From: Candidatus Gastranaerophilales bacterium
GTDB taxonomy: Bacteria; Cyanobacteriota; Vampirovibrionia; Gastranaerophilales; Gastranaerophilaceae
Direction of reading: 5' to 3'
Length of the DNA: 64,000 bases
Assembly (NCBI GenBank): GCA_944324945.1
Contig: CALUYE010000006.1
Coordinates: forward strand, 1 to 64,000
Part shown: one piece after another, positions 1 through 64,000 of the stretch
How positions within the stretch are numbered: position 1 is the first letter of the stretch
Layout: every line of letters begins with the position of its first letter
Translations under genes and position numbers: made by a program
The notes under the pieces: generated by a model
Told to the model about the DNA's origin: nothing
What the model saw: the letters and a program-made list of their open reading frames with translations, nothing else
Databases searched by the model: none

Positions 1-320
1 CGACACAGCCCTAAGTGCCGGATAGGAACGGCAAAATTTTTTACACTTCTATTACTTCTTTATCGCACATTAGCAAATTGAAGAGTGTTATAATCTTGCG
101 CCGGTAGTAAAACATCTGCGAAACGATGCTGATATTCTAAATGCATTCTTTATTGACCACGAAAAAGATATCCAAATTTAAATACTGTTTAAAAGGTGTT
201 TAAAAGCCGTTTTAATTGTGTTCAAAAATTATTATGTCTGAATGATACGATTTAAGACACATATACTTGATGTTTCCCGATGAAAGAGCGATGAATGGTG
301 TAGCTTGAAAGGAGCATACT
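1..320. other. Left-edge stretch without a recognisable gene
   Basis: I see no supported gene. The only frame open from the left edge is the first plus frame, which stops after about 26 codons and gives a non-protein-like string. The stretch presumably carries the promoter of the small-gene cluster starting at 321, but no strong -35/-10 pair stands out. I compared it by eye with the TTGCAC array upstream of the transposase (5305-5430) to look for the opposite transposon end and found no matching motif, so the left end of the element is probably outside the window. Confidence 0.4.
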
Positions 321-533
321 ATGATTGAAATCGGTAAAAAATACAGATTGAAAAAACTTAAAGGATGGTTTGAAAAAGATAGCGAAGAGTTTACGGTTTT
401 ATGTTTTGGTGAACCCAATATTGTCGGCTGCGTTACACCAGATGGTGAAAGATATGTATTTGATAAAGATTTTTTGATTGATCCTGATAAGCCGGATGAG
501 ATATACGCAGATATTACAATAACGAAAGGATAA
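321..533 (+). CDS. Small hypothetical protein, 70 aa
   Basis: A 70-residue acidic/basic soluble protein that I do not recognise. The start is supported by a good AAAGGAG ribosome-binding site 7 nt before ATG. It has no signal peptide, membrane segment or cysteine cluster. It is the first of three closely packed genes, with only 3 nt to the next. Its centre (an FTVLCFG stretch, then CV, then GERY) weakly resembles the next gene product (LLICLWE, CV, GKRY), so the two may be distant duplicates. It lies in the accessory region next to the transposition operon. Function unknown. Confidence 0.65.
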   Translation: MIEIGKKYRLKKLKGWFEKDSEEFTVLCFGEPNIVGCVTPDGERYVFDKDFLIDPDKPDEIYADITITKG

Positions 534-536
534 ATT

Positions 537-737
537 ATGTTTGAAAAAGATTACAAGTTATACGGAACAAAGATTTTAAACTTAAAAACGCAAGAAATAG
601 GTTTGTTGATTTGTTTATGGGAGAATAAATTCGCCGATAAAACAGTAGATTTTGCAACTTGTGTAGATAAAACTGGCAAACGCTACAACATTGAACTAGA
701 TAATATAAGAGGGTTTGACGATGATTTTGAAAAATAA
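537..737 (+). CDS. Small hypothetical protein, 66 aa
   Basis: A 66-residue soluble protein of unknown function. ATG follows the upstream gene by 3 nt, with an AAGGA ribosome-binding site inside the end of that gene, so the two are likely co-transcribed and translationally coupled. A conserved-looking CV-x(2-3)-G-(E/K)RY stretch is shared with the upstream product, suggesting an old tandem duplication; the similarity is too short to be sure. No membrane segment or catalytic motif is visible. Confidence 0.6.
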   Translation: MFEKDYKLYGTKILNLKTQEIGLLICLWENKFADKTVDFATCVDKTGKRYNIELDNIRGFDDDFEK

Positions 738-948
738 ATTAACAAAAGAAATACTAGATATTCCATATTCTGAATTCAGAATAAAGTTTGCCAAAGAAAT
801 TCAGGATGCGTTTGAAAGTTATCGCAAAACTCAACTAAATAAATATTCTTGGAATTTCAAAGATGCTAACTCTTTGGAGTTTAATTTTTATTTTGAACTT
901 CATTGGAACTTTAATCATTTTGGAATGTCAAATTGGTACATTGAATGA
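721..948 (+). CDS. Small hypothetical protein, 75 aa
   Basis: A small soluble protein rich in aromatic residues (Phe, Tyr, Trp) towards its C-terminus. It overlaps the end of the preceding gene. A TTG start at 715 is possible, but ATG at 721 has an AGAGGG ribosome-binding site about 8 nt upstream and is preferred. It is the third gene of the 321-948 cluster. No family recognised, no signal peptide and no membrane segment. The aromatic-rich C-terminal half (about residues 45-75) looks like a folded beta-type domain, but that is only an impression from composition. Confidence 0.5.
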   Translation: MILKNKLTKEILDIPYSEFRIKFAKEIQDAFESYRKTQLNKYSWNFKDANSLEFNFYFELHWNFNHFGMSNWYIE

Positions 949-1044
949 CTTTAAATATTATAACTTGTAGTAAGTATTTTTTGAAATTATTTATATCTTC
1001 GTTTTGCTCTATATTTGTGATACTCTTAGTAAAAAGGAGCTAAA

Positions 1045-1770
1045 ATGAGATTACAAAAATACATTATTATATCTTGCATAATTATATTAATTTTGTCTTT
1101 AATTGGAATTTTTGCTACAGAACAAAATAATAAGTTTTATGATCTTTCTACAGGAGTATTTACCGGAGTTGTGTTAACAGGCATGACTTCAATAATCTTG
1201 TTCCTTTATGAAAAAAATAAGATTATAAACAAACTATATAACAATTTCGCGGAAATTTATTTTACACTCTGTGTAATTGATAAAAATTTAGGTAATTTTC
1301 TTATAAAAAAAGAAATTACAGATATGAATTTTAGGATAAATTATAAACTGACAATGGAAATTATAAATACAATAAAAGAATTTGATTTTGATGAATATAC
1401 GAGCTTTTTTGACAGCAAATTTAATAGTTTATTAGAACAATTTTTAAGTTTTAACCTGAAGTTATACAATCTACACAATATTGTAGGTGAAAGAAACCAA
1501 GGAGTTTTGTATCACGAATTAACATTAAAGGATTTAGAATTAAAACGATTACAAGGAATTGCAGAACAAATGCTTTTACCTTATGAACAACAAGTAATAA
1601 ATGATAGAGAAGCTCTTCTTATTTTAATAGGCAAATTGCATGAATATGTTGTTTCATTAAAACTAGAATTAACATCAAACCTAACAAAATTAGACAATTA
1701 TCATAAATTCAAAATAAGTTGGGATGGGAGAAAAAGTTTGCTGGAAAAGCAAGTTCAAGAACTTTCTTAG
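1045..1770 (+). CDS. Two-helix membrane protein, unknown function
   Basis: A 241-residue protein with two hydrophobic helices at its N-terminus (about residues 7-27 and 36-56) followed by a roughly 180-residue, helix-rich, charged cytoplasmic region with coiled-coil character. GGAGC 7 nt before ATG supports the start. Architecture is that of a small membrane-anchored coiled-coil protein; no enzymatic motif is visible. It sits tail-to-tail with the transposition operon on the other strand, so it could be accessory cargo of that element, or simply host DNA. I do not recognise the family. Confidence 0.65.
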   Translation: MRLQKYIIISCIIILILSLIGIFATEQNNKFYDLSTGVFTGVVLTGMTSIILFLYEKNKIINKLYNNFAEIYFTLCVIDKNLGNFLIKKEITDMNFRINYKLTMEIINTIKEFDFDEYTSFFDSKFNSLLEQFLSFNLKLYNLHNIVGERNQGVLYHELTLKDLELKRLQGIAEQMLLPYEQQVINDREALLILIGKLHEYVVSLKLELTSNLTKLDNYHKFKISWDGRKSLLEKQVQELS

Positions 1771-1872
1771 TTTTATTAGAATAAAGAATATTTATACATT
1801 ATCAATGCAAACATTTAATATGTAGATAAACAAAATAAAAATAATATTTTATAAACTAGTATGGTGCTATGT

Positions 1873-2274
1873 TTACATTCCTAAAATATCTCTTTCAACT
1901 ATTTTTACAATATCTTCCGGTAAATATTCTTTCTTGTTAGACTTTTGTTTTGGCTCGGTAATTTGTTGTTTAACCTGTGGCAAATTTTTCAAGATATTCA
2001 TCAATGAATACATTTCTGCCTGTGGAGTTTGTTGATTATTATCAATATCATTTGAAATTTTATCCATAATTTTTTGTGCAAAATTTAGCAGTTCACGATT
2101 AAAGAGTTTCTGCTCTCGGCATTTTTCAAACCTCTTTCTATCCCATTCATATTCTTTCTTCCAATAAAATAAAGTCCTGCGCGAAAGATCAAGTTTTGTG
2201 CCAATCACATCAAGCGGTTGTTGTTCGTAAACATATAAATGCTCTGCCTGCTTTAATTTATCCAATTTTGTCAT
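1873..2274 (-). CDS. Terminase-small-subunit-like HTH protein
   Basis: A 133-residue basic protein. Residues about 8-45 (LYVYEQQPLDVIGTKL, then SRRTLFYWKKEYEWDRKR) form a helix-turn-helix with the W-x(n)-DR-R signature typical of phage small terminase subunits (gpP-like and DUF1804 families, the latter known from Mu-like phages). The remainder is helical, ending in a Lys/Gln-rich linker and a short C-terminal helix. It follows the previous gene by 2 nt, with GAGGT 8 nt before ATG. No large terminase, portal or capsid gene follows, so either the element has recruited this DNA-binding protein for transposition or it is a remnant of a transposable phage. Family assignment is by motif, not search. 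Confidence 0.65.
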   Translation of the reverse strand: MTKLDKLKQAEHLYVYEQQPLDVIGTKLDLSRRTLFYWKKEYEWDRKRFEKCREQKLFNRELLNFAQKIMDKISNDIDNNQQTPQAEMYSLMNILKNLPQVKQQITEPKQKSNKKEYLPEDIVKIVERDILGM

Positions 2275-2276
2275 AT

Positions 2277-2831
2277 TTATACCTCAAAAATTATTCTGTC
2301 TACTGTAAATTTTGTTTTATCAGATAATCTTCGCACCTGAAAATTACAAGTTCTATCAATTATTCCAAGATTTTGAAAATATTTAATCATCTGATTTAGA
2401 AGTGCTAGTGTATTTTTCAATACTTTTGGTGGCAAATTTCTGCCTTTACAAAAATCGTAAAATTCTTGAATATCGTTACAAGTAATATCATTTAAATTTT
2501 TATTTTTGAAAAATGGGGAAATGTAGTATTTTAACATTCTTCGATATCTTCTGTAAGTATTTAATTTACAATTGTTTTTGACATAATTTTCCAAAAAATA
2601 ATTAATCGCAGCATCAAATGTTATAACCTGAAAATTTGTCACTTGGTTTGTGCAAATGATAAATTCTTGCTTAGGCTTTTCTTCCTGATATTTATATAAT
2701 CCTTGTCCAAATACCAATTTATCCTCGTTCAAAAGCAGTTCAAGTTCTGTTTTACAATCGCATTCCGCAATCATTTCAATTTCATCAAGTGTAAATTCTT
2801 TTAAATGTCGCGCCAATTTTTCTATGTTCAT
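2277..2831 (-). CDS. Integrase core-binding-like protein lacking catalytic domain
   Basis: A 184-residue protein. Residues about 72-165 (AINYFLENYVKNN, NTYRRYRRMLKYYISPFF, DITCNDIQEFYDF and helices ending near NLGIIDR) read like the SAM-like core-binding domain of tyrosine recombinases. The sequence then ends after about 20 residues: the catalytic R-K-H-R-H-Y domain is absent, and no downstream frame supplies it. The N-terminal 65 residues are helical and acidic. The start overlaps the ATPase stop in ATGA, so the two are translationally coupled. It is probably a sequence-specific DNA-binding partner of the transposase/ATPase, in the position other elements give to TniQ/TnsD target selectors. 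That role is inference. Confidence 0.6.
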   Translation of the reverse strand: MNIEKLARHLKEFTLDEIEMIAECDCKTELELLLNEDKLVFGQGLYKYQEEKPKQEFIICTNQVTNFQVITFDAAINYFLENYVKNNCKLNTYRRYRRMLKYYISPFFKNKNLNDITCNDIQEFYDFCKGRNLPPKVLKNTLALLNQMIKYFQNLGIIDRTCNFQVRRLSDKTKFTVDRIIFEV

Positions 2832-3508
2832 AAAATCTGCTCCATAATTTCTTTTGTAATTTCCGCTAAATTATTATCTTTTGAGAATGTTTCCATTTGA
2901 TTTATTAATTGAACAATTTGCCGGAATCTATTGTATTTTAAATGTATATATTCAATCGCATCGGGAGTAAATGGAACTTCTGAAAGTTGCCCGATTATTT
3001 GCGATAAATCATTCATTCCAAATGTTTCAAACTTCAGAATTTCTGAAAATCTGTCATAAAGGTGTTTGTATCGTTCAAGTTTTCTGTGCACCAAACCCAT
3101 TCCGATAAAAATTATCGGGCATCCGGTTTCATCGTGGATATCACGCAGGGTTTCAATGGTTTTGTAGTTATTCATTAAATAATCAATTTCATCAATAAAA
3201 ATCACTTGCGGGTTATTTTTCAGCTTTTTTACAACGATATTAAAATTATCCGATGTCAAAAATCTTGGTATTTCATCAAGCTCTTTAACAATTTCTTCAA
3301 GCAGCCATCTGCCTGTCATAAGGTTTGATGCCCGAAGATAAATTCCATCATATTTGCACGCAAGCCATAAAGCTGTTTGGGATTTTCCGAGTCCCGGTTC
3401 ACCATACACTAATCCCATCTTCGGGATATTTTGGGGTTTGTTTATCAGATTTTCAACAAGTCCGATAAAGTTTTTTATGTTTTGCGTTTTAACAAATATT
3501 TTCTTCAT
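2828..3508 (-). CDS. Transposition ATPase, MuB/TnsC/TniB-like
   Basis: A 226-residue AAA+ ATPase. Walker A is GEPGLGKS (residues 36-43), Walker B VIFIDE (102-107), and a sensor-1 segment IIFIGMG lies at 132-138; a C-terminal helical lid follows. Length and motif order fit the short MuB/TniB/IstB-like transposition regulators. Such ATPases form DNA-bound filaments that choose target DNA, stimulate the transposase and give target immunity. The gene start lies 20 nt inside the end of the transposase gene, and its stop overlaps the next start, so the operon is translationally coupled. The transposase-ATPase pairing makes this call firm; which subfamily it belongs to is open. Confidence 0.85.
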   Translation of the reverse strand: MKKIFVKTQNIKNFIGLVENLINKPQNIPKMGLVYGEPGLGKSQTALWLACKYDGIYLRASNLMTGRWLLEEIVKELDEIPRFLTSDNFNIVVKKLKNNPQVIFIDEIDYLMNNYKTIETLRDIHDETGCPIIFIGMGLVHRKLERYKHLYDRFSEILKFETFGMNDLSQIIGQLSEVPFTPDAIEYIHLKYNRFRQIVQLINQMETFSKDNNLAEITKEIMEQIL

Positions 3509-5195
3509 ATAACAATTGATACTCCTTTGTTTGCTTAAATTTTTCTATCCATTCATCTTGTGGATTATGGATTATTAAATACTCATATTTATCAGCATTA
3601 TTTTTAAAACTCTTGTAAACACCATTTGAACAGCTTTTAAACACAGCTTGAACTGTTGGTTCTCCAGTTTTTGTTTCTAATATTTTAATATCTTCTGTTT
3701 CCAGATATTTTTTAACAGACTCAACTGTTTTCTTTTTGAGTTGTCGTTGTTTGACAATTTTTTGCTTGTAATCCTCAAAATCTTTAACATCACCCAAGAG
3801 TTTTGCCATCGGATGTGTTTCTGTTACACGTTCTGCGGTGCATAAATATTCGCCTTTCGGGGTGTAAACCTTAATACTTGTCAGGTCAAAAAGATTGTAT
3901 TTAATAAGAACTTTGCTCTTAAATCCATATAACCTTTCGTCAAAATAGTCGCAATTTAAGAACCTTATGCCGTTTCTTTGAATTGTTTTTACTTCTGTTG
4001 CAAGCATCAAATCGTCAAGTGCATTTATATCAATATTTTGTCTTTTTCGTTCTTCTAAAACTTCAGCCACTGTTTTATCCAGAGCATTAGGGCAAGGTTG
4101 AGAATTCTTAAAACGCAGCCACATATCTATCATTTTGATTGTTTCTTCTATTGTGGGGACATATTCGTTATGAAGACTTTTGTGGAATTTTTCATTCCTC
4201 ATCATATACGCAGGTTTGTTTTGAATACTGCTTCCGATGTAGCTCGGCAACAATTTTTCAAAACCTTCCTGAAATTCTTTAAAAAATCTTTCAATTACTT
4301 TTGCTCGGGCGTTATATGGTCTTGCAAAAACGGTTTCTATTCCGAGTTTTGAATACAATCCTTGAAATCCAAGTTCTGTGAATCCTTTATCGTCAGTAAA
4401 ATATTTTGCTCTAAATGCTCTGCCGTTATCCTGATAAACAACTTTCGGTATCATATCAAGATTGATAATTGCATTCCTAAGAGCCGATGCTATGCATTGC
4501 GTATTTTCTTCAAGCATAATTTCATAACCAACTAAAGCTGTTGATTTCCAATCCAAAAATCCGACAAGAGTTACTCTTGTGGGTTTGCCTGTGAATGGAT
4601 TTATCACCTGAAACGCTAATTTATGTCCGTCGGCTACTAAAATATCCCCGACTTCTAAAAGAGAAGCGTCACGTTTTATATATGGTTCAACTTTATCAGA
4701 AAGTGCTTTTTCTCCGTCACGAGCGAGAATCCATTTGTCATAATTATTATCCTTAAACCATTTTGCATAACGTCTAAATGTAATATCTGCAGGTATAAAA
4801 CTTTGCCCTTGCTCATGCAATTTGTATTTAGTGAGTGCAACTGCTTTTCCGATTGAAATTCTATTCGGGTGCAAAAGCAACCCCATAAATATTTTAATTT
4901 CTCCATCATTCAATACTGTCCGATAATCATTTACACTGCTATACTTATATTGTGGCAGAAGTTTTGTATAGTCTTCCGTTCCATTTAGCATAGCAAGCCA
5001 GCGATGCAAACTACCACGGGATATTTCCCCTAAAATTTCAAAAAGGTGAGAATTTGAAGTATTATGCAATTTCACAAAATCATAATCGGCTTGAAGTTTA
5101 TTTTGAGATTTATTCCTGAATTCAAGCCATTTATGAACGATATCAAGTCTTGCAAGTGCAATTTGTTTACATTTTTTGGGTGTGAAGTTTGTCAT
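3489..5195 (-). CDS. MuA/TnsB-type DDE transposase
   Basis: A 568-residue integrase-fold transposase. The N-terminal region (about 1-170) contains helical DNA-binding domains. The catalytic domain carries D189 (VADGHK), D256 (YQDNGRAF) and E302 (KVIERFF), the expected DDE triad for cut-and-paste or replicative strand transfer. Residues about 385-450 (GIRFLNCDYFD, KVLIKYN, IKVYTPKGEYLCTAE) match the Mu-transposase C-terminal beta-barrel. A basic C-terminal tail, likely contacting the ATPase, follows. GAGGT about 8 nt before ATG supports the start. First gene of the operon; all three catalytic residues are intact and there is no frameshift, so it may be active. Family known from phage Mu, Tn7 (TnsB) and Tn552/Tn5053. 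Confidence 0.9.
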   Translation of the reverse strand: MTNFTPKKCKQIALARLDIVHKWLEFRNKSQNKLQADYDFVKLHNTSNSHLFEILGEISRGSLHRWLAMLNGTEDYTKLLPQYKYSSVNDYRTVLNDGEIKIFMGLLLHPNRISIGKAVALTKYKLHEQGQSFIPADITFRRYAKWFKDNNYDKWILARDGEKALSDKVEPYIKRDASLLEVGDILVADGHKLAFQVINPFTGKPTRVTLVGFLDWKSTALVGYEIMLEENTQCIASALRNAIINLDMIPKVVYQDNGRAFRAKYFTDDKGFTELGFQGLYSKLGIETVFARPYNARAKVIERFFKEFQEGFEKLLPSYIGSSIQNKPAYMMRNEKFHKSLHNEYVPTIEETIKMIDMWLRFKNSQPCPNALDKTVAEVLEERKRQNIDINALDDLMLATEVKTIQRNGIRFLNCDYFDERLYGFKSKVLIKYNLFDLTSIKVYTPKGEYLCTAERVTETHPMAKLLGDVKDFEDYKQKIVKQRQLKKKTVESVKKYLETEDIKILETKTGEPTVQAVFKSCSNGVYKSFKNNADKYEYLIIHNPQDEWIEKFKQTKEYQLLYEENIC

Positions 5196-5304
5196 AATGA
5201 ATTACCTCACACACATTCATCACTCACCTTTCGGAATAAATCAAGTCCTGAATCTCAATCTCAGAGACATTTTGACACATATCAAACTAAAAGATAAATA
5301 ATTT

Positions 5305-5430
5305 TTGCACTTTATTGCACTATTTTGCACGGGGTAAATGTTCAAATATATTGGCACTTTAAGGCATGAAAAACACTAAAAACCACAAATATTAGTGCAA
5401 AATAGTGCAAAAATCAGGACAAAAGTGCAA
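5305..5430. repeat. Helically phased TTGCAC array with inverted copy
   Basis: Three TTGCAC hexamers start at 5305, 5315 and 5325, exactly one helical turn apart. The reverse complement GTGCAA occurs at 5395, 5405 and 5425. The 16-bp unit TTGCACTATTTTGCAC (5315-5330) is repeated perfectly inverted at 5395-5410, with the centre near 5362. A degenerate TTGGCAC lies at 5351. The array is 110-235 bp upstream of the transposase start, between that gene and the tRNA. It most likely binds a protein of the element, either the transposase at its end or one of the small DNA-binding proteins as an operator. No copy was found elsewhere in the window. Confidence 0.8.
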
Positions 5431-5612
5431 GAAAAGTCCGGCAAATCTCTACTCTATAAATATGCCTCAAACTAGCAACAACTCGGCATCATAGCCAATA
5501 TAAACGCATCTAAACTGTCCTGAAAACCTATAATCTCCATAACACTCTTGCGCATATACATTCACTTGTATTCACCTGCTCCGAAGGAACAAGTCTCAAA
5601 TTGCAAAAAATA
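5431..5612. other. Element-tRNA junction region without gene
   Basis: Between the TTGCAC array and the 3' end of tRNA-Ala I see no gene. There is an imperfect 10-bp direct repeat (ATTCACTTGT then ATTCACCTGC, 5560-5579). The outer end of the element should fall in this interval, but without an uninterrupted copy of the site the exact base cannot be given. I found no second copy of the tRNA-Ala 3' end in the window that would act as an attachment-site duplicate. Confidence 0.4.
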
Positions 5613-5685
5613 TGGAGCGTAGGGGATTCGAACCCCTGACCCCGACGCTGCCAGCGTCGTGCGCTACCAGCTGCGCTAACGCCCC
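5613..5685 (-). tRNA. tRNA-Ala (GGC anticodon)
   Basis: A complete cloverleaf reads on the minus strand: acceptor GGGGCGT paired with ACGCTCC (one G-U), D stem GCGC/GCGC, anticodon stem CGACG/CGTCG with loop CTGGCAG (anticodon GGC), T stem AGGGG/CCCCT with TTCGAAT loop, discriminator A. The 3' CCA is not encoded. Its 3' end faces the transposition module, a common arrangement for elements that integrate beside tRNA genes. Confidence 0.96.
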
Positions 5686-5696
5686 TTGATTTTTAA

Positions 5697-5724
5697 ATTA
5701 TACAACAATGCAAGATTTTGTAAA
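5697..5724 (-). promoter_or_regulatory. Promoter of tRNA-Ala
   Basis: On the minus strand TTTACA (5719-5724) and TATAAT (5697-5702) are separated by 16 bp, with a TG dinucleotide just before the -10 (extended -10). The predicted transcription start is near 5690, a few bases before the mature tRNA 5' end at 5685. Confidence 0.75.
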
Positions 5725-5743
5725 TAAGTATTTATTTTTTCTG

Positions 5744-5771
5744 TTGACATCAGATTTTGATATTGTATCAT
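5744..5771 (+). promoter_or_regulatory. Promoter of tRNA-Val
   Basis: Consensus TTGACA (5744-5749), a 16-bp spacer and TATCAT (5766-5771) predict a start about 6 nt before the tRNA at 5784. It is divergent from the tRNA-Ala promoter, with about 20 bp between the two -35 boxes. Confidence 0.75.
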
Positions 5772-5783
5772 AATAATACGCAA

Positions 5784-5859
5784 GGGCGTTTAGCTCAGTT
5801 GGTAGAGCGCTTCCCTTACAAGGAAGATGTCGGGAGTTCGAGCCTCTCAACGCCCACCA
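5784..5859 (+). tRNA. tRNA-Val (TAC anticodon)
   Basis: Cloverleaf: acceptor GGGCGTT paired with AACGCCC, D stem GCTC/GAGC, anticodon stem CTTCC/GGAAG with loop CTTACAA (anticodon TAC, valine), T stem GGGAG/CTCTC with TTCGAGC loop, discriminator A at 5856 and an encoded CCA at 5857-5859. The neighbouring tRNA-Ala lacks an encoded CCA, so this genome appears to mix both types and would need a CCA-adding enzyme. Confidence 0.96.
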
Positions 5860-5860
5860 T

Positions 5861-5899
5861 AAAAAAGACTTGGAACTATGAGGTTTTGAGTCTTTTTTA
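5861..5899 (+). terminator. Terminator after tRNA-Val
   Basis: AAAAAAGACT (5861-5870) pairs with AGTCTTTTTT (5889-5898), and the stem is extended inward by further G-U/A-U pairs. The run of T at its 3' side directly follows the tRNA, as expected for an intrinsic terminator. Confidence 0.8.
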
Positions 5900-6054
5900 T
5901 TTATAGGTGTGTCGATTTGTGTTATTTTATGTTTTGAATTAAATCCTTATTATATAAATCAAGAACAGTGATTGCATTTATTGCATATTTATTTTATTCT
6001 TCCTTTGTCGTTATATGCTTTACCATTGCGCATTGAGCATTATTACTGCACTAA

Positions 6055-6516
6055 TTATTTATTAGGTTTTACAAAAATATTTACTTTTCTTCCTGATATT
6101 GAAGCAAATGTTCTTGTAAGTGCATTTGTCAATTCTTTAAATTTTTCATCAATTTCGTGTCTTAGCGCAGCAATTTTCCCGTTTGTTTTGCGCTCAATAC
6201 CCATTAATTTTGCTTCCAGTTTATTGATACGCTCCCCTTGTTCTTTAATTAGTATTTCATTAGCGCATAGCGTCTTTTTTAAATCGGCTTCTTGTTTTGA
6301 AAACGAATCAAAATTATCGATTTCGCCGTACATTTCTTGCCATTTTTGAAATTTTTTATCAATCATATCATCTCTTCTTTGTACTCTTAATTGTCTGAAC
6401 TCTTCATTGCTATACGCACGCATTTCGCCATCTTTGCCTAATTCGGCATGTATTGCGGATTGTTTATTTCTTTGTCTTGGCCTTTCATACGCGCCTACTT
6501 GAATGCTTTTAATCAT
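6055..6516 (-). CDS. Hypothetical coiled-coil protein, 153 aa
   Basis: A 153-residue charged protein. The N-terminal 55 residues are basic and probably disordered (MIKSIQVGAYERPRQRNKQ); about residues 50-130 are strongly helical with heptad-like Leu/Ile spacing, so a coiled coil is likely; the C-terminus is basic. AGAGAGGT 6 nt before ATG supports the start. It has no signal peptide and no membrane segment. It is a single gene between the tRNA block and the divergent HExxH membrane protein gene. Family not recognised; perhaps a structural or scaffold protein of this lineage. Confidence 0.65.
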   Translation of the reverse strand: MIKSIQVGAYERPRQRNKQSAIHAELGKDGEMRAYSNEEFRQLRVQRRDDMIDKKFQKWQEMYGEIDNFDSFSKQEADLKKTLCANEILIKEQGERINKLEAKLMGIERKTNGKIAALRHEIDEKFKELTNALTRTFASISGRKVNIFVKPNK

Positions 6517-6655
6517 AAAATACCTCTCTTTAGTGTTAAAGATATAACGTTTGTAAATAATTTTATTTGCTGGTTGATAATTTAAAATTTCTTTACACTA
6601 TAGCAATTTTAAATATTTTTGCGCTTTACATAAATTAAATACAACAGGAGAAACC

Positions 6656-7516
6656 ATGAAAACAATTTCATACAGCAATACAGACAGCACTAATTATCAA
6701 ATATCAAAAAAACAAAAAGACTCAGCCCTTGGAACAATAGCTGCAATCGTTACCTCTTCCGCGACAGGATACGCGATACAGCCTTTTAGTAATTTCGCTA
6801 TATCTAAAATGATAAAAATAAATAAAGACTTAGCCGATATTGATAAAAAGAAAATGAAACAAGCTGCCCTTGAAATTTTAGATGAAAAGAATTTAAGCCA
6901 AAAAGGCGTTAAACTTAATGATTATAGAAAAGTAAACGAAATTTTAAATGGGTTTGATGAATCAGTAGCAAACGGTAAGAGCGCATTTTTTGCAGGCATC
7001 AAAGGTATAGAAAATGTTTTTGGAGGAAAAATGTTTGCAAATGAAGTTGTATGCAATATGGAAAAATTGCCTGCTGCAATATTTCATGAAATAGGACATG
7101 CATTTAATGCAAATAATAGTACTTTCTGGCGAACAATTCAAAAAATGAAAAAACATTCACTGCCAATTGCAGGATATATAGCATTATATTGCGCTTTAAC
7201 AAAAAAAGCCGTTCCAAAAGAAGAAGGTAATATGGAACTTACAAAAGGACAAAAAGTTAAAAACTTCGTAAGAGAAAACTCAGGGAAACTTGCATTTATA
7301 GCAACATTACCTATGCTCGCAGAAGAAGGTATGGCATCAATAAGAGGAAACAGCTGGGCAAAAGAATTCTTATCGCCTGACCTTGCTAAAAAAGTAAGTC
7401 AACATAACAAATTTGCGTATATGACATATCTTGCAACAGCTGTAGGATTTGCACTATCAGCATACACTGCAAGAAAAGTAAAAGATTACTTTGTCGATAA
7501 GAAAAATGCCGTCTAA
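6656..7516 (+). CDS. Membrane-associated HExxH protein, putative zinc peptidase
   Basis: A 286-residue protein with a clear zinc-peptidase motif HEIGH at residues 144-148 (AAIFHEIGHAFN). A later acidic pair EEGMAS at 223-228 is placed like the third glutamate ligand and adjacent small residues of gluzincins such as M48-type enzymes. Hydrophobic stretches near residues 25-50, 168-183, 210-222 and 252-270 suggest membrane association. AGGAG about 8 nt before ATG supports the start. The N-terminus is polar with no signal peptide. The rest does not match a family I know, so proteolytic activity is inferred from the motif. The gene overlaps the end of the convergent ABC exporter gene by 4 nt. Confidence 0.65.
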   Translation: MKTISYSNTDSTNYQISKKQKDSALGTIAAIVTSSATGYAIQPFSNFAISKMIKINKDLADIDKKKMKQAALEILDEKNLSQKGVKLNDYRKVNEILNGFDESVANGKSAFFAGIKGIENVFGGKMFANEVVCNMEKLPAAIFHEIGHAFNANNSTFWRTIQKMKKHSLPIAGYIALYCALTKKAVPKEEGNMELTKGQKVKNFVRENSGKLAFIATLPMLAEEGMASIRGNSWAKEFLSPDLAKKVSQHNKFAYMTYLATAVGFALSAYTARKVKDYFVDKKNAV

Positions 7517-9321
7517 TGGACAGCTTCTTGTACTTTGAATTGCATATTATAAAGGCTTCTATATTTTCCGTTTTCGATATTGATTAATGTTTCATGGGTT
7601 CCTTGTTCTACAATGCTGCCGTTTTCGATAACAAGAATTTTATCTGCGTTAAAGATTGTAGAAAGCCTGTGTGCAATTACAAATACGGTTTTATTTTTCA
7701 TTAAATTATCAAGCGCTCTTTGAACAATTTTCTCGCTTTTATTGTCAAGGGCGCTTGTTGCTTCATCCAATATTACAACAGGTGCATTTTTAATCATTGC
7801 TCTTGCAATGGCAAGTCTTTGTCTTTGACCCCCAGATAGAGAAGTACCGTTTTCACCTATATTTGTATCTAATTTATCAGGCAAGGATTCAACAAATTCA
7901 TCAAGATGAGATGCAACAATTACATCATTTATCTCATCAATAGTTGCGTTTGGTTTGCCTATTAATATATTTTCCTTAATTGTACCGGAGAATAAAAAGT
8001 TATCCTGAAAAACTTCCGAAATCGAATTTCTTAAAGAATTTAATTTAAAATCTTTAATATTTATATTGTTAAATAAAATTTCACCCGAGTTAATATCATA
8101 AAACCTCGGAAGAAGATTTACTATGCTGGATTTTCCGCCGCCCGAGTTACCGACAAGCGCAATTGTCTGATTATTTGAAACATCAAAGCTTATATTATGA
8201 AGAATTTCATGTTCATCGTCATAAGAAAAACAAACATTTTTAAATTCAATTTTTTCGATTTTTGAAGGAGCATCAAGCTTGCCGTCATCTTTTATTCTTG
8301 AATTAAAATCAAATAAATCAAAAACGCGGCTTATTGCAACAAAAATGCTTTGCATATTTGTTAAATCCTGTCCAAGGGTTTTAATCGGTTTGTATAAAAG
8401 CAATAATGAAGTAATAAAACTTGCAAAGCTTCCTGTTGTTAGTCTGCCTGCTATAATCAATTGATTACCCGCAAGCATTACAAAAGCAATGCCGACACTT
8501 GCAATAATATACATAATCGGAGAAAGCCAACCTGTTCTTTTTGTTAATGATATTTGAAGGTCAAAAGTTTCTTTGATTAATTTTTTAACTTTTAAATAAG
8601 TTGCTTCCTGCCTGTTATAACCTGCAATTACTTTATTTCCCTTGTATGTTTCATTAAAAGATGTTGTAATATTACCGCCTACAACGGTTGTTTTATTTGA
8701 AACCTGTTTAATTTTCTTTCTTAAAAGCGCCATAGGCAAAAATGCGCAAACCAAAACAACAACACCAACCAAAGCAAGTTCCCAGGAATTATACAAAAGA
8801 ACAAAAATTAACCCTAGAGCACTCGTAAATGACGTAATAAGTGTTTTAATGCTGTTTATCAGTTGTTTTGAAGCTAAATCAGGATCATTTAAAAATCTTG
8901 AAATTACAAGTCCTGAAGAATTTTCATCGTAAAATTTTGAATCAAGATAGATTAATTTTTTAAATAAATCAACTTTAACGCCGTTTGCGATATTTAAACT
9001 GATCCAATCGGATAAATAAGTATTTAAATATCTTAAAACCCCTTGAATACCCGCAAAAATCACAATGCCCGGAGGAATCCAAAAAGCAAGAATGTCTCGC
9101 GTTAGGTTGATATTTCCGTATGATAGAGTATCCCCGTTTACAACAACATCAATATAAGGTTTTAGCGCAAACGCCGTAACGCCATCCAAAAGCCCCAAAG
9201 GTATTGCAAGAATAAAAGCGATTATTATTCTAAAAAACACGGGCTTTATATAAGGCCACATTCTTTTTAAAAGGTATCCGTAATCAAATGCGGAATTTGT
9301 TGTTATTTTATCTAATTTCAT
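7513..9321 (-). CDS. msbA: ABC exporter, MsbA-like
   Basis: A 602-residue half-transporter: six-helix membrane domain (about residues 25-330) fused to an ATPase domain (about 355-590). Walker A is GNSGGGKS, signature LSGGQRQR, Walker B VVILDEATSALD and the H-loop histidine lies in FVIAHRLST. Length and domain order are those of the MsbA/lipid-A or multidrug exporter family, which flips lipids or drugs across the inner membrane as a homodimer. GGAAG 8 nt before ATG supports the start. The symbol follows the family; lipid A export is inferred only from the diderm setting. Other multidrug half-transporters look similar. Confidence 0.8.
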   Translation of the reverse strand: MKLDKITTNSAFDYGYLLKRMWPYIKPVFFRIIIAFILAIPLGLLDGVTAFALKPYIDVVVNGDTLSYGNINLTRDILAFWIPPGIVIFAGIQGVLRYLNTYLSDWISLNIANGVKVDLFKKLIYLDSKFYDENSSGLVISRFLNDPDLASKQLINSIKTLITSFTSALGLIFVLLYNSWELALVGVVVLVCAFLPMALLRKKIKQVSNKTTVVGGNITTSFNETYKGNKVIAGYNRQEATYLKVKKLIKETFDLQISLTKRTGWLSPIMYIIASVGIAFVMLAGNQLIIAGRLTTGSFASFITSLLLLYKPIKTLGQDLTNMQSIFVAISRVFDLFDFNSRIKDDGKLDAPSKIEKIEFKNVCFSYDDEHEILHNISFDVSNNQTIALVGNSGGGKSSIVNLLPRFYDINSGEILFNNINIKDFKLNSLRNSISEVFQDNFLFSGTIKENILIGKPNATIDEINDVIVASHLDEFVESLPDKLDTNIGENGTSLSGGQRQRLAIARAMIKNAPVVILDEATSALDNKSEKIVQRALDNLMKNKTVFVIAHRLSTIFNADKILVIENGSIVEQGTHETLINIENGKYRSLYNMQFKVQEAVH

Positions 9322-9410
9322 CTATAAACTTCCAAAAAAGCTGTTGCTATCATTATTACATAAAAATCAATATTCGCAAAATTCTAAACAATATGTTATA
9401 GTAATCACAA

Positions 9411-10397
9411 ATGATTATTAATATAGAACATATTATTATTTTTAATTTTATATTTTTAGGCGTCGTAGTTTTAGTTTCGCTTATTTTAATTATTAAATAC
9501 GCAAAAATGTGTATTAAATATAACAAGCTCCATAAATACCTTTGTAATCATTTGAATTTAATCACATCGGCGCGCTACGGGAATTTTAACTCTAAAACAC
9601 CCAAAGGAGAGGATGATTTAACTTCCAAACTTTCCAAAAACACAAATGCGCTTTTAGAAAGCATTATCGATAGAGACAAAATGATACAGGAATATATCCT
9701 GAAAGAAAAAGAAAGCCAAAATATCAAACAGGACTTTATTTCCTGCCTAACCCATGATTTAAAAGTTCCGATTATTGCGCAGGATAACACGTACGATTTA
9801 TTATTAAACGGCAATTTTGGCACTTTAAGCGATTTACAAAAAAACGTAATACAAAACCTTAAAATCTCCAATCTTGATTTAAAAAATCTGGTTGTAAATA
9901 TACTTGATGCTCAAAAACTTGACAGCGAAAATATGAAGCTGAATCTTGAAAATACAAACCTTGTTAATTTTATTAAGTCAATAATAGCCCAAAATCAAAG
10001 TATTATTGTATCAAAAAGCAAAAATGTTTATTTTGATTATAATTTTGATGAAATTTTTTATGACATTGACACACTGTCTTTTAAAAGAGTAATAAATAAT
10101 TTATTATCAAACGCGCTTTATTATTCCAAAAATTCAAAAAACATTTATATTAATTTATCAAAAGAAGAAGAAGAAATTAAAATCACAATTAAAGATGAAG
10201 GAAAAGGGATAAACGAAGAAGATATAAATAATATTTTTAAAAAATACTACACTGTCTCAAAAAAATATTCAAATATAGCATTCGGACTTGGTTTATATAT
10301 TGTAAATAAAATAGTTACGGCACACAAAGGAAAAATTATCGCAAAAAATAATCCCGACATTGGAGCAAGTTTTATTATAAACCTGCCTTTGCAATAA
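9411..10397 (+). CDS. Membrane-anchored sensor histidine kinase
   Basis: A 328-residue kinase with one N-terminal membrane helix (about residues 5-28), a short linker and then a complete transmitter: H-box LTHDLKVP with the phospho-accepting His near residue 115, N-box VINNLLSNAL, G1 DEGKGI and G2 FGLGLYIV. There is no large extracytoplasmic sensor domain, so the signal is likely intramembrane or cytoplasmic. No response regulator gene is adjacent, making it an orphan kinase here. No Shine-Dalgarno is seen; TATAGT (9397-9402) lies only 8 bp before ATG, suggesting a leaderless or nearly leaderless mRNA. Confidence 0.88.
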   Translation: MIINIEHIIIFNFIFLGVVVLVSLILIIKYAKMCIKYNKLHKYLCNHLNLITSARYGNFNSKTPKGEDDLTSKLSKNTNALLESIIDRDKMIQEYILKEKESQNIKQDFISCLTHDLKVPIIAQDNTYDLLLNGNFGTLSDLQKNVIQNLKISNLDLKNLVVNILDAQKLDSENMKLNLENTNLVNFIKSIIAQNQSIIVSKSKNVYFDYNFDEIFYDIDTLSFKRVINNLLSNALYYSKNSKNIYINLSKEEEEIKITIKDEGKGINEEDINNIFKKYYTVSKKYSNIAFGLGLYIVNKIVTAHKGKIIAKNNPDIGASFIINLPLQ

Positions 10398-10450
10398 ATT
10401 GAAAATGTAGTAGAATAATTTTGATTAGTATTATTAAGGTTTATTAACAA

Positions 10451-11341
10451 TTGCAAAACGCGCTTCAAAATAATTCAATCAGTAATTCCGCACAGGCAAT
10501 TTCTTCTTATCTGACATACCTCAAATTGGAAAAAGGTTTGTCAAACAATACCGTTTTAGCCTATCAAAACGACCTTGTGGCATTTTTTAGCTTTTTGGAT
10601 GATAAAGAAAATTTAGATGAAATAAAAAGAAAAGATTTTTCTTCTTATACAAAATATCTATACAAAAACAACATCTCTCCTTCATCAATCACAAGAAAAA
10701 TTGCTTCAATAAAAGGGTTTTTTAAATTTTTAAATTATAAAAGAATAATAAAAACTAACCCGACCGTATTAATAACATCACCCAAACTGCCCAAAAGACT
10801 TCCAAAGGTACTGACAATAAATGAAATAAATAAAATCATAACAAAAGACTTATCCCCCATGCAAAAAGCAATAGTGGAATTGTTGTATTCATCAGGAATA
10901 AGAGTAAGTGAGCTTGTTGAATTAAAATATAAAAATGTTGATTTGTCTAAAAAAATTATAAGAGTCTTTGGCAAAGGTTCAAAAGAACGCATTATCCCGA
11001 TTAATAAAAAATGTTCCAATGTCCTTTTTGCTTATTTAAAGCAAAGAGAAATTATAAGCCTGAAATACAATTCTTTTGATTATTTTTTCTTAAACGAAAA
11101 AGGCAAAAAAATTTCAAGACAATACGTTTATAAAATAATCAGGCACCAAGGGGAACTTATTGATAAAAAAATTTCTCCCCATACAATAAGGCACAGTTTT
11201 GCAACACACCTTCTTGAAAACGGTGCTGATTTAAGGGCCGTACAGGAGCTTTTAGGGCACTCAAGTATTGTTACAACGCAATTATACACTCATATCAGCA
11301 AAAACACCTTAAGAGAAGTTTATTTTAAAATTAATAAATAA
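10451..11341 (+). CDS. Tyrosine recombinase, XerC/XerD-like
   Basis: A 296-residue recombinase with the SAM-like core-binding domain (about residues 15-100) and a complete catalytic domain: Arg in SSGIRVSEL, Lys in GKGSKER, HxIRH in SPHTIRHSF, the second His in LLGHSS and the nucleophilic Tyr in TTQLYTH. Length fits XerC/XerD, which resolve chromosome dimers at dif. The start is TTG at 10451; AAGG lies about 12 nt upstream, so the exact start is uncertain. It is tail-to-tail with a second Xer-type gene with no bases between the two coding regions. The pair could be XerC and XerD; sequence alone does not say which is which. Confidence 0.88.
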   Translation: MQNALQNNSISNSAQAISSYLTYLKLEKGLSNNTVLAYQNDLVAFFSFLDDKENLDEIKRKDFSSYTKYLYKNNISPSSITRKIASIKGFFKFLNYKRIIKTNPTVLITSPKLPKRLPKVLTINEINKIITKDLSPMQKAIVELLYSSGIRVSELVELKYKNVDLSKKIIRVFGKGSKERIIPINKKCSNVLFAYLKQREIISLKYNSFDYFFLNEKGKKISRQYVYKIIRHQGELIDKKISPHTIRHSFATHLLENGADLRAVQELLGHSSIVTTQLYTHISKNTLREVYFKINK

Positions 11342-12238
11342 CTACTTAGCATGCGGATGGGTGTGATCATATACCTGTTTTAAATGTTCAAGCGATACAT
11401 GGGTATAAATCTGGGTATTTTTGATGCTTGAATGACCCAATAACTCTTGAACCACTCTTAAATCCGCACCGTTTTCAAGAAGATGTGTTGCAAAACTATG
11501 CCTGAAAACGTGTGGTGTAACATATTTTGTAAAATGAATCGAATCAAGAGTTTTTTTAAGAGCTTTTCTGATACTTTGATTTTGCAATCTGTATCCGTTA
11601 TAGTTAATAAACAAGGGGCTTGACGGGGTTTTGTCTTTTTTGCAAATTAAATCGGAAACATTTTCTATATAATTAATAAGCCCTTGCTTTGTTTTATCGG
11701 GGATTAAAACAATGCGTTCTTTTGAACCTTTACCGAAAACTCTTATTTCATTTTGTTCAAGATTTAAATTTTCGTAATTTAATCCCGATAACTCGGAAAT
11801 TCTCATTCCGCTTACCCATAAAAGTTCAAGTATAATTCTGTTTCTGTATCCTGCAGGGGTTTCTATTTTAATTCCCCTTAAGATATTTTCAATTTCATCT
11901 TCAAAAAGATAATTAGGAAGCATTTTATTTTGTTTTGGAATTGAAACATTATCGACAGGATTAGCCTCAATCATTTCTTCCTGAAAAAGATATTTATAAA
12001 ACGCCCTTATTGAAGCAATTTTTCTTGCAACTGAGGTTTTTGTGTAGTTAATTTGCTGAATAAACTGCAAATATTCGCTGAATTTATCGCCCGTTAATTC
12101 AAGCGGACTTAAAGCATTAAGCCACAATAAAAACGTATAAACATCACTGCAGTATGCACGGATTGTATGGGGTGAGTAATTTTTTTCACCTTTCAGATAA
12201 ATCTTAAAATCTTCAAGAAGTTCTTGATTATCCGTCAT
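11342..12238 (-). CDS. Tyrosine recombinase, XerC/XerD-like
   Basis: A 298-residue partner of the convergent recombinase, with all catalytic residues: Arg in VSGMRISEL, Lys in GKGSKERI, H-x-x-R-H in TPHVFRHSF, His in LLGHSS and Tyr in NTQIYTH. The core-binding domain covers about residues 1-90. It starts 5 nt after the pheS stop and has no clear Shine-Dalgarno, so it is probably co-transcribed with pheS. Both copies are full length, which argues for a working XerC/XerD-type pair rather than a decayed duplication; a lineage-specific integrase is the alternative. Confidence 0.88.
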   Translation of the reverse strand: MTDNQELLEDFKIYLKGEKNYSPHTIRAYCSDVYTFLLWLNALSPLELTGDKFSEYLQFIQQINYTKTSVARKIASIRAFYKYLFQEEMIEANPVDNVSIPKQNKMLPNYLFEDEIENILRGIKIETPAGYRNRIILELLWVSGMRISELSGLNYENLNLEQNEIRVFGKGSKERIVLIPDKTKQGLINYIENVSDLICKKDKTPSSPLFINYNGYRLQNQSIRKALKKTLDSIHFTKYVTPHVFRHSFATHLLENGADLRVVQELLGHSSIKNTQIYTHVSLEHLKQVYDHTHPHAK

Positions 12239-12243
12239 AAAAT

Positions 12244-13281
12244 CTATACACTTTGTCTTAAAAATCTTACATCATCGCTAAAGAACAATCGAATATCATC
12301 AATTGCATATTTTAGCATTGTAAGTCTTTCTACACCCATGCCAAAAGCAAAACCGGAGTATGTATTTGAATCTATCCCGACTGCCTCTAAGACATTAGGA
12401 TCAACTATTCCCGCTCCCAATATTTCAAGCCAGCCCGAGCCTGAACATACACTGCAGCCTTTTCCATGGCACATTATACATTGAACGTCAATTTCAACCG
12501 AAGGTTCTGTAAAAGGAAAGAAACTGCTTCTATATCTTGTCGGGCGCGATGAGCCGAAATACAATCTTATAAATTCGTTTAAAACACCTTTTAATTGTGC
12601 CATATTAACGTTTTTATCGACATAAAGCCCTTCAATTTGATGAAATAAGTTATTTTTTCTTGCACTAACCGATTCATTTCTATAGACTCTGCCGGGAGAA
12701 ATAATTTTTATCGGCGGCTTTGAATTGACCATCTGGCGTGCCTGAGCGTTTGAAGTTTGGCTTCTTAAGACAACGCTATCCATGTTTTCACAATAAAATG
12801 TATCCTGAACATCTCTTGCCGGGTGCTCTTTTGGGACATTTAAAAGATCAAAATTATATTTTTCAAGTTCAACCTCGGGAGATAATTCGGGTTTTATTAA
12901 AGAAAAACCTAAATAATTAAATATATCAACAATTTCATTAATTGTTTTTGTCAAAGGATGAACGTGCCCTTGAGGAATATAATTCCCATCAAGTGTTATA
13001 TCGATTTTTTCTTTTAAAAGCTTTTCGCTTAATTCTTTTTTATAAAAAATATCGTTTTTTTCTTCGATCAGTTTTGAAAGCTCTGATGAAATTTGATTCA
13101 ACAAAGCTCCGATTTTTGGTCTTTTAGATGGTTCTATATCTTTTAAACCTTTTTTCAGGTTGTTAAATTGCGAATTTCTTGAAAGAAACTTATTTTTCAC
13201 TTCATCAAGAGATTTTAAATCGCTTGCCTTATTAATTTCATCCAGTGCTTGATTTTTAATTTCTAAAATTTTATTTTCCAT
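12244..13281 (-). CDS. pheS: Phenylalanyl-tRNA synthetase alpha subunit
   Basis: A class II synthetase alpha chain, 345 residues. An N-terminal coiled coil (about 1-80) is followed by the catalytic core: motif 2 region FHQIEGLYVDK, and motif 3 GFAFGMGVERLTML with DIRLFFSDDVRF. A CIMCHGKGC-x-VC segment precedes GWLEILGAG; such Cys pairs occur in PheS of many bacteria. An ATG 18 nt upstream (13299) is possible, but GGAG lies 8-9 nt before the ATG at 13281, so that start is preferred. pheT, encoding the beta subunit, is not adjacent, an arrangement also seen in Cyanobacteria. Confidence 0.95.
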   Translation of the reverse strand: MENKILEIKNQALDEINKASDLKSLDEVKNKFLSRNSQFNNLKKGLKDIEPSKRPKIGALLNQISSELSKLIEEKNDIFYKKELSEKLLKEKIDITLDGNYIPQGHVHPLTKTINEIVDIFNYLGFSLIKPELSPEVELEKYNFDLLNVPKEHPARDVQDTFYCENMDSVVLRSQTSNAQARQMVNSKPPIKIISPGRVYRNESVSARKNNLFHQIEGLYVDKNVNMAQLKGVLNEFIRLYFGSSRPTRYRSSFFPFTEPSVEIDVQCIMCHGKGCSVCSGSGWLEILGAGIVDPNVLEAVGIDSNTYSGFAFGMGVERLTMLKYAIDDIRLFFSDDVRFLRQSV

Positions 13282-13401
13282 TATATTTTCTCCAAACACA
13301 ATAATAACCCAAAATCAAAATTTGCGCCATAGATATTTTAAAGGCAATTTTTCAATAAAAAATGTTTTTATTTTATATATATCTGTCATAAAGGAATGTT
13401 A

Positions 13402-15153
13402 ATGGAAACAGTAAACAATTATTTGGAATATCGAAGCCATAAAGGCGAGTATGAAAATTGGGAAAAAGAAAAAAATACACAAGAAGCAAAAAGAATTGCA
13501 TATATAAAAAGAAACGGCATAGATGAAAAACAAAGGCAAGAAGACATTGCAAGAGCAAAAGCAGTGTTAAATGCCGTTGATGTAATGGATGAATATTCTC
13601 AAACAAGAGCAGAAGATACCGAAATGGCAATACAACAAATTTCGGGTATTGTAACACAAGTCGCATCAACGCTTTTAATTCCCTTACTGTTTTTAGGATT
13701 ATATCTTGCAGGAAAAAATGATAAACTGCGAGGTATGTTAGAAAATGGGTTTGAAAAAATTCTAAATATTGCACAAACAAGCAAAGGCAAGGCAGGATTA
13801 ATTGGTGCAGGAATTTCAATCATAGGACTTGCAACAGTTCCGATTATTGCCAAATTTGCAACCTGGAGCTGCAAAAAAGAACTGCAAGCATCCAGAAACG
13901 GAAGATACGAAGCAATGACAAGCGATTTAGCTTCCGCAAAACAATTTGCTGTCTTAACCAAAGAACAACAAGAAGAAAGGGATAAAATAGCAAAAACAAT
14001 TGAAATTGAAGAAAAAGACCAAAAAAGTCTTGTAAACACAAATAAACAAGGATTTGCCCCGATAAATACACTTAAAGAAATATTTATTAAAAATAATGAA
14101 CTTGAAGAAGAAAGAAAAGAATTTGCAAAAAAACTTGAAAACGACGAATCAAAATTCAACACAATTCAACTAACTCAAGAAGAAATAAACGAAGCAAAAA
14201 AAGATAAGCAGCTAATCGAAAATATTGTTAAAAAAGTCGATATAGCTTCTCAGGAATACGCTGAAAATGTTGAACTTGTAACAGGAGGAATCCAAACCGT
14301 TGCGCTTGGAGGCGGACTTTTAAACGGATTTTTAAGCAGTAAAATAATGTCAAAATTAAAATTAAGTTCAAAGTATACAAAAATTGTTTCTTGTGCAATC
14401 GGGCTTGCAACAACGCTGGGCTTTGCAATTTATAGCACAAAACTTCAAAAAGAAGCCTCCAGAGTAGCCAGATTTAAAGTAAAACAAGAATTACTTAATA
14501 ACCCTGAAAGTTTGATATATGTTGATGAAGCCAAAACTCAAAACGAAAAAACAGACGTTATAAAAAAAGAAAAGAAAGGATTTTTTGAAACTTTTAAAGA
14601 AATAATCGAAAATCAAAAAGAATACAAAAAATATGTAAAAGAAAATATAGTTGAAATTAAACAAAAACAAAAAGCTTTGGAAAAAATCGAGATTACACCC
14701 GAGCAGGAAAAAAGAGCAAAACAGCTTCAAAGAAATGTATTTAAAATGTTTAATAAAGTAGATGAAAAATCGCAGAAATATTCAGAAAGTACCGAAGCAC
14801 TCGGCGACATCGTAGCAACAATATCATCATTTGCCGCAATGGGCGCATCAGCATTAGGCGCATCAAAAATTATAGACAACGTTACTAAATCATCTAAAAT
14901 ATCATTTAAAAATATAGGCGTCATAAATATCTTAAAGCCAATTATACCAATTATTGTATCCATGGGCTTTAATATTTATATAACAAAAGAACAAAAAAAT
15001 GCATCCAAAGTTGCCGATATGATTGCAATTAACGAAATGGATGATTACAGACATTTTGCCGATTACGGCGAAAAAACTCCGAAACAGAACAATCAAGCAG
15101 ACAATAAAACAGGTTTTTCAAGCAGTGATATTACACCGCCCTGGAAGAAATAA
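13402..15153 (+). CDS. Large membrane/coiled-coil protein with threefold repeat
   Basis: A 583-residue protein. Three related units occur at about residues 48-170, 280-385 and 450-555. Each starts with a helix of the type (D)-x-x-S-Q-x-Y/T-x-E, continues with a glycine-rich hydrophobic hairpin of two membrane-like segments, and ends in a charged K-x-x-A-S/R helix (KKELQASRNG, KLQKEASRVA, KEQKNASKVA). Between them lie long Lys/Glu-rich coiled coils. AAGGA lies 6 nt before ATG 13402; an ATG at 13396 would abut the ribosome site. The protein looks like a repetitive membrane-tethered scaffold. I do not recognise the family. Confidence 0.7.
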   Translation: METVNNYLEYRSHKGEYENWEKEKNTQEAKRIAYIKRNGIDEKQRQEDIARAKAVLNAVDVMDEYSQTRAEDTEMAIQQISGIVTQVASTLLIPLLFLGLYLAGKNDKLRGMLENGFEKILNIAQTSKGKAGLIGAGISIIGLATVPIIAKFATWSCKKELQASRNGRYEAMTSDLASAKQFAVLTKEQQEERDKIAKTIEIEEKDQKSLVNTNKQGFAPINTLKEIFIKNNELEEERKEFAKKLENDESKFNTIQLTQEEINEAKKDKQLIENIVKKVDIASQEYAENVELVTGGIQTVALGGGLLNGFLSSKIMSKLKLSSKYTKIVSCAIGLATTLGFAIYSTKLQKEASRVARFKVKQELLNNPESLIYVDEAKTQNEKTDVIKKEKKGFFETFKEIIENQKEYKKYVKENIVEIKQKQKALEKIEITPEQEKRAKQLQRNVFKMFNKVDEKSQKYSESTEALGDIVATISSFAAMGASALGASKIIDNVTKSSKISFKNIGVINILKPIIPIIVSMGFNIYITKEQKNASKVADMIAINEMDDYRHFADYGEKTPKQNNQADNKTGFSSSDITPPWKK

Positions 15154-15160
15154 TTATTAA

Positions 15161-15188
15161 AAAAGCCTCCGATACATCGGAGGCTTTT
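15161..15188. terminator. Bidirectional terminator
   Basis: A 12-bp stem (AAAAGCCTCCGA and its complement) with a 4-nt loop lies between two convergent genes. A-run and T-run flanks allow it to terminate both the repeat membrane protein gene and the lipoprotein gene. Confidence 0.9.
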
Positions 15189-15191
15189 GAA

Positions 15192-16223
15192 TTATTGTAA
15201 TCCTTTTAAATCTTTAACTCTTAGTGCCATATAAGGATCCTCTTTGGCTTTGTCGATTAAGAATAGGACAAATGTTTTATCAAAGTCAAAGTGTCTCGGT
15301 TTATTTTTACCTATCATGGGCAGTGCCATACATTTTGCCATGATTGCAGCTTCCGATTTTACTTTTCCGCCTTTGTTATCAAGAGAAAACTCGATTGTTT
15401 CTATTGCATCCGAGAAATACATTTCAGGTGTATCTTTGATTATTTTGTTACATAATTCAGTGTATTTTCTTTCTTTTTTAAATTTTAAATCAGGGATTGA
15501 TAGAGTGTCTTCGCTTAAGAAAAATCTTTCGTCTTTATATTTTTTGCTTTTCTTTTGCATTTCGTTGAACAATGATTTAAAATCTTTATTTGAATCAGTT
15601 GCATATAAATAAACTATATCACCGTTTGTTGTGTATAATCTGACGGCATAATCGTCTTTGTTGTTGTAAAATAATACTGCAACATTGTCATCAAGTTCTT
15701 TTTTTGAATCGTTTTTAATTCCAAAGAATTTATATTTTTCTTTTGAATTGTTAAATGATTTTTCATCCAATTTATCAAACGGGGTTAAAAATTCAAATTC
15801 TTTTTTCAACATTGCATAAGCATAATACTTGCCGTATCCTTTTGACCAATCAAGAGTATCAATAATGTCTGAAGTTGTGTCGAATTTTTCTTTAAGATCT
15901 GCTTTTATTTTATCTCTTGCTTCAAAAGATGTTTCGCCGTAGCTTTTATAATATGATGAATCGTTTAACATTGAAGAATTAAATTCTTCGCTGTTTAATC
16001 CTTTTAGTTCTTTAGTTTGTCTTTCTTTTTCAAAAACTATGTCTTTTTTAACGATATTATTTTTCATATCGTTAAAAACAAGCTGAAAAGTTCCAATCCA
16101 GACTTTGTTACAAGAATCTGATTTTGAAGAAAATAAAGTTAAAATATCGGGGTTTGAAACAGTTTTACAGTATCCGCACCCGATTAAAAGAAACATTGAT
16201 AATACAATTAAAATTTTTTTCAT
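15192..16223 (-). CDS. Putative lipoprotein, unknown function
   Basis: A 343-residue exported protein. The N-terminus (MKKILIVLSMFLLIGC) is a lipoprotein signal with the lipidated Cys at residue 16. The mature part is charged and mixed alpha/beta with no motif I know; a stretch near residue 205 (NNKDDYAVRLYTTNGD) reads like a beta-rich domain. GAGGT 5 nt before ATG supports the start. It stands alone, ending at a shared bidirectional terminator. It probably sits in the inner or outer membrane facing the periplasm. Confidence 0.75.
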   Translation of the reverse strand: MKKILIVLSMFLLIGCGYCKTVSNPDILTLFSSKSDSCNKVWIGTFQLVFNDMKNNIVKKDIVFEKERQTKELKGLNSEEFNSSMLNDSSYYKSYGETSFEARDKIKADLKEKFDTTSDIIDTLDWSKGYGKYYAYAMLKKEFEFLTPFDKLDEKSFNNSKEKYKFFGIKNDSKKELDDNVAVLFYNNKDDYAVRLYTTNGDIVYLYATDSNKDFKSLFNEMQKKSKKYKDERFFLSEDTLSIPDLKFKKERKYTELCNKIIKDTPEMYFSDAIETIEFSLDNKGGKVKSEAAIMAKCMALPMIGKNKPRHFDFDKTFVLFLIDKAKEDPYMALRVKDLKGLQ

Positions 16224-16301
16224 TTCTACCTCGATAAAATACTAATTTTAATATATATTATAAACATAAAATTTTTAATAACAACAAAAAATGTTTTATG
16301 C

Positions 16302-16313
16302 TAACATTTTTAT
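16302..16313 (+). promoter_or_regulatory. -10 box placing a leaderless start (U32 gene)
   Basis: Extended -10 TGC-TAACAT with the hexamer at 16302-16307, followed by 6 bp and the ATG of the U32 gene at 16314. No Shine-Dalgarno is present. Transcription would start at or next to the A of ATG, giving a leaderless mRNA. Confidence 0.6.
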
Positions 16314-17540
16314 ATGAGCGAATTATTAATGCCTGCAGGCAGTATTGAAAAAATGAAATATGCGTTTGCCTATGGAGCGGATGCTGTATATTTAGGATTT
16401 AGCGATTTTTCTCTAAGAGCACTAAGAAAAGGGGAATTGATTGATGAAAACAATCTTTTTGAAGCGGTAAAGGTTGCAAATTCACTAAATAAAAAAGTTT
16501 ATTTTACAATTAATATTTTTGCTTATGATGATGATATTAAAAAATTAATCGAAAAAGTTGAAATAATAAAAGAGGCAAAACCCCATGCGCTTATAATAAG
16601 CGATGTCGGTATTTTAAGAGTTGCAAAAAAATATTTAAAAGATATTGATATCCACATTTCAACCCAGGCAAATATTCTAAATTCGCAAGCCGTAAAATTC
16701 TGGCGTGATATGGGCGCAAGCCGTGTTATTCTTGCAAGAGAATTATCTATTGATAAAATTGAAAAAATAAGAAAAGAAGTTCCCGATATTGAACTTGAAA
16801 TGTTTGTCCATGGCGCTCAATGTATGGCCTACTCGGGAAGATGTCTTTTATCGGATTATTTAACAAAAGGCAAGCGCCTTGCAAACAAAGGTAACTGTGC
16901 ACAGGCTTGCAGATGGAGTTATAAACTTTTAGAAGAAACAAGACCGGGTGAATATTATGATATCATTCAAGACGATTTTGGAACACATATAATGTCAACA
17001 AAAGATTTGTGTTTGATAAAATATGTTAAAAAACTGAATGAAATCGGGATTGATTCATTAAAAATCGAAGGAAGAACAAAAAGCCTTTATTATGTAAGCG
17101 CTGTTTCTAAAATATATCGAAAAGTGCTTGATAATGAAATGGATGTTGATTTTGCATTTAACGAACTGAAAAAAGTCGGTAACAGAGGATATAGTGAAGG
17201 ATTTTTCTTAAATAACAACGATTGCGAAAGCTATTCTTATGATATTTCAAAAGGTTTAGCGGGAAGCGACTTTTTGGGGATTATTCAAAAGAAAGTTGAT
17301 AACAATATATTTAGAGTATTAATTAAAAATAAAATTCAGCTAAACGACGAAATAGAAATCATTACACCTAACTATCAAGTCCTTGCATTTGTTAAAAGTA
17401 TTATCCATGATAAAAAAGGGCAGACAGATACAGCCAACACAAACGATGAAATAAATTTAGAATTAATAAGCCAAAATAACGACTGGCAAAAAGAATTTGA
17501 ATACGCACTTTTAAGAACAAAAGGTTTAAAGGAATATTAA
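16314..17540 (+). CDS. U32-family protein (TrhP-like tRNA hydroxylation)
   Basis: A 408-residue U32 protein. The N-terminal barrel begins LLMPAGSIEKMKYAFAYGAD. The family signature VHGAQCMAYSGRCLLSDY, then GNCAQACRW, supplies the conserved cysteines that in characterised members hold an iron-sulfur cluster, and KIEGRTKSLYYV follows. A C-terminal beta domain completes the fold. This length and order match the YegQ/TrhP group, which hydroxylates U34 of tRNAs using prephenate, rather than a true collagenase. The gene is followed after 1 nt by the YqeG-like gene, so the two form an operon. Confidence 0.82.
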   Translation: MSELLMPAGSIEKMKYAFAYGADAVYLGFSDFSLRALRKGELIDENNLFEAVKVANSLNKKVYFTINIFAYDDDIKKLIEKVEIIKEAKPHALIISDVGILRVAKKYLKDIDIHISTQANILNSQAVKFWRDMGASRVILARELSIDKIEKIRKEVPDIELEMFVHGAQCMAYSGRCLLSDYLTKGKRLANKGNCAQACRWSYKLLEETRPGEYYDIIQDDFGTHIMSTKDLCLIKYVKKLNEIGIDSLKIEGRTKSLYYVSAVSKIYRKVLDNEMDVDFAFNELKKVGNRGYSEGFFLNNNDCESYSYDISKGLAGSDFLGIIQKKVDNNIFRVLIKNKIQLNDEIEIITPNYQVLAFVKSIIHDKKGQTDTANTNDEINLELISQNNDWQKEFEYALLRTKGLKEY

Positions 17541-17541
17541 A

Positions 17542-18018
17542 ATGTTTTTAAAACCCGATTATAATATTGAATCCATTTACGATATTAATATAGTTGAATT
17601 AAAAGAAAAAGGAATAAAAGCATTGTTTTTTGATTTAGATTCAACGGTTATGAAATCAAAAAGCGGAAAATTCTCTTATAAAACGCTTCAATTTTTAAAT
17701 GATTTAAGGACAAACTTCAACCTTGCAATCATTACAAACAACAAAAATCTTGAATACATTAAAAAAGCAGAATCACAAATTGATATTCCGATTTATTACA
17801 GCGCCAAAAAACCTTCAAAAGCAACTCTTTTAGAAGCCTGCCATGATTTTAAAATCAATCCCATAAATTGCGCAATGATTGGAGACAGACCCTTAAGTGA
17901 TATCCTGGCTGGTATAAGAGCAGGCATGACAACCATTCTTGTTGATTCAATTTCAAAAGACGAAGAAACCCCGGTTGTAAGGTTTGCAAGATATTTAGAG
18001 AGATTAACCATTAAATAA
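17542..18018 (+). CDS. YqeG-family HAD phosphatase
   Basis: A 158-residue HAD hydrolase. Motif I is FFDLDSTV with the Asp nucleophile, motif II the Thr of IITNNK, a Lys follows in KPSKA, and motif IV is GDRPLSDILAG. There is no cap domain, as in the YqeG/GEP4 (phosphatidylglycerophosphate phosphatase-like) group. A role in phospholipid head-group dephosphorylation is known for the eukaryotic relatives; in bacteria it is less certain. AAGGAAT before ATG lies in the end of the upstream U32 gene, so they are co-transcribed. The gene abuts the convergent AsmA-like gene. Confidence 0.8.
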   Translation: MFLKPDYNIESIYDINIVELKEKGIKALFFDLDSTVMKSKSGKFSYKTLQFLNDLRTNFNLAIITNNKNLEYIKKAESQIDIPIYYSAKKPSKATLLEACHDFKINPINCAMIGDRPLSDILAGIRAGMTTILVDSISKDEETPVVRFARYLERLTIK

Positions 18019-21000
18019 TTATTCCCCAACAACCCACTTAAACATCTGAATCGAGCTTGTCGAAGTTGCTTTCCCGTTGATTTTAACCAGAAATTCTCTT
18101 GTTTTTGTATTTTCCCTATATACAAGAGGAGGAATTTTATCAATATCCGAGGATAAAACTTTCATTGTAAGCATTTTTTCAATAGGCGAAACCGTCAGGG
18201 ATTTAACAAATTCTTTTGTATCATCAGACATTTTATCAACCAATTTCTCGGTACTAAAGCTGCCTATGTCTCCCAAGACACTAACTATTGAAGAAGGAAT
18301 TCTGCCAAGAATTGTTAATTGAGTATACAAGGTTAAAAGGTTAAACCTTCCTTCCATATATAGACTCATATTAATTCCCTGCGATTTTAAATATTGAATA
18401 TTTGCCCAGGAGTCGTTTAATTTAATTGTACCTTCAATTGTTTTAAAATACCCTGTATTTTGCTTGGTGAGAGTTGAAATTGTCGAGTTAAGGGTTAACT
18501 TTAAAATGCTTTGAGATAAAATATTACCCGCTTGCAAAAAGCGCTCAAGTTTTGCAAACTGTGCCAATTCGCCGTCATTTATATTAAACTTCACATACCC
18601 TTGAATGGATTTTAAAATTGAATTTACATCAAAACCGTAAAATTGCGCGTCAATTAACGCCGATAATCTGCCGCTTGCAGCTATTTGATATTCTTTTAAT
18701 AAGCCGTGCATTAATCGTGTATTCAAACTTTTTAAAATTAAATTCAGACGGGTTTTTTGATTTTGAAGGTTTGAACTAATCACTCCTTCAATATTGCCGT
18801 CATAAATTTGCGCGTTAATTTTATTTAAATTTAAAATTTGATTTTTAAAATTACCTTCAAATTTAAGGTTATTTAAATCAAAATCAGGCATTTTAAATGT
18901 TAAAATATTACCTTTAAGATTGTTTATTTCGATTTGCGTTTTGTTGTTATTGTTTTTATTCAATAAATCAGACAATTTTTCAAAATCAATATATTGAGAA
19001 TTAAAATTAAGATAAGATGCTGTTATTTTATTGTTTTTATAACTCAATTGCGAGGTTAAATCAAAATATGAATCAAAAAATTTAGCATTAATTATATTTA
19101 TATAGCAGTTTGAATCTTTAATATTTAAAATTAAATCTTTAATATAAAGTCTTGTTTTCGGATAATTAAAAGAAGTAATATTTAAATCAGCATTTGCCTT
19201 TAGAGCTGATAATTTACCGTATAGTTCCGTATTCCCTGATATTACAAATGAAATATTATCAAAAGAAGGAAGATAAATAGATATTTTTTCGTTTAATAAT
19301 ATTTTTATTTTATCAAAATAGGGATTTTTATCGTTTAAGTTATTGATTTTACCTGTAATATCCGCAATTTTATTATAAGAATTTAAAATAACAAATTGAT
19401 TTATGTTAAGATTATTGTTTTTAATTGTAATATCAATCAAGGCTTTCGGATTATTTATATTTTTAATCACAATTAAATTATTTTTATTATTTAAAATTGA
19501 AGATATTTTTAGGTTTGTTTCAGGCATTTTTGAAGAATAGTTCTTGATAATTCCTTCAATATCCGCATTTATTTTATTTATAAAAACATTTGATTTTAAA
19601 ATTTCTATATCTTTTTCAAAAATTTTTAATTTAATATTTTTTGATAAAATATCGTAATTTTGATATTTAATTTTTAAATTAATTGCTTCTAAAAGAGCAT
19701 TTTTAAATTGGTTCAGTGTAATTTGAGGAATTAATTTAATTTCATCAATTAAAACAGAAGTATTCAAACTTTTTATATAAAGAGACAGATTTTTTAAACT
19801 TGATTTAGACTCAATTATCGGATTATTGATATTTCCCTTGATTTTTGAATTAATCTTTAAAAAACCTGATTTTATAACATAATCATTCAAATTTAGACCT
19901 GTTTTTGTTATTAAAGGCAAGTTTGATATAAACTTGAAAAATTGCGCAAAATTTATAACGTCTGAATTTATGTTAATATTTAAATTTAAATTTTCATCAA
20001 TTTGACCTTTCAGATTGAATTTTGATTTATCAAAACAGGCGCTTGTGTTTATTATATTTATTTTATTATTTTCAAGATTAATTATTGAAGTTATTGAATT
20101 TAGAGATAAATTTAATCTTTTGTGTTTTAAAATTGCGTTTTTAATTTTTAAATTTCCTTTTGAATTAATCTTTTTAAAATCACTTTTAATATACAAACTC
20201 GCGTTTAAAAATCCTTTTAATTCAATATCATCATAATTAAATTTCAAATTTGCAATTTTTGTTAAATTTTTAATTATTCCATGTAATTCTTCAAGATTAA
20301 TTTCGCTTGAATCAAGATTTAATTCTATAAATTTATTTTTTGAAATATCAACATAAGATTTTACTTTTATAAATTGATTATCCACAAGATTAAAATTAAA
20401 ATTGCTGAATATTTTATCGTTTTTAAAATTAATCAAAAGATTATTTTTAGGGATTTTTATTCCGTTTGTATTAAAAGATAAATCACTCAACTTCACATAA
20501 CCGTTTAAATTATTTTTCTTTATATCTTTATCTATTTTTAAATCAACAATACAATTTGAATAAAAATCAAATTTATCGGCATACAAAAAAGGGTTATAGT
20601 TTATTTTTTCAATAAAAGATTTAATTTTTTTAAAATTCTTATTTTTTGATTTATATGAAATTTTAATATCAAAATCAGACAGCTTTTTATTCTGAGCGTA
20701 AGATTTTCCTTTTGCAGATATTAAAAAAGGATTTTGACTATTTAATAAATTATATTTTTTTTCAACTTTAAGATTATTAAGAACTGTCCTGAACTGTTTT
20801 TTTATATTTTCATCATACAAATTTAAAATAAAATTATCGGCTGCGATTTTTATATTTCTGATTTTTAATTTGGAATTATTATCCTTTTCCAAAAGATTCA
20901 AAGGAATATAGTCAAAAGAATTGTAGCGCTTGTTTTTTGTAAAATTTGTATTAAGGGTTATATTTTTTACTTTGATATTATTTAAATCAATATAACCGAA

Positions 21001-21393
21001 AAATAAAGTAATAAAATTAATTTCTGCTCTTAAATTGCTGGCACTTATAAAATTATTATTTTTATTGTATTTTAAATTTAATTTATCCAAAGAAATACAT
21101 ACATCAAACTTATAATTAGGTTTAATTGTAATATTATCAACATCCAGAATTAATTTAGTATTTTTTGAAAGATAATTATTAATTACGCTCTCGACATTTT
21201 TTTCATTAATCAATTCAGGCATTAAAAATAAATACAAAACATAAAATAAAAGAAAAAGAAAAACCAAAGAAAACAAAATATTTCTTAAAAAAACGCCGAA
21301 AAAGCCTGCATTAAATCCGTCAAATTCACTTAACGCGCTAAAAATTCTATTCTTAATTCTCTTAATTCGACTTTTCTTTTTTATGTATATCAT
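18019..21393 (-). CDS. AsmA/TamB-like giant envelope protein
   Basis: A 1124-residue protein with one N-terminal membrane anchor (about residues 36-62) and a very long Asn/Lys/Ile-rich beta-repeat body facing the periplasm. The C-terminal 250 residues (INDGELAQF, FKTIEGTIKLND, MSLYMEGRFN, TILGRIPSSIVSVLG) match the AsmA-like C-terminal domain of the AsmA/YhdP/TamB clan. Such proteins form grooved beta-bridges that carry phospholipids between inner and outer membrane. It is the last gene of the tonB-exbB-exbD-exbD operon, 6 nt after the second exbD. A 1457-residue paralogue lies at 25631-30004. Clan membership is firm; substrate is unknown. Confidence 0.8.
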   Translation of the reverse strand: MIYIKKKSRIKRIKNRIFSALSEFDGFNAGFFGVFLRNILFSLVFLFLLFYVLYLFLMPELINEKNVESVINNYLSKNTKLILDVDNITIKPNYKFDVCISLDKLNLKYNKNNNFISASNLRAEINFITLFFGYIDLNNIKVKNITLNTNFTKNKRYNSFDYIPLNLLEKDNNSKLKIRNIKIAADNFILNLYDENIKKQFRTVLNNLKVEKKYNLLNSQNPFLISAKGKSYAQNKKLSDFDIKISYKSKNKNFKKIKSFIEKINYNPFLYADKFDFYSNCIVDLKIDKDIKKNNLNGYVKLSDLSFNTNGIKIPKNNLLINFKNDKIFSNFNFNLVDNQFIKVKSYVDISKNKFIELNLDSSEINLEELHGIIKNLTKIANLKFNYDDIELKGFLNASLYIKSDFKKINSKGNLKIKNAILKHKRLNLSLNSITSIINLENNKINIINTSACFDKSKFNLKGQIDENLNLNININSDVINFAQFFKFISNLPLITKTGLNLNDYVIKSGFLKINSKIKGNINNPIIESKSSLKNLSLYIKSLNTSVLIDEIKLIPQITLNQFKNALLEAINLKIKYQNYDILSKNIKLKIFEKDIEILKSNVFINKINADIEGIIKNYSSKMPETNLKISSILNNKNNLIVIKNINNPKALIDITIKNNNLNINQFVILNSYNKIADITGKINNLNDKNPYFDKIKILLNEKISIYLPSFDNISFVISGNTELYGKLSALKANADLNITSFNYPKTRLYIKDLILNIKDSNCYINIINAKFFDSYFDLTSQLSYKNNKITASYLNFNSQYIDFEKLSDLLNKNNNNKTQIEINNLKGNILTFKMPDFDLNNLKFEGNFKNQILNLNKINAQIYDGNIEGVISSNLQNQKTRLNLILKSLNTRLMHGLLKEYQIAASGRLSALIDAQFYGFDVNSILKSIQGYVKFNINDGELAQFAKLERFLQAGNILSQSILKLTLNSTISTLTKQNTGYFKTIEGTIKLNDSWANIQYLKSQGINMSLYMEGRFNLLTLYTQLTILGRIPSSIVSVLGDIGSFSTEKLVDKMSDDTKEFVKSLTVSPIEKMLTMKVLSSDIDKIPPLVYRENTKTREFLVKINGKATSTSSIQMFKWVVGE

Positions 21394-21399
21394 CTAAAT

Positions 21400-21783
21400 T
21401 TAAAGTTCAACGATTGAAATACTTGTAACTCCCGCATTTCTTGCGCTGTCCATCAATCTTACAACGCTTTCATGGTTTGAATCGCCCGATGCTTGAATTA
21501 ATAATCCGTCAGGTTTTAGAGTTATCTGCTGTTTTATGGTATTCATCAAATTATCTTGAGCAATTTCTTCGTTATCAATAATGTATCTGTTATCTTGCGT
21601 TACTTCAACGTTTATTGTTTTTGCTTCTTTATCAATTTTATCCGCCTCAACATAATCAGGAACAACAAGCGACAACCCCTGCTGATCCAAAATCGGCGCG
21701 ATAACCATCATAATAATAAGCAAAACAAGAAATATATCCGTCAAAGGTGTAATATTAATTTCATTAAAAGTTTGTCTTTTCAT
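21400..21783 (-). CDS. ExbD/TolR-family protein
   Basis: A 127-residue biopolymer-transport protein. It has a short cytoplasmic N-terminus, one membrane helix (about 12-32, NITPLTDIFLVLLIIMMV) with the conserved proton-path Asp, and a periplasmic domain of about 90 residues. It works with ExbB to convert the proton gradient into motion of TonB. It is the second of two exbD genes, 17 nt apart, whose first 25 residues are nearly identical while the periplasmic domains have diverged, suggesting a heteromeric ExbD unit. Confidence 0.9.
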   Translation of the reverse strand: MKRQTFNEINITPLTDIFLVLLIIMMVIAPILDQQGLSLVVPDYVEADKIDKEAKTINVEVTQDNRYIIDNEEIAQDNLMNTIKQQITLKPDGLLIQASGDSNHESVVRLMDSARNAGVTSISIVEL

Positions 21784-21800
21784 TTATTGCCTTTCGCAAG

Positions 21801-22259
21801 TTAATTTTGATTTTCGTTTTGTTCTTTTAATTCATTTTGCTGTTTTTTAGAAAGAGGTTCACCCGCAACAACCATTTTTTCAAAGCCTGCGTTTTGGGCA
21901 GCCTGCATAACTTTCATAATTTCCGAACTTTTCGTTTCTTTGTCTGCTCTAACAAGCACTTCTTTTTTTTCAAGAGTTCCTATGATTGATAAAAGTTGAT
22001 TTTCAAGGTCGCTACAGGGAATTTGCTTATTGTTAACATAAAACAGTCCGTCTTTTGTAATCGAAACGGTAGCATTTTTGACCTCAATTGCAAGTCCTGA
22101 ATTTATTTCAGGCATGTTAATTTCACTGTTTACCTGCTGGAAACTCGGCGCAATAACCATCATGATAATAAGCAAAACAAGAAAAATATCAGTCAAAGGA
22201 GTGATATTTATTTCATTAAATGTCTTTTTTCTTCCGTCGCTGTCGGATGTAAAATTCAT
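21801..22259 (-). CDS. exbD: ExbD/TolR-family protein
   Basis: A 152-residue ExbD with about 10 extra N-terminal residues, the same membrane helix as its neighbour (TPLTDIFLVLLIIMMV, with the functional Asp) and a periplasmic domain. The C-terminus is Gln/Asn/Lys-rich. AAGGAAA 6-7 nt before ATG supports the start. It lies between exbB (14 nt upstream) and the second exbD. Confidence 0.9.
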   Translation of the reverse strand: MNFTSDSDGRKKTFNEINITPLTDIFLVLLIIMMVIAPSFQQVNSEINMPEINSGLAIEVKNATVSITKDGLFYVNNKQIPCSDLENQLLSIIGTLEKKEVLVRADKETKSSEIMKVMQAAQNAGFEKMVVAGEPLSKKQQNELKEQNENQN

Positions 22260-22273
22260 GGATTTTTCCTTAA

Positions 22274-22924
22274 TTATTGAAGTGCAATTGAGTTGTTATT
22301 ATCTATATTAACTTCTTCATCGGAATCAATAAAGCTCAAGAATACCAGTTTTATTAATTTAAAATCCGATTCAAAACGTGCAACAACCGTTTGAAAATAG
22401 TTAAATAATATAACCGCAACAATTGCCACACCAAGACCTAACGCCGTTGCAATAAGAGCTGAAGCTATACCTGTTGCAACCGCAGCAGACTGGTTTCCTT
22501 GAGTGGCAAGATCCTGAAACGTATAAAGAATTCTCACAACCGTACCGAACAAGCCTAAAAACGGAGCAACACCGCCGATTGTACCAAGAATTGTTAAATG
22601 TCTTTCAAGTTTTCTTGTTGCTAAAGATGATGAAATATCGTAAGCTCTTGAAAAACCTGCTTTTTGTTCCGTATAAATTCTAAGCGCTTCATCTACCATC
22701 TCGGAAATTATGCCGCCCAGCTGAACCGAAATTCTTTGGGCAGCGCCAATATTATTTTTAACAAGCGCTTTTTGTAAACTCGGAATAAATTCCGATATGT
22801 TTCTTTCATTTTTTCGATAGTAAACTATTCTGTTGATTGCAACGTATACAACCAATATCGAACAAATGAATATCGGCGTTAATACTGCCCAATCCTGTGC
22901 TATAGCTGTTAACAATAAGTTCAT
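22274..22924 (-). CDS. exbB: ExbB/TolQ-family motor protein
   Basis: A 216-residue MotA/TolQ/ExbB protein with three membrane helices (about residues 10-32, 108-133 and 148-178). The central part GTIGGVAPFLGLFGTV and the third helix ATGIASALIATALGLGVAI are the conserved pore-forming segments. GGGG about 8 nt before ATG supports the start. It forms the proton channel with ExbD and energises the TonB protein encoded just upstream. Confidence 0.92.
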   Translation of the reverse strand: MNLLLTAIAQDWAVLTPIFICSILVVYVAINRIVYYRKNERNISEFIPSLQKALVKNNIGAAQRISVQLGGIISEMVDEALRIYTEQKAGFSRAYDISSSLATRKLERHLTILGTIGGVAPFLGLFGTVVRILYTFQDLATQGNQSAAVATGIASALIATALGLGVAIVAVILFNYFQTVVARFESDFKLIKLVFLSFIDSDEEVNIDNNNSIALQ

Positions 22925-22950
22925 GTTTTATCCCCTTTTTTCTAATTATT

Positions 22951-24168
22951 CTATTTTAGTACACTGTTTAATACATTATAATCAAATGTAAATTCAATCG
23001 GCACCGATTGTCCTCTAAATTCAGGCGGTAGTGGTCTAAATGGAGCCGTTAATTCAATTGCACTCATTGCCGCACGATCCGCAAGAGGAATGCCTGAAGA
23101 CTTTGTGATTCTATGCGAAAGCAATCTTCCGTCTCTTCCTATTGTAAATGTTATTACAATTCTTTTTGAGGTATCACCTTTTGGAGGAGACCAATTTCTT
23201 TTAATTTTTTGTTCTAAATCTCTCATATAAGGTCCCCAGTTCGGCTGTCTTATAGCGTCAATCCCTGGAGCGCCGTTAGGATTGCCGGGGCTTGGGTTTC
23301 CTCTTGATGAATAACCGTTTGAACCTGATGAACCGCGATATGCATAAGAACCGCTTGAAGGTCTTGAAGAACCTGAGCCTGAAGCAGAGCCTGATTTTGA
23401 AGCTGAAAACTTAGGAGTAATATTACCCGATGAAGTTCCTTTTGAAGAACCACCCTTTGATGAACCCGATACAGAAGGTCTATATGTTGAACCAACAGGG
23501 GCTTTTGAAGGAGGGGTTGCAATTTTAAAAGGGCTCTTTGGCGCTGTTGCAATTTTTGGCGCGCTCGGTTTAACGCTTGGTTTATATGAAGGCGCTTTAA
23601 TCGGTTTTGTTGCAATCGGCGCTTTAATCGGAGAAGGTTTTTTTGCGACCGTTTTAACCGTTTTTGGTTGAGTTTGCGGCTGTTTTTTTACAACCGTTTT
23701 CGGACTTACCTTTTGAAGCGGTTTTGAAACAGGTTTTGTTTTTGGTTTTTGAGCGGTTTTTGTTTGTTTTTTTAAAGGAGCCGAAGCAGGTTTTCTAATA
23801 GAAGGCGTCGGGCTTGGCTGTGATACTGCGCGTTTTGGATCATGTTTTCCTCCTGCGCGCGAGTCTCTATCCGAGCGTATTTTTGTATTGGGATTAATAG
23901 GCTTTTTAGCTTCCCCTTGAACAAGTTTAAATTCAACATCTTTTACCTGCATTTTAGGCTTTGGAAGATGAGGAAAAAGCATGGAATAAAGAGCAGAAAA
24001 ACTTGCAAATAAAATTATAAATACAATATGAAACACAACCGACAGAGCCAAACCTTTAAGCGGCTTGATTTCATCATTGTCGTTAAAGAAATTAGGCATT
24101 TTTCTGCCGATTTTTTCTTCTTCTAAAATGGATTGTTTTATATCAAATCTGTTTCTTATCTGAGACAT
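22951..24168 (-). CDS. tonB: TonB-family energy transducer
   Basis: A 405-residue TonB protein: cytoplasmic N-terminus, membrane helix (about 39-63), a long Pro/Lys-rich spacer (about 70-230), a Ser/Gly-rich low-complexity stretch (about 230-300) and a C-terminal TonB domain (about 310-400: LEQKIKRNWSPP, VITFTIGRDGRL, AAMSAIELTAPFRPLP). The spacer is much longer than in E. coli TonB (239 aa total) and should span a wide periplasm. It heads the operon tonB-exbB-exbD-exbD-asmA-like. No TonB-dependent receptor is in the window. Confidence 0.9.
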   Translation of the reverse strand: MSQIRNRFDIKQSILEEEKIGRKMPNFFNDNDEIKPLKGLALSVVFHIVFIILFASFSALYSMLFPHLPKPKMQVKDVEFKLVQGEAKKPINPNTKIRSDRDSRAGGKHDPKRAVSQPSPTPSIRKPASAPLKKQTKTAQKPKTKPVSKPLQKVSPKTVVKKQPQTQPKTVKTVAKKPSPIKAPIATKPIKAPSYKPSVKPSAPKIATAPKSPFKIATPPSKAPVGSTYRPSVSGSSKGGSSKGTSSGNITPKFSASKSGSASGSGSSRPSSGSYAYRGSSGSNGYSSRGNPSPGNPNGAPGIDAIRQPNWGPYMRDLEQKIKRNWSPPKGDTSKRIVITFTIGRDGRLLSHRITKSSGIPLADRAAMSAIELTAPFRPLPPEFRGQSVPIEFTFDYNVLNSVLK

Positions 24169-24234
24169 AATCTTTTAATTTCTAATAAATTATTTATTGG
24201 TAAAAAAATAATTTGTATTGCCTGAAAGGGTAGT

Positions 24235-24924
24235 TTACTGTGCTGTTAATGTAATCGGCTGTGTGAATAAAATATCGACTTCACTGTTTGAAGGAATTAT
24301 TACATCCTCTCCTTTATCTGCTGTTCTTTTAATCAAACCCAATCCTGCACCGATTGCAGTACCATAAACGGCACCTCTTCCGACAGACCCGCCTGAAACC
24401 GCTCCAAGTGCCGTTCCTAAAACAGCTCCTGAGCCTGCACCGATTACGGTATCTTTTGCATATTCTTTAGCGCTGTCTTTAGCTGTTCCTCCTTTTAAGA
24501 TGCCTGTTGAATCCGTTGTTGCAATAACTGCACTTATCGGAATGATATTATTGTATGGCGTTCTGATTGTTGTAAATCTGACTTGCGTTTTTGCGTTTCT
24601 GTTTCCAAAACCCGCTTTTTGATTAGAAACAACACTTCCCATTAAAACGCTGCCTGAGGCTGCTATTAATTGATTGTTATAATAAAAATCATTTGTCAAA
24701 ATCGCATTAACGCTCTGCCCTACAACGGCGCTGTTTGAATTTATCTCTTGCGATAAAACAGCTCTTGTTGTAATACCTGCAGGTACATATAAGGCATACC
24801 CTTGAAGGCTGGCTGAATCTTGATTTTGGCTTGAATTTGTAACCGTGTAGTTAGCTTGCGCATATATAGGCGAAACATTTATGAACAATATAAATAAAAA
24901 AAGCATTAAAATATTTTTAACCAT
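24235..24924 (-). CDS. Exported protein with glycine-zipper segment
   Basis: A 229-residue protein with a signal peptide (MVKNILMLFLFILFINVSPIYAQA). The mature part has a beta-rich region (residues about 40-140, with VGQSVNAILTNDF and ASGSVLMGSVV) followed by a glycine-zipper (about 155-200, IGAGSGAVLGTALGAVSGGSVG), which in outer-membrane-associated proteins can insert in or stack on membranes. GGAGG before ATG supports the start. It lies between tonB and another exported protein, so an outer-membrane or periplasmic role is likely. Family not identified. Confidence 0.7.
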   Translation of the reverse strand: MVKNILMLFLFILFINVSPIYAQANYTVTNSSQNQDSASLQGYALYVPAGITTRAVLSQEINSNSAVVGQSVNAILTNDFYYNNQLIAASGSVLMGSVVSNQKAGFGNRNAKTQVRFTTIRTPYNNIIPISAVIATTDSTGILKGGTAKDSAKEYAKDTVIGAGSGAVLGTALGAVSGGSVGRGAVYGTAIGAGLGLIKRTADKGEDVIIPSNSEVDILFTQPITLTAQ

Positions 24925-24982
24925 TTCATCCTCCGCAGTTTGATTTTATTTTAACACAAGATAAAATGTATATGCAAACTTT

Positions 24983-25528
24983 TTAAATTTGATAATCTTC
25001 ATCAAGGCGTATCAGAAGAGAATCCCTTGATTGAACTCCCACATGAGAACCGAACTGATATTCGCCCGATGGAACATATTGAAGAGTTCCGCCCCAGATA
25101 TTGCCGTATACTTTTCTTGGGTGAACTGCCGTATTGTATGATTCGGGGTTTGTTAAAGTCCCCCCTAAAACCTTGCTTCCGTTAGGGAAAATCAGAGTTC
25201 CTTCAATATCTTTAATTTCACCGTTTAATTTAACTATTTTTTTAATTTTAATACTCAAAGCAGCATTAACTCCTTTAGTTGGCATTTTTAACATGTCAAC
25301 ATAACCATAGAAAATATCCCCTTTTTCTATTGCCTTTTGCTCTAATATCCATAAATCAACAGGTGAAATAAAATAAACAATAGAGCCTTCTTCTAATGAA
25401 TCCGTTGATACGGGAGTTTTTGCATAAACTTTTATTAGTGCACCTTTTTGCAAATAAGGAACATATTCAAGAGCAAAAACGGTTGTTGAAAAAAATATTA
25501 AAAATATTAAAAATATTTTTTTTAGCAT
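24983..25528 (-). CDS. Exported beta-rich protein, unknown function
   Basis: A 181-residue protein with a signal peptide (cleavage probably after ...STTVFA, residue 19). The mature part is beta-rich with repeated short strands (GALIKVYAKTPV, GDIFYGYVDML, LSIKIKKIVKLNGE, LIRLDEDYQI). The alternation of a value-setting strand and K-x-x-I-V-K-L-N-G resembles the preceding exported gene product, so both may bind the same partner. TAATAT (25535-25540) is exactly 6 bp before ATG and no Shine-Dalgarno is visible: a predicted leaderless mRNA. Confidence 0.7.
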   Translation of the reverse strand: MLKKIFLIFLIFFSTTVFALEYVPYLQKGALIKVYAKTPVSTDSLEEGSIVYFISPVDLWILEQKAIEKGDIFYGYVDMLKMPTKGVNAALSIKIKKIVKLNGEIKDIEGTLIFPNGSKVLGGTLTNPESYNTAVHPRKVYGNIWGGTLQYVPSGEYQFGSHVGVQSRDSLLIRLDEDYQI

Positions 25529-25618
25529 AATTCAATATTAATGTATTTTTTTACATTTTCAACTGTTAAATTGTATGAATTTTGATTTAAAAACTCAATA
25601 ATTTGTGATAAAAAGTTT

Positions 25619-25630
25619 TATAATAAAACC
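25619..25630 (+). promoter_or_regulatory. -10 box placing a leaderless start (giant AsmA-like gene)
   Basis: TATAAT at 25619-25624 is followed by 6 bp (AAAACC) and the ATG at 25631. No Shine-Dalgarno is present, so the mRNA is predicted to begin at the start codon. Confidence 0.6.
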
Positions 25631-28600
25631 ATGGAAAAAAATCCAAAAAACGATAAAAATTACATAAATAAAGCAAAATTCGTTCTTTTGCTGCTTTTTT
25701 GCGCTGTTGTTTTTGTATTTCTTTTATTATTTATAATTAAAAACAGCATCTCTTATTCTTTTATTGAAAATTCTTTTAATAAATTTTGCGGTTTAAAACT
25801 TGAATTAATCAATCCGAATACTGATTTTAATCTTTATGCCGATATTAAATTTAAGGCAGATAAAGTAAATATATATAATGAAAATAAAACTACAAAATTT
25901 CTTGAAATTTCAAATTTAAACCTTCAAGTAAAGCCTTTTGGTTTTATTTTAAAAAAGGCAAACATAAAAAATTTATCCTCTGACTTTGCAAAGCTATACC
26001 TGTACAAAGACAAAAACGGCAAATTTGAGCTTTTTGAAATATTAAAAAACAAAGATTTCAAATTTTTAAAAGATAATAAAATAACCCTTACTCGTCTTGA
26101 TTCAAATATCAAAAATATTGAAATAAACTACCAATGCGACTATAAAATTCAAAGTAAAATAAAATTAAAATTTTACGATACAAAAATAAACTTATCCAAA
26201 AAGAAAAAAATATTTAAATTATCTCAAGAAGGATTTATTGAAACAACAATCCAATCAAAAACCCAAACATCAAAAATTTCATCAAATATAGAATCAAAAT
26301 ATCCTTTCTCAAATTCAAAATCAAAAGATTTAAAATTAAATATAAAACTGGATGATTTCAATTTATATGTTTTAAATGATTTAGCTAAAAAATATATATC
26401 AAAAGATATAATTGCGCTATTGGGGCTTGTTGATGTTGAAATTTCAACAAAAGAAAACTCCCAAGGGTTAATATCAAATTTAAGAAATTTAAAAATACAA
26501 TTAAACAACAAAAAAACAATAACACCCTATAAAAAAGATATTGTAACAAAAATGTTATTTAATCTCGATAAAGATACTCTTGTTATAGATAAGTTTAATT
26601 TATCTTCAAACGAACTTGATGTATCGTCTTTTGGTGTTATTAAAAAAATATTTTCAAAAAAACCCGAAGTAAATCTTCAAAACGAAATTAAAAACACTCA
26701 ATTAAATCACTTTATATATTTAATACCCGATAACCTTATTTATTACAATCTAAAAGGCATCCCGACCTTAAAAAAATCAAACTTTTTTGCAACGATAGAT
26801 TCAAAAACAACCCTGAAACTCTTTCCTTTGAATGTTGAAGGAAACTTAAAAGCAAGCAATATTTATATCCCCGGCTATCCTAAATCTTTTGTTCAAAACG
26901 ATGTTAACGCGTATTTTATGAAGGATAAAGTAAGAATTTACGCAAGAATATACACCCCTCAAAACGAATACGTTACAATAGACGGTATATCAAATATGGA
27001 CGATTCCTTGTACGGAAAATATGCAGTTAATTCAACCAAAAATATCGATTTAGCTTATGCAAAACTATACCTTGTGCCCGTTCAACAAATAATCGGTTTT
27101 AATATAGGCCCTGTTCCGATTATGGATATTTCGGGCTTTGGAAACATTGATATTAAAACCCAAGGAACAATATTTGACGCACAAATTTTCGGTCAATTCA
27201 GCGCAAGAAACGCAAGTGCAAAAATGGAAGGGCTTGATGCTCTTTTAAATAAAGGCGAATGCGAACTTATTTTTGATAACCGCAATTTAATTTTCAAAAA
27301 AGTAAAAGGCAATCTTGAAGGCGCAAGCTTTTTATTGACAGGTATCGGAGATACCAAAGGAGATGTTGATTTAAACGTTAAAATAGATAATATTTTAACA
27401 TCAAAAGCTATTAAAATATTTAAAAACAGTCTTATTTCAAAGCCATATCTTCCTTTAATAAAGGATATCGCAGCTTCAAGCGGCAGTATGAACATTTCAA
27501 CAAATTTAAAAGGAAGAATTAAAAATTACGAAGATAAAAACCTTTTAAATAATCTTTTGCTTAAAGGAAATCTTAATTTTAAAAATAATAAAATAATTTT
27601 AAATAACAAACTTGCCATAGATAAAATAAATGGAAATCTTAATTTCGGAGATATTCAAAAAGCCGATTTTGATATAAATATAAATAATTCCAAAATTAAA
27701 ACAAAGTTAAATATAAATTATCCTCTTGAAAAAATCGCAAAAGGAGAAATGTTTGATTTTAATTTATTTATAAACAGCTCTAAAATTTCTTCAAAAGATA
27801 TCTTAAATAACCTTTTAGAAACAACTCTGGTTGATAAAAAATACCATGAAATAATTAAAAAATTAAGCAATTTTTCGTTTGATTCAAAATTAAATCTCTC
27901 GTCATACGGCAAAATCTCCCTTAAAAACAAAGATTTATCAAACATAAAACACAATGGATATTTAAGCTGTTTGAACAATGAAAATTCTAAAATTAAATTC
28001 ATTAACGGAAATATAAAATTTGAAAATACAAAAATGATATTTAACGACTTTTCGCTTCTTTTTGAAGGCGGAAAAGCAAAAATAGACGGAAATATTGATA
28101 AATTTTTATCAAAAAAACCAAACAACAATCTTGAAATTTTATTTGAAAACATACCCTTAGGCGACTTAAACAAACTCCTTCCCAACATCAAAACAAATAA
28201 TACCGTCCTTAAAAGCGGCAAAATAACACTAAAACACGGCAATTTAAAATTAAATAACATAAACATTACCCATGATTTAATGCCTGTATTTTTAAACGCA
28301 CAAATTTATGACATCTATAAAACAAAATACTTAAGCGCTGATTTTTCAACAATTTTAAACGAAACAACAACAGATACGATAATTAATCCCTTTTTAACAT
28401 ACCCTCTTAAAATAAAAGGCGAAGTACCCATTAAAGGCAACTTCAGAGGAAAAACGGATAATTATTCAATAAATATGACAGCTAAAATTCCTAAAGACTC
28501 GGATATTTCATTCATCGGAGCAAATATAGGAGATATTAACTACAATAGAGAAATATCAGGAAAAATTGATGTTAATAAAAATATAGCAACAATTACAAAT

Positions 28601-30004
28601 TTAAAACTTATAAAATTCATAAAAAATCAAAACAATAAAATAAATCCCTTAACCGTCCTAAAAGTAGACGGAAAAATAAAACAGCAAAATAACGATTTTT
28701 ATTACGATAATTTCAAAGTCTTAACAATGACACCGATGAATGTCAGAACCTTGAATATGATTTTTAAAAAATCATTGTTAAAACAGGGAAATTTTGAATG
28801 TGCAATCAATTTAAAAGACAATATAAAAACCCCGAAAATAACAGGGATCGTAAAATTAAACGATTTAGACATACCGTTATATGATACAAAAATAAACAGC
28901 ATTGATGTTGACATTGATGAAAAATTGATAAACGGCAAAATTTTAGCCAAAAATAAAGCAAGCGACATTAATTTATCATTCATTGCACAAAATAAACTCA
29001 CAACACCATATATTGTTGAAAATTTAACAATAGATTCAAATAAAATGTATATTCAAGACATCCTAAACTCGCTTTCGACACAAACAAGCAAAAGCGATGT
29101 AGAATTAAAACAGGAATTGTTGATAAGACCTTCGGATATTGCGATTAATAAAGGTTATTTTAGCGCAAAAGACGTTTATTATAACAAAATTAACGCCAAA
29201 AATCTAAAAGGCGAATTTGATTTTAAAAACAATATTTTTGATTTAAAAAACGCATCTTTTGATATAGCGCAAGGTAACATAAAAGGCAGCGGAAAATACA
29301 ACCTTATATCCACAAACCTTGAAGCAAAAGCACAGATGCAAAATTGCGATTCAAACATTTTAACAAAAGAATTTTTAAATTTATCTGATCAAATATTCGG
29401 CAAAATTAACGGTTCAATCATACTGAGTGCAAAAGGTTTAAACACGCCCGATAACATAAAAAACATAAAATCAAATGTCGATTTTCTTATTTATGAAGGC
29501 AAAATGCCTAAATTAGGCTCGCTTGAATATCTCCTAAGAGCAGGCAATTTAATTAAAAACGGCTTATTGGGTTTATCGCTGAATAATTTAATTCAAGTTC
29601 TAACTCCTTATAAAACAGGAGAATTTGAAACAATAACGGGAAAATTAACTCTCGGCGAAGGACAAGTACAAAACCTTGAAATTAAATCAAAAGGCAAAAA
29701 TTTGAGTTTATATCTTGAAGGCGATTATGATATTTTAAAAAATTACGCTGATATAAGAATTTATGGCAGACTGTCGCAAAATATCTCAAACGTTTTGGGC
29801 AACATCGGAAATGCTTCAATAAGACAAATAATAGACTTTTTATCCCCTCAAAAAGCAAAAGAAAACAGAAACAAAGAATTAAACGCAATTTTAAATAAAA
29901 TTCCATCCGTCGAATCGCAAGAAGCCAATCCTAAATATTTTAGAGCAAAAGTTCTCGGAGATATCAATAAAGACGGCTACATTAAAAGCTTCAACTGGCT
30001 TTAG
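25631..30004 (+). CDS. Giant AsmA/TamB-like envelope protein, 1457 aa
   Basis: The largest gene of the window. One N-terminal membrane helix (about 16-38) is followed by about 1400 residues of Asn/Lys/Ile-rich beta repeats and an AsmA-type C-terminal domain (YEGKMPKLGSLEYLL, FETITGKLTLGEGQVQN, LSLYLEGDYD, IYGRLSQNISNVLGNIG). The C-terminal region is clearly related to that of the 1124-residue protein at 18019-21393. Family members bridge the periplasm and conduct phospholipids to the outer membrane. The pair differs in length, which may mean redundant or specialised bridges, as with TamB/YhdP/YdbH in E. coli. Convergent with YitT, overlapping by 4 nt. Confidence 0.8.
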   Translation: MEKNPKNDKNYINKAKFVLLLLFCAVVFVFLLLFIIKNSISYSFIENSFNKFCGLKLELINPNTDFNLYADIKFKADKVNIYNENKTTKFLEISNLNLQVKPFGFILKKANIKNLSSDFAKLYLYKDKNGKFELFEILKNKDFKFLKDNKITLTRLDSNIKNIEINYQCDYKIQSKIKLKFYDTKINLSKKKKIFKLSQEGFIETTIQSKTQTSKISSNIESKYPFSNSKSKDLKLNIKLDDFNLYVLNDLAKKYISKDIIALLGLVDVEISTKENSQGLISNLRNLKIQLNNKKTITPYKKDIVTKMLFNLDKDTLVIDKFNLSSNELDVSSFGVIKKIFSKKPEVNLQNEIKNTQLNHFIYLIPDNLIYYNLKGIPTLKKSNFFATIDSKTTLKLFPLNVEGNLKASNIYIPGYPKSFVQNDVNAYFMKDKVRIYARIYTPQNEYVTIDGISNMDDSLYGKYAVNSTKNIDLAYAKLYLVPVQQIIGFNIGPVPIMDISGFGNIDIKTQGTIFDAQIFGQFSARNASAKMEGLDALLNKGECELIFDNRNLIFKKVKGNLEGASFLLTGIGDTKGDVDLNVKIDNILTSKAIKIFKNSLISKPYLPLIKDIAASSGSMNISTNLKGRIKNYEDKNLLNNLLLKGNLNFKNNKIILNNKLAIDKINGNLNFGDIQKADFDININNSKIKTKLNINYPLEKIAKGEMFDFNLFINSSKISSKDILNNLLETTLVDKKYHEIIKKLSNFSFDSKLNLSSYGKISLKNKDLSNIKHNGYLSCLNNENSKIKFINGNIKFENTKMIFNDFSLLFEGGKAKIDGNIDKFLSKKPNNNLEILFENIPLGDLNKLLPNIKTNNTVLKSGKITLKHGNLKLNNINITHDLMPVFLNAQIYDIYKTKYLSADFSTILNETTTDTIINPFLTYPLKIKGEVPIKGNFRGKTDNYSINMTAKIPKDSDISFIGANIGDINYNREISGKIDVNKNIATITNLKLIKFIKNQNNKINPLTVLKVDGKIKQQNNDFYYDNFKVLTMTPMNVRTLNMIFKKSLLKQGNFECAINLKDNIKTPKITGIVKLNDLDIPLYDTKINSIDVDIDEKLINGKILAKNKASDINLSFIAQNKLTTPYIVENLTIDSNKMYIQDILNSLSTQTSKSDVELKQELLIRPSDIAINKGYFSAKDVYYNKINAKNLKGEFDFKNNIFDLKNASFDIAQGNIKGSGKYNLISTNLEAKAQMQNCDSNILTKEFLNLSDQIFGKINGSIILSAKGLNTPDNIKNIKSNVDFLIYEGKMPKLGSLEYLLRAGNLIKNGLLGLSLNNLIQVLTPYKTGEFETITGKLTLGEGQVQNLEIKSKGKNLSLYLEGDYDILKNYADIRIYGRLSQNISNVLGNIGNASIRQIIDFLSPQKAKENRNKELNAILNKIPSVESQEANPKYFRAKVLGDINKDGYIKSFNWL

Positions 30005-30840
30005 TGAGTTTTTTTAAGCCTGTTTCTTCCATATACCTCATGGATATTTTCTATTGCAATAAAAGCGTCTTTATCAACAGAATAAATAACTTCTTTTAAA
30101 TTGTTAAGCTCAAGCCTTGGAATAATACAGTAAACCATAATTTTTTTTGTCCGAGAATATCCGCCTTGCGCTTCAATATATGTTACCGTTTTATTTAGCT
30201 TATTAATTATGGCCTGACCCAATTCATAACCTTTATCGGTTATGATTCTTATTGATTTTTCTTCCGATAAACCTTGAATTACCATATCAATTACTTTATA
30301 TGCAATAATATATGTTAAAGTCGAATACATTGCTTTTTCCCATCCGAACAAAAACCCTGCACAGATGAAAATAAAAACATTTATAAACATTATTATTTCA
30401 CCAACCGAATAAGGGTATTTTTTGGATATTTTTATGGCAAGTATCTCGGTACCATCCATACACGCACTGTTTTTTAAAACAATACCTACCCCAAGACCCA
30501 ATATTGCACCCCCAAAAAAAGAAGCAAGCAATAAATCATGCGTTACCGGTTTCAAGTGGGTACTTATTAAATTTACAAATAAAGACAGTGCAATAACACT
30601 ATAAAAAGCACCAATTACAAACCTTTTACCAAACTCGTTTAGTGCAAGAATAATAAAGGGGAGATTTAAAATCGCAAGTATAATACCAAGATTAAACTTG
30701 GTTACATAACTTGTCATCATTGAAATACCGACTATTCCGCCATCGATTATATTGTTCGGAACCAAAAATTCTTCCAAGGAAAACGCCGCTAAAAAAGCGC
30801 CCAGAGTAAGGAATACCAATTTTAAAATTATATTTTTCAT
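30001..30840 (-). CDS. YitT-family membrane protein
   Basis: A 279-residue protein with five to six membrane helices in the first 190 residues (EEFLVPNNIIDGGIVGISMM near the N-terminus, then GLGVGIVLKNSACMDGTEILAI) and a C-terminal DUF2179 domain (IITDKGYELGQAIINKL, YCIIPRLELNNLKEVI). This two-part architecture is the YitT/YebE family; transport function is unproven. TATCAT is exactly 6 bp before ATG, and only 22 bp separate this start from the divergent binding-protein gene. Confidence 0.88.
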   Translation of the reverse strand: MKNIILKLVFLTLGAFLAAFSLEEFLVPNNIIDGGIVGISMMTSYVTKFNLGIILAILNLPFIILALNEFGKRFVIGAFYSVIALSLFVNLISTHLKPVTHDLLLASFFGGAILGLGVGIVLKNSACMDGTEILAIKISKKYPYSVGEIIMFINVFIFICAGFLFGWEKAMYSTLTYIIAYKVIDMVIQGLSEEKSIRIITDKGYELGQAIINKLNKTVTYIEAQGGYSRTKKIMVYCIIPRLELNNLKEVIYSVDKDAFIAIENIHEVYGRNRLKKTH

Positions 30841-30862
30841 TCTTTTATGATAAAATAATTTT
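30841..30862. promoter_or_regulatory. 22-bp divergent promoter with overlapping -10 boxes
   Basis: Only 22 bp separate two start codons. Towards YitT, TATCAT (30847-30852, minus strand) is 6 bp from its ATG; towards the binding protein, extended -10 TGA-TAAAAT (30851-30856, plus strand) is 6 bp from its ATG at 30863. The hexamers share 2 bp, each -35 region lies inside the other gene, and there is no room for a Shine-Dalgarno on either side. Both mRNAs are predicted to be leaderless and the two promoters mutually exclusive. Confidence 0.7.
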
Positions 30863-31666
30863 ATGAAAAAGTATATCGTATTTATAGGGGTTTTTGTTTT
30901 TTGTTCGCTTATATTTTGCGGATGTTTTAAAGAAGAAAAAAACCTATCCGATATGGATTTAATAAAAGAAAAAGGCTATATAACGGTAGGCGTTAGAAAT
31001 GACGCGTATCCATTCGGCTATAAAAATTCAAAAAACGAACGCTGTGGGCTTGATATTGAAATTGCGCAGGAAATTGCAAAACAAATTTTTAACGCTTACG
31101 ATTATGGAATTATCAGATATGTTGATGTTAGTGCTCGAGACAGGATTTCAAAATTAAATTCAAAAGAAATCGATATTCTTGTTGCGACAATGAGTGTTAA
31201 CGAAAAAAGAAAACTTGTTATTGATTTTTCAACGCCTTACTTTGTAACAAGCCAAAAAATAATGGTCAGGGGAGACTCTAAAATTTCCCATTTAAATTAT
31301 TTCAATAAAAAAGGAAGAATTTGCGTTGTATTAGGCACGACAGGAGAAAAAATCATACGTCTTATGGCGCCAAATGCTTATGTTGTAGGAGCAAAAAACT
31401 ACAGGGAAGCTTTTGAATATTTAAAAACAGGGGCGGTTGATGCAATTTTAGGCGATGATTGTATTTTAAAAGGAATAATTAATTTAAACGATAAAGAAAA
31501 AAACAATTATAAAATCATAGGTCGTTCCTATTCAAATGAATATTATGCCGTAGCGCTTCGAAAAACGCCTGAATCAAAAGAACTTCTTGAAGCGGTAAAC
31601 GCGGCAATAGTTGAAATTCTTGACAGCAAAAAAATAAATATAATTAAATCTCACTATAAGCTTTAA
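30863..31666 (+). CDS. Amino-acid-type ABC substrate-binding lipoprotein
   Basis: A 267-residue periplasmic binding protein of the SBP_bac_3 group. The signal has Cys 19 and Cys 21 near its end (LIFCGCFKEE), the latter probably lipidated. Family marks include GVRNDAYPFGYKNSKNERCG, GLDIEIAQEIA, DILVATMSVNEKRK, and VDFSTPYF-type IDFSTPYFVT followed by VVLGTTGE. Such proteins bind polar or cyclic amino acids. No permease or ATPase gene adjoins it, so it is an orphan receptor or serves a transporter encoded elsewhere. Translation likely starts at the mRNA 5' end. Confidence 0.88.
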   Translation: MKKYIVFIGVFVFCSLIFCGCFKEEKNLSDMDLIKEKGYITVGVRNDAYPFGYKNSKNERCGLDIEIAQEIAKQIFNAYDYGIIRYVDVSARDRISKLNSKEIDILVATMSVNEKRKLVIDFSTPYFVTSQKIMVRGDSKISHLNYFNKKGRICVVLGTTGEKIIRLMAPNAYVVGAKNYREAFEYLKTGAVDAILGDDCILKGIINLNDKEKNNYKIIGRSYSNEYYAVALRKTPESKELLEAVNAAIVEILDSKKINIIKSHYKL

Positions 31667-31683
31667 TTTAACGGTGGAATCAG

Positions 31684-33297
31684 ATGGATAAAAAAAATCA
31701 AATTAAATTTTATACCGATATTTTAAAAGAAAACGAAATTCTTCTTCTAAAATCAAATGATTCGTTTTTTAACTGCCACTATGCTTCTTCCCCTCTTAAT
31801 TTATTGACAAATTTTTCGGGAACTGCAGGAGAGGCAATCATTAATAAAAACGGAAAAATTAAACTTTTTGTTGACAGCAGATACCATATTTTAGCGCAAA
31901 AACAGGCATTTTGTGATATTGAAATATATAAAATGCCCTTAGGAGAAAGTTTCATTGAAGCTTTTGAAAAAAATTACGAAAAAGGGACAATATTATATCT
32001 TCCAAGTGATATTTCTCTTGATTTTTATTTAAAACTTGATAAATATTTTGATTTAAGAACTTATAAACTTGATAAGAAATTTCTAAAAAACGATGACTTT
32101 AACAAAAAAGAAAAAATTTTTAAAGTCGATGATAAAATTTCTCAAAACAATTTTGAATATAAAGTAAACAAACTGAAAAAAATTCATCAAAACATTGATA
32201 AAATGCTTGTTTTTAATTTAGATGAGATTTCTTATTTGACAAATTTAAGAAGTTTTGAAAATAAATACTCGTCAAATTTTAAATCAGTTCTTTATCTTGA
32301 TTTTAAAAATTCCGATTATATTTTATTTTTAGATAAAAAAACGGATATTAAAATTGAAAAACTAAAATTTGAACCGCTTGATAATTTCAGCGATTTTATT
32401 AAGTCCAAAGACAGTGAAATATATCTTGATATAAAAAATGTAACTCTTGAAAACTATCTTTCAGTAAAAAAACCAAAAGTCTTAAAAACGAATTCTTTGG
32501 CACTTTTAGCTTCAATTAAAACAAAAAGCGAAATTGAACATTTAAAAGATTCTTCAAAAAAACTTGACATTGCGATTTATAACTTTAAAAAACGTTTAAA
32601 AGCGGGACTTAGCGAATATGATTTAGTTAATATTTTCGAAGAAGAATTAATTAAAGCAGGTGCAAAATGCCCTTCTTTTAAAACTTTGCTTGCGCTTGAC
32701 GAAAACTCGGCTTCAATTCACTACAGTTCCTATGATAAAAATAAAATCCTGACAGGCGAAAATATTCTTCTTCTTGATTGCGGAGGCTATTATGAAGCAG
32801 GGCTTGCAACAGATATTACAAGAACTTTTTATTTTGGAATGTATCCGAAAAATATACACAAAAAAATCTACACAAAAGTCTTAAAAGCTTTTATTCAAGC
32901 TTTTAATTTAAAAAATCAAAAGGCGTTTGAGCTTGATAAATTGGCAAGAAATATCCTAAAAGAAGACGAAAAACAAGGATTTTTCTTTGGCCATGGTTTG
33001 GGGCACGGGATTGGAACATCAGTTCATCAATCACCGCCTTTAGTTAATTTTATATCAAAAGATGAAATAAAACCCTATCAAGTTCACTCTATTGAACCCG
33101 GATTATACGGCAAAGACAAAAACGGGGTTGAATTTGGTGTAAGAATAGAAAATTGCGTTTATCAAGATATTAACTATAAAAGATATTCTTTATCCAGCTT
33201 TCCTTTTGAAGAAATTTTAATAGATTATGGTATATTAAATACTAATGAAATAGAATTTGTTAAAAATTGGCAAAATAACAATCCATATCTTATTTAA
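31684..33297 (+). CDS. Xaa-Pro aminopeptidase, M24B family
   Basis: A 537-residue aminopeptidase P-like enzyme. Two creatinase-type N-terminal domains (about 1-290) precede the pita-bread catalytic domain. Metal ligands are all present: Asp in LLDCGGYYEAG, Asp in ATDITRTFYFG, His in FFGHGLGHGIG, Glu in HSIEPGLYG and Glu in GVRIENCV. It removes N-terminal residues ahead of proline in the cytoplasm. GGTGG about 8 nt before ATG; 17 nt after the binding-protein gene and 11 nt before the methyltransferase gene, so the three are probably one operon. Confidence 0.9.
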   Translation: MDKKNQIKFYTDILKENEILLLKSNDSFFNCHYASSPLNLLTNFSGTAGEAIINKNGKIKLFVDSRYHILAQKQAFCDIEIYKMPLGESFIEAFEKNYEKGTILYLPSDISLDFYLKLDKYFDLRTYKLDKKFLKNDDFNKKEKIFKVDDKISQNNFEYKVNKLKKIHQNIDKMLVFNLDEISYLTNLRSFENKYSSNFKSVLYLDFKNSDYILFLDKKTDIKIEKLKFEPLDNFSDFIKSKDSEIYLDIKNVTLENYLSVKKPKVLKTNSLALLASIKTKSEIEHLKDSSKKLDIAIYNFKKRLKAGLSEYDLVNIFEEELIKAGAKCPSFKTLLALDENSASIHYSSYDKNKILTGENILLLDCGGYYEAGLATDITRTFYFGMYPKNIHKKIYTKVLKAFIQAFNLKNQKAFELDKLARNILKEDEKQGFFFGHGLGHGIGTSVHQSPPLVNFISKDEIKPYQVHSIEPGLYGKDKNGVEFGVRIENCVYQDINYKRYSLSSFPFEEILIDYGILNTNEIEFVKNWQNNNPYLI

Positions 33298-33308
33298 AAA
33301 GGAAATTT

Positions 33309-34079
33309 ATGGAAATATTGAATATCACAAGCACACAGAATGATTTAGTTAAATACTGCACAAAACTTCAAAATTCAAAATTCAGAAAAAAAGAAAAAGT
33401 TATCCTCCTTGACGGCGAAAAAACAATTCAAGGACTTATTGATGATAATTTTGAATTTGAATACGTATTTTTAAAAGAAGATAATATTTTAAAAAATAAA
33501 ATAAAATCCAAAAACATTGTTTTTGTGAATGATGCAATCTTAAAAAAAATCTCAACAACAAACTCAAAAAGCCCTCTTATAGGAATTATTAAAGAGCCAT
33601 TGGTTGATAAAAAAATATTCAAAACCATGGATAGAATTGCCCTTATTGACGGAATAAAAGACGCAGGTAATTTAGGAACAATTATAAGAAGTGCTGCTGC
33701 TTTTTCATTTGACGGGATAATTTTATTTAACGACTGCGTTGACCTTTATTCAACAAAAGTAATAAGATCAAGCACGCAGAACATGTTTAAATTGCCGATT
33801 TATACAACTAAAGATATAAATTTTATTAAAGAATTAAAAAAAACACATACACTGATTTCAACCGTTGTTGATTCTAAAAAAAATTTTATAAATTACGATT
33901 TTAATAAAAAATTTATCCTTGCACTCGGTTCTGAAGCAAACGGATTAAGTAAGGAAATTTTAGATCTGTCGGATGAAAAATTATCCTTTATGATAAATAA
34001 AAATGTAGAATCGCTAAACCTTGCAATATGCGCCTCTATTGCTTTTGCGCTCATTGATTTTAATATTTTTAAAAAATAA
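33309..34079 (+). CDS. SpoU/TrmH-family RNA 2'-O-methyltransferase
   Basis: A 256-residue SPOUT methyltransferase. A short RNA-binding N-terminal domain (about 1-95) precedes the knotted catalytic domain: motif 1 KDAGNLGTIIRSAAAF, motif 2 LALGSEANGLSKE and motif 3 SLNLAICASIAFAL. These methylate a ribose 2'-OH of 23S rRNA or tRNA using SAM. The two-domain layout fits the RlmB/TsnR side of the family; the exact target cannot be told. AAAAAGGA before ATG supports the start. Confidence 0.85.
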   Translation: MEILNITSTQNDLVKYCTKLQNSKFRKKEKVILLDGEKTIQGLIDDNFEFEYVFLKEDNILKNKIKSKNIVFVNDAILKKISTTNSKSPLIGIIKEPLVDKKIFKTMDRIALIDGIKDAGNLGTIIRSAAAFSFDGIILFNDCVDLYSTKVIRSSTQNMFKLPIYTTKDINFIKELKKTHTLISTVVDSKKNFINYDFNKKFILALGSEANGLSKEILDLSDEKLSFMINKNVESLNLAICASIAFALIDFNIFKK

Positions 34080-34097
34080 ACTTTCGTCTTTTGTCGA

Positions 34098-34126
34098 TTG
34101 CCATGCCAAAAATATTGTGCTATTAT
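34098..34126 (+). promoter_or_regulatory. Sigma-70 promoter before small protein and prepilin
   Basis: TTGCCA (34098-34103), a 17-bp spacer and TATTAT (34121-34126) predict a start near 34133, giving a leader of about 20 nt ahead of the small gene at 34152. It probably drives the prepilin gene too. Confidence 0.75.
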
Positions 34127-34151
34127 GATTAAGCAAATAAGAGAGGTCCTA

Positions 34152-34361
34152 ATGCGTATCCAAAGTTTAGTAAACATTAAGAACAACAATTTCAAAAATT
34201 TCAACAACTTTAACAATACAGATACAAAATTTAGACAAAAAACCAATATCCACAAATTAGGACATCATCAATACACAGGAAATGCAAGCACTGATTTAGC
34301 ATACGCAAGCTTATTTGACAACGAAATAGCAAAAGATTTAAAATTGATGGGTTTAATTTAA
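34152..34361 (+). CDS. Small hypothetical protein upstream of prepilin, 69 aa
   Basis: A 69-residue Asn-rich protein with no recognised domain. An ATG at 34098 would place the start upstream of the promoter -10; ATG at 34152 has AGAGGT 6-7 nt before it and follows the promoter by about 20 nt, so it is preferred. The first half (NNNFKNFNNFNNTD) is low complexity; the second half ends in a hydrophobic helix-like DLKLMGLI. Together with the next gene (11 nt away) it forms a pair; perhaps a chaperone or regulator of the prepilin, which is inference from position only. Confidence 0.6.
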   Translation: MRIQSLVNIKNNNFKNFNNFNNTDTKFRQKTNIHKLGHHQYTGNASTDLAYASLFDNEIAKDLKLMGLI

Positions 34362-34372
34362 TTGGAGCGTAA

Positions 34373-35086
34373 ATGAAAAAAGCGTTTACTTTGGCTGAAA
34401 TTTTGATAGTATTAGTAATTATAGGTGTTTTAACGGCAATATTGCTTCCGATTGCCTTTCAATCATCCCCCGATGAAAATGTAATGAAATTTAAAAAAGC
34501 AAATAATACTCTCGGTACAATAATAAGGGAGCTTACTTCATCGGAAAGATACTACAAAAATGGAGACCTCGGGACAAAAGCAGACGGCACACTATTAATT
34601 GCAGATGCTAAATATTACACATATTTTTGCGAAACAATCGCAGAAATTGTTACAATAAAATCTAAAAACTGTTCCGAAGTAGCGGGAGCAAATCCGTATG
34701 TTCAAATCAGCTCAACCGAAGATGCCGCTGTATATACCAAGCCATCGGAAGCAAAAAAACAACTGGATTCATACTGTAAAGCCCAAGCTGCAACCGTAGG
34801 AGCCGAAATCGTAACTCCTGATGATGTTGTATGGTATCAAACATCACCGCAATCAACTTTCGGTAAATATAACACGGGCACAACACGCTTATATTCTCAA
34901 CCCGACGGCAAAATAAACTATCCTGACGAAAACGGTTTTGATAGAATTTATAAGGTTTTTTGTATAGATATAGATGGAATCGGACAAGGCGAGGATCCTT
35001 TCGGATACGGCATACGCTCGGACGGCAAAATCTTTACGGGCGCAAGAGCAGACGAATGGGCAAATAAATCAATTCAACAAGAATAA
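34373..35086 (+). CDS. Type IV prepilin-like protein
   Basis: A 237-residue prepilin. The N-terminus is a short basic leader and the class III signal KKA-FTLAEILIVLVIIGVL, cleaved and N-methylated at Phe by prepilin peptidase; a hydrophobic helix to about residue 28 follows. The mature head includes paired Cys residues and ends in a segment like those of secretin-pathway pseudopilins (CIDIDGIGQGEDPFGYGI, a Ca-type Asp/Gly loop near residue 210). The -1 residue is Ala rather than the usual Gly. GGAG before ATG supports the start. Proteins of this FTLAE-type form large families in Gastranaerophilales. Confidence 0.85.
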   Translation: MKKAFTLAEILIVLVIIGVLTAILLPIAFQSSPDENVMKFKKANNTLGTIIRELTSSERYYKNGDLGTKADGTLLIADAKYYTYFCETIAEIVTIKSKNCSEVAGANPYVQISSTEDAAVYTKPSEAKKQLDSYCKAQAATVGAEIVTPDDVVWYQTSPQSTFGKYNTGTTRLYSQPDGKINYPDENGFDRIYKVFCIDIDGIGQGEDPFGYGIRSDGKIFTGARADEWANKSIQQE

Positions 35087-35097
35087 AGGTTAACAAA

Positions 35098-35856
35098 ATG
35101 GGGAAAAATAAAAATTTAGCACAGATAGGCATATTTGGCGGTTCGGGATTTTATAAATTTCTTGGCAATATCAAAGAAGTAAAAATCAAAACTCCTTACG
35201 GAAAAACATCAGATGCCTTAATGATTGGAAAAATAGGAAATAAAGATGTCGCTTTTATGCCCCGTCATGGAAGGAATCACTCTATTGCGCCCCATAAAGT
35301 TAATTATAGAGCTAACGTGTGGGCGATGAAAGAAATCGGCTGCAGTGTTGTTATCTCGCCTTGTGCTGCAGGGTCTTTACAAAAAGACGTAAAACCCGGT
35401 GATATTGTTTTTTGCGACCAATACGTTGATTGGACAAAAGGAAGAATTGATTCGTTTTTTGATGAAGCGCAAATTAAACATGTCTCCGGTGCCGAGCCTT
35501 ATTGCCCTAAATTAAGAGAACTTGCAATAAAATGCGCATCCGATTTAGGTTATTCAATCCACACACACGGAACAATTGTTGTGATTCAAGGCCCGAGGTT
35601 TTCAACAAAATCGGAAAGCGCCTTTTTCACCCGTCAGGGCTGGGAAGTAATCAATATGACACAGTATCCTGAAGTCCATCTTGTAAAAGAGCTTGATATG
35701 AGACCTCTTAATATCTCTCTTATAACGGATTATGATGCAGGCCTTGTCGGAGATTGCGAACCTGTATCACATGAAGCCGTTATGCAGGTATTTCAGGAAA
35801 ACATTTCAAAACTGCAAAAACTTTTATTCTCGATTGTTGAAAAGATTGATTTATAA
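35098..35856 (+). CDS. mtnP: S-methyl-5'-thioadenosine / purine nucleoside phosphorylase
   Basis: A 252-residue nucleoside phosphorylase. GIFGGSGFYKFL forms the phosphate loop, FMPRHGRNHSIAPHKVNYRAN the family signature, and a substrate-binding segment GAEPYCPKLR and VIQGPRFSTKSE follow. It splits methylthioadenosine to adenine and methylthioribose-1-phosphate (methionine salvage after polyamine or SAM-radical reactions). AAAGGT before ATG supports the start. The relation to the preceding prepilin gene (11 nt) is probably only transcriptional. The alternative is a PNP of the same fold; the specificity call is likely but not certain. Confidence 0.88.
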   Translation: MGKNKNLAQIGIFGGSGFYKFLGNIKEVKIKTPYGKTSDALMIGKIGNKDVAFMPRHGRNHSIAPHKVNYRANVWAMKEIGCSVVISPCAAGSLQKDVKPGDIVFCDQYVDWTKGRIDSFFDEAQIKHVSGAEPYCPKLRELAIKCASDLGYSIHTHGTIVVIQGPRFSTKSESAFFTRQGWEVINMTQYPEVHLVKELDMRPLNISLITDYDAGLVGDCEPVSHEAVMQVFQENISKLQKLLFSIVEKIDL

Positions 35857-35865
35857 AGGTATTTT

Positions 35866-36129
35866 ATGGGAATTTCATACGCTGTTTATAAGACATTTGA
35901 TTTAATTTTTTTAATAATTGCTATTACCATTGTATTAACATGGCTTCCTGTTAAATGGTATAACGAGCCTTTTAAGTCTTTAAAAACATTCTCTGAATTT
36001 TTCCTTGCTCCTTTTAGGAAAATCATCCCGCCAATCGGCATGATAGATATTTCACCGATTATTGCATTATTTTGCTTAGGTTTATTAAGACAGGCAATAG
36101 TTTCCCTGCTTTCTGCAATAGGTTTATAG
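35866..36129 (+). CDS. YggT-family membrane protein
   Basis: An 87-residue protein with two membrane helices (about 10-26 and 63-83). The central motif PFRKIIPPIGMIDISPIIALF is the YggT signature. In other bacteria the family sits near cell-division or thylakoid-related genes (YlmG in Cyanobacteria and plastids, linked to nucleoid organisation). AAAGG about 6 nt before ATG; 9 nt after mtnP, so co-transcribed. Confidence 0.85.
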   Translation: MGISYAVYKTFDLIFLIIAITIVLTWLPVKWYNEPFKSLKTFSEFFLAPFRKIIPPIGMIDISPIIALFCLGLLRQAIVSLLSAIGL

Positions 36130-36132
36130 AAT

Positions 36133-36849
36133 TTATTTTTTGCTTCTTACAAAAACATCCTGAACAGGGCCGCTTGTTTTAATTAAACCGCCTGCTTCGT
36201 TTCCTGTTATTTGACCTAAAATCTTTTCACCGTTTAATGTATTTGAAACAGTTCTGATTTCGTTTGATTTTGGATAATAAAACACCCCGACACTTTCCAC
36301 TAAACCGTTTGGATTTATTCTTTTAAATGCGCACGGATAACAAGTTTCGCCGTTTCTTACCGTTTCTTTAAAAATAACACCTTGAATTTTGTCGCCTTTT
36401 AAGTTTTTATAATCAATTTTTAAAGTCTTATTTTCAGTTGCAGCATCAATAATCTGATTTAGCAAACTTTTTTTAAGCGTAATTTTTTCACCCGAAGGAA
36501 ATTCGCGCGGGATAAAACTGTATTTTACTCTGTTAAATTTATCAGAAGTAATTTGAAACATTTTATCAATAACATTCTTTCTTATTTCTTCTTCTTTTGA
36601 AGCAACACCTGAAACAGTCCCTAAAACAGATTTAACGTTTTTATCCGCTTTAGTTGAAATAAATTTATCCTTAGCTTCATCAATCGTAGTTGTAAGTTTG
36701 TTAATAGCACAGTTTATTGAATCCACATTGCTTGAAGTTTTCTCTAAACCCTTGCTTAAATTTTGTCCTGCGTCAGCAACTTTTGGTAAAGATTTTGCAA
36801 TCATTGAACCTGTTTTATTTGCAATAGTTAAAACATTTAGCGCACACAT
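36133..36849 (-). CDS. Hypothetical protein with helical N-terminus, 238 aa
   Basis: A 238-residue protein. The N-terminal half (about 1-100) is helical with alternating Lys/Ser and hydrophobic residues (SKGLEKTSSNVDSINCAI, then TTIDEAKDKFIS), suggesting a coiled coil; the C-terminal half is beta-rich (GDKIQGVIFKETVRNGETC, RTVSNTLNGEKILGQ). It has no signal peptide and no membrane helix. A longer reading adds 8 residues, but AAAGGAG lies 8 nt before ATG 36849, so that start is chosen. Unknown family, single gene. Confidence 0.65.
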   Translation of the reverse strand: MCALNVLTIANKTGSMIAKSLPKVADAGQNLSKGLEKTSSNVDSINCAINKLTTTIDEAKDKFISTKADKNVKSVLGTVSGVASKEEEIRKNVIDKMFQITSDKFNRVKYSFIPREFPSGEKITLKKSLLNQIIDAATENKTLKIDYKNLKGDKIQGVIFKETVRNGETCYPCAFKRINPNGLVESVGVFYYPKSNEIRTVSNTLNGEKILGQITGNEAGGLIKTSGPVQDVFVRSKK

Positions 36850-36914
36850 ACAATAAACTCCTTTATAATACACAATACATATAAAAATAAAAACAAATTC
36901 TTACAAAAAATTGC

Positions 36915-36953
36915 CAAAAAAATAAGCCGGCATTAATAAATAACACCGGACTT
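36915..36953 (-). terminator. Terminator of vor-fab operon
   Basis: On the minus strand AAG(T)CCGG pairs with CCGGCTT across a 15-nt loop, with one bulged base, and is followed by a T-rich run. It lies just after the fabF stop. Confidence 0.65.
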
Positions 36954-36975
36954 AAATATATCAAATTTTTAATAC

Positions 36976-38214
36976 CTATTTCTTAAATATAAGAACCGCA
37001 TTGCATCCGCCAAAGCCGAATGAATTGGATAGAACCGCATTTAGTTCTTTTTTTCTTGCTTTGTTTGGAGTGTAGTCCAAGTTTGCAACTTCAGGATCCA
37101 GTTCTTCAAGATTAATGGTCGGAGGAACAATACCTTCAAGCATTGCTTTAATTGCAATTATTGCTTCAATTGAACCTGCACCGCCTAACATGTGTCCTGT
37201 CATGGATTTTGTTGAAGAAACAAGAAGGTCTTTATTTTGTTCTTTATCACCAAAAACTTTAGCAATCGCATTTGATTCAGCTATATCACCGACATGGGTT
37301 GAAGTGCCGTGTGCATTAATATATCCGATATCACAAGGTTTCAAATTAGCATCTTTTAGCGCAAGCTCCATTGCTAAAATCGCACCTGCTCCTGTCGGAT
37401 CGGGTGCTACCATATCGTATGCGTCGGATGATTGACCGTAGCCTACAAGTTCTGCGTATATTTTAGCTCCTCTATTTAGCGCATGTTCTCTTTCTTCAAG
37501 AACCAAAATCCCTGCTCCTTCAGACATTATAAAACCGTCTCTTTTGATATCATAAGGGCGTGATGCTTTTTGGGGTTCTTCATTTGCTCTTGAAAGTGTT
37601 TTTGCCGAAGTAAACGCACCTATTCCTAAATCGCAAATTCCTGCTTCCGCTCCGCCTGCAACCATAACATCCGCATCCCCGAACTGAATTGCTCTTGCAG
37701 CATCACCAACGGAATGCGCGCCTGTCGCACAAGCTGTTACAACGGATTTTGACATGCCTTTAAGTCCGTATTTAATTGAAATTTTTCCTGCGGCCATATT
37801 GGTTATCATCATCGGAACCATAAAAGGAGAGCATTTATGATAGCCTCTAACCTGCATTACTTCGTGATTTTTTTGTATTGTTTCAAGACCGCCCGCAGCA
37901 GAGCCTGCAATTACTCCTATTCTTGTTAAGTCCTCTTTTTCTAAATCAAGCCCTGAATCTTCAATTGCAAGGCTGGCTGCAACAACCGAACATAAAATAA
38001 ATTTATCCATACGACGTGCATCTTTAGCATCAACATATTTTGAAGAATCAAATTCAGGCACTTGACCTCCTATATGAACAAGATGTTTTTCTTTATCAAG
38101 GGTTAAATATCGAACGCCGCTTTTCCCTTCTTTTAGATTTTTCCACAAAACATCAACACCGACACCAAAAGGCGACACGCACCCCATGCCTGTTACAACC
38201 ACACGTCTTTTCAT
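36976..38214 (-). CDS. fabF: Beta-ketoacyl-ACP synthase II
   Basis: A 412-residue condensing enzyme. The catalytic triad is C162 (VTACATGAHS), H302 (INAHGTSTH) and H341 (MTGHMLGGAG); all intact. It elongates acyl-ACP with malonyl-ACP. GGAG before ATG supports the start; the gene begins 23 nt after fabH. It ends the operon, before a hairpin terminator. Confidence 0.96.
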   Translation of the reverse strand: MKRRVVVTGMGCVSPFGVGVDVLWKNLKEGKSGVRYLTLDKEKHLVHIGGQVPEFDSSKYVDAKDARRMDKFILCSVVAASLAIEDSGLDLEKEDLTRIGVIAGSAAGGLETIQKNHEVMQVRGYHKCSPFMVPMMITNMAAGKISIKYGLKGMSKSVVTACATGAHSVGDAARAIQFGDADVMVAGGAEAGICDLGIGAFTSAKTLSRANEEPQKASRPYDIKRDGFIMSEGAGILVLEEREHALNRGAKIYAELVGYGQSSDAYDMVAPDPTGAGAILAMELALKDANLKPCDIGYINAHGTSTHVGDIAESNAIAKVFGDKEQNKDLLVSSTKSMTGHMLGGAGSIEAIIAIKAMLEGIVPPTINLEELDPEVANLDYTPNKARKKELNAVLSNSFGFGGCNAVLIFKK

Positions 38215-38237
38215 ACTTCTATTTTCTCCTGTTTTTG

Positions 38238-39236
38238 TTATATATTTTCATCCAATTTTATAATGGCGTTAGCGCCTGTCATACCTGCTCCAAAAGCGCT
38301 AATCATAAGTGTTGCAGGCAGTTTAATTTCTTTTTTATCAATTCCTTCTCTGATTGCAACGGGAATTGATGCCGCTGACATATTTCCGTAATGTTCGATA
38401 TTTGAAATAACCTTTGAATTATCAATAGTTAATCTTTCCGCCAGCGCATCAATCATTCTTTGATTTGATTGGTGCGGAACAAAATAATCGATATCTTTAA
38501 CATCCGTATTGGTATCTTGAAGTAATTCTTCAAGTTTCGGCGGAATTTTTGTCATAACGAATTTATAAACATCTTTACCTTTCATTTGAATAAAAGGTTT
38601 TACTTCATGTTCAATTTTATCAACCAAAGGACAATTTATTCCTTGAGTTTTTAGCGTAATAAAATCGCCCGATGCACCGTCTGAAATTAAATTAATTCCA
38701 ACAATATCATCTTCTTTATTCGAGGCAGTTAATATTGCACTTCCTGCGCCGTCTCCAAATAATACACATACGGATCTATCCGACCAATCGGTAAATTTTG
38801 TTGTAGCATCCGTTGCGACAATTAAAACATTTTTATACATGCCTGATTTAATATAAGCACACGCACAGCTTAAAGCATAAATAAAACCTGAACATGCCGC
38901 TTTTATATCAAAACACACTGCATTATCCGCTCCTGTTGCTTCTTGAATCAAACAGGCAACAGAAGGATAAACATCCTCGGGTGCTGATGCGGCCGCTATA
39001 ATTAAATCTATATCTTTAATATTAAAATTGCTTCTTTTAATTACTTTTTTTGCAGCCGAAATTCCAAGCGTTGTTGAAGATTCATCTCCTGATACAACCC
39101 TTCTTTCTTTGATACCCGTTCTTGTAGTAATCCATTCATCCGATGTATCAAGTATTTTTGTTAAATCATCGTTTGTTATAACATTTTTTGCAACTTCGCA
39201 ATCTATTGATACTATCTTAACTCCGATATTACTCAT
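38238..39236 (-). CDS. fabH: Beta-ketoacyl-ACP synthase III
   Basis: A 332-residue KAS III. Active-site residues are C115 (IKAACSGFIYAL), H255 (VPHQSNQR) and N285 (IEHYGNMSAAS). It starts fatty acid synthesis by condensing an acyl-CoA primer with malonyl-ACP. Its ATG directly abuts the stop of the oxidoreductase gamma-subunit gene, so it is part of that operon. No acpP or fabD/fabG is nearby. The neighbourhood suggests that the primer can come from the 2-oxoacid oxidoreductase; whether it prefers branched or straight primers cannot be read from the sequence. Confidence 0.95.
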   Translation of the reverse strand: MSNIGVKIVSIDCEVAKNVITNDDLTKILDTSDEWITTRTGIKERRVVSGDESSTTLGISAAKKVIKRSNFNIKDIDLIIAAASAPEDVYPSVACLIQEATGADNAVCFDIKAACSGFIYALSCACAYIKSGMYKNVLIVATDATTKFTDWSDRSVCVLFGDGAGSAILTASNKEDDIVGINLISDGASGDFITLKTQGINCPLVDKIEHEVKPFIQMKGKDVYKFVMTKIPPKLEELLQDTNTDVKDIDYFVPHQSNQRMIDALAERLTIDNSKVISNIEHYGNMSAASIPVAIREGIDKKEIKLPATLMISAFGAGMTGANAIIKLDENI

Positions 39237-39782
39237 CTATATTATCCCTTCTTGAATGTAGTTTAAGCCAAGCATATAGGCTTCCAGATTTTTTGTTATA
39301 AGTTCTGTTTTATCTTTTAATATTTTTTTATAAGCATTTTTAACGGCATCAAGGGGCAAGTTACCGAGAATTTTTGATAAAATTCCAAGAGCAATTGAAT
39401 TTGCCACTTTTATATTGCCCAATTTTAGTGCTTCCTGCGTCAAGGGTGCAAAGATATATTTTATATCATCTCTTGTTTTTTCAATTTTTGCCATGGAAGA
39501 ATTTACGATTATTGTTCCGTTTTTCTTAACTTTTGAAATAAATTTATTAAAAGAAGTCTGGTTTAGTGCAACTACAAAATCAACTTTTGAATTTTGCAAA
39601 CTATATAATTCGCAATCTGACATATTAATTTCGCAATTTACTGCACCGCCTCTCATCTCAGCACCATAACAAGGACAATAAGAAACAAATTTACCGCTCA
39701 ACATAAAAATATTAGCTAAAATGCTTCCTATTGATAATATACCCTGGCCGCCCGAGCCTGAAATTATAAAATTTTTAACCAT
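39237..39782 (-). CDS. 2-oxoacid:ferredoxin oxidoreductase, gamma subunit
   Basis: A 181-residue gamma chain with the Rossmann-like start IISGSGGQGILSIGSILA and the family stretch YCPCYGAEMRGGAVNCEI. It binds CoA in the heterotetramer that oxidises 2-oxoacids to acyl-CoA with ferredoxin as electron acceptor. It overlaps the beta-subunit gene by 8 nt and is followed at zero distance by fabH. Confidence 0.92.
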   Translation of the reverse strand: MVKNFIISGSGGQGILSIGSILANIFMLSGKFVSYCPCYGAEMRGGAVNCEINMSDCELYSLQNSKVDFVVALNQTSFNKFISKVKKNGTIIVNSSMAKIEKTRDDIKYIFAPLTQEALKLGNIKVANSIALGILSKILGNLPLDAVKNAYKKILKDKTELITKNLEAYMLGLNYIQEGII

Positions 39783-40530
39783 TTAACACGTCCTTAAATA
39801 CTTTAAGAGGATAGACTTTTGTCAATTCTTCTTTAATTTTTTTATGTGAATCACTTGGTGATAACTTCCAGTTTGTAGGACAGGAAGATAATATTTCAAC
39901 AAATGAAAATCCTAAACCTTTTTTTTGATATTCAAATGCTTTTTTTATCATATTTTTGGCATTATAAATGTTTTTTATATCATACAGCGCAACTCTTGCA
40001 CTAAAAGCAGTTCCTTCGCAAAGTGCTATGTGTTCGGCTGTTTTAATCGGAAAACCGTGATATTCTCTGTTTCTTCCTGTTGGGCTTGTTGTTGTAATTT
40101 GGCCCATTGCTGTTGTTGGCCCCAATTGACCGCCTGTCATACCGTAATTTGTATTATTTATACAAATTGCCGTTATATTTTCCCCTCTTAAAGCACTGTG
40201 TATTGATTCGCCAAGTCCTATTGAAGCAAAATCGCCGTCTCCCTGGTATGTAAATACGATTTTATCATTATTGCGCGCTTTATGTGCTCTTTTTACTCCC
40301 GTTGCAACAGCGCAGGCTCTGCCGTGGGGAGATTCTATGCAATCAACTTCCAAAAAATTATATAAAAATACCGAACACCCTGAAGAGGCAACAGCAATTG
40401 TATCTTGTTGGATATCAAGTTCATCAATAACGGATGCAACAAGTTTAAGTGCTAAACCATGGTCGCAGCCTGAGCAAAAAGTAAAGCTTGAATTTTCTTT
40501 TATGGATTTTGGTTTAGCGTATACCTGCAT
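39775..40530 (-). CDS. 2-oxoacid:ferredoxin oxidoreductase, beta (TPP) subunit
   Basis: A 251-residue beta chain. FCSGCDHGLALKL begins the family motif, and GDGDFASIGLGESIHSALRGEN then INNTNYGMTGGQ form the thiamine-diphosphate and Mg-binding site. Only the first CxxC-type cysteines are seen; the [4Fe-4S] clusters come mainly from the delta subunit. GGAG before ATG; overlaps both neighbours (17 nt with alpha, 8 nt with gamma). Confidence 0.93.
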   Translation of the reverse strand: MQVYAKPKSIKENSSFTFCSGCDHGLALKLVASVIDELDIQQDTIAVASSGCSVFLYNFLEVDCIESPHGRACAVATGVKRAHKARNNDKIVFTYQGDGDFASIGLGESIHSALRGENITAICINNTNYGMTGGQLGPTTAMGQITTTSPTGRNREYHGFPIKTAEHIALCEGTAFSARVALYDIKNIYNAKNMIKKAFEYQKKGLGFSFVEILSSCPTNWKLSPSDSHKKIKEELTKVYPLKVFKDVLNG

Positions 40531-41587
40531 ATTGCTCCTTTATGATATTATCGATTGCTTCAATCATTTCTTCTTTTTTAAGCCAATCACCAACAGGTTT
40601 TCCGACAAATGCCACACTTGCATTTGATAAAATTGCAAGCTGGACATCTTTAAGCATTTGTCCTAAATTCATTTCAATATCAATAAACGTTTTTACCCTG
40701 TAAGACAATTCTCTTAATCTTATCAAAGGAAAAGGATAAAGAGTAATCGGTCTGAATAATCCCATTTTTACTCCTTGCATGCGGTAATGATTTACAACTT
40801 CTTTAGCACATCTTCCCATTGTACCAAAAGCAGTTATAATAATATCCGCATCATCCGTCATATATTCTTCATAATCAACTTCACTGTTTTCAATTAAATC
40901 GTATTTTTTCTTTAAATTTAATATATGCTGATTTAATTTTAACTGCGACGGTTCAAGAGAGTGTATTTCGCGTGCGGGTCTGTTTTTTGCTCCGTCTAAG
41001 CGCCAGGAAGAATTATCAATTTCTTCATATTTATTGCAATCAATTATTGCAGGTTCCGCCATCTGCCCAAGCATACCGTCCGCAAGCAAAATCACCGGAT
41101 TTCTGTATTTTTGAGCAAGATAAAAAGCTCTTGAAGTTAAATCAACACACTCTTGAACGCTTGAAGGAGATAAAACAATTACTTGATAATCCCCGTTACC
41201 ACCGCCTTTTGTTGATTGGTTGTAATCTCCTTGCGAAGGATATATATAGCCTTGCCCGGGGCCTGCTCTCATAACATTAACGATTACTATCGGCAATTCA
41301 TCGCAACATGCATAGGATATTGCTTCCTGCATCAAAGAAACAGCACACGATGAACTTGATGTCATGACTTTTGCACCTGTAGAAGCTGCACCTAACGCCA
41401 TATTAATTGCTGCGATTTCAGATTCTGCGCAGACATAAGCTAAATTTCTTTTTTGCATTTCATAACTTAAATACTCACCGATTTCCGTCTGCGGAGTAAT
41501 AGGATAGCCAAAATAACACTCACATCCTGAATTAAGAGCGGATGCCGCTATTGCAATATTACCTTTTAGTAATTCTTTTTCGCTCAT
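40514..41587 (-). CDS. vorB: 2-oxoacid:ferredoxin oxidoreductase, alpha subunit (VorB-type)
   Basis: A 357-residue alpha chain. It contains ECYFGYPITPQTEI, then TSSSSCAVSLMQEAISYAC, NVMRAGPGQGYIYPSQGDYN and STKGGGNGDYQVIVLSP. This wording matches the VorB (2-oxoisovalerate) and related KorA alpha subunits; VorB is somewhat favoured, and 2-oxoglutarate is the main alternative substrate. The ATG overlaps the delta-subunit stop by 4 nt. Confidence 0.88.
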   Translation of the reverse strand: MSEKELLKGNIAIAASALNSGCECYFGYPITPQTEIGEYLSYEMQKRNLAYVCAESEIAAINMALGAASTGAKVMTSSSSCAVSLMQEAISYACCDELPIVIVNVMRAGPGQGYIYPSQGDYNQSTKGGGNGDYQVIVLSPSSVQECVDLTSRAFYLAQKYRNPVILLADGMLGQMAEPAIIDCNKYEEIDNSSWRLDGAKNRPAREIHSLEPSQLKLNQHILNLKKKYDLIENSEVDYEEYMTDDADIIITAFGTMGRCAKEVVNHYRMQGVKMGLFRPITLYPFPLIRLRELSYRVKTFIDIEMNLGQMLKDVQLAILSNASVAFVGKPVGDWLKKEEMIEAIDNIIKEQYAGIR

Positions 41588-41796
41588 TCTTTATAAACAC
41601 CCGTTATTGCTATATCAGGACACATCATAGCGCACATAGCACAGCCTGTGCATTTATTCTCTTTATCAACGAATTCAACCGTATATTCTCCGGTTTTACC
41701 GACATTGCCGCTTTTTTTAATCAGTTTATTAGGACATACTTCCATACACAAATAACAGGATTTACATTTGCTGCTATCTATTACAATATATGACAT
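41584..41796 (-). CDS. 2-oxoacid:ferredoxin oxidoreductase, delta (ferredoxin) subunit
   Basis: A 70-residue ferredoxin-like chain with two [4Fe-4S] motifs: CKSCYLCMEVCP (Cys 12 on) and CTGCAMCAMMCP. It passes electrons from the TPP site to external ferredoxin. GGGAGAG before ATG supports the start. First gene of the delta-alpha-beta-gamma-fabH-fabF operon. Confidence 0.93.
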   Translation of the reverse strand: MSYIVIDSSKCKSCYLCMEVCPNKLIKKSGNVGKTGEYTVEFVDKENKCTGCAMCAMMCPDIAITGVYKE

Positions 41797-42054
41797 TTAC
41801 TCTCCCAAACCGATTTTACTTATTAATATTATTTTCTCACAAAAATCCAAAATGTGAATTTTAAATTAATTATTTACTTAATATGATTTAAAAAAGACAA
41901 AATACGCCTGTTTTCAATAGTTTATAGGGAAATATTATATAGAAATTATATAAAATTGTTAAGAAATATTACAAAACATGGGTACAGACAGGCAATTTTT
42001 GATTGCAAAAATACTTTATATATATACGAGAGATAAAAACGGGAGCTTATAAAC

Positions 42055-42405
42055 ATGGCAGTCGGTGCAAAAGATGGTTTAGATAAAGCATTAGTTAAAA
42101 AATATTCAACTTTAAAAGTCGATAATGCTATTGTACAAAATTCAATGATTGATCCTAATAAATTAATGGATACAATGAATGATTATGCAAATGCTCACAT
42201 GGAAGCATTTAGAATCCAACAGGCATTGCGTGATGTTTGTACAAAAGCAATTTCAATGAACATTCAATATACAAAAATGAAATCAGTAAAATCTAAAAAA
42301 GAAAGAATAGCGGAAGCTGCAAGAAAAGTTGTAGCCGCTCAAATGGCAAAAAGAAACGAACTTATGGAAAAACTTAAAAAAGAACCGCGTCCCGAGTTTG
42401 CATAA
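42055..42405 (+). CDS. Hypothetical helical protein, 116 aa
   Basis: A 116-residue all-helical basic protein (AVGAKDGLDKALVKKYSTLK, then ALRDVCTKAISMNIQY, ending in AAQMAKRNELMEKLKKE). GGGAG 10 nt before ATG supports the start. It has no signal, no membrane segment and one Cys. It stands alone, with a hairpin terminator behind it. The preceding 258 bp contain an A/T-rich promoter-like stretch near 42009-42031 but no other gene. Size and helicity would suit a structural or nucleoid-type protein, but I do not recognise it. Confidence 0.7.
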   Translation: MAVGAKDGLDKALVKKYSTLKVDNAIVQNSMIDPNKLMDTMNDYANAHMEAFRIQQALRDVCTKAISMNIQYTKMKSVKSKKERIAEAARKVVAAQMAKRNELMEKLKKEPRPEFA

Positions 42406-42449
42406 ATTGCCTAAAAAAGTTTAAATGGTTTTGTGTGTGTGTAAATTAG

Positions 42450-42479
42450 CCTCTTTGTATTAAAAGAGGTTTCTTTTTT
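42450..42479 (+). terminator. Intrinsic terminator
   Basis: CCTCTTT (42450-42456) pairs with AAAGAGG (42463-42469) across a 6-nt loop and is followed by a T run. It closes the 116-residue helical protein gene. Confidence 0.82.
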
Positions 42480-42542
42480 ATATTTACATATTTTAAATTC
42501 TATAGTTTAATATAAATATAGCCCCATAAATGGAATTTTGTC

Positions 42543-43496
42543 ATGATTGAAATTTTAAAAACCGCCAATGATAACAAACTTATTGAACTTGGAATTAATG
42601 AAGCGCAAAGCGGTTCATGGTTCAATCTGATTGATCCTACTTATGACGAAATACAAAAAGTTTCTCTTATTTTAAATTTAGACGAAAGCTTTTTAAGAAA
42701 TTCTCTTGACGTTGACGAACGTTCGCGTATTGAAATTGAAGATGATTGTGTTTTAATAATTACAAACCTTCCCTTAATGGAAGATGAAGGAACTTATGAC
42801 ACACTGCCTTTGGGTATAATATTTACCCAAAGAGGCTTTATTACGGTATGTTCAAAGAAAAATAAAGTAATTTCTTCTTTTAATAAAGATACCGCAGGCT
42901 CGTTTGACACTAAAGACAAAACTAAATTTTTGCTTGATATTTTATTTCGTTCAACAAAATTTTATTTGAGATATTTAAACTACATCTACAAACAATCGGA
43001 AGAAATCGAAGAAGAATTAAGAAAAACAATGAAAAATAAAGCATTGTTCCAGCTTTTTGAAGTCCAAAAATCGCTTGTATACTTTACAACAGCCCTAAAA
43101 GACAACTATGTGGTATTGCAAAAAATTATGCGCCTTACTCAAAGCTCAAAACAAAACAGTCTTTTAAAATTCGGCGAAGATGATATTGATTTATTGGAAG
43201 ACGTTATAATCGAAAACAAGCAGGCGCTTGAAATGGTTGAAATGCACAGAAACATTTTGGAAAATATGATGGATGCATTTGCTTCAATCATTTCAAACAA
43301 CTTAAACACGGTAATGAAATTTCTGACATCAATTGCAATCATCTTTGCAATCCCCACCATGTTTTCAAGTTTCTGGGGAATGAATGTGGCTGTTCCTTTT
43401 GCGCTAAATCATTACGGATTTTTAATCGTAAGCGCAATTTCATTAATCGCCGCTATCTTAGCAGCCCTATTCTTTGCAAAAAAAGGAATGTTTTAG
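42543..43496 (+). CDS. corA: CorA-type Mg2+/Co2+ transporter
   Basis: A 317-residue CorA: a cytoplasmic funnel domain (about 1-255) and two C-terminal membrane helices (about 262-280 and 295-315), with the pore motif GMN (FWGMNVAVPF) right after the first. It imports divalent cations as a pentamer down the membrane potential. No strong ribosome site. It overlaps the convergent DUF2400 gene by 4 nt. Confidence 0.93.
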   Translation: MIEILKTANDNKLIELGINEAQSGSWFNLIDPTYDEIQKVSLILNLDESFLRNSLDVDERSRIEIEDDCVLIITNLPLMEDEGTYDTLPLGIIFTQRGFITVCSKKNKVISSFNKDTAGSFDTKDKTKFLLDILFRSTKFYLRYLNYIYKQSEEIEEELRKTMKNKALFQLFEVQKSLVYFTTALKDNYVVLQKIMRLTQSSKQNSLLKFGEDDIDLLEDVIIENKQALEMVEMHRNILENMMDAFASIISNNLNTVMKFLTSIAIIFAIPTMFSSFWGMNVAVPFALNHYGFLIVSAISLIAAILAALFFAKKGMF

Positions 43497-44215
43497 TTTA
43501 TTTCATTAACCCCGAGCCCAAAAAGTGCAAAGTCGTATTTAACGGGATCTGATTCATCAAATTCTTTTAATTTGTTTGTTAATTCGATAACGCTTTTAAA
43601 ATCGTTCTGCTTTCGTTTTAATAAATTAAATTTTCTTGAAATGCGCGCCACATGGGTATCAAGGGGTATTAATAATTCGTTTTGTTTAATTGAATCCCAG
43701 ATACCGAAATCAACCACACTGTTTTTTCTTACCATCCATCTTAAAAACATATTAATCCGCTTCAGTGCGGAATTATTTTCAGGTTTTGCAAACATAAAAC
43801 AAAAACCCGTGCTTGATGGAATATTGCAATTTGAATAAAAATAATTTGTCGAAGTATAAAATCTGTCGTTTGATGAAAATAGTTCTTCTAAAGAAGATTT
43901 ATCAGTAATATAGAGTTTATTTAAAATCCTTAAAAGTTCAATTAAATCGCACGATTTTATAAAGCGGTATATAAAATTATCTAAATTAAATTTTTTATAA
44001 TCAAAAATCAATTCCATAGGAGAAGCAAACGAAAAAAGTTCATCAAGTTTTTTAATAAACATTTCTCTTCTTCCAAACGCAAACAAAGAAGAAATAAAAG
44101 CGCTTATTTCAATATCTTCTTTTTTGTTGAATTTATGCGGAAATTTTATTGGATCATCCTTTATAAAATCTTCGGTTTCGTATTTTTTAACAAGATTATC
44201 CAGAAGTTGTTTCAT
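43493..44215 (-). CDS. DUF2400 / TIGR02757-family protein
   Basis: A 240-residue protein of the conserved TIGR02757 family. Typical marks are a HKFNKKEDIEISAFISSLFAFGRRE start, PLDTHVARI near residue 185 and the C-terminal DESDPVKYDFALFGLG. The fold is predicted to be related to HhH-GPD DNA glycosylases, but no activity is established. It is the last gene of the nfeD-kinase operon, overlapping tadA by 20 nt. Confidence 0.82.
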   Translation of the reverse strand: MKQLLDNLVKKYETEDFIKDDPIKFPHKFNKKEDIEISAFISSLFAFGRREMFIKKLDELFSFASPMELIFDYKKFNLDNFIYRFIKSCDLIELLRILNKLYITDKSSLEELFSSNDRFYTSTNYFYSNCNIPSSTGFCFMFAKPENNSALKRINMFLRWMVRKNSVVDFGIWDSIKQNELLIPLDTHVARISRKFNLLKRKQNDFKSVIELTNKLKEFDESDPVKYDFALFGLGVNEIN

Positions 44216-44648
44216 TTCTTAATTCCTTAAAATAATTTTTTAACAGCGCACATCCTTCTTCTTCCAAAATTCCTCCCTTAATATTTATTTTCGAATTTGC
44301 GATTTGAGCTAAATTAATTCTTCCTCCAAAAGCGCCATAGTTAATATCATAAGAAGAAAAATAAACATTTTTTATTTTAGAATTTATAATCGCCCATGCG
44401 CACATAGGACAAGGTTCGAGAGTAACATAAATATCGCAGTCATTAAGCCTTAAAGAATTCAATTTTTTATTTGCATCATTTAGAGCCAATATTTCAGCGT
44501 GTGCCGTTATAAGATTTTTTTCTTCTCTTTTGTTTGTTTTAATTGATATTATTTCATTATTTTTTGTAATTATTGCACAAACAGGAATATCTTTTTTAAT
44601 TTTTCGAGCTTTATTAAGCGCAAGCTCCATTACTTTTTTATTTAACAT
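44196..44648 (-). CDS. tadA: tRNA adenosine deaminase (TadA-like)
   Basis: A 150-residue zinc deaminase. HAEILALND supplies the His ligand and catalytic Glu; EPCPMCAWAII supplies the two Cys ligands. It converts A34 of tRNA-Arg(ACG) to inosine. The second motif has AWA where most TadA proteins have AGA, so a related nucleoside deaminase is an alternative. It overlaps the kinase gene by 11 nt and the DUF2400 gene by 20 nt. Confidence 0.8.
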   Translation of the reverse strand: MLNKKVMELALNKARKIKKDIPVCAIITKNNEIISIKTNKREEKNLITAHAEILALNDANKKLNSLRLNDCDIYVTLEPCPMCAWAIINSKIKNVYFSSYDINYGAFGGRINLAQIANSKINIKGGILEEEGCALLKNYFKELRNETTSG

Positions 44649-46275
44649 AATCTTTGAATTTTAACGTCATTATAAATTCATCACTGCATTCTAAATCTAT
44701 ATCTATATTCATAGCACCTGCAAGCCCTTTAACAATATACAATCCAAGTCCTGTACCTCTTGTTGTTCTTGTAAGGGTAGAATCAACTCTTATGAATTTA
44801 TCAAATAACTTTTCTTTCATTTTTGGAGTTATTTTTTCACATTTATTTATCACTTTTAATACGGGCATATTATCTTCAATATCAATATTTATCCTAACAG
44901 GCGCTTTATCAAGGCTGTATTTTTGAGCGTTATCCATGATATTAATCAAAATTTGTTCAAGTCTGTATTCATCAACCCACACATAAGGTATATTTGATTT
45001 TACATCTAAAATAAAAGGAATATCGTCCTTATTTAAATATTCCATAACTTTTTGAACCGATTCAATTAAATCAACTTCTGCTATATCAAACTTCATACTC
45101 ATTGAATCAAGCTCAGGGATAACAAGTAAATCCTCAACCATTTTAGACAATCTTTGCGCTTGTTCTTTTATAATTTTTAAAGATTTTATTCTTGTTTCGT
45201 TATCAAGCACAATATCATGTCTTAACAATCTTGAAGTATAGCCTATAATGCTTGTTAGAGGGGTTCTGAATTCATGACTTGTAGAATTTATTAAATTTTC
45301 TCTATATTCATTCAACTGCTTTAATTCTTTATTTTTCTTTTTTAAGTCTCTATATGAAACATCAATTTTATTTGCCATGTAGTTAAATTCTTTAGCTAAA
45401 AATATGGTTTCATGTGGCGTAAAGGCGTTTTTGATTAAATGAATTTTTTTAGCGTAATTACCTTTTGAAATGGCTGTAATTGCTTTAAAAAGTTGCCTTA
45501 TGTTGATATAAAGGTAATATGAATATAAACTTACGATTATAATAATTGAAAGTGCCGCAAGTAAAAGCGAAAGTATGATTTTATAGCGGGCTTTATTTAT
45601 TGTATTTTTTGTAATTTTTTTTGTAGTATCAACAATTACAACCCAGGAAGAATTATGAATTTTAGAATAGGCTTTAGGAGTATTTTTAACATCTCCAAAC
45701 AATCCTGATTTTTCTTTTTTATTATAATCAAACCCTTTTAATTCATCGTCAATTTGAAGCGCTTTAGTATTTGATGTTATTAATTCTTTTGTGGTGCCGT
45801 CTATTATAAATATATTTCTTCCGCGAAGATTTTCGTCTTTAAAAAGCTCATTTATAATATTTATTCTGATATCTCCCGCAAGATAATAATGTTTATCTAT
45901 TGGAGAATACAATGTTATATAATCTTCTTTAATTTTTGTCTTAGGATTGGGAAGTTTTGCTTTTTCAATAACTTCAAGATTTTTAAAGAGTTTTGTTTTA
46001 TCCTCAATATCGTTAAAATATTGAATTTTAGACATTGTAGCGGGAATATAATTAAATCCTGATGCCATCTGGTTTAATTGCGCCTGGCTGAATTCTATAT
46101 ATTTTTCCGTAGAATCCGCAATAAATTCAGCCATTAAAGATGCGTTCGCAGCAAGCTCTTTTCTTACCGATTGTTGTGATACGTTTGAAATTATTATCCC
46201 GATTGTAATAAAAGGAATTAAAACCGCAACAACAAGAACTATTGAAATTTGTTCTATTATTTTAAAATGCTTCAT
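44638..46275 (-). CDS. Sensor histidine kinase with extracytoplasmic domain
   Basis: A 545-residue kinase. The first membrane helix (about 12-32), a periplasmic sensor region (about 33-230; Cache/PAS-like by size), second helix (about 235-258), HAMP, a coiled-coil linker, H-box STSHEFRTPLTS, N-box QILINIMDNAQKYS and G2 GTGLGLYIV follow in order. A TTG 21 nt upstream is possible, but ATG at 46275 has GAAGG before it and follows the response-regulator stop by 1 nt, so this start is preferred. It phosphorylates the adjacent regulator. Confidence 0.9.
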   Translation of the reverse strand: MKHFKIIEQISIVLVVAVLIPFITIGIIISNVSQQSVRKELAANASLMAEFIADSTEKYIEFSQAQLNQMASGFNYIPATMSKIQYFNDIEDKTKLFKNLEVIEKAKLPNPKTKIKEDYITLYSPIDKHYYLAGDIRINIINELFKDENLRGRNIFIIDGTTKELITSNTKALQIDDELKGFDYNKKEKSGLFGDVKNTPKAYSKIHNSSWVVIVDTTKKITKNTINKARYKIILSLLLAALSIIIIVSLYSYYLYINIRQLFKAITAISKGNYAKKIHLIKNAFTPHETIFLAKEFNYMANKIDVSYRDLKKKNKELKQLNEYRENLINSTSHEFRTPLTSIIGYTSRLLRHDIVLDNETRIKSLKIIKEQAQRLSKMVEDLLVIPELDSMSMKFDIAEVDLIESVQKVMEYLNKDDIPFILDVKSNIPYVWVDEYRLEQILINIMDNAQKYSLDKAPVRINIDIEDNMPVLKVINKCEKITPKMKEKLFDKFIRVDSTLTRTTRGTGLGLYIVKGLAGAMNIDIDLECSDEFIMTLKFKDYVK

Positions 46276-46276
46276 T

Positions 46277-46993
46277 TTAACCTTCAACACTTCCAAAAGG
46301 AGTTAATTTATATCCGACATTTACAACCGTGTGCAAATATTTAGGATTTCTTACATTTTGTTCGATTTTTTGTCTTAAGCCGCCCACATGGACTCTGACC
46401 ATTCTAACATCTTCATTTGAATCATATCCCCAAACTTCATCCAATAATACTGCTAAGCTTACAGGAGTATTTATATGCTGCATTAAACAATATAAAATTT
46501 CAAACTCGGTAGGGGTCAATTTTACTTTTTTATCTAAAATAACCGCTTCTAAACTATCGGGTAAAATTTCAATATCGCCCGCTCTTAAAACTTCTTTTGT
46601 ATTTTGATTTTGGCTTGTCTCTCCACGCCTTAAAAGCGCTCTTATTCTAAGCAAAACTTCCTGAATTTCAAACGGTTTTATTAAATAGTCATCCGCACCG
46701 CAGTTGAACCCTTGCGTTTTATCTTCAATTGTTCCTTTTGCGGTCAAAAGAAGTATCGGAACATTTGGTTTTGCAAGACGAATGTTTTTACATACCTCAT
46801 ACCCGCTCATTTTAGGCATCATAACATCAAGCAGAATTAAATCATAATTATTTTCAAGGGCTTTGTTTAAACCTTCGGCTCCGTCTTGCGCGGAATCAAC
46901 AATATAACCGCTTTGAGCAATATCAAAAGTTAATAATTCTCTTATTTCACTGTCATCATCTACTATTAAAAGTCTTTTATTAATTTTTTGCAT
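46277..46993 (-). CDS. OmpR-family response regulator
   Basis: A 238-residue regulator. The receiver domain has the acidic pair in LIVDDDSEIREL, phospho-Asp in LILLDVMMPKMSG, Thr/Ser in LLLTAKG and Lys in LIKPFEIQ. The winged-helix domain (about 135-235, LTPTEFEILYCL, DVRMVRVHVGGLRQKIE) is OmpR/PhoB-type. It follows nfeD at zero distance and precedes the kinase by 1 nt. Confidence 0.94.
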   Translation of the reverse strand: MQKINKRLLIVDDDSEIRELLTFDIAQSGYIVDSAQDGAEGLNKALENNYDLILLDVMMPKMSGYEVCKNIRLAKPNVPILLLTAKGTIEDKTQGFNCGADDYLIKPFEIQEVLLRIRALLRRGETSQNQNTKEVLRAGDIEILPDSLEAVILDKKVKLTPTEFEILYCLMQHINTPVSLAVLLDEVWGYDSNEDVRMVRVHVGGLRQKIEQNVRNPKYLHTVVNVGYKLTPFGSVEG

Positions 46994-47433
46994 TACTTTA
47001 CTACCTTAACATTTAAAATCATATTTTCTCTTGAAACTATTTCAACTTTTGCGCCTGCTTTAATTTCTTTATCATCAATACTTTTTGCGCTCCAGGTCTC
47101 GGAATTATTTAATTTAACAGCCCCGATACCGTCTATTGAAAGAGTTTTACCTATATCTTTTACAACGATTGCTGTTTTATCACTAAAATCAGCAAACGAA
47201 GTAAGTTTTTTTAAGTCCGATTTTTCTTTTTTAAATATTGATTTAATAAGAAAATAAAAAATTATACTGAAAACCAAAAAAGACAATATCTGTATTTTAT
47301 AATCCGAAGGGAATTTATAGGCAATTATTGCACCAAACATAAAAGAACATGCACAGGTAAGTTTAATTATGTTTGTTTTTTTAAAATCCCAAAATAAGAA
47401 AATAAAACTAACTACTGCCCAGAATATATACAC
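46993..47433 (-). CDS. NfeD-like membrane protein
   Basis: About 146 residues with membrane helices at roughly 3-17, 26-40 and 50-68, then an OB-fold domain (FSDKTAIVVKDIGKTLSIDG, GAVKLNNSETWSAKS, AGAKVEIVSREN) typical of NfeD partners of SPFH proteins. A longer reading from a TTG at 47460 is impossible because that codon overlaps the -10 box and lies upstream of the predicted transcript start. GTG at 47433 with AAGG 8 nt upstream is preferred. No SPFH gene is next to it. Confidence 0.75.
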   Translation of the reverse strand: MYIFWAVVSFIFLFWDFKKTNIIKLTCACSFMFGAIIAYKFPSDYKIQILSFLVFSIIFYFLIKSIFKKEKSDLKKLTSFADFSDKTAIVVKDIGKTLSIDGIGAVKLNNSETWSAKSIDDKEIKAGAKVEIVSRENMILNVKVVK

Positions 47434-47459
47434 ATCAATAACCTTATAGCTTATAAACA

Positions 47460-47488
47460 ATTATAGATTTTTAAATTTTTACTGTCAA
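47460..47488 (-). promoter_or_regulatory. Full-consensus sigma-70 promoter of nfeD operon
   Basis: TTGACA (47483-47488), a 17-bp spacer and TATAAT (47460-47465) match the consensus exactly. The predicted start is near 47453. It should drive nfeD, the response regulator, the kinase, tadA and the DUF2400 gene as one strong operon. Confidence 0.85.
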
Positions 47489-47517
47489 TTAAAGGTAAAT
47501 AAATTTAACAGCAATTC

Positions 47518-48321
47518 TTATTTTTTAGAGCTTTTAATAAAATCCACGATAACAATTTCGGGTTTACAATTTAATCTCAAAGGTAAGCCGCTCATCCCTA
47601 AGCCCTTTGAGATTATCATTTTATTTTGAGTTTTTGAAATCAAACCTGATGCAAATTCAGCACCAAATTTTGAACCTACAAACAAAGGAGGCGAAAAAGG
47701 AAGGATAAATTGCCCTCCGTGCGTGTGCCCCGCTAAGATTAAATTTGTTTCATCCATGATGTTATAATATACATCAGGGTTGTGGCTTATGACGATTCTG
47801 GGGGTTGAAGTTCTTCTAAAGGCAATTGCCGTATTGGGGTTTCTGGTTGTTTTGTCAACAAGCCCTATTATATCAATATATCGCCTCTTTTTAATAATTC
47901 TCACGTTCTGATCTTCGAGGACTCTGATACCGTTGCTTTGAAGCTCCGTTTTAATTTTTTGCGGATCACACTTTTGATCGGCATCCCCTAAAACAGCATA
48001 AATAGGCACTTTTGCCTGCTGTAATTTAGTCGCAAAAATATACATATTCATTAAATTTCGAGGATTTGAGCTGTTTGTATAATCACCGCCTAAAAATATC
48101 AGATCAGGCGTTTGCTGTGCCGTCATTTGAGCAATTTTGTTTAATTTTTTGTAATCTCTTTTCTTAAAATGAAAATCCGTTAAAAATGCTATCCTGATTC
48201 CTTGAAGCTGATTGTCCTCGATTGAATAATGAGTAATTTTGAAATCATTTGGCTCAATAATTGCAGACTGAACAAAGAGCCAAATTAAACATAAGACTAT
48301 TGCTAAGTTTGTTTTACTCAT
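47518..48321 (-). CDS. YkuE-like metallophosphoesterase
   Basis: A 267-residue calcineurin-type phosphoesterase with an N-terminal membrane segment or signal anchor (about 3-20). Metal-binding motifs are LTDFHFKKRD, FLGGDYTN, VLGDAD, ISHNPD and LAGHTHGGQF. The family includes YkuE and the lipid pyrophosphatase LpxG/LpxH relatives, so action on a membrane substrate is likely. TGT-TAAAAT (hexamer 48328-48333) lies exactly 6 bp before ATG with no Shine-Dalgarno: predicted leaderless mRNA. Confidence 0.88.
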   Translation of the reverse strand: MSKTNLAIVLCLIWLFVQSAIIEPNDFKITHYSIEDNQLQGIRIAFLTDFHFKKRDYKKLNKIAQMTAQQTPDLIFLGGDYTNSSNPRNLMNMYIFATKLQQAKVPIYAVLGDADQKCDPQKIKTELQSNGIRVLEDQNVRIIKKRRYIDIIGLVDKTTRNPNTAIAFRRTSTPRIVISHNPDVYYNIMDETNLILAGHTHGGQFILPFSPPLFVGSKFGAEFASGLISKTQNKMIISKGLGMSGLPLRLNCKPEIVIVDFIKSSKK

Positions 48322-48423
48322 AAAAAAATTTTAACATTTTATTAAAATAAAATACATATATGATTTAAAAATCATTAAAATTACGTATAATTTGACTATA
48401 GTCTTGAATATAGGGTTTTTTAA

Positions 48424-49674
48424 ATGGACAAAACAGACACAATTCAGAGAAATTTATTTGAAAAATTTGCAATAAACGAACAAAATCCAAAATGGGAAGA
48501 ATCCATTGCGCGGCTTGCACCTTTGATTAATAAACCCTATGAAATCCGCTCCCCTTTTGAAAGAGATGCAACAAGAATTCTTCACTCAAGCGCCTATCGA
48601 AGATTAAAACACAAAACCCAGGTATTTTTTGCAACAAACAATGACCATGTCTGCACAAGAATCGAACATGTAAACCATGTTGCAAGCATATCAAAAACAA
48701 TAGCTTCGGCTCTTGGGTTAAATATTGCGCTAACAGAAGCAATCGCACTCGGACACGACCTCGGGCACAGTCCTTTTGGTCATCACGGCGAAAAAATTAT
48801 TGAAAGAATAATGGAAAAAAACGGCTTTGAGCAAAAATTCTGGCACGAAAAAAATTCTCTTCGCTTTATTGACTATATTGAAACCCTGCCTAACTATTCA
48901 GGATTCAAAGATAATCTTAATTTAACCTACGCAACAAGAGACGGAATAGTATGCCATTGCGGAGAAGTAAATGAAAACTTTTTAAAACCGAGAGAGGAAT
49001 ATATTGACTTAGAAAAAATCGAAAAAGGAAAATATATGCCTTTCACATACGAAGGCTGCATTGTTAAAATTTCCGATAAAATCGCCTATCTTGGACGCGA
49101 TATACAGGATGCGTATAATTACGGTTTTTTTGATAAAGAAGATATGATAACCTTAAAACAAATCGCACAGGAAGTAATGAAAAAGAAAATCAAATTTAAA
49201 GATGTAAATACTTCATCTTTGATTCACGAATTTATAACAAATTTATGCATTCATTCAAACCCTTATGACGGCATAACTTTTTCAAAAGAACACTACGATA
49301 TGATGAATAAAATTAAAAAATTCAACTATCAAAAAATTTATTCAAACAAAAGATTTAAACCTTTTATGGAGTACGCTAAACTTGTAATTAACGCAATTTT
49401 TGATTTTCTTCTTGATAATTATAAAGGTTATAACACAATCTATAAGCTTTCTAAATATGCAAAATATTATCCGACTTCCGTGTATGATTTTTCAGACTGG
49501 CTTATCAAATATTCAAATATTGATGAAAAATTACACAAATTAAGAAGGTATAAAAACAGAATAATTTACAACATTGAAAACCCGCAAGACTATAAACAGG
49601 CTATAATAGACTATATTTCAGGCATGAGCGATAATTACGCAATTAAAGTTTATTGTGAATTAATCGAATTCTAA
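48424..49674 (+). CDS. dgt: dGTP triphosphohydrolase-like HD enzyme
   Basis: A 416-residue HD-domain enzyme. The start HSSAYRRLKHKTQVF, then CTRIEHVNHVASISKTIA and ALGHDLGHSPFGHHGE, carry the metal-binding His/Asp residues of the Dgt family. It hydrolyses dNTPs to nucleoside and triphosphate. The C-terminal 150 residues are helical. An AGGG lies about 10 nt before ATG. It stands between two divergent/convergent single genes. Confidence 0.9.
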   Translation: MDKTDTIQRNLFEKFAINEQNPKWEESIARLAPLINKPYEIRSPFERDATRILHSSAYRRLKHKTQVFFATNNDHVCTRIEHVNHVASISKTIASALGLNIALTEAIALGHDLGHSPFGHHGEKIIERIMEKNGFEQKFWHEKNSLRFIDYIETLPNYSGFKDNLNLTYATRDGIVCHCGEVNENFLKPREEYIDLEKIEKGKYMPFTYEGCIVKISDKIAYLGRDIQDAYNYGFFDKEDMITLKQIAQEVMKKKIKFKDVNTSSLIHEFITNLCIHSNPYDGITFSKEHYDMMNKIKKFNYQKIYSNKRFKPFMEYAKLVINAIFDFLLDNYKGYNTIYKLSKYAKYYPTSVYDFSDWLIKYSNIDEKLHKLRRYKNRIIYNIENPQDYKQAIIDYISGMSDNYAIKVYCELIEF

Positions 49675-49706
49675 GCAATTTTATTTTTCAGGCGTTTTAT
49701 ATTACT

Positions 49707-50294
49707 ATGAAGTTAAATAATATCAATCCCCTTAATTTTCAAAAAAGACTTGTTGCAAAAGTAAAAGGCGAAAAAGAAGATTCAAAAGAATATAAAATAT
49801 ACCGTCTTGATAAAAAAGACAGAAACTATATAACCGATGTCATAAACGATTGGCAGGGCGGGATGTTTTTTATGGATGTTCTTGATGATTTAGAATCAAA
49901 TAAAGACGAATACCAGATTTATGTTCTTGAAGATAATAAAAAGCACTGTCTTTCATACGCCGAAATATCCACAAAATCACCTTATTTTAATCAGTTATTA
50001 TTTATTGAAACAAAGCCCTCTCTTTCATATAAAAATAAAGAAAGAAAAACAAAATACGCAGGCGAAACCATGCTTTCGTTTTTATTGGGGCTAACCAAAG
50101 CAACATCAAAAGATAAGCACTTTGAAGTACCCCATACGCTTAGTACTTCGTATTCTTTTTATGTTGATAAATGCGGATTTAAAAATCACGAAGGCAAAAG
50201 CAAAATGCTTGTTTATAAACCAAGAGAAGAATTTGATTCGCTAATCGAACAAAATAAAAACCACACAGGTTCAAAAATTGAAATTCTTATATAA
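49707..50294 (+). CDS. GNAT-like hypothetical protein
   Basis: A 195-residue protein. The segment YAGETMLSFLLGLTKATSKDKHFEVP, then SYSFYVDKCGF, follows the pattern of GNAT acetyltransferases (acetyl-CoA-binding helix, then the FY-x-K-x-GF turn), while the N-terminus (INPLNFQKRLVAKVKG) resembles many small lineage proteins. The usual R/Q-x-x-G-x-G/A is degenerate (TKYAGETM), so activity is uncertain. No Shine-Dalgarno is visible. The gene overlaps bioA by 8 nt at the 3' end. Confidence 0.62.
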   Translation: MKLNNINPLNFQKRLVAKVKGEKEDSKEYKIYRLDKKDRNYITDVINDWQGGMFFMDVLDDLESNKDEYQIYVLEDNKKHCLSYAEISTKSPYFNQLLFIETKPSLSYKNKERKTKYAGETMLSFLLGLTKATSKDKHFEVPHTLSTSYSFYVDKCGFKNHEGKSKMLVYKPREEFDSLIEQNKNHTGSKIEILI

Positions 50295-51654
50295 AATTAT
50301 TTTCCTTTAAAACTTCAATTGTGCATTCTTTTGCAACTTTTACAACAAAATCCATGTCTTCTTTTTCAATAATTAAAGGAGGATTAAAATATATAACATC
50401 TCCCAAAGGACGCAATAAAACACCCTTTTTAAGAGCTTTTTTATATATTTGATAGCCTATTCTTAATTTTGAATCAAAGTGGATTTTTTTATTTTTGTCA
50501 TAGACAAGCTCAATTGCATTAATTAAACCAATAGAGCGGACTTCGCCCGTATTATTTAAATTCAAAAAACTTTCCTTGATTAAAGAATTAAAATAAGGCG
50601 TAACCTCTCTTAAATGTTTTTGAATTTCACCCGTTTCAAGAATATCTAAAACGGCAAGCGCACAGGCTGCTCCTAAGGGGTTGCCTGAATATGTATGAGA
50701 GTGCATAAAAGCTTTATGTTTTATATAATCATCATAAAAAGCGCTATATATTTTATTTGTGGTTGCAACAAGCGCAAAAGGCATATAGCCCCCGGTTAAA
50801 CCTTTTGAAAGACACATTATATCAGGAGAAATATTTGCATGGTTTGAAGCAAACATTTTACCCGTTCTATAAAATCCCGTTGCGATTTCATCCGCAATTA
50901 AATGAACATCGTATTCATCACAAAGCTCTCTTAATTTTTTTAAATACAAAGGAGGATATATCCTCATGCCGGCAGACCCCTGCAATAAAGGTTCAACAAG
51001 TATAGCGCAGGATTCAGACGCATGGCGCTTAAATGAATCTTTAGCATATTCAAAACATTCGCACTCGCAATTGTCTCTTGATTTATTAAACGGACAATGA
51101 TAACAATCAGGCGCTTTAATGTGAATTACATCCATTAAGATGGGTTTATATATTTTTGTATATAAATCACAAGCACCCGCAGAAAGCGCGCCTATTGTTT
51201 CCCCATGGTAGCCTTCCGATAATGCCATGAATTTGATTTTTTTGGTTTTACCTGTCTGTTGAAAATATTGAAAACTCATCTTCATTGCCATTTCAACAGC
51301 GCTTGAGCCGTTATCGGAATAATTGAACTTTTCTAAACCCGAGGGCAATAGTTTTGCAAGCCTCATGGATAGTTCTATTATTCCTTTATGCGAGAAATTG
51401 GCAAAAATAACATGTTCTAACTTTTCTGCCTGCTTTTTTAAAGCATCGGATATTTTAGGATTACAATGCCCCAATAAATTGCACCACCAGGATGAAACAA
51501 CATCTTTATAACATTTATTGTTTATATCATAAAGATTAATCCCTTTAGCATAATCAATTACAATCGGCGGTAATTGTTCGTAATCTTTCATCTGTGAACA
51601 TGGATGCCAGATATATTTTAAATCTTCTTTTTGCCAGTCAATAATATTTTCCAT
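50287..51654 (-). CDS. bioA: Adenosylmethionine-8-amino-7-oxononanoate aminotransferase
   Basis: A 455-residue class III PLP aminotransferase. Family marks are YIWHPCSQMKDYE at the start, SSWWCNLLGHCNP, DNGSSAVEMAMKMSFQY, LIADEIATGFYRTGKMFA and the PLP Lys in CLSKGLTGGYMP. It makes 7,8-diaminopelargonate for biotin. No other bio gene is in the window. TGT-TAAAAT (51661-51666) is exactly 6 bp before ATG with no ribosome site: predicted leaderless. The intergenic gap to divergent maf is 44 bp. Confidence 0.92.
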   Translation of the reverse strand: MENIIDWQKEDLKYIWHPCSQMKDYEQLPPIVIDYAKGINLYDINNKCYKDVVSSWWCNLLGHCNPKISDALKKQAEKLEHVIFANFSHKGIIELSMRLAKLLPSGLEKFNYSDNGSSAVEMAMKMSFQYFQQTGKTKKIKFMALSEGYHGETIGALSAGACDLYTKIYKPILMDVIHIKAPDCYHCPFNKSRDNCECECFEYAKDSFKRHASESCAILVEPLLQGSAGMRIYPPLYLKKLRELCDEYDVHLIADEIATGFYRTGKMFASNHANISPDIMCLSKGLTGGYMPFALVATTNKIYSAFYDDYIKHKAFMHSHTYSGNPLGAACALAVLDILETGEIQKHLREVTPYFNSLIKESFLNLNNTGEVRSIGLINAIELVYDKNKKIHFDSKLRIGYQIYKKALKKGVLLRPLGDVIYFNPPLIIEKEDMDFVVKVAKECTIEVLKENNFI

Positions 51655-51660
51655 AAGTTG

Positions 51661-51698
51661 ATTTTAACACTTCAAGATTTTTATATTATAATTTTTGC
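51661..51698. promoter_or_regulatory. Divergent overlapping promoters of bioA and maf
   Basis: maf has TTAACA (51664-51669), 17 bp and TATAAT (51687-51692), with ATG 6 bp further on. The extended -10 of bioA (TGT-TAAAAT, hexamer 51661-51666) overlaps the maf -35. Both start codons are 6 bp from their -10 boxes, so both mRNAs should be leaderless and polymerase binding at one promoter should hinder the other. Confidence 0.7.
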
Positions 51699-52262
51699 AT
51701 GAATTTAATTTTAGCTTCCAATTCTCCAAGAAGAAAAGAAATCTTAAAAAATAACGGCTATAGCTTTGATATAATTCCGTCAAAGTATGATGAACATATT
51801 TCAAATAAAATTTTTTCAACTACGCTTGTTGAAAATTGTGCTTATAATAAAGCCTTTGATGTATATAAAAAATTAAAAAACAAAAATTCAATTATAATAT
51901 CCGCCGACACTGTTGTTGTTTTAAATAATACCATCTTAGGCAAGCCTAAAGATAAAATTGACGCTTTTAATATGCTTCACAGTTTAAGCGATAAGACTCA
52001 TTTTGTTGCAACTTCAATTTGCCTTTTATCGGATAATCAAATTTTAAAAAATACCGATATAACTTATGTTACTTTTAGAAAATTAAACAATGATGAAATT
52101 ATTAATTATATAGAAACGAATAATCCTCTTGATAAAGCGGGAAGCTATGGTATTCAGGATAAAAATTTCGATTTTGCAATTAAAATAAAAGGCGAGCTTG
52201 ATAATGTTATCGGGTTTCCTTTAAAAATGTTTGAAAAGATGCTTACTAGCTTCTGCCTATAA
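51699..52262 (+). CDS. maf: Maf-family nucleotide pyrophosphatase
   Basis: A 187-residue Maf protein. LILASNSPRRKEIL is the signature start, SADTVVVLNNTILGKPKD follows, and AGSYGIQDK completes the active site. Maf proteins hydrolyse non-canonical or modified nucleoside triphosphates (dTTP/UTP or m7GTP type). Overlaps the first of the three paralogues by 17 nt at the 3' end. Confidence 0.92.
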   Translation: MNLILASNSPRRKEILKNNGYSFDIIPSKYDEHISNKIFSTTLVENCAYNKAFDVYKKLKNKNSIIISADTVVVLNNTILGKPKDKIDAFNMLHSLSDKTHFVATSICLLSDNQILKNTDITYVTFRKLNNDEIINYIETNNPLDKAGSYGIQDKNFDFAIKIKGELDNVIGFPLKMFEKMLTSFCL

Positions 52263-53229
52263 ACTTTGCAAAATAATCCGTTTCCATATCCATGTGTGCC
52301 TCGGGATAGCTCGTAATAACATGGTAATTAGCACCATCCGTTCTGCATAAAAGAGTTTGAAAAATTCTCAAAAGCAGCATAGGTTCGCACGAACCACCCC
52401 TGCCTTTTAATTTAAGATTTCTAACTCCCGCATCAATCAGGGTTTGAATTTCTTTTTGGGTGTGCGCAGCGTTATTCATATATCTTATATTTGCGCTTAA
52501 AGTCTTTTTCGGACAGATGAAATCGTAATTAAGTTCTTGGCTGGTATTAAATTTTTCATTAAATTTTATATGCTCAACTGCATAAGCACAGTTTTGAAGA
52601 CATGTTTGATTAATGAGTACTTGAACTCTTGAAATATCATCAATCAAAGATGTATTATTAACAAGCGCAAACTTTGAATATTCCGCACGAAGCGCTACTA
52701 TGTCGTATTCTTTTAAGAGTTTGTTATAAAATTCGCTCTCTTTTTCAATTGTAGGTTCATCAATTCTATCCTGCCCCTGAAAATAAACAACGGGCTTTAT
52801 GACTGATGCTATAACTATTGCATCTTGCTTTTTATTTTTAATATAATCTCTTAATAAATCGCTATACACCATAAATTTAGCATTATATTCAAGCGCAATA
52901 TCTAAAATTAAATTAGCGTATTCATCATCTAAACTCTCGTTTGTAATTTCGGTATTATTAAAAGTTAAAACAGGAGTAGCATTATTACTTTTAACATATT
53001 CAAAAACTTTTGATATTTCTTTTGGAGTTAATTTATCGTATATAACGGGTTTTCTTCCGCCATTCCAGATGGTTGCGGGAGCACCGTAAAAATCCACATT
53101 AAAAGGTTTAAAACCAAGCATTTTACAATAATCCTGAAAAGTTCCCAGAACCGCTTCATACTGAAACAACCCCGGAAGCGCCCAGATTATATTTTCGTTT
53201 TCGTATATATATATGCTCTCATCAGCCAT
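52246..53229 (-). CDS. Tandem-paralogue Cys family, copy 3 (327 aa)
   Basis: The last of three tandem homologues. Shared landmarks: WxLPxxFQY near residue 16, GAPATIWNGGRKP near 50, VLTFNNT near 90, YANLIL near 105, LLKEYDIVALRAEYSK near 170, then INQTCLQNCA, FICPKK and a late DGANY near 300. The IN-x-x-C-x-x-x-C then CP spacing recalls the cluster-binding cysteines of U32 proteins, and the alternating strands suggest a TIM-like barrel. No start peptide or membrane helix. Function unknown. Confidence 0.7.
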   Translation of the reverse strand: MADESIYIYENENIIWALPGLFQYEAVLGTFQDYCKMLGFKPFNVDFYGAPATIWNGGRKPVIYDKLTPKEISKVFEYVKSNNATPVLTFNNTEITNESLDDEYANLILDIALEYNAKFMVYSDLLRDYIKNKKQDAIVIASVIKPVVYFQGQDRIDEPTIEKESEFYNKLLKEYDIVALRAEYSKFALVNNTSLIDDISRVQVLINQTCLQNCAYAVEHIKFNEKFNTSQELNYDFICPKKTLSANIRYMNNAAHTQKEIQTLIDAGVRNLKLKGRGGSCEPMLLLRIFQTLLCRTDGANYHVITSYPEAHMDMETDYFAKFIGRS

Positions 53230-53247
53230 TTATGATTAAACCTTTCT

Positions 53248-54237
53248 TTATTCGCAATCTTTAATCAGCTTTTCAAAGTGTTCAAGCTCAATATCAAGTT
53301 TTTCTTTTAACAAACTTCTGACAAATAAATTATTTGCACCGTCAAACCTGAATATCTGACTTGAAAGAGCCAGTATGGTTGTAAAATTGGCAACAGGCTC
53401 CCCTCTTCCCTGAAGCTTTAAGTTTCTTATGCCTGCTTTTAAAAGAGCCATGGTATCTTGCGTTGTGTGGGATGAATTTGTTCTGTATTGCAAATGAAGA
53501 GGCATTTTATGCTTCGGACATATAAATTCATCCATTCTTTTCGGTTTTACTCTCATTTTTTCAAGAGTTTTTGAATGCAGAGGTGCATTAACACAACTGC
53601 TGACACAGAGTTGATTTATCATAACTTCGATTCTTGATAAGTCGTCAAGAATATAAGGGTTTTTAACAAGAACCGATTTTGAATACTCAGGTCTTACAAC
53701 AACGGTATCATATTCTTTTAATAATTTATTATAATAATTTGTCTCAAGCTCGGGAATCGGATCTTCGATTCTATCAGGCCCCTGGAAATGACAAATTGCT
53801 TTAACGACTGATGAAACAGTATGAGCGTTGGGGTTTCTTTTTTTGATATAGTCTCTTAACATATCCGAAAAAATTATAAATCTTGCCCCGAAATCAAAAG
53901 CAACATCAAGAATCCTGTTTGCATATTTGTCATATAAATGGTCTTTTTCAACAACCGTACATGAAAAAGTAAATGTCGGAATACCGTTAAGGGAAGTTAT
54001 GTATTCAAAACGCTTTTCAAGTTCTTTATTCGACAATTCGCGATAAATCGTCGGTTTTCTTCCTCCCGACCAAATTGTTGCGGGTGCACCAAAAACATTT
54101 GCCCTCAAAGGCTCATATCCTAATTCTATTATTGCATTTTGAATTGCACCAAACACAGGTTCATATTGAAACTGGCACGGCAGTGTCCATTCAAGATTTT
54201 CAACATCATATTTAAATATCGTATTATTTTCAAACAT
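53248..54237 (-). CDS. Tandem-paralogue Cys family, copy 2 (329 aa)
   Basis: Middle homologue. It has LEWTLPCQFQYEP, FGAPATIWSGGRKP, FTFSCT, RPEYSK, INQLCVSSCV, FICPKH and DGANNLF. It is closest to copy 3 in this part (for example LKLQGRGEP vs LKLKGRGGS). Its ATG abuts the stop of copy 1, with GAAAGG in the end of that gene. It shares all three conserved cysteine positions, so if a metal site exists it is kept in every copy. Confidence 0.7.
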   Translation of the reverse strand: MFENNTIFKYDVENLEWTLPCQFQYEPVFGAIQNAIIELGYEPLRANVFGAPATIWSGGRKPTIYRELSNKELEKRFEYITSLNGIPTFTFSCTVVEKDHLYDKYANRILDVAFDFGARFIIFSDMLRDYIKKRNPNAHTVSSVVKAICHFQGPDRIEDPIPELETNYYNKLLKEYDTVVVRPEYSKSVLVKNPYILDDLSRIEVMINQLCVSSCVNAPLHSKTLEKMRVKPKRMDEFICPKHKMPLHLQYRTNSSHTTQDTMALLKAGIRNLKLQGRGEPVANFTTILALSSQIFRFDGANNLFVRSLLKEKLDIELEHFEKLIKDCE

Positions 54238-55233
54238 CTATTGAAAAGCCTTTCTTGCATATTCACTCTGTGCAAACTTTTCTTTAAAATATCCGATTTC
54301 AGCACCCAATAATTCCGAGAGCGTTCTATTCATCAGCATATAGTTTGCTCCATCCGTATTAAACAATTGAGAAGCAATTTTTAAAATAAGAATATCCATA
54401 TAAACAGAAGGCTCTTTTTCTTTATCGTATTTAAAAACTCTTACTCCCTTATCAAACAAAAGACGAATTTCGTCTGATGTCAAAGTTAAATTTTGATCAT
54501 ATAAATCTCTTAAATAAGCAAACGGCAAAGGACAGTTAACAGATTCGCCCCTGCTTGGCTTTTTTGAAAAATTTTCAAGAACTTTAAGATGAGACATACA
54601 GCTTTTACAATTAGCCATACAAGAACTGTTAATTGTAACAACCGTTCTTGATAAATCATCTATTAAGGTTATGTCTTTTAAAAGCGCATTTTTAACATAT
54701 TCAGGTCTTAAGTATACGTAATCATATTCTTTTAATAAATCGTTGTAAAATTTTGTTTCTTCTTCATAGGGTATATTTTTTGCCTGGAATTTATCAATTG
54801 CTTTAATATGGGATGCGCAAACAACAGCGCAAGGGTTTTTTTCTTTAATATGATTTTTTAAATCATCGCTAAAAACAGCGTATTGGCAGTTATATTCCAT
54901 TGTTTTATTTAAAATATAGTTTGCATATTCATCCCCTAAATCATCAGGTGTTATGTTTGTGCTTGTAAAAGTAAAAACAGGGGTAGAATCCACCTCTTCA
55001 TAATATTCAAAAAAAGTATCGATTGTATAATCATCAAGCCTTTCATAATTATCAGGCATCATCTCTCCGCTCCATACAGTCACAGGAGCGCCGTAAGATT
55101 GAGTTTTAAATTTTGTTTCGGGCTCTATTCTTCTTATTGTCTGGCTCAAAGCTCCGATAACAGGCTGATACTGAAAAAAACAGGGAAGCGACCAGATGAT
55201 TTCGCTATCATACTTCAAAATACTATCAGTCAT
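54238..55233 (-). CDS. Tandem-paralogue Cys family, copy 1 (331 aa)
   Basis: First and most divergent homologue: IIWSLPCFFQYQP, YGAPVTVWSGEMMP, FTFTST, LRPEYVK, INSSCMANCKSC, NCPLPF and DGANYML. A fourth cysteine (CKSC) sits within the cluster-like motif. A TTG 9 nt upstream is possible, but ATG at 55233 gives an N-terminus of the same length as the other copies and is preferred. The three genes form one operon with gaps of 0 and 18 nt. The late GRG stretch of the other two is replaced by KEKEPS, so this copy may have changed partner or substrate. Confidence 0.68.
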   Translation of the reverse strand: MTDSILKYDSEIIWSLPCFFQYQPVIGALSQTIRRIEPETKFKTQSYGAPVTVWSGEMMPDNYERLDDYTIDTFFEYYEEVDSTPVFTFTSTNITPDDLGDEYANYILNKTMEYNCQYAVFSDDLKNHIKEKNPCAVVCASHIKAIDKFQAKNIPYEEETKFYNDLLKEYDYVYLRPEYVKNALLKDITLIDDLSRTVVTINSSCMANCKSCMSHLKVLENFSKKPSRGESVNCPLPFAYLRDLYDQNLTLTSDEIRLLFDKGVRVFKYDKEKEPSVYMDILILKIASQLFNTDGANYMLMNRTLSELLGAEIGYFKEKFAQSEYARKAFQ

Positions 55234-55330
55234 TCTTAACAAGACTCTTTCTATTGTTTAATACTTAATAACAATTAAATTTATTAATAAAATTCTAACA
55301 TCATTTATTTTTAAATGCAATTTGAGTCTT

Positions 55331-56278
55331 TTAATATAAAAAACACTTTACGCAGTGTTTAAATTCGGGTTTTTCAATTTTGCATTTGTCCATAACATAA
55401 TTACATCTGGGATGAAATTTGCATCCGTTGATAATCTCCGTTATGGGCGAAATTTGTCCTTTAATATTTTCAAGTTTTTTTCCTCTTTTATCGGGCAGCG
55501 CGCCTAAAAGAGCTTTAGTGTAGGGATGGAGCGGATTTTTAAACAAATCTTTGGTATTATTTTTTTCTACAATCTCGCCTAAATACATAATTGTTGTTGT
55601 ATCGCAATAATTTGAAACAATCGATAAATCATGGGTTATTAAAATTATCGTTTTTCCCATATTTTTCAATTCAACAAGCAAATCCAAAATCGAATTTGAA
55701 ACAGAAACATCAAGAGCCGTTGTCGGTTCATCCGCTAAAATAAGATCGCTGTTTTGAATTAAGCTCATGGCAATAATAACTCTTTGTTTCATTCCGCCGG
55801 AGAGTTCATGGGGGTATGATTTTAAAACGGTATCTATATTTTTAATTTTAACTTTATTCAGTGCGTCTTTAACTTTTTCAAGATTTTGAATTTTATTATT
55901 TTCAAATACTTCAAGCATCTGATTTTCGATTGTATATAAAGGATTTAAAGACATAAAAGGATCCTGCGGAATTAAAGAAATCTTTTTCCCTCTTATATTT
56001 TCATATTCTTTTTCGCTAAAATTCAATAAATTTTTATTATCAAATATTATCTCGCCCGATTTAATTATTGCATTTTTGGGCAAAATTTTTAATATGGTAT
56101 TAATTAAAACCGATTTTCCGCAGCCTGATTCGCCCGCTATAGCATGGATTTTACCTTTTGAAAAGTCAAGATTTATATTTTCTAAAGCATAATAAAATTT
56201 ATCATCGATATTAAAACCCATGCTTAAATTTTTAATTTTAATTATGTCAAAATCAGTATTAATATATAATCCCTTCAT
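55331..56278 (-). CDS. Oligopeptide/dipeptide-type ABC ATPase
   Basis: A 315-residue OppD/DppD-type ATPase. Walker A GESGCGKS, signature LSGGMKQRV, Walker B LILADEPTTALDV, H-loop LITHDLS, and the C-terminal oligopeptide domain HPYTKALLGALPD with CKFHPRC. The C-terminal Cys residues (CKFHPRCNYVMDKC) fit the iron-sulfur-like motif of this subfamily. TATAAT lies 15 bp before ATG, giving a leader of about 8 nt. No permease or binding-protein gene is adjacent, so it is a lone ATPase here. Confidence 0.88.
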   Translation of the reverse strand: MKGLYINTDFDIIKIKNLSMGFNIDDKFYYALENINLDFSKGKIHAIAGESGCGKSVLINTILKILPKNAIIKSGEIIFDNKNLLNFSEKEYENIRGKKISLIPQDPFMSLNPLYTIENQMLEVFENNKIQNLEKVKDALNKVKIKNIDTVLKSYPHELSGGMKQRVIIAMSLIQNSDLILADEPTTALDVSVSNSILDLLVELKNMGKTIILITHDLSIVSNYCDTTTIMYLGEIVEKNNTKDLFKNPLHPYTKALLGALPDKRGKKLENIKGQISPITEIINGCKFHPRCNYVMDKCKIEKPEFKHCVKCFLY

Positions 56279-56321
56279 TATTTTAACAAAGGGATTATAT
56301 CATATTATATATTTTTTATCA

Positions 56322-57467
56322 TTATACTAAAGCAGACTGTTTTTTGTTTTCTTCAATTTGAGCTTTCATTTTCTTTCTTCTCATTAAATCAACAAACGCT
56401 TCAAGACGGGTTATGTAACCTGCGCGGCCAGTTTGCTCATCCATAATTAAAGTTAAAATAGGAAGGTTGATATCTTCTCTCATTTTAGGAAATATATTCT
56501 GGCTCATAATTTCAGGCATGCAAGTAAAAGGACTTACATGGATTAAACCATCCACATTCCTTTCTTTTGCATATAAAACATCGGAAATACATTCCAAGCT
56601 ATCCCCCCCGATATCTCTCATAAGATATGGTTTAGCTAATCTATAAGCACGCTCTAAGTGAGTTTCGCCTTTTTTAAACATTTTCGGGATTATTGCATCT
56701 TTTAAAAACGATGAAATGGTTAAAGATCTTCTTACCTGAACACCCATAGCGCCTAATTCACGCTCCATATTCTGGTTTGAAAATTCATCGTTTACAATAT
56801 ATATTTCACCCGTTAAATCAACATGTAAAACGTTTTTGTTTTTGTCTATTTCAACGCTTGAAATTTCTTTAAGACCGTTTTTCAAAGCTTTTGAAAGTTC
56901 TCGAGCCGTGTTTGCATTTCTTATCATCTTAATTGCACGGTTAAAAGCCTTCTCCGCGTCTCCTTTGTTTATTTCTCTTGCTCTATAGTATGATAAAAAG
57001 CTTTGAAGCTCATCAAGCGCGAAAACCGTTCTAACGGCTAAATATATTGCATAAAATATTTTAAAATAGTTCTTTGAATTGCTAATTCGAACCAAATAAT
57101 CAATCATGCCCTTAAAACCGTCATAAAGGTTTAATTCGATATAATTTGCTTTATAACCCAGTTCTTTTAAAACCTGCTCGATATTTCTTCCGTATTCTCC
57201 AAGCCTGCAAATCCCGGGGGATGCTATCATGGAAACATAATCAACCCCGCCTTCAATGGCTTCAATAAAGTTGCCTAAAATTAATTTATAAGGCAGGCAA
57301 ATAGCCTCAGGCGAATTTTTCGTTCCCAAAGAAAGAGTTTTTTTATTTGTATAAGGAGGAATAAACGCTTCAACCCCAATTTCTTTTAGTGCCTTTTCCC
57401 AAGCAACATAAATAGTCCCCATATGCGGAAAAGCAACCTTTATTTTTTTATTTTCAGTGTTTTTCAT
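56322..57467 (-). CDS. 2-hydroxyacyl-CoA dehydratase-like (HgdB-type) protein
   Basis: A 381-residue protein of the DUF2229/HgdB-like group. It begins KVAFPHMGTIYVAWEKALKE. Cys residues that would hold a [4Fe-4S] cluster are in SPEAICLPYKLILGN, SPGICRLGEYG and HVSPFTCMPEIMSQ. Related proteins pair with an ATP-driven activase (HgdC type) in dehydratases or in uncharacterised ATP-dependent reductases; no activase is next to it. TATAAT is 7 bp before ATG, suggesting a nearly leaderless mRNA, although AAGG lies in between. Confidence 0.8.
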   Translation of the reverse strand: MKNTENKKIKVAFPHMGTIYVAWEKALKEIGVEAFIPPYTNKKTLSLGTKNSPEAICLPYKLILGNFIEAIEGGVDYVSMIASPGICRLGEYGRNIEQVLKELGYKANYIELNLYDGFKGMIDYLVRISNSKNYFKIFYAIYLAVRTVFALDELQSFLSYYRAREINKGDAEKAFNRAIKMIRNANTARELSKALKNGLKEISSVEIDKNKNVLHVDLTGEIYIVNDEFSNQNMERELGAMGVQVRRSLTISSFLKDAIIPKMFKKGETHLERAYRLAKPYLMRDIGGDSLECISDVLYAKERNVDGLIHVSPFTCMPEIMSQNIFPKMREDINLPILTLIMDEQTGRAGYITRLEAFVDLMRRKKMKAQIEENKKQSALV

Positions 57468-57601
57468 ACCTTAGATTATATAACAAACATAAAGACAAAA
57501 TTGTTTTAAATATTAATTTTTGTAAATATTGCACCATAAAACTAAAGTTTTCAAAAAGCAGTGTCGTTAATCCAAAAGTAATATTTTAAGGAGACAACAA
57601 T

Positions 57602-58192
57602 ATGAGCGTAAACTCAACAGGTGGCGTAAACGGACATGAAAACAAAGCGCAAATTTTATCTAGTAATATAAAATCAAAACAAACAAGCAATGATTCGCCA
57701 TCGATTATGGATGATACAAAAGAAACAAATACCGTTTCCTCAAAATCAGATAAGATTGCAAATAATAGTTGGGAAAATAACGAGAATCTGAATGAACAAA
57801 TAGAAATTGCATTAAACAAAGTAAAAATGGAAGAGTTTGAAAAAAAAGAAGAAAATTTTTTTAAATTTCTTGATCCAAACAGGACTGAGTACGAAGCCGA
57901 TGGAGTAAAATATGTTGGTTATGATACCGATGGTGATGGAAAAATTGATATGCAAAAAATAACAACGGAACAAGACAATAAAATTACAGAAGAATACGAC
58001 CTTGGAGGAGATGGCGAAACTGACGTTAAGGTTACTTCTGAAGATAATCGTAAAGAATACGATTACAATAACGATGGAAAAAATGACTCCAAAACCATCT
58101 TTTCAAACATTCAAACTCCAAACAAGGCTAGCACTGCTCCCTCGGCAGAACTTTATCCCGGATTAAAAGAAGTTGAATTAATGGATGAATAA
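57602..58192 (+). CDS. Protein with three Ca-type Asp-rich loops
   Basis: A 196-residue protein without a signal peptide. Residues 1-90 are Ser/Asn-rich and helical; then three DxDxDG-like loops occur at about 108-116 (DTDGDGKID), 133-141 (DLGGDGETD) and 154-162 (DYNNDGKND), spaced 21-25 residues apart, each followed by a short beta strand. This resembles calcium-binding repeats of dockerin, thrombospondin type 3 and EF-hand-like proteins. AAGGAG about 9 nt before ATG. It is alone, convergent with rplL. Ca binding is inferred; loop 2 has GG in place of the second Asp. Confidence 0.7.
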   Translation: MSVNSTGGVNGHENKAQILSSNIKSKQTSNDSPSIMDDTKETNTVSSKSDKIANNSWENNENLNEQIEIALNKVKMEEFEKKEENFFKFLDPNRTEYEADGVKYVGYDTDGDGKIDMQKITTEQDNKITEEYDLGGDGETDVKVTSEDNRKEYDYNNDGKNDSKTIFSNIQTPNKASTAPSAELYPGLKEVELMDE

Positions 58193-58300
58193 ACTAATTC
58201 ATATAATTTTTGATAAATTTATATCAATTACAATACTTATGTACTCAAGTTTTTTGTTTATATAGCTGAAAATAATTCACAAATTAATCCAAGAATAAAT

Positions 58301-58334
58301 AAAAGCTCTTATATTTTAAATATAAGAGCTTTTA
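58301..58334. terminator. Bidirectional terminator
   Basis: A 14-bp stem (AAAAGCTCTTATAT and its complement) with a 5-nt loop lies between the Ca-loop protein gene and rplL. It has A-run and T-run flanks and can terminate both. Confidence 0.9.
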
Positions 58335-58358
58335 TTTAAATATTTTCAATCAAATCAA

Positions 58359-58739
58359 CTATTTGATTTCAACGCTTGCGCCTGCTTCTTCTAATTTTGC
58401 TTTAATTTCTTTAGCTTCTTCAGGTTTTACGTTTTCTTTAATCGGTTTAGGAGCGCCGTCAACTAAATCTTTAGCTTCTTTTAAGCCAAGACCGGTGATT
58501 TCACGAACTAATTTAAGTACGGGGATTTTGTTTGCGCCTGCTGAAGCTAATACAACGGTTACTTCAGAAGGAGCTTCAGCAGCAGCTTCAGCACCTGCAC
58601 CTTGAGCGGGAGCAGCAGCAACCGCAACGGGAGCAGCAGCAGATACGCCGAATTTTTCTTCCATAGCTTTAACTAATTCAGCAGCTTCTAATAATGTTAA
58701 TTTTTCAATTGATTCTAAAATTGTTTCTACGTTACTCAT
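58359..58739 (-). CDS. rplL: 50S ribosomal protein L7/L12
   Basis: A 126-residue L7/L12: N-terminal dimerisation domain (about 1-35), Ala-rich hinge (about 36-55, [20 protein letters not shown]) and the C-terminal factor-binding domain with [20 protein letters not shown]. It forms the stalk that recruits translation factors. It follows rplJ by 35 nt, and a terminator follows it. rpoBC is not downstream, unlike in most bacteria. Confidence 0.98.
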
Positions 58740-58774
58740 TTCAATATTACCTTTCTTAATTTAATATTACTAAA

Positions 58775-59302
58775 CTATTGTTGGTTTGCTTTTTGCTCAC
58801 GAACAGCATCAACCGCTCTAACAAGAGCAGACATGACACCATTGATTGAATAAACCAAACCGCTTGCAGGAGAGTTGATTGAACCGAGAATTTTTGCGAT
58901 AAGTTCTTCTTTTGAAGGCATTGTAGCAAGTTTTTGAGCTTCTTGAGCGCTTAAAACTTTACCGTCCAAGACTGCGCCTAAAATTTCTCCTTTTTTGTTT
59001 TCTTTTATAAATTTTGCTAAAACTTTAGCTGATGAAACTTCATCGCCAAAACCAAAAGCAATTGCAGTAGGTCCTTGCATTAATTCATCGATTGCTTCAA
59101 AGTTTGTTCCTTTAACTGCAACTTTGCATAATGTATTTTTTGTAACCGTCAAATCGGATTCTTTTGCTTGTAAATTACGTCTTAATTCCGTAATTTCTTC
59201 AACGGTTAAACCGCGATAATCCGCAACAACGGCAACTTTTGCATTTTCAAATTGCTTTTTATAGTGTTCGATTTTTTCGTTTTTAAATTGTTTTGTTGCC
59301 AT
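58775..59302 (-). CDS. rplJ: 50S ribosomal protein L10
   Basis: A 175-residue L10. It has the rRNA-binding N-terminal domain (VAVVADYRGLTVEEITELRR, VTKNTLCKVA) and C-terminal helices for L12 dimers. It anchors the L7/L12 stalk and in many bacteria represses its own operon by binding the leader. AAAGGAG before ATG supports the start. rplK and rplA are not adjacent. Confidence 0.98.
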   Translation of the reverse strand: MATKQFKNEKIEHYKKQFENAKVAVVADYRGLTVEEITELRRNLQAKESDLTVTKNTLCKVAVKGTNFEAIDELMQGPTAIAFGFGDEVSSAKVLAKFIKENKKGEILGAVLDGKVLSAQEAQKLATMPSKEELIAKILGSINSPASGLVYSINGVMSALVRAVDAVREQKANQQ

Positions 59303-59342
59303 TTTAAGCTTATACTCCTTTCTTTAAGTCTTCGCCAAAACT

Positions 59343-59374
59343 AAAAAAGTTTTGCGAGCAGAGTACCGCAAAAC
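59343..59374 (-). terminator. Attenuator terminator in L10 leader
   Basis: On the minus strand GTTTTGCG pairs with CGCAAAAC across a 10-nt loop and is followed by six T. It lies about 40 nt upstream of rplJ. Its loop holds GGTACT, the 3' arm of the leader's outer stem, so the terminator and the closed leader compete for the same bases. Confidence 0.8.
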
Positions 59375-59461
59375 AGATTACAAAAGCAAATATATTTATA
59401 TTTTAACTTTGAACCTGGATTGGAAATTAAGATGTAAACATCACCAATCGTCTTTGGTACT
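59356..59461 (-). promoter_or_regulatory. Ribosomal protein L10 leader RNA
   Basis: The transcript begins AGTACCAAAGAC, as in known L10 leaders. It can fold into an outer stem AGTACC/GGTACT (59456-59461 with 59362-59367), a middle stem GATTGG/CCAATC (59444-59449 with 59418-59423) and a hairpin GATGT-TT-ACATC. L10, probably complexed with L12, would bind this to set expression. The downstream terminator (59343-59374) makes transcription attenuation the likely mechanism. The assignment is from pairing and position, not a covariance search. Confidence 0.82.
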
Positions 59462-59467
59462 GTAAAA

Positions 59468-59495
59468 ATCATATATTATAAATAATGATTGTCAA
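59468..59495 (-). promoter_or_regulatory. Promoter of rplJ-rplL
   Basis: TTGACA (59490-59495), a 16-bp spacer and TATGAT (59468-59473) predict transcription from near 59461, exactly at the first base of the L10 leader stem. Confidence 0.8.
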
Positions 59496-59666
59496 TAAAA
59501 AAATTAATATTTCTTAATATTTCAAGAAAATATGTCAATTTTTATTTTCAGCATATTTTTTTAATACGATCACACAAAAATTATCATTACAAAAGTTAAC
59601 ATTTGATATATAACACTTTATTTAAAAAATGAACCATGTTATCATATCATCTCTGGTTGAAACAGT

Positions 59667-60287
59667 ATGCAAAGTATTAAAGAAAAAGTCGAACAAAATA
59701 TCAGTTTAAAGCGTTATTCAGACCTTATAAACAAAATTGCAAAGGTTGAATACGCATCAATGGGAAATCAACATTTAATTGAATTTGACGAGTTAATAAA
59801 TATTGGTTTTCAAACAATCAATATATTATTAGGAGAAAATAAATTTGATTCATACAACGAATCGTATTTATCAACCGCAATTAAATGGGCAATCAGAAAC
59901 GAGCTTCGCAACCGCTTCAGATGGTACGGAGTAAAAAGAACGAAAAATCTTACAAAAGACGAACAAAATGAACTAAGAGAAGCAATTTATCACTCTATTT
60001 TATCAACAGATGAAATGTGCGACAGTGAAAAAACTTTTGAAATCAAAGACAACAAAAAAAATCCCGAGGAAACTTGTGAATTTGATATGCTGTCAAACTC
60101 AATTAAATCAGCTGTTGCAACACTGCCCAAAAGAGAGCGCGAATTAATCGAATCAAAATTCTTTAAAGATAAAAAACTCCATGAACTATCCGATGAATTT
60201 TTAATTTCGCCGAGCAGAATTTCAAGAATTATTAAATCGGGATTAGATAAAATAAAAGATGAATTAATAAAAAGTGAAGTTATTTAA
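59667..60287 (+). CDS. Small sigma-70-family sigma factor
   Basis: A 206-residue sigma factor with region 2 (about 10-85: FDELINIGFQTINILL, then KFDSYNESYLSTAIKWAIRNELR) and region 4 (about 145-200: SAVATLPKRERELIESKFF, LHELSDEFLISPSRISRII helix-turn-helix). Regions 1.1 and 3 are reduced, so it is an alternative sigma factor in the size range of SigF/SigB or ECF types. No anti-sigma factor gene is adjacent. The ribosome site is weak. The upstream 180 bp carry no other gene. The gene ends inside a hairpin terminator. Confidence 0.85.
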   Translation: MQSIKEKVEQNISLKRYSDLINKIAKVEYASMGNQHLIEFDELINIGFQTINILLGENKFDSYNESYLSTAIKWAIRNELRNRFRWYGVKRTKNLTKDEQNELREAIYHSILSTDEMCDSEKTFEIKDNKKNPEETCEFDMLSNSIKSAVATLPKRERELIESKFFKDKKLHELSDEFLISPSRISRIIKSGLDKIKDELIKSEVI

Positions 60288-60299
60288 ACTTCACTTTTT
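60270..60299 (+). terminator. Terminator overlapping the sigma-factor stop
   Basis: AAAAGTGAAGTT (60270-60281) pairs with AACTTCACTTTT (60287-60298) across a 5-nt loop; the TAA stop (60285-60287) lies in the loop and 3' arm. A ribosome reaching the stop would disrupt the hairpin. Confidence 0.85.
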
Positions 60300-60812
60300 A
60301 TTTTAAAATTAATCATCAATTTTAACGGTTAAAAAAGCATAGCACTTTTTTAAAAATAAAAGTTTTAGCAACATATAAATCATGTTATACCCTTCAACAC
60401 TATATATAATATTAAAGTATTTTCTTAATAAAAAATTGCCAACAAATTTTAAAAATTTCAATCGGCATTCTGTAAGGTTTTTAAAAACAGGCATGCCATA
60501 AAAACTTGTTTTTTCTTAATTATATACTTTGTCAACCAAAAAAGAGCATGTTAAGTTTGTAAAGTTGAATTTTGAGGCATACGCATTTACCAAAAAGGAT
60601 TTGTAAAACTTTTTTAACAAACATAAGTGTTGTAGAAAAAAAATAAAGCATTAAAATTGAATCAATTAAGGAGTTAAGTTAAGCACACTTTTTGGAAGGA
60701 GTGATGGCATAATTTAAGCAATGGTCAGACTATAACATTAAAAGAGTATTAACAATTAAAAAATTATTTCAGGTATACTACCGGACTTAGGGAAATCCAT
60801 TCGATATATCGA
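60300..60812. other. Long intergenic stretch with no supported gene
   Basis: Over 500 bp without a protein-coding frame I trust. It contains A/T-rich low-complexity sequence, a strong ribosome-site-like GGAAGGAG (near 60693) followed after 2 nt by ATGGCATAA, a two-codon reading frame, and a promoter-like TTAACA-19-TATACT (60749-60779) facing the next gene. It may encode a small RNA or be a decayed gene; the sequence does not decide. Confidence 0.35.
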
Positions 60813-60820
60813 ATGGATTT
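60793..60820 (+). promoter_or_regulatory. 28-bp perfect palindrome covering a start codon
   Basis: A 14-bp arm starting AAATCCATTCGATA at 60793 is followed without spacer by its exact complement to 60820. The right arm contains the ATG (60813) of the next gene. As RNA, it would form a hairpin hiding that ATG; as DNA, it is a symmetrical operator-like site. The predicted transcription start (from TATACT at 60774-60779) is only a few bases upstream. Confidence 0.75.
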
Positions 60821-61946
60821 AAATTTATTTTATTTATGCAATAATATATATAAAGACAAAAATATAGCGCAAACTATGAAGCAGACCAAAGAAAATAATA
60901 CATTTCCTTTAATTGAAAAATACAATCTTGATTGCTCGAATATTGAAATTATTTCAAACAATCTTGATGTTAATTTTAGCGAATTTGAAAAACTTACAAT
61001 AACGGAAAAACTTCTTGAAGCACACACTCTTGCAAAAATAAATGTTTTAAGCGGCAATATCACAAAAAGAGGCTTTGCAACAAACGTATATACAAAAGAT
61101 AACTACTGGTCGCTTGGTACCAATTTTAACAACACAAGAAACGATATTTCATCAATTTGCGGCGAAAGAACAGCGATTTTAAAAGCATATAACGAAGCGA
61201 TGATTCGCTATATGAAAGAAAATAAAACAGCTACATTTGATTTTAAGATTAAATATCTTTGCATGTCATCAAACATCGGTTTAAATGAGCGGTTTGACTT
61301 AATTACCCCTTGCGAAGACTGTCTTGCATGGTTTAATACAAACAGATATTTTGATGATTCCACCCTTATATTTTCTTTTATAAACGATTCAAGACTTAAA
61401 ATTTCAGTTCAAAGACTTGTTGACCTATTGCCCTATAGGAACATTAAAACAGCAAATATTTTTAATAAAAATAAAAAAATAAATATAACAAACACCGCTT
61501 CAAAAGCAATTGAAAAATATAAACTTACATCCGATAAAATAGATAAGCTGATTTTAAAAACATTTGAAAAATATAAAAATAATAAATTTCATAACATTTC
61601 AGGTCAAAATATTGCAACAGGAATCATTTCAAACGCTGAGATTTTCTGCGCTTCAAAAATTGACTGGACAAAAAGATGGTACATTGAACCGTTAGAATAT
61701 ATAAGCGCAAAAGCAATTGAAAAATACGGATTGAGCACGCAAATCAATGCAATTTGCTATTTTGGAGACGAATATACAAAAGAAAAAATTCAAGACGGCG
61801 TAATTTCAATCAAAACCTTAGGAAGAATAAGACAAAAATACACAAAAAAAGATACGATTCTGATTTTAAATTTAGAAAATGAAATCTTAATTACAACCCT
61901 TAATGAATACCTTCCTAAAAAATTTATTCAAGGGTATATTATTTAA
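60813..61946 (+). CDS. Cytidine-deaminase-like protein, two-part
   Basis: A 377-residue protein. Residues about 65-215 form a cytidine-deaminase-type domain with ligand C116 and catalytic E118 (SICGERTAIL) and two Cys ligands C167 and C170 (TPCEDCLAW), so zinc binding looks intact. Residues about 225-377 (SGQNIATGIISNAEIFC, IDWTKRWYIEPLEYISAKAIEKYG) may be a second, degenerate copy as in long CDA proteins; it lacks C-x-E and PCxxC. ATG 60813 lies inside the palindrome; an alternative start at 60876 (MKQTKENN) lies just after a TATAGC-like box. The substrate is unknown; free cytidine, blasticidin-like compounds or RNA bases are options. Confidence 0.65.
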   Translation: MDLNLFYLCNNIYKDKNIAQTMKQTKENNTFPLIEKYNLDCSNIEIISNNLDVNFSEFEKLTITEKLLEAHTLAKINVLSGNITKRGFATNVYTKDNYWSLGTNFNNTRNDISSICGERTAILKAYNEAMIRYMKENKTATFDFKIKYLCMSSNIGLNERFDLITPCEDCLAWFNTNRYFDDSTLIFSFINDSRLKISVQRLVDLLPYRNIKTANIFNKNKKINITNTASKAIEKYKLTSDKIDKLILKTFEKYKNNKFHNISGQNIATGIISNAEIFCASKIDWTKRWYIEPLEYISAKAIEKYGLSTQINAICYFGDEYTKEKIQDGVISIKTLGRIRQKYTKKDTILILNLENEILITTLNEYLPKKFIQGYII

Positions 61947-61948
61947 AA

Positions 61949-64000
61949 CTAATCACAATATCCGTACTGTTTAAATATCGTTCTTATTTCATCATCTTCT
62001 ATTGCATCAATTCCTTTTGAAGAATATAAATTTAAAATTTCATTTGCCTTTTTAAATCCTTCTTTTAATTCATCGGACCCGACAGTATTCCACAATTGTT
62101 TTCTGTAGGAGTTAACTTTTATTTCTTCATTCTTTGTTAATTCTTCTTCTTTTTGAGCATCTTTCACCAAAAGAGAACATAAATACCCGTCAGATTTTGC
62201 CATGTTTGAAGCAGTTTCTCTTGTTTTAGGGCAAAAATGCCATACAAGGCTCATTTTAAAAGAATGGAATTTTGATAATGCATCCATTCGCTCAATTTTG
62301 CGCTGTTTCTTGGATTCTATTTGTTCTTTTTTCAGCTGTTTTTTAAGTTCATTTTCAAACAAAATCCTCTCAATAAATGCCTTGTTTTTAGGAGTTCTTT
62401 TATCAAAATATCTTGTTGTGGAATCACTCTTAAATAAATACCTGCTAATTACATCAACTTCACCATCAAGTGCATATTGAAGAAGTTGTTTTTGGGTAAG
62501 TCCCAATTCTTTTGCAAATTGAGAAAGATTCGAAACAGGAGTATTAGCTCTTATTTTGTTTAAAATTTCGGGTGTTTTATAATCCTTTAAATTAACATAC
62601 ACGGCAGTCTTTTCGCCTTCAGGCGTTTGAACTTTTTCAAGTCTGCCTTTCAATTCTCCTTTTTTTACAAGTTTATATAATAAATTAAGATTTCCAAAAC
62701 CCATTTTTTCAAGTCTTACGGCGGGGATTTCTTTTTGATCTTGAGCAAAAAAGTCTCCATAACAATATTTAGATTCTTTAGGAGTAATTCTTTCCATTTT
62801 TTGTATTTCTTGTTCGACAATCCGTCTGGTTTCATCATCGCTCATATCGACAAAAGTTATTTCTTTATTTTTAACATTACGATTGTTTCTTATAAAAGTT
62901 TCCGTTTTCAAAGGCAGACTTTCAATATATTCAGCAGGCAGGTGATATTTTGAAAAAAGCTGCGATTTTGTTGCAATAACTCCGTTATTTGCCAAAATAA
63001 AATCAATTACTTTTTTATTTTGACCTATATTTAAATCATAAAGATAAGGAATGTCCTCAAATTCTTCAAGTATACCGTATTTTTCAAATTGAGAAAAAGA
63101 ATCTAAAACTTCACTATCTCCAAAATATCCAAAATTATCTTCATCACATCTTAATACTTCAATTTTTTCATCTTGAGAAAGTGAAGGGTCAAACCCTGGC
63201 GCTTTGTATGGAGATTTTTTCAGTACTTCAAGATAGTTTTCAAAAACTTTTTTTAAACTTTCGATACAAAGATTATAAATATTTATATTGCTTTTAAATG
63301 GCGTGTAATCATCTCGATAAGCAAATTCAACCCCTTTTTTAAAAGAATCAAAACCCGACTCTAAAGCATCAACATAACAAACGGCAAACCTGTCAATATC
63401 TTTATCTGTTAAGTTTATTGCATTATTTTCGCAATATTTTCTTGTACAATCATTTATTTGTCTTGCTAACAATGTTTTTAATGTCTTAAATCCGTATATC
63501 CTTAAAGCAATTTTTTTATCGATGTCTTTGCTTATGCTTGTTGCTATTTTTAAAAGCTGCGAATTCGAAGGACGTTTTTTTGCAAATTTTTCAAGATATT
63601 TGGGTCTGTATTCAATAATAATTTTTGTCAATTTATCAAAATGGTTTTCATCCGATAATACGGATTTTAAAGTCAAAAATTCTTGAAGTTCTTTTGATGT
63701 TTCTTCTAATTTTTTAAGCTCTTGTCGGTTATCATCCAAACTTTCATAATATTTGTCCACAATAGGTCTTGCCAAAGCTGAAAAATGATTACTGCCCGCA
63801 ATGAAATATAATTTTTCTTTAGTTTCATCAATTTTTTTAACATTTTTATTTTCGGATGCAATTTTTGAATAATATTCCTGTATTTCTAAATCAACACTTC
63901 TTTTAACTCTTTCTTTATTTTTTTCATAATCAGCGCAAGAATGTTCAAAGGAATCGTTTTTAATCCCATTAAAAGCAATCGGATTACAAGAAAACCTGTT
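61949..64000 (-). CDS. Large hypothetical protein, start outside window (partial)
   Basis: At least 683 residues. A short reading would start at TTG 63775, but the same frame stays open for 75 more codons up to the right edge (beginning NRFSCNPIAFNGIKN), so the true start lies beyond 64000. The protein is Lys/Glu-rich and largely helical, with two Cys early on (SCNP, HSCADYEK), a central segment with short repeats of L-x-K-x-x-E and a C-terminal half with HTH-like stretches (LSQFAKELGLTQKQLLQYALDGE; ELDEGFKKANEIL type helices). No signal peptide can be judged. Unknown family; the FNG-type N-terminus is like other proteins of this lineage. Confidence 0.65.
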   Translation of the reverse strand, partial: NRFSCNPIAFNGIKNDSFEHSCADYEKNKERVKRSVDLEIQEYYSKIASENKNVKKIDETKEKLYFIAGSNHFSALARPIVDKYYESLDDNRQELKKLEETSKELQEFLTLKSVLSDENHFDKLTKIIIEYRPKYLEKFAKKRPSNSQLLKIATSISKDIDKKIALRIYGFKTLKTLLARQINDCTRKYCENNAINLTDKDIDRFAVCYVDALESGFDSFKKGVEFAYRDDYTPFKSNINIYNLCIESLKKVFENYLEVLKKSPYKAPGFDPSLSQDEKIEVLRCDEDNFGYFGDSEVLDSFSQFEKYGILEEFEDIPYLYDLNIGQNKKVIDFILANNGVIATKSQLFSKYHLPAEYIESLPLKTETFIRNNRNVKNKEITFVDMSDDETRRIVEQEIQKMERITPKESKYCYGDFFAQDQKEIPAVRLEKMGFGNLNLLYKLVKKGELKGRLEKVQTPEGEKTAVYVNLKDYKTPEILNKIRANTPVSNLSQFAKELGLTQKQLLQYALDGEVDVISRYLFKSDSTTRYFDKRTPKNKAFIERILFENELKKQLKKEQIESKKQRKIERMDALSKFHSFKMSLVWHFCPKTRETASNMAKSDGYLCSLLVKDAQKEEELTKNEEIKVNSYRKQLWNTVGSDELKEGFKKANEILNLYSSKGIDAIEDDEIRTIFKQYGYCD

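Follow-up and report, generated by a model that had tools for sequence, protein, structure and literature searches.

Can a transposition machinery of the phage Mu type, the textbook example of nearly random insertion, be steered to a particular site and, if so, by which of its components? The question is raised by a four-gene operon that adjoins a tRNA gene in the window (the whole 64,000-nucleotide stretch of DNA analysed here), where an earlier, sequence-only reading had proposed a targeting system in which a recombinase-like DNA reader takes the place of TnsD. The operon belongs to a cargo transposon of an uncultured Candidatus Gastranaerophilales bacterium, of which the left part lies in the window; the family to which this transposon belongs is large, occurs in gut bacteria, uses phage Mu-type cutting machinery and has antiviral defence genes among its cargo, with relatives in about two thirds of the sampled Gastranaerophilales genomes. 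Co-variation with tRNA-adjacent sites supports the proposed role of the reader: targeting in this family is probably modular and independent of TniQ, with an exchangeable core-binding domain picking a tRNA or tmRNA gene through the DNA of its T-arm, such that a swap of about 110 residues would retarget the element.

The four leftward open reading frames of the operon are present as originally described (Table 1); tnpA overlaps tnpB, tnpB overlaps the third gene, and 2 bp separate the third gene from the fourth. The first two had been termed a Mu/Tn7-type pair, and they do encode DDE and AAA+ domains (the DDE residues D189, D256 and E302 of TnpA being invariant across the family), but their closest relatives belong to transposable phages, not to Tn7. 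The third protein is, as had been surmised, the core-binding half of an integrase without the catalytic domain: an N-terminal winged helix (residues 1-52) is followed by the core-binding domain (residues 65-174), and an AF2 model (pLDDT 85) matches integrase core-binding domains structurally with Z of 12-14. In its full-length relatives in L047 and L050 the key catalytic residues are missing by alignment, and a search of viral contigs found no relatives of the protein. The resemblance of the fourth protein to a small terminase subunit takes the form of a weak match to phage DNA-binding/terminase-small-subunit helix-turn-helix (HTH) proteins. This gene is present in 59 of 65 copies, and in relatives the third and fourth genes keep their order with the transposase, contrary to the lack of conservation that would have spoken against a common module. 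Neither TniQ/TnsD nor CRISPR RNA components were found in the operon, and TnsA was found neither there nor directly upstream, where the left end sits.

Table 1. Features of the transposon and of its target site, in window coordinates.
Feature	Position	Strand	Basis
Three small accessory genes (70, 66, 77 aa), opposite strand	321..948	+	Homologues in about 50 loci examined
Cargo gene, 241 aa	1045..1770	+	No family match above cut-off
Fourth gene, small HTH protein, terminase-small-subunit-like	1873..2274	-	DUF1804/Terminase_5 weak; phrog_756 E 2e-11
Third gene, proposed target selector	2277..2831	-	Phage_int_SAM_3 (E 2e-13); co-variation with target
tnpB, MuB/TniB-like AAA+ ATPase, 226 aa	2828..3508	-	AAA_22, TniB; phrog_296 DNA transposition protein E 1.5e-40
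tnpA, Mu-type DDE transposase, 568 aa	3489..5195	-	rve and Mu-transpos_C domains; phrog_310 transposase E 3e-86
Left end, terminal 5'-TATAGGTTTTCAGGACA on minus strand, outer edge 5532	5195..5532	-	Identical edge in other copies
Inverted clusters, three TTGCAC and three GTGCAA repeats	5305..5430	.	Spacing conserved in nearly all close copies
Target-site duplication ATCTC (GAGAT on minus strand)	5533..5537	.	Match to GAGAT after right end, contig C2:6079-6083
Target gene tRNA-Ala(GGC)	5613..5685	-	ARAGORN
T-arm of tRNA-Ala gene (AGGGGTTCGAATCCCCT), proposed recognition sequence	5621..5637	-	Co-variation of third protein peaks at T-arm

The span first assigned to the module, 1873-5430, does contain the four genes, but the element itself runs right to 5532 and, on the left, off the contig, at whose end the window begins; its right end lies on contig C2. 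In copies without intervening cargo the left end stands at a constant -336 to -340 from tnpA, and the repeat clusters within it are probable transposase binding sites. The 5-bp target duplication of this element (GAGAT) matches across the two contigs. Searching for the left-end tip in inverted orientation gave no match, because the two ends have only about 12 degenerate bases in common; a conserved stretch at window positions 77-320, considered as a right end, was rejected as the 3' part of a small gene. Nor was an empty site for this element found in the genus, because the flank on C2 is not conserved there at the DNA level. In nine relatives both ends were located within a single locus; these elements measure 12.7-17.8 kb, and all nine have exact 5-bp duplications, the sequence of which differs from site to site among elements. 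For one relative there is a clean empty site: six sister species have it uninterrupted, whereas in the carrier 15.6 kb separate its two sides. The small accessory genes recur in many related elements, and the 241-aa cargo protein has a 99% identical homologue in L125, a tmRNA-targeted element; the cargo of the relatives tested is largely defence, including restriction genes.

Insertion is far from random. Of the 78 close copies with an identifiable left end, 61 have that end no further than 230 bp past the 3' terminus of a tRNA or tmRNA gene (expected, 0.25%), and in every one of these 61 the RNA gene is on the same strand; the scattering over random sites that would have counted against the sequence-only reading is not observed. 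Insertion occurs mostly 38-127 bp past the 3' end and not inside the RNA gene, and truncated tRNA 3' halves also serve as sites; near a few copies (L176, L198, L201 and L212) neither a recognisable RNA gene nor an Rfam match is present. Between the T-arm and the point of insertion the distance differs widely from copy to copy, more so than in Tn7. A helical periodicity of this distance is weak (a period of 9.8 at p about 0.01, out of several tried) and is not claimed.

The sequence-only reading had suggested asking whether the core-binding protein co-varies with the site beside tRNA genes, and it does. When 31 copies that differ in their core-binding domains are each assigned the target amino acid of their nearest neighbour, the assignment is right in 58% of cases if neighbours are defined by the core-binding domain, as against 13% for TnpA, 5% for TnpB and 22% for the winged helix. 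Pairs of copies whose TnpA sequences are at least 85% identical and whose core-binding domains are less than 50% identical have a common target in 14 of 467 cases; where TnpA identity is below 82% and core-binding identity at least 60%, the figure is 65 of 92. T-arm similarity correlates with core-binding identity both overall (r 0.59, permutation maximum 0.13) and when the set is limited to the 33 simple copies with a single left end (r 0.40, permutation maximum 0.17), the permutation values overstating independence inasmuch as the copies have a common ancestry. The same ancestry applies to TnpA and TnpB, yet these show little signal after accounting for the core-binding domain. The partial correlation with the T-arm is 0.56 for the core-binding domain given TnpA and -0.03 for TnpA given the core-binding domain; along the target the signal is strongest at the T-arm and nearly zero downstream of it. 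The transposase, the ATPase and the fourth protein do not track the target once the third protein is accounted for. Moreover, different RNA genes hit by one core-binding cluster have a T-arm in common: tmRNA, Ser, Lys and Arg targets mostly GGG-TTCGA-CCC, Asp and Gly targets GCGAGTTCGAG, and Ile and Tyr targets GGTGGTTCGA. The cluster to which the window's own domain belongs is promiscuous (Leu, Ala, Lys, Thr, Met), and L204 (Met) and L039 (Leu) are exceptions to the usual target of their own cluster.

From this co-variation we infer that the third protein directs targeting, and the element is very probably a targeted cargo transposon on Mu-type machinery that works as follows. The integrase core-binding domain of the third protein would bind the T-arm of a tRNA or tmRNA gene, while its conserved winged helix would engage the shared machinery, of which TnpB, the ATPase, is the likeliest contact. 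TnpB would then deliver the ends, bound by TnpA, to DNA situated mostly 38-127 bp past the 3' end of the RNA gene, where the element would insert left end first, with a 5-bp duplication and the RNA gene left intact. Exchange of the core-binding domain would then give a new target.

Among the alternatives, the one that survives best, though it is unlikely, is that sites are chosen by the machinery itself, by a host factor or through survivorship at safe sites, and that the third protein is a regulator or an integration-neutral DNA binder. DNA beyond tRNA terminators is neutral and many element types settle there; furthermore, other domesticated tyrosine recombinases are repressors, and the structures of MrpR, YopR and SroF are among the matches to the third protein. 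This explanation is at odds, however, with the fixed orientation in 61 of 61 copies, with a target identity that tracks the core-binding domain rather than TnpA or TnpB, and with the T-arm that the RNA genes hit by one domain type have in common. It is very unlikely that the elements are islands moved by tyrosine integrases recombining at tRNA 3' ends, with the Mu-type genes as passengers: such islands do use the same genes, as tRNA 3'-end repeats beside L124, L125 and L128 indicate, and the window element itself carries a 355-aa tyrosine integrase (on C2), but the junctions are of transposon type (conserved termini and exact duplications differing per site), insertion falls mostly beyond the RNA gene rather than within it, and the empty site requires no recombination in the tRNA. 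Still less probable is a choice of target by the fourth, HTH protein, which is kept in the operon and predicted to bind DNA; its partial correlation with the T-arm, after correction for the core-binding domain, is -0.04 over all copies and -0.09 after deduplication, whereas the core-binding domain given both HTH protein and TnpA keeps 0.60. Least credible of all is that the four genes represent the early region of a standard Mu-like prophage. The sequence-only reading had itself raised this objection, and the best TnpA and TnpB matches, to transposable-phage families, would favor it; but complete elements span just 12.7-17.8 kb, insert site-specifically and carry defence cargo, with no head, tail or packaging genes among the ten cargo proteins of one of them (L138).

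Targeting by the third protein thus remains the preferred reading, under which a Mu relative has apparently acquired site specificity by taking up the half of an integrase that reads DNA. If so, the system would parallel TnsF while having arisen independently, would show a transposon gaining and switching targets via domain exchange, and would connect the defence islands that gut bacteria carry next to tRNA genes with machinery of the Mu type. Because nature provides many core-binding swaps, the code by which the domain attains its specificity can be tested directly.

The closest named relatives of TnpA and TnpB are in transposable phages (Mu, BalMu-1, HS6, phiRTG5): TnpA is 27.5% identical to that of phiRTG5, which has a degenerate tyrosine-recombinase gene upstream of its transposase, and TnpB is 35.5% identical to that of HS6. 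Unlike these phages, which insert near-randomly, the element combines 5-bp duplications with a fixed orientation behind tRNA genes, and it has defence cargo in place of structural genes, none of which were found; of the traits of a Mu-like prophage it retains the Mu-type transposase and the MuB relative. With Tn7-like elements it shares a DDE transposase with an AAA+ partner and a 5-bp duplication at a specific site, but not TniQ/TnsD; TniQ (PF06527) was found in none of 56 genomes of the order Gastranaerophilales, and the 24 of 146 genomes across the phylum in which the search did find it all lie outside that order. Tn7-like and CAST elements with tRNA attachment sites (types V-K, I-D and I-B2; PMC11406308) likewise carry cargo and insert near tRNA genes, displaced from the recognised sequence, but they use TnsD/TniQ or a CRISPR RNA (PMC11406308). 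The nearest parallel is TnsF (Faure et al. 2023, PMC10293859), a tyrosine recombinase that has been inactivated and that acts via TniQ in Tn6022; its core-binding domains are thought to read the target (PMC10293859). In both systems a derivative of a tyrosine recombinase that has lost catalysis would steer a DDE transposon and its AAA+ partner to a specific site. TnsF, however, has N-terminal zinc fingers, partners TniQ, TnsA, TnsB and TnsC and targets comM (PMC10293859), whereas the proposed selector consists of a winged helix and a single core-binding domain and would address many tRNA and tmRNA genes through the T-arm; dependence on TniQ and the comM target are both absent here. In the Tsy transposon, too, a TnsF homologue chooses the site, but that element is moved by an active tyrosine recombinase and has no DDE transposase (PMC10293859). 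An inactivated-recombinase selector, TnsF, is thus known already from another context; the present one is set in Mu-phage-like machinery, where TniQ is absent and the reader is exchangeable.

The four genes read from the sequence as a transposition operon are indeed there, as leftward ORFs that overlap or almost touch, and the tRNA gene said to lie beside them is likewise found (see table). The first gene encodes a transposase, TnpA, with an integrase core and a Mu C-terminal domain, whose acidic triad (D189, D256 and E302) is unchanged in 11 divergent relatives; the second encodes TnpB, which domain matches identify as an AAA/TniB ATPase. The third protein carries a phage-integrase SAM-like (core-binding) domain and lacks a catalytic half, as the sequence-only reading had it. 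The fourth, a small HTH protein, is similar both to terminase small subunits and to one phage DNA-binding family. The same four-gene order recurs in many copies.

Coordinates of features of the element, its neighbours and a related phage locus
Feature	Location	Strand	Remark
~74-aa gene, truncated	window 77-200		same recurring set as genes at 321-948
Small genes (70, 66, 77 aa)	window 321-948	+, opposite to operon	kin in about 50 loci, most elements
Four-gene operon	window 1873-5195	leftward	
tnpA promoter-region motif	window about 5217-5252		TTCATCACTC...AAATCAAGT, common to small-gene promoter region
Left flank of element	window 5532/5533		GAGAT|TATAGG
tRNA-Ala	window 5613-5685	same as operon	
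Right end	contig C2:6078		followed by GAGAT; sole right end found in this genome
Degenerate tyrosine-recombinase gene (259 aa)	L247:3230-4009		Fusobacterium phage phiRTG5, Mu-like; immediately upstream of transposase

Insertion sites were surveyed in 78 close copies (TnpA at least 75% identical) whose left end could be identified and whose upstream sequence was long enough. In 61 of these, a tRNA or tmRNA gene lies no more than 230 bp upstream of a left end, against a rate of 0.25% expected from how dense tRNA genes are in those loci; in 61/61 cases it is on the transposase strand. Five further copies adjoin truncated tRNA 3' halves, and three lie directly behind another copy's right end. At four loci (L176, L198, L201 and L212) neither a tRNA nor a tmRNA nor any Rfam RNA could be recognised upstream of the copy's left end. 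In simple copies insertion occurs 38-127 bp past the RNA gene (median 71). Among the targets assigned are Ile, Leu (three isoacceptors), Met, Asp, Lys, Ala, Ser, Arg, Gln, Gly, Thr, Tyr and tmRNA. Old left-end tips adjoin newer left ends in several cases; hence the same site is used repeatedly. Direct repeats of a tRNA or tmRNA 3' end flank three loci (L124, L125 and L128), showing that integrase-type islands use the same RNA genes; a segment of about 170 bp is alike in L125 and L128.

A conserved tip, TATAGGTTTTCAGGACA or a variant of it, marks the left end, 336-340 bp from tnpA when no cargo intervenes; the right end, recognised in two stacked elements, one inserted in the other's left end, terminates in ...TTAAATTACA. 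Nine elements with both ends in a single locus (12.7-17.8 kb) have identical 5-bp flanks (AAAAA, GCGGC, CGCAT, ACTCA, GGAGG, ATAGT, GAGGA, ACCAC and TCTAG). A direct empty site is provided by locus L131, whose joined flanks are contiguous in six sister species and 15.6 kb apart in the carrier. The host genome comprises 1.92 Mb in 15 contigs, and the window starts at the end of contig C6; from the GAGAT match we infer that C6 and C2 form one element across an unassembled gap.

Co-variation between the core-binding protein and the tRNA-adjacent site, which the sequence-only reading had raised, was found among 65 target-assigned copies. The nearest neighbour by core-binding part predicts the target amino acid in 64% of cases, versus 40% for TnpA, 37% for TnpB and 14% after shuffling; with similar core-binding domains collapsed to 31, the corresponding values are 58%, 13% and 5%. 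Core-binding identity correlates with target T-arm similarity at r 0.59 (permutation maximum 0.13; the copies are related by descent), and this remains 0.56 with TnpA controlled, versus -0.03 for TnpA with the domain controlled; the result holds in 33 single-left-end copies. Sliding along the target, the correlation is highest over the T-arm's 5' part and gone downstream, and among pairs of different tRNAs it is mostly confined to that 5' part. It extends across different tRNAs because targets of one core-binding cluster share a T-arm or T-stem: one cluster targets tmRNA, Ser, Lys and Arg genes, mostly with a common GGG/CCC T-stem; another Asp and Gly genes, identical in the T-arm; and another Ile and Tyr genes, identical in the 5' T-stem. 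A residual target signal was looked for in the fourth protein, and none was found.

An AlphaFold model of the third protein (pLDDT 85, with a low-confidence linker at 53-66) comprises a winged helix (1-52) and a helical domain (65-174), the latter similar in structure to the core-binding domains of integrases (3nrw, Z 14.1; lambda Int 2oxo, Z 12.1), with unrelated entries well below. The winged helix is almost invariant whatever the target, and this near-constancy suggests that it may contact the constant machinery. Third proteins of more distant relatives are longer, with a tyrosine-recombinase domain: aligned with solved recombinases, that of L047 has apparently lost the arginines and histidines and retained the tyrosine, and that of L050 has several catalytic residues altered. 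Another such relative, L041, also has a weak Mu DNA-binding subdomain. A same-strand tRNA is often upstream of these relatives.

The distal cargo of the window element, on C2, comprises a partial HsdS-like gene (so labelled by eye), a gene for a 355-aa tyrosine integrase and two genes that match Hachiman HamA/HamB. Cargo at five other loci (L136, L138, L143, L046 and L039) includes IetAS, Lamassu-like, DRT UG5-nitrilase, type IIG restriction, McrBC and short pAgo-SIR2 systems. The motif shared by the promoter regions of tnpA and the small genes at 321-948 suggests that the two may be under common control. In the upstream regions of six loci (L106, L105, L107, L104, L121 and L112), a toxin-antitoxin-like gene pair (116 and 106 aa) lies in a 1.2-kb segment with a left end on each side; the segment may be a mini-element without tnpA. 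Three loci (L037, L038 and L042) carry, a few kb beyond the first transposase on its downstream side, another Mu-type transposase that is divergent (about 25% identical); L038 and L042 also have a second TnpB-like ATPase.

TnpA homologues occur in 196/286 sampled genomes of the order and 250/383 of the family, and named records with them are chiefly Candidatus Gastranaerophilales of animal guts; in a set of 292 genomes from across the phylum, only this order gives strong matches, bar one distant exception.

Among named records, the nearest kin of TnpA and TnpB are transposable phages. The degenerate recombinase gene of phage phiRTG5 is a possible case of parallel recruitment. The TniQ model gave no match in 56 genomes of the order, while matching 24/146 genomes across the phylum. 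In the open-licence literature, no Mu-type element was found with a recombinase-derived protein directing it to tRNA genes; the relevant finds were two studies (PMC10293859 and PMC11406308). Those studies describe, respectively, the Tn7 clade, with ubiquitous TniQ/TnsD, in which TnsF, an inactivated tyrosine recombinase, requires TniQ and targets comM (PMC10293859), and several Tn7-like elements that use tRNA att sites via TniQ or a guide RNA (PMC11406308).

Follow-up and report, generated by a model that had tools for sequence, protein, structure and literature searches.

The TTGCAC array at positions 5305–5430 of the window, as we call the whole 64,000-nucleotide stretch of Gastranaerophilales DNA analysed here, is a two-armed, helically phased and subterminal feature of the left end of a transposable element, and it moves with that end. 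The element is a Mu/TnsB-class DDE transposon, in which a Mu C-terminal domain, a partner AAA ATPase and a 5-bp target duplication are all present. Judged from sequence, we put at slightly better than even (about 0.55) the chance that the array serves in cis as the site where a nucleoprotein complex assembles in the left end of this asymmetric transposon, bound by a helix-turn-helix (HTH) protein of the element and with its two arms joined.

The pattern of three TTGCAC motifs facing three inverted GTGCAA motifs was confirmed at the positions and spacings first reported from the letters alone. Read from the terminus, the outer arm (arm 1, 5395–5430, minus strand) has GTGCAA at 5395, 5405 and 5425, in steps of 10 and 20 bp, and the inner arm (arm 2, 5305–5330, plus strand) has TTGCAC at 5305, 5315 and 5325, in steps of 10 bp. 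Between the arms lies a centre of 64 bp (5331–5394), the length of which is conserved and the sequence of which differs between classes. The array is flanked on the terminus side by an outer box, GTCCGGCAAATCTCTACTCTATAA (5436–5459), and on the other side by an inner box, AATCTCAATCTCAGAGACATTTTGACACAT (5251–5280), which resembles the right-end terminal box, is conserved in the left-end profile and is a candidate transposase site. The perfect 16-bp inverted repeat that had been singled out is present (5315–5330 against 5395–5410), but it is not a conserved unit; across left ends the 4-bp spacers vary and TTGCAC alone is nearly invariant, so the perfection of the repeat is incidental. Single TTGCAC words are mildly enriched in the window (46, against 28.9 ± 5.4 in shuffles), while 10-bp pairs occur three times against 0.017 expected and the exact 10-bp triplet occurs once, against none in 300 Markov-simulated windows. 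On the plus strand of the window, TTGCAC is the only 6-mer with at least three different letters to form a triplet with a period of 9–11. Simulation and reversed-pattern controls ruled out a chance origin of the array, and an RNA hairpin formed by the inverted arms was set aside, given that co-variation of the spacers was not apparent and that the sequence of the centre is not conserved.

Homologous elements were compared at the best 80 of 222 related loci, many of them labelled Candidatus Gastranaerophilales or Melainabacteria. A strict search gave 71 two-armed arrays, found at 60 of the 80 loci as well as in the window and on contig C10 of the same genome. The array is thus conserved in homologous elements, where the sequence-only reading had named its absence as the result that would count against it. 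Among the remaining 20 loci, several show a mutation in one site or a gap in the sequence, some lie on contigs that stop before the element end, and three carry an altered form of the array. Seven loci (L051, L053, L060, L068, L070, L071 and L073) have a reduced inner arm, and these reduced arrays stay in register, with sites at 0, 20 and 30 and then at 110. Counted from the outermost site as 0, the full array occupies a 10-bp lattice, with 0, 20 (or 21) and 30 in one arm and 100, 110 and 120 in the other. In counts that are not independent, since homologous loci share descent (the centre classes help, but there are only four), 63 of 71 left ends have the third site of the inner arm at +20, and 68 have the outer site at 20 or 21 bp. 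The distance between the starts of the two innermost sites, one in each arm, is 68–71 bp in 67 of the 71 copies, with inserted sequence in the others, and the centre measures 62–65 bp in 66. Centre sequences form four clusters with a between-cluster identity of 0.47, and the shuffled value is also 0.47. Because the length of the centre is held without conservation of its sequence, one complex probably spans both arms. Helical phasing at one turn was likewise supported: all steps are of 10 bp, which places the sites on one face of the DNA if one helical turn takes about 10 bp; with a turn of 10.5 bp, the arms would be about one third of a turn out of phase.

Some arrays are interrupted by other sequences. 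A GC-rich repeat of about 70 bp (GCGGCTTGTCGGCAGAGGG...), apparently another mobile repeat, is found in this position at L083, L085, L089, L036 and L078. Centres of class B (for example those of L010 and C10) often contain a palindrome, CCCTGAACTTGTTTCAGGGT, which resembles a REP-type repeat and sits exactly between the arms with the arm distance unchanged. The idea that the array acts as a barrier to nested insertion was rejected, as nested elements are also found inside the array centre (L087, L083).

The left terminus of the element, 5'-TATAGGTTTTC (5522–5532, minus strand), is the sole copy of this sequence in the genome. Homology stops here in all loci, and beyond it each locus has its own flank, usually the 3' side of a tRNA gene. 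Right ends read ...GTTAAATTACA. The right end closes in CA and the left one opens with TATA, rather than the two forming 5'-TG...CA-3' termini. The 5 bp next to the left terminus (5533–5537) are GAGAT on the minus strand, from which the same five bases were predicted to follow the right end. When the window's own genome was searched by pattern, a single right end came up, at 6050–6078 of contig C2, and it is followed by GAGAT. The assembly thus divides the element between two contigs, with the left 5.5 kb in the window (1–5532) and the rest on C2, up to the right end at C2:6078. Duplications of 5 bp bound two further elements, at L017 (GGAGG, 15.6 kb) and L050 (AATGG, 16.4 kb). At L023/L096 and L036/L093 the sequence at the nearest right end differs from the left flank, as it would if these elements are nested. 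An earlier candidate for the right end, a conserved gene block ending near position 76 of the window, proved to consist of cargo genes.

These limits show that the array belongs to a transposable element, as had been proposed, but that it is not the transposase end itself: homology runs about 100 bp further, to the TATA at 5532, and the duplications in the three elements fix that boundary. The array lies about 100–230 bp inside the left terminus, and the distance between terminus and array is 121–124 bp in 43 of 44 measured copies. Its distance from the transposase gene varies from about 0.2 kb to several kb, owing to intervening cargo genes; in the window the array is 110–235 bp upstream of the transposase start, and in the C10 copy it is 1.37 kb away. 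At L050 the six sites lie between +103 and +228, and the 16.4 kb of that element contain no further 10-bp pair. A search for the motif at both ends of related elements had been proposed as a check; the right end carries no phased TTGCAC, and neither does the 6-kb right part of the window element.

The gene next to the left terminus, 80 bp away, encodes tRNA-Ala(GGC) (5613–5685, minus strand) and has its 3' end facing the element. In the window and in the upstream flanks of L013–L089, insertion has taken place on the downstream side of tRNA genes, at a distance of 39 to about 200 bp (mostly less than 135 bp). These tRNAs belong to many isotypes, and in every case the left end faces the tRNA; 3' ends of tmRNA genes are apparently used as neighbours as well. 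The variable distance and the many isotypes suggest that the element recognises a feature common to tRNAs. Tandem cassettes without a transposase carry their own array together with a cargo gene (L056, L065, L069, L075, L076 and L079), and at L056 and L065 the array stands at the head of the cassette, followed by the cargo gene and a right end. Such transposase-less cassettes stack in tandem beside the tRNA with one or a few cargo genes each and recall a cassette array; further stacks were seen at G147:C18 and G251:C1.

Among 286 genomes of the order, 102 carry the two-armed pattern, all from family f1, and none of the 22 genomes of the order's other families does. Across 386 genomes sampled from the phylum the two-armed pattern turned up nowhere else, and its reversed form is missing from every order and phylum genome searched. 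Occurrence at unrelated genes throughout the genome had been named as a second result that would speak against the interpretation; the two-armed copies inspected are all at element left ends. A host operator used throughout the genome was rejected on the same grounds, the other matches being MITE-like repeats (L100–L104, L106) and three chance pairs located in genes or close to them (L105, L107, L108). The MITE-like repeats are dispersed beside ordinary genes, have a one-armed TTGCAC array with spacings of 21, 11, 10 and 10 bp, and are probably non-autonomous relatives of the element.

Four core proteins are encoded on the minus strand of the window. The transposase (568 aa, 3489–5195) matches Pfam Mu-transpos_C (9e-15), PHROG 310 transposase (3e-86) and TnsB structures (6e-4), with a Pfam rve match below cut-off. 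It is accompanied by a TniB/MuB-type AAA ATPase (226 aa, 2828–3508; Pfam AAA_22 4e-13 and TniB 1e-6, both above cut-off). These two proteins are uniform across loci, the transposase being the most conserved of all. The third protein, IntSAM (184 aa, 2277–2831), consists of an N-terminal winged helix and an integrase core-binding domain and has no catalytic domain; its first 48 or so residues, the part in which AlphaFold places the winged helix, are nearly invariant, and the remainder has diversified. As a candidate for selecting the target, it parallels TnsF in concept. The fourth, an HTH protein of 133 aa (1873–2274), varies between 30 and 93% across loci. Its family matches are to TerS-type and phage DNA-binding proteins, and its model (pLDDT 80) shows a compact three-helix HTH followed by a long helix and further helices, an order that fits TerS; the best PDB fold match, the phage protein 2ao9, is weak (E 0.26, TM 0.33). 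Pfam detected no TniQ/TnsD and no TnsA among the four core proteins, so by this sequence criterion the family is not Tn7-like, and it is not IS607.

The transposase gene shares upstream sequence of the form CTTGATTT...GAGTGATGAATG with other element genes (window 5200–5250; L012, L025, L039), which suggests an element-wide promoter or operator. Two related transposases are encoded in the same genome, at G000:C3:8650-10182 (61% identical) and G000:C1:603460-604737 (58%); both have an extra N-terminal region resembling a Mu-type HTH, and no TTGCAC array is found in their flanks.

The 133-aa TerS-like protein is most likely the binder of the array. The form of the array changes with the HTH subfamily: L048, L049 and L067 carry a second subfamily and altered arrays, with transposases still 79–86% identical to that of the window, whereas in the first subfamily the array is canonical even at about 40% HTH identity (L058, L072). 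At L059 there is no array and no HTH gene in the available sequence, with a transposase 83% identical to that of the window; the contig is short, so the HTH gene could lie elsewhere. The evidence for this link is small in number, four loci and a single distant relative (C3), and the pattern was recognised in retrospect. It bears on the suggestion that the array is a new type of transposase end site, with the transposase or its N-terminal domains binding TTGCAC as extra left-end sites. Several transposase sites are carried by the ends of the Mu and Tn7 families, the array is an end feature, and transposase and TTGCAC are both the most conserved parts. We nevertheless consider this unlikely, because the array is altered at L048 and L049 with a transposase 86% identical, because sites of TnsB and MuA measure about 20 bp and a 10-bp spacing leaves little room for such a subunit, and because the transposase must recognise something else at right ends, which lack TTGCAC; the boxes of the ATCTCAATCTC type found at both ends are better candidates. 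Binding by the winged helix of IntSAM would link the left end with the machinery that selects the target and would explain why the left end leads at tRNA genes; the near-invariance of that predicted domain speaks for it. We rate it as improbable: the IntSAM of L049 is 82% identical to that of the window, yet the array there is altered, and the third protein of C3 has an N-terminus similar by eye, with no array in the upstream flank.

The remaining alternatives concern what the array does. It had also been proposed as an operator, on which HTH or IntSAM would act as a repressor of left-end transcription, including the transposase promoter where no cargo intervenes. The position of the window array just upstream of the transposase start fits this, and inverted arms at fixed spacing recall looping operators. 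However, the array stays with the terminus when cargo moves the transposase gene away by up to several kb, it is retained in cassettes with cargo that brings upstream sequence of its own, and a promoter scan of the region did no better than shuffles (3 against 1.7 ± 1.4). The array may also repress the operon; a purely operator role is less favoured, since the position of the array is constant with respect to the terminus and not to the transposase gene, and we regard such a role as somewhat less probable than direct transposase binding. Least probable is that the TTGCAC word is incidental to intrinsically bent DNA, with phased T/A tracts, or to a host nucleoid protein. T- or A-rich 4-bp spacers do flank the sites in phase, but their variation beside a nearly invariant TTGCAC points to sequence-specific reading.

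In the assembly-site reading that we prefer, each TTGCAC would be bound by one HTH of the 133-aa protein, which would oligomerise along one face of the DNA. The arms, joined over the centre of about 64 bp, would then form a single wrapped or looped complex. This complex would mark the left end and help to load the transposase and TniB there, in a role in transposition rather than regulation, and loading at the left end would give the element its polarity, with that end towards the tRNA. Repression of the operon, which begins immediately inside the array, may be a further function of this complex. A more specific version, which we hold only tentatively and well below even odds, is that a TerS-like ring or arc holds the six sites on one face, with inverted arms and a 64-bp sequence-neutral loop, and that this left-end-only complex recruits the transposase and sets polarity. 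If so, a DDE transposon would be defining one of its ends in a new manner, with a packaging-type HTH protein as the end marker.

The array gives a short, sequence-based entry point to a transposon family that is widespread in gut Gastranaerophilales and, as far as we found, undescribed; its members insert next to tRNA and tmRNA genes and stack cargo cassettes there. Our search of openly available journal papers returned nothing on transposons of Gastranaerophilales or on this element family. If the array is a left-end assembly site, this would account for the single orientation that the elements take at tRNA genes, and it would mean that a DDE transposon tells its ends apart by means of a separate DNA-binding protein and a length-measured spacer. 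We found no description of such an arrangement for transposons of this class; helically phased subterminal arrays as such are known from IS1535.

The left end of IS1535, a member of the IS607 family, has short direct repeats in helical phase that are subterminal and stronger on one end, and cooperative binding to them nucleates end pairing (PMC6188088). IS607 itself uses a serine transposase, and its motifs lie within 20–60 bp of the end in a single orientation (PMC6188088). The array described here likewise consists of short direct repeats one turn apart, subterminal and on one end. It differs in having two inverted arms with a centre of fixed length, 100–230 bp from the end, and in belonging to an element with a DDE transposase and no serine recombinase.

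Phage Mu has asymmetric ends, makes a 5-bp duplication and carries an extra internal enhancer/operator that aids assembly. The present element resembles it in its MuA/MuB-class proteins, its 5-bp duplication, its asymmetric ends and its extra internal site. In contrast to the remote Mu enhancer, however, the array lies inside the left end; the left terminus is TATA and not TG, and the element inserts beside tRNA genes. The N-terminal enhancer domain of MuA was not detected in the proteins of the window element.

Insertion next to tRNA genes is known from type V-K systems. A recombinase-related component is found in the Tn7-like element Tn6022, in which a TnsB/TnsC-type core is accompanied by TnsF, an inactive relative of tyrosine recombinases and the probable target selector; TnsF has zinc fingers and inactive recombinase core-binding and catalytic-like domains, and works with TniQ (PMC10293859). 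Our element similarly combines a TnsB/TnsC-type core with a recombinase-related protein, IntSAM. It differs in that IntSAM has only a winged helix and a core-binding domain, the core lacks TnsA and TniQ, and the distance to the tRNA varies.

Phage TerS proteins form rings of HTHs that read pac DNA about once per turn. The arms of the array have opposite orientations, unlike the arrangement of TerS on pac DNA. The 133-aa protein resembles TerS in joining an HTH to a helical region like the oligomerisation region, a likeness seen in its family matches and helix order, with a fold match that is weak.
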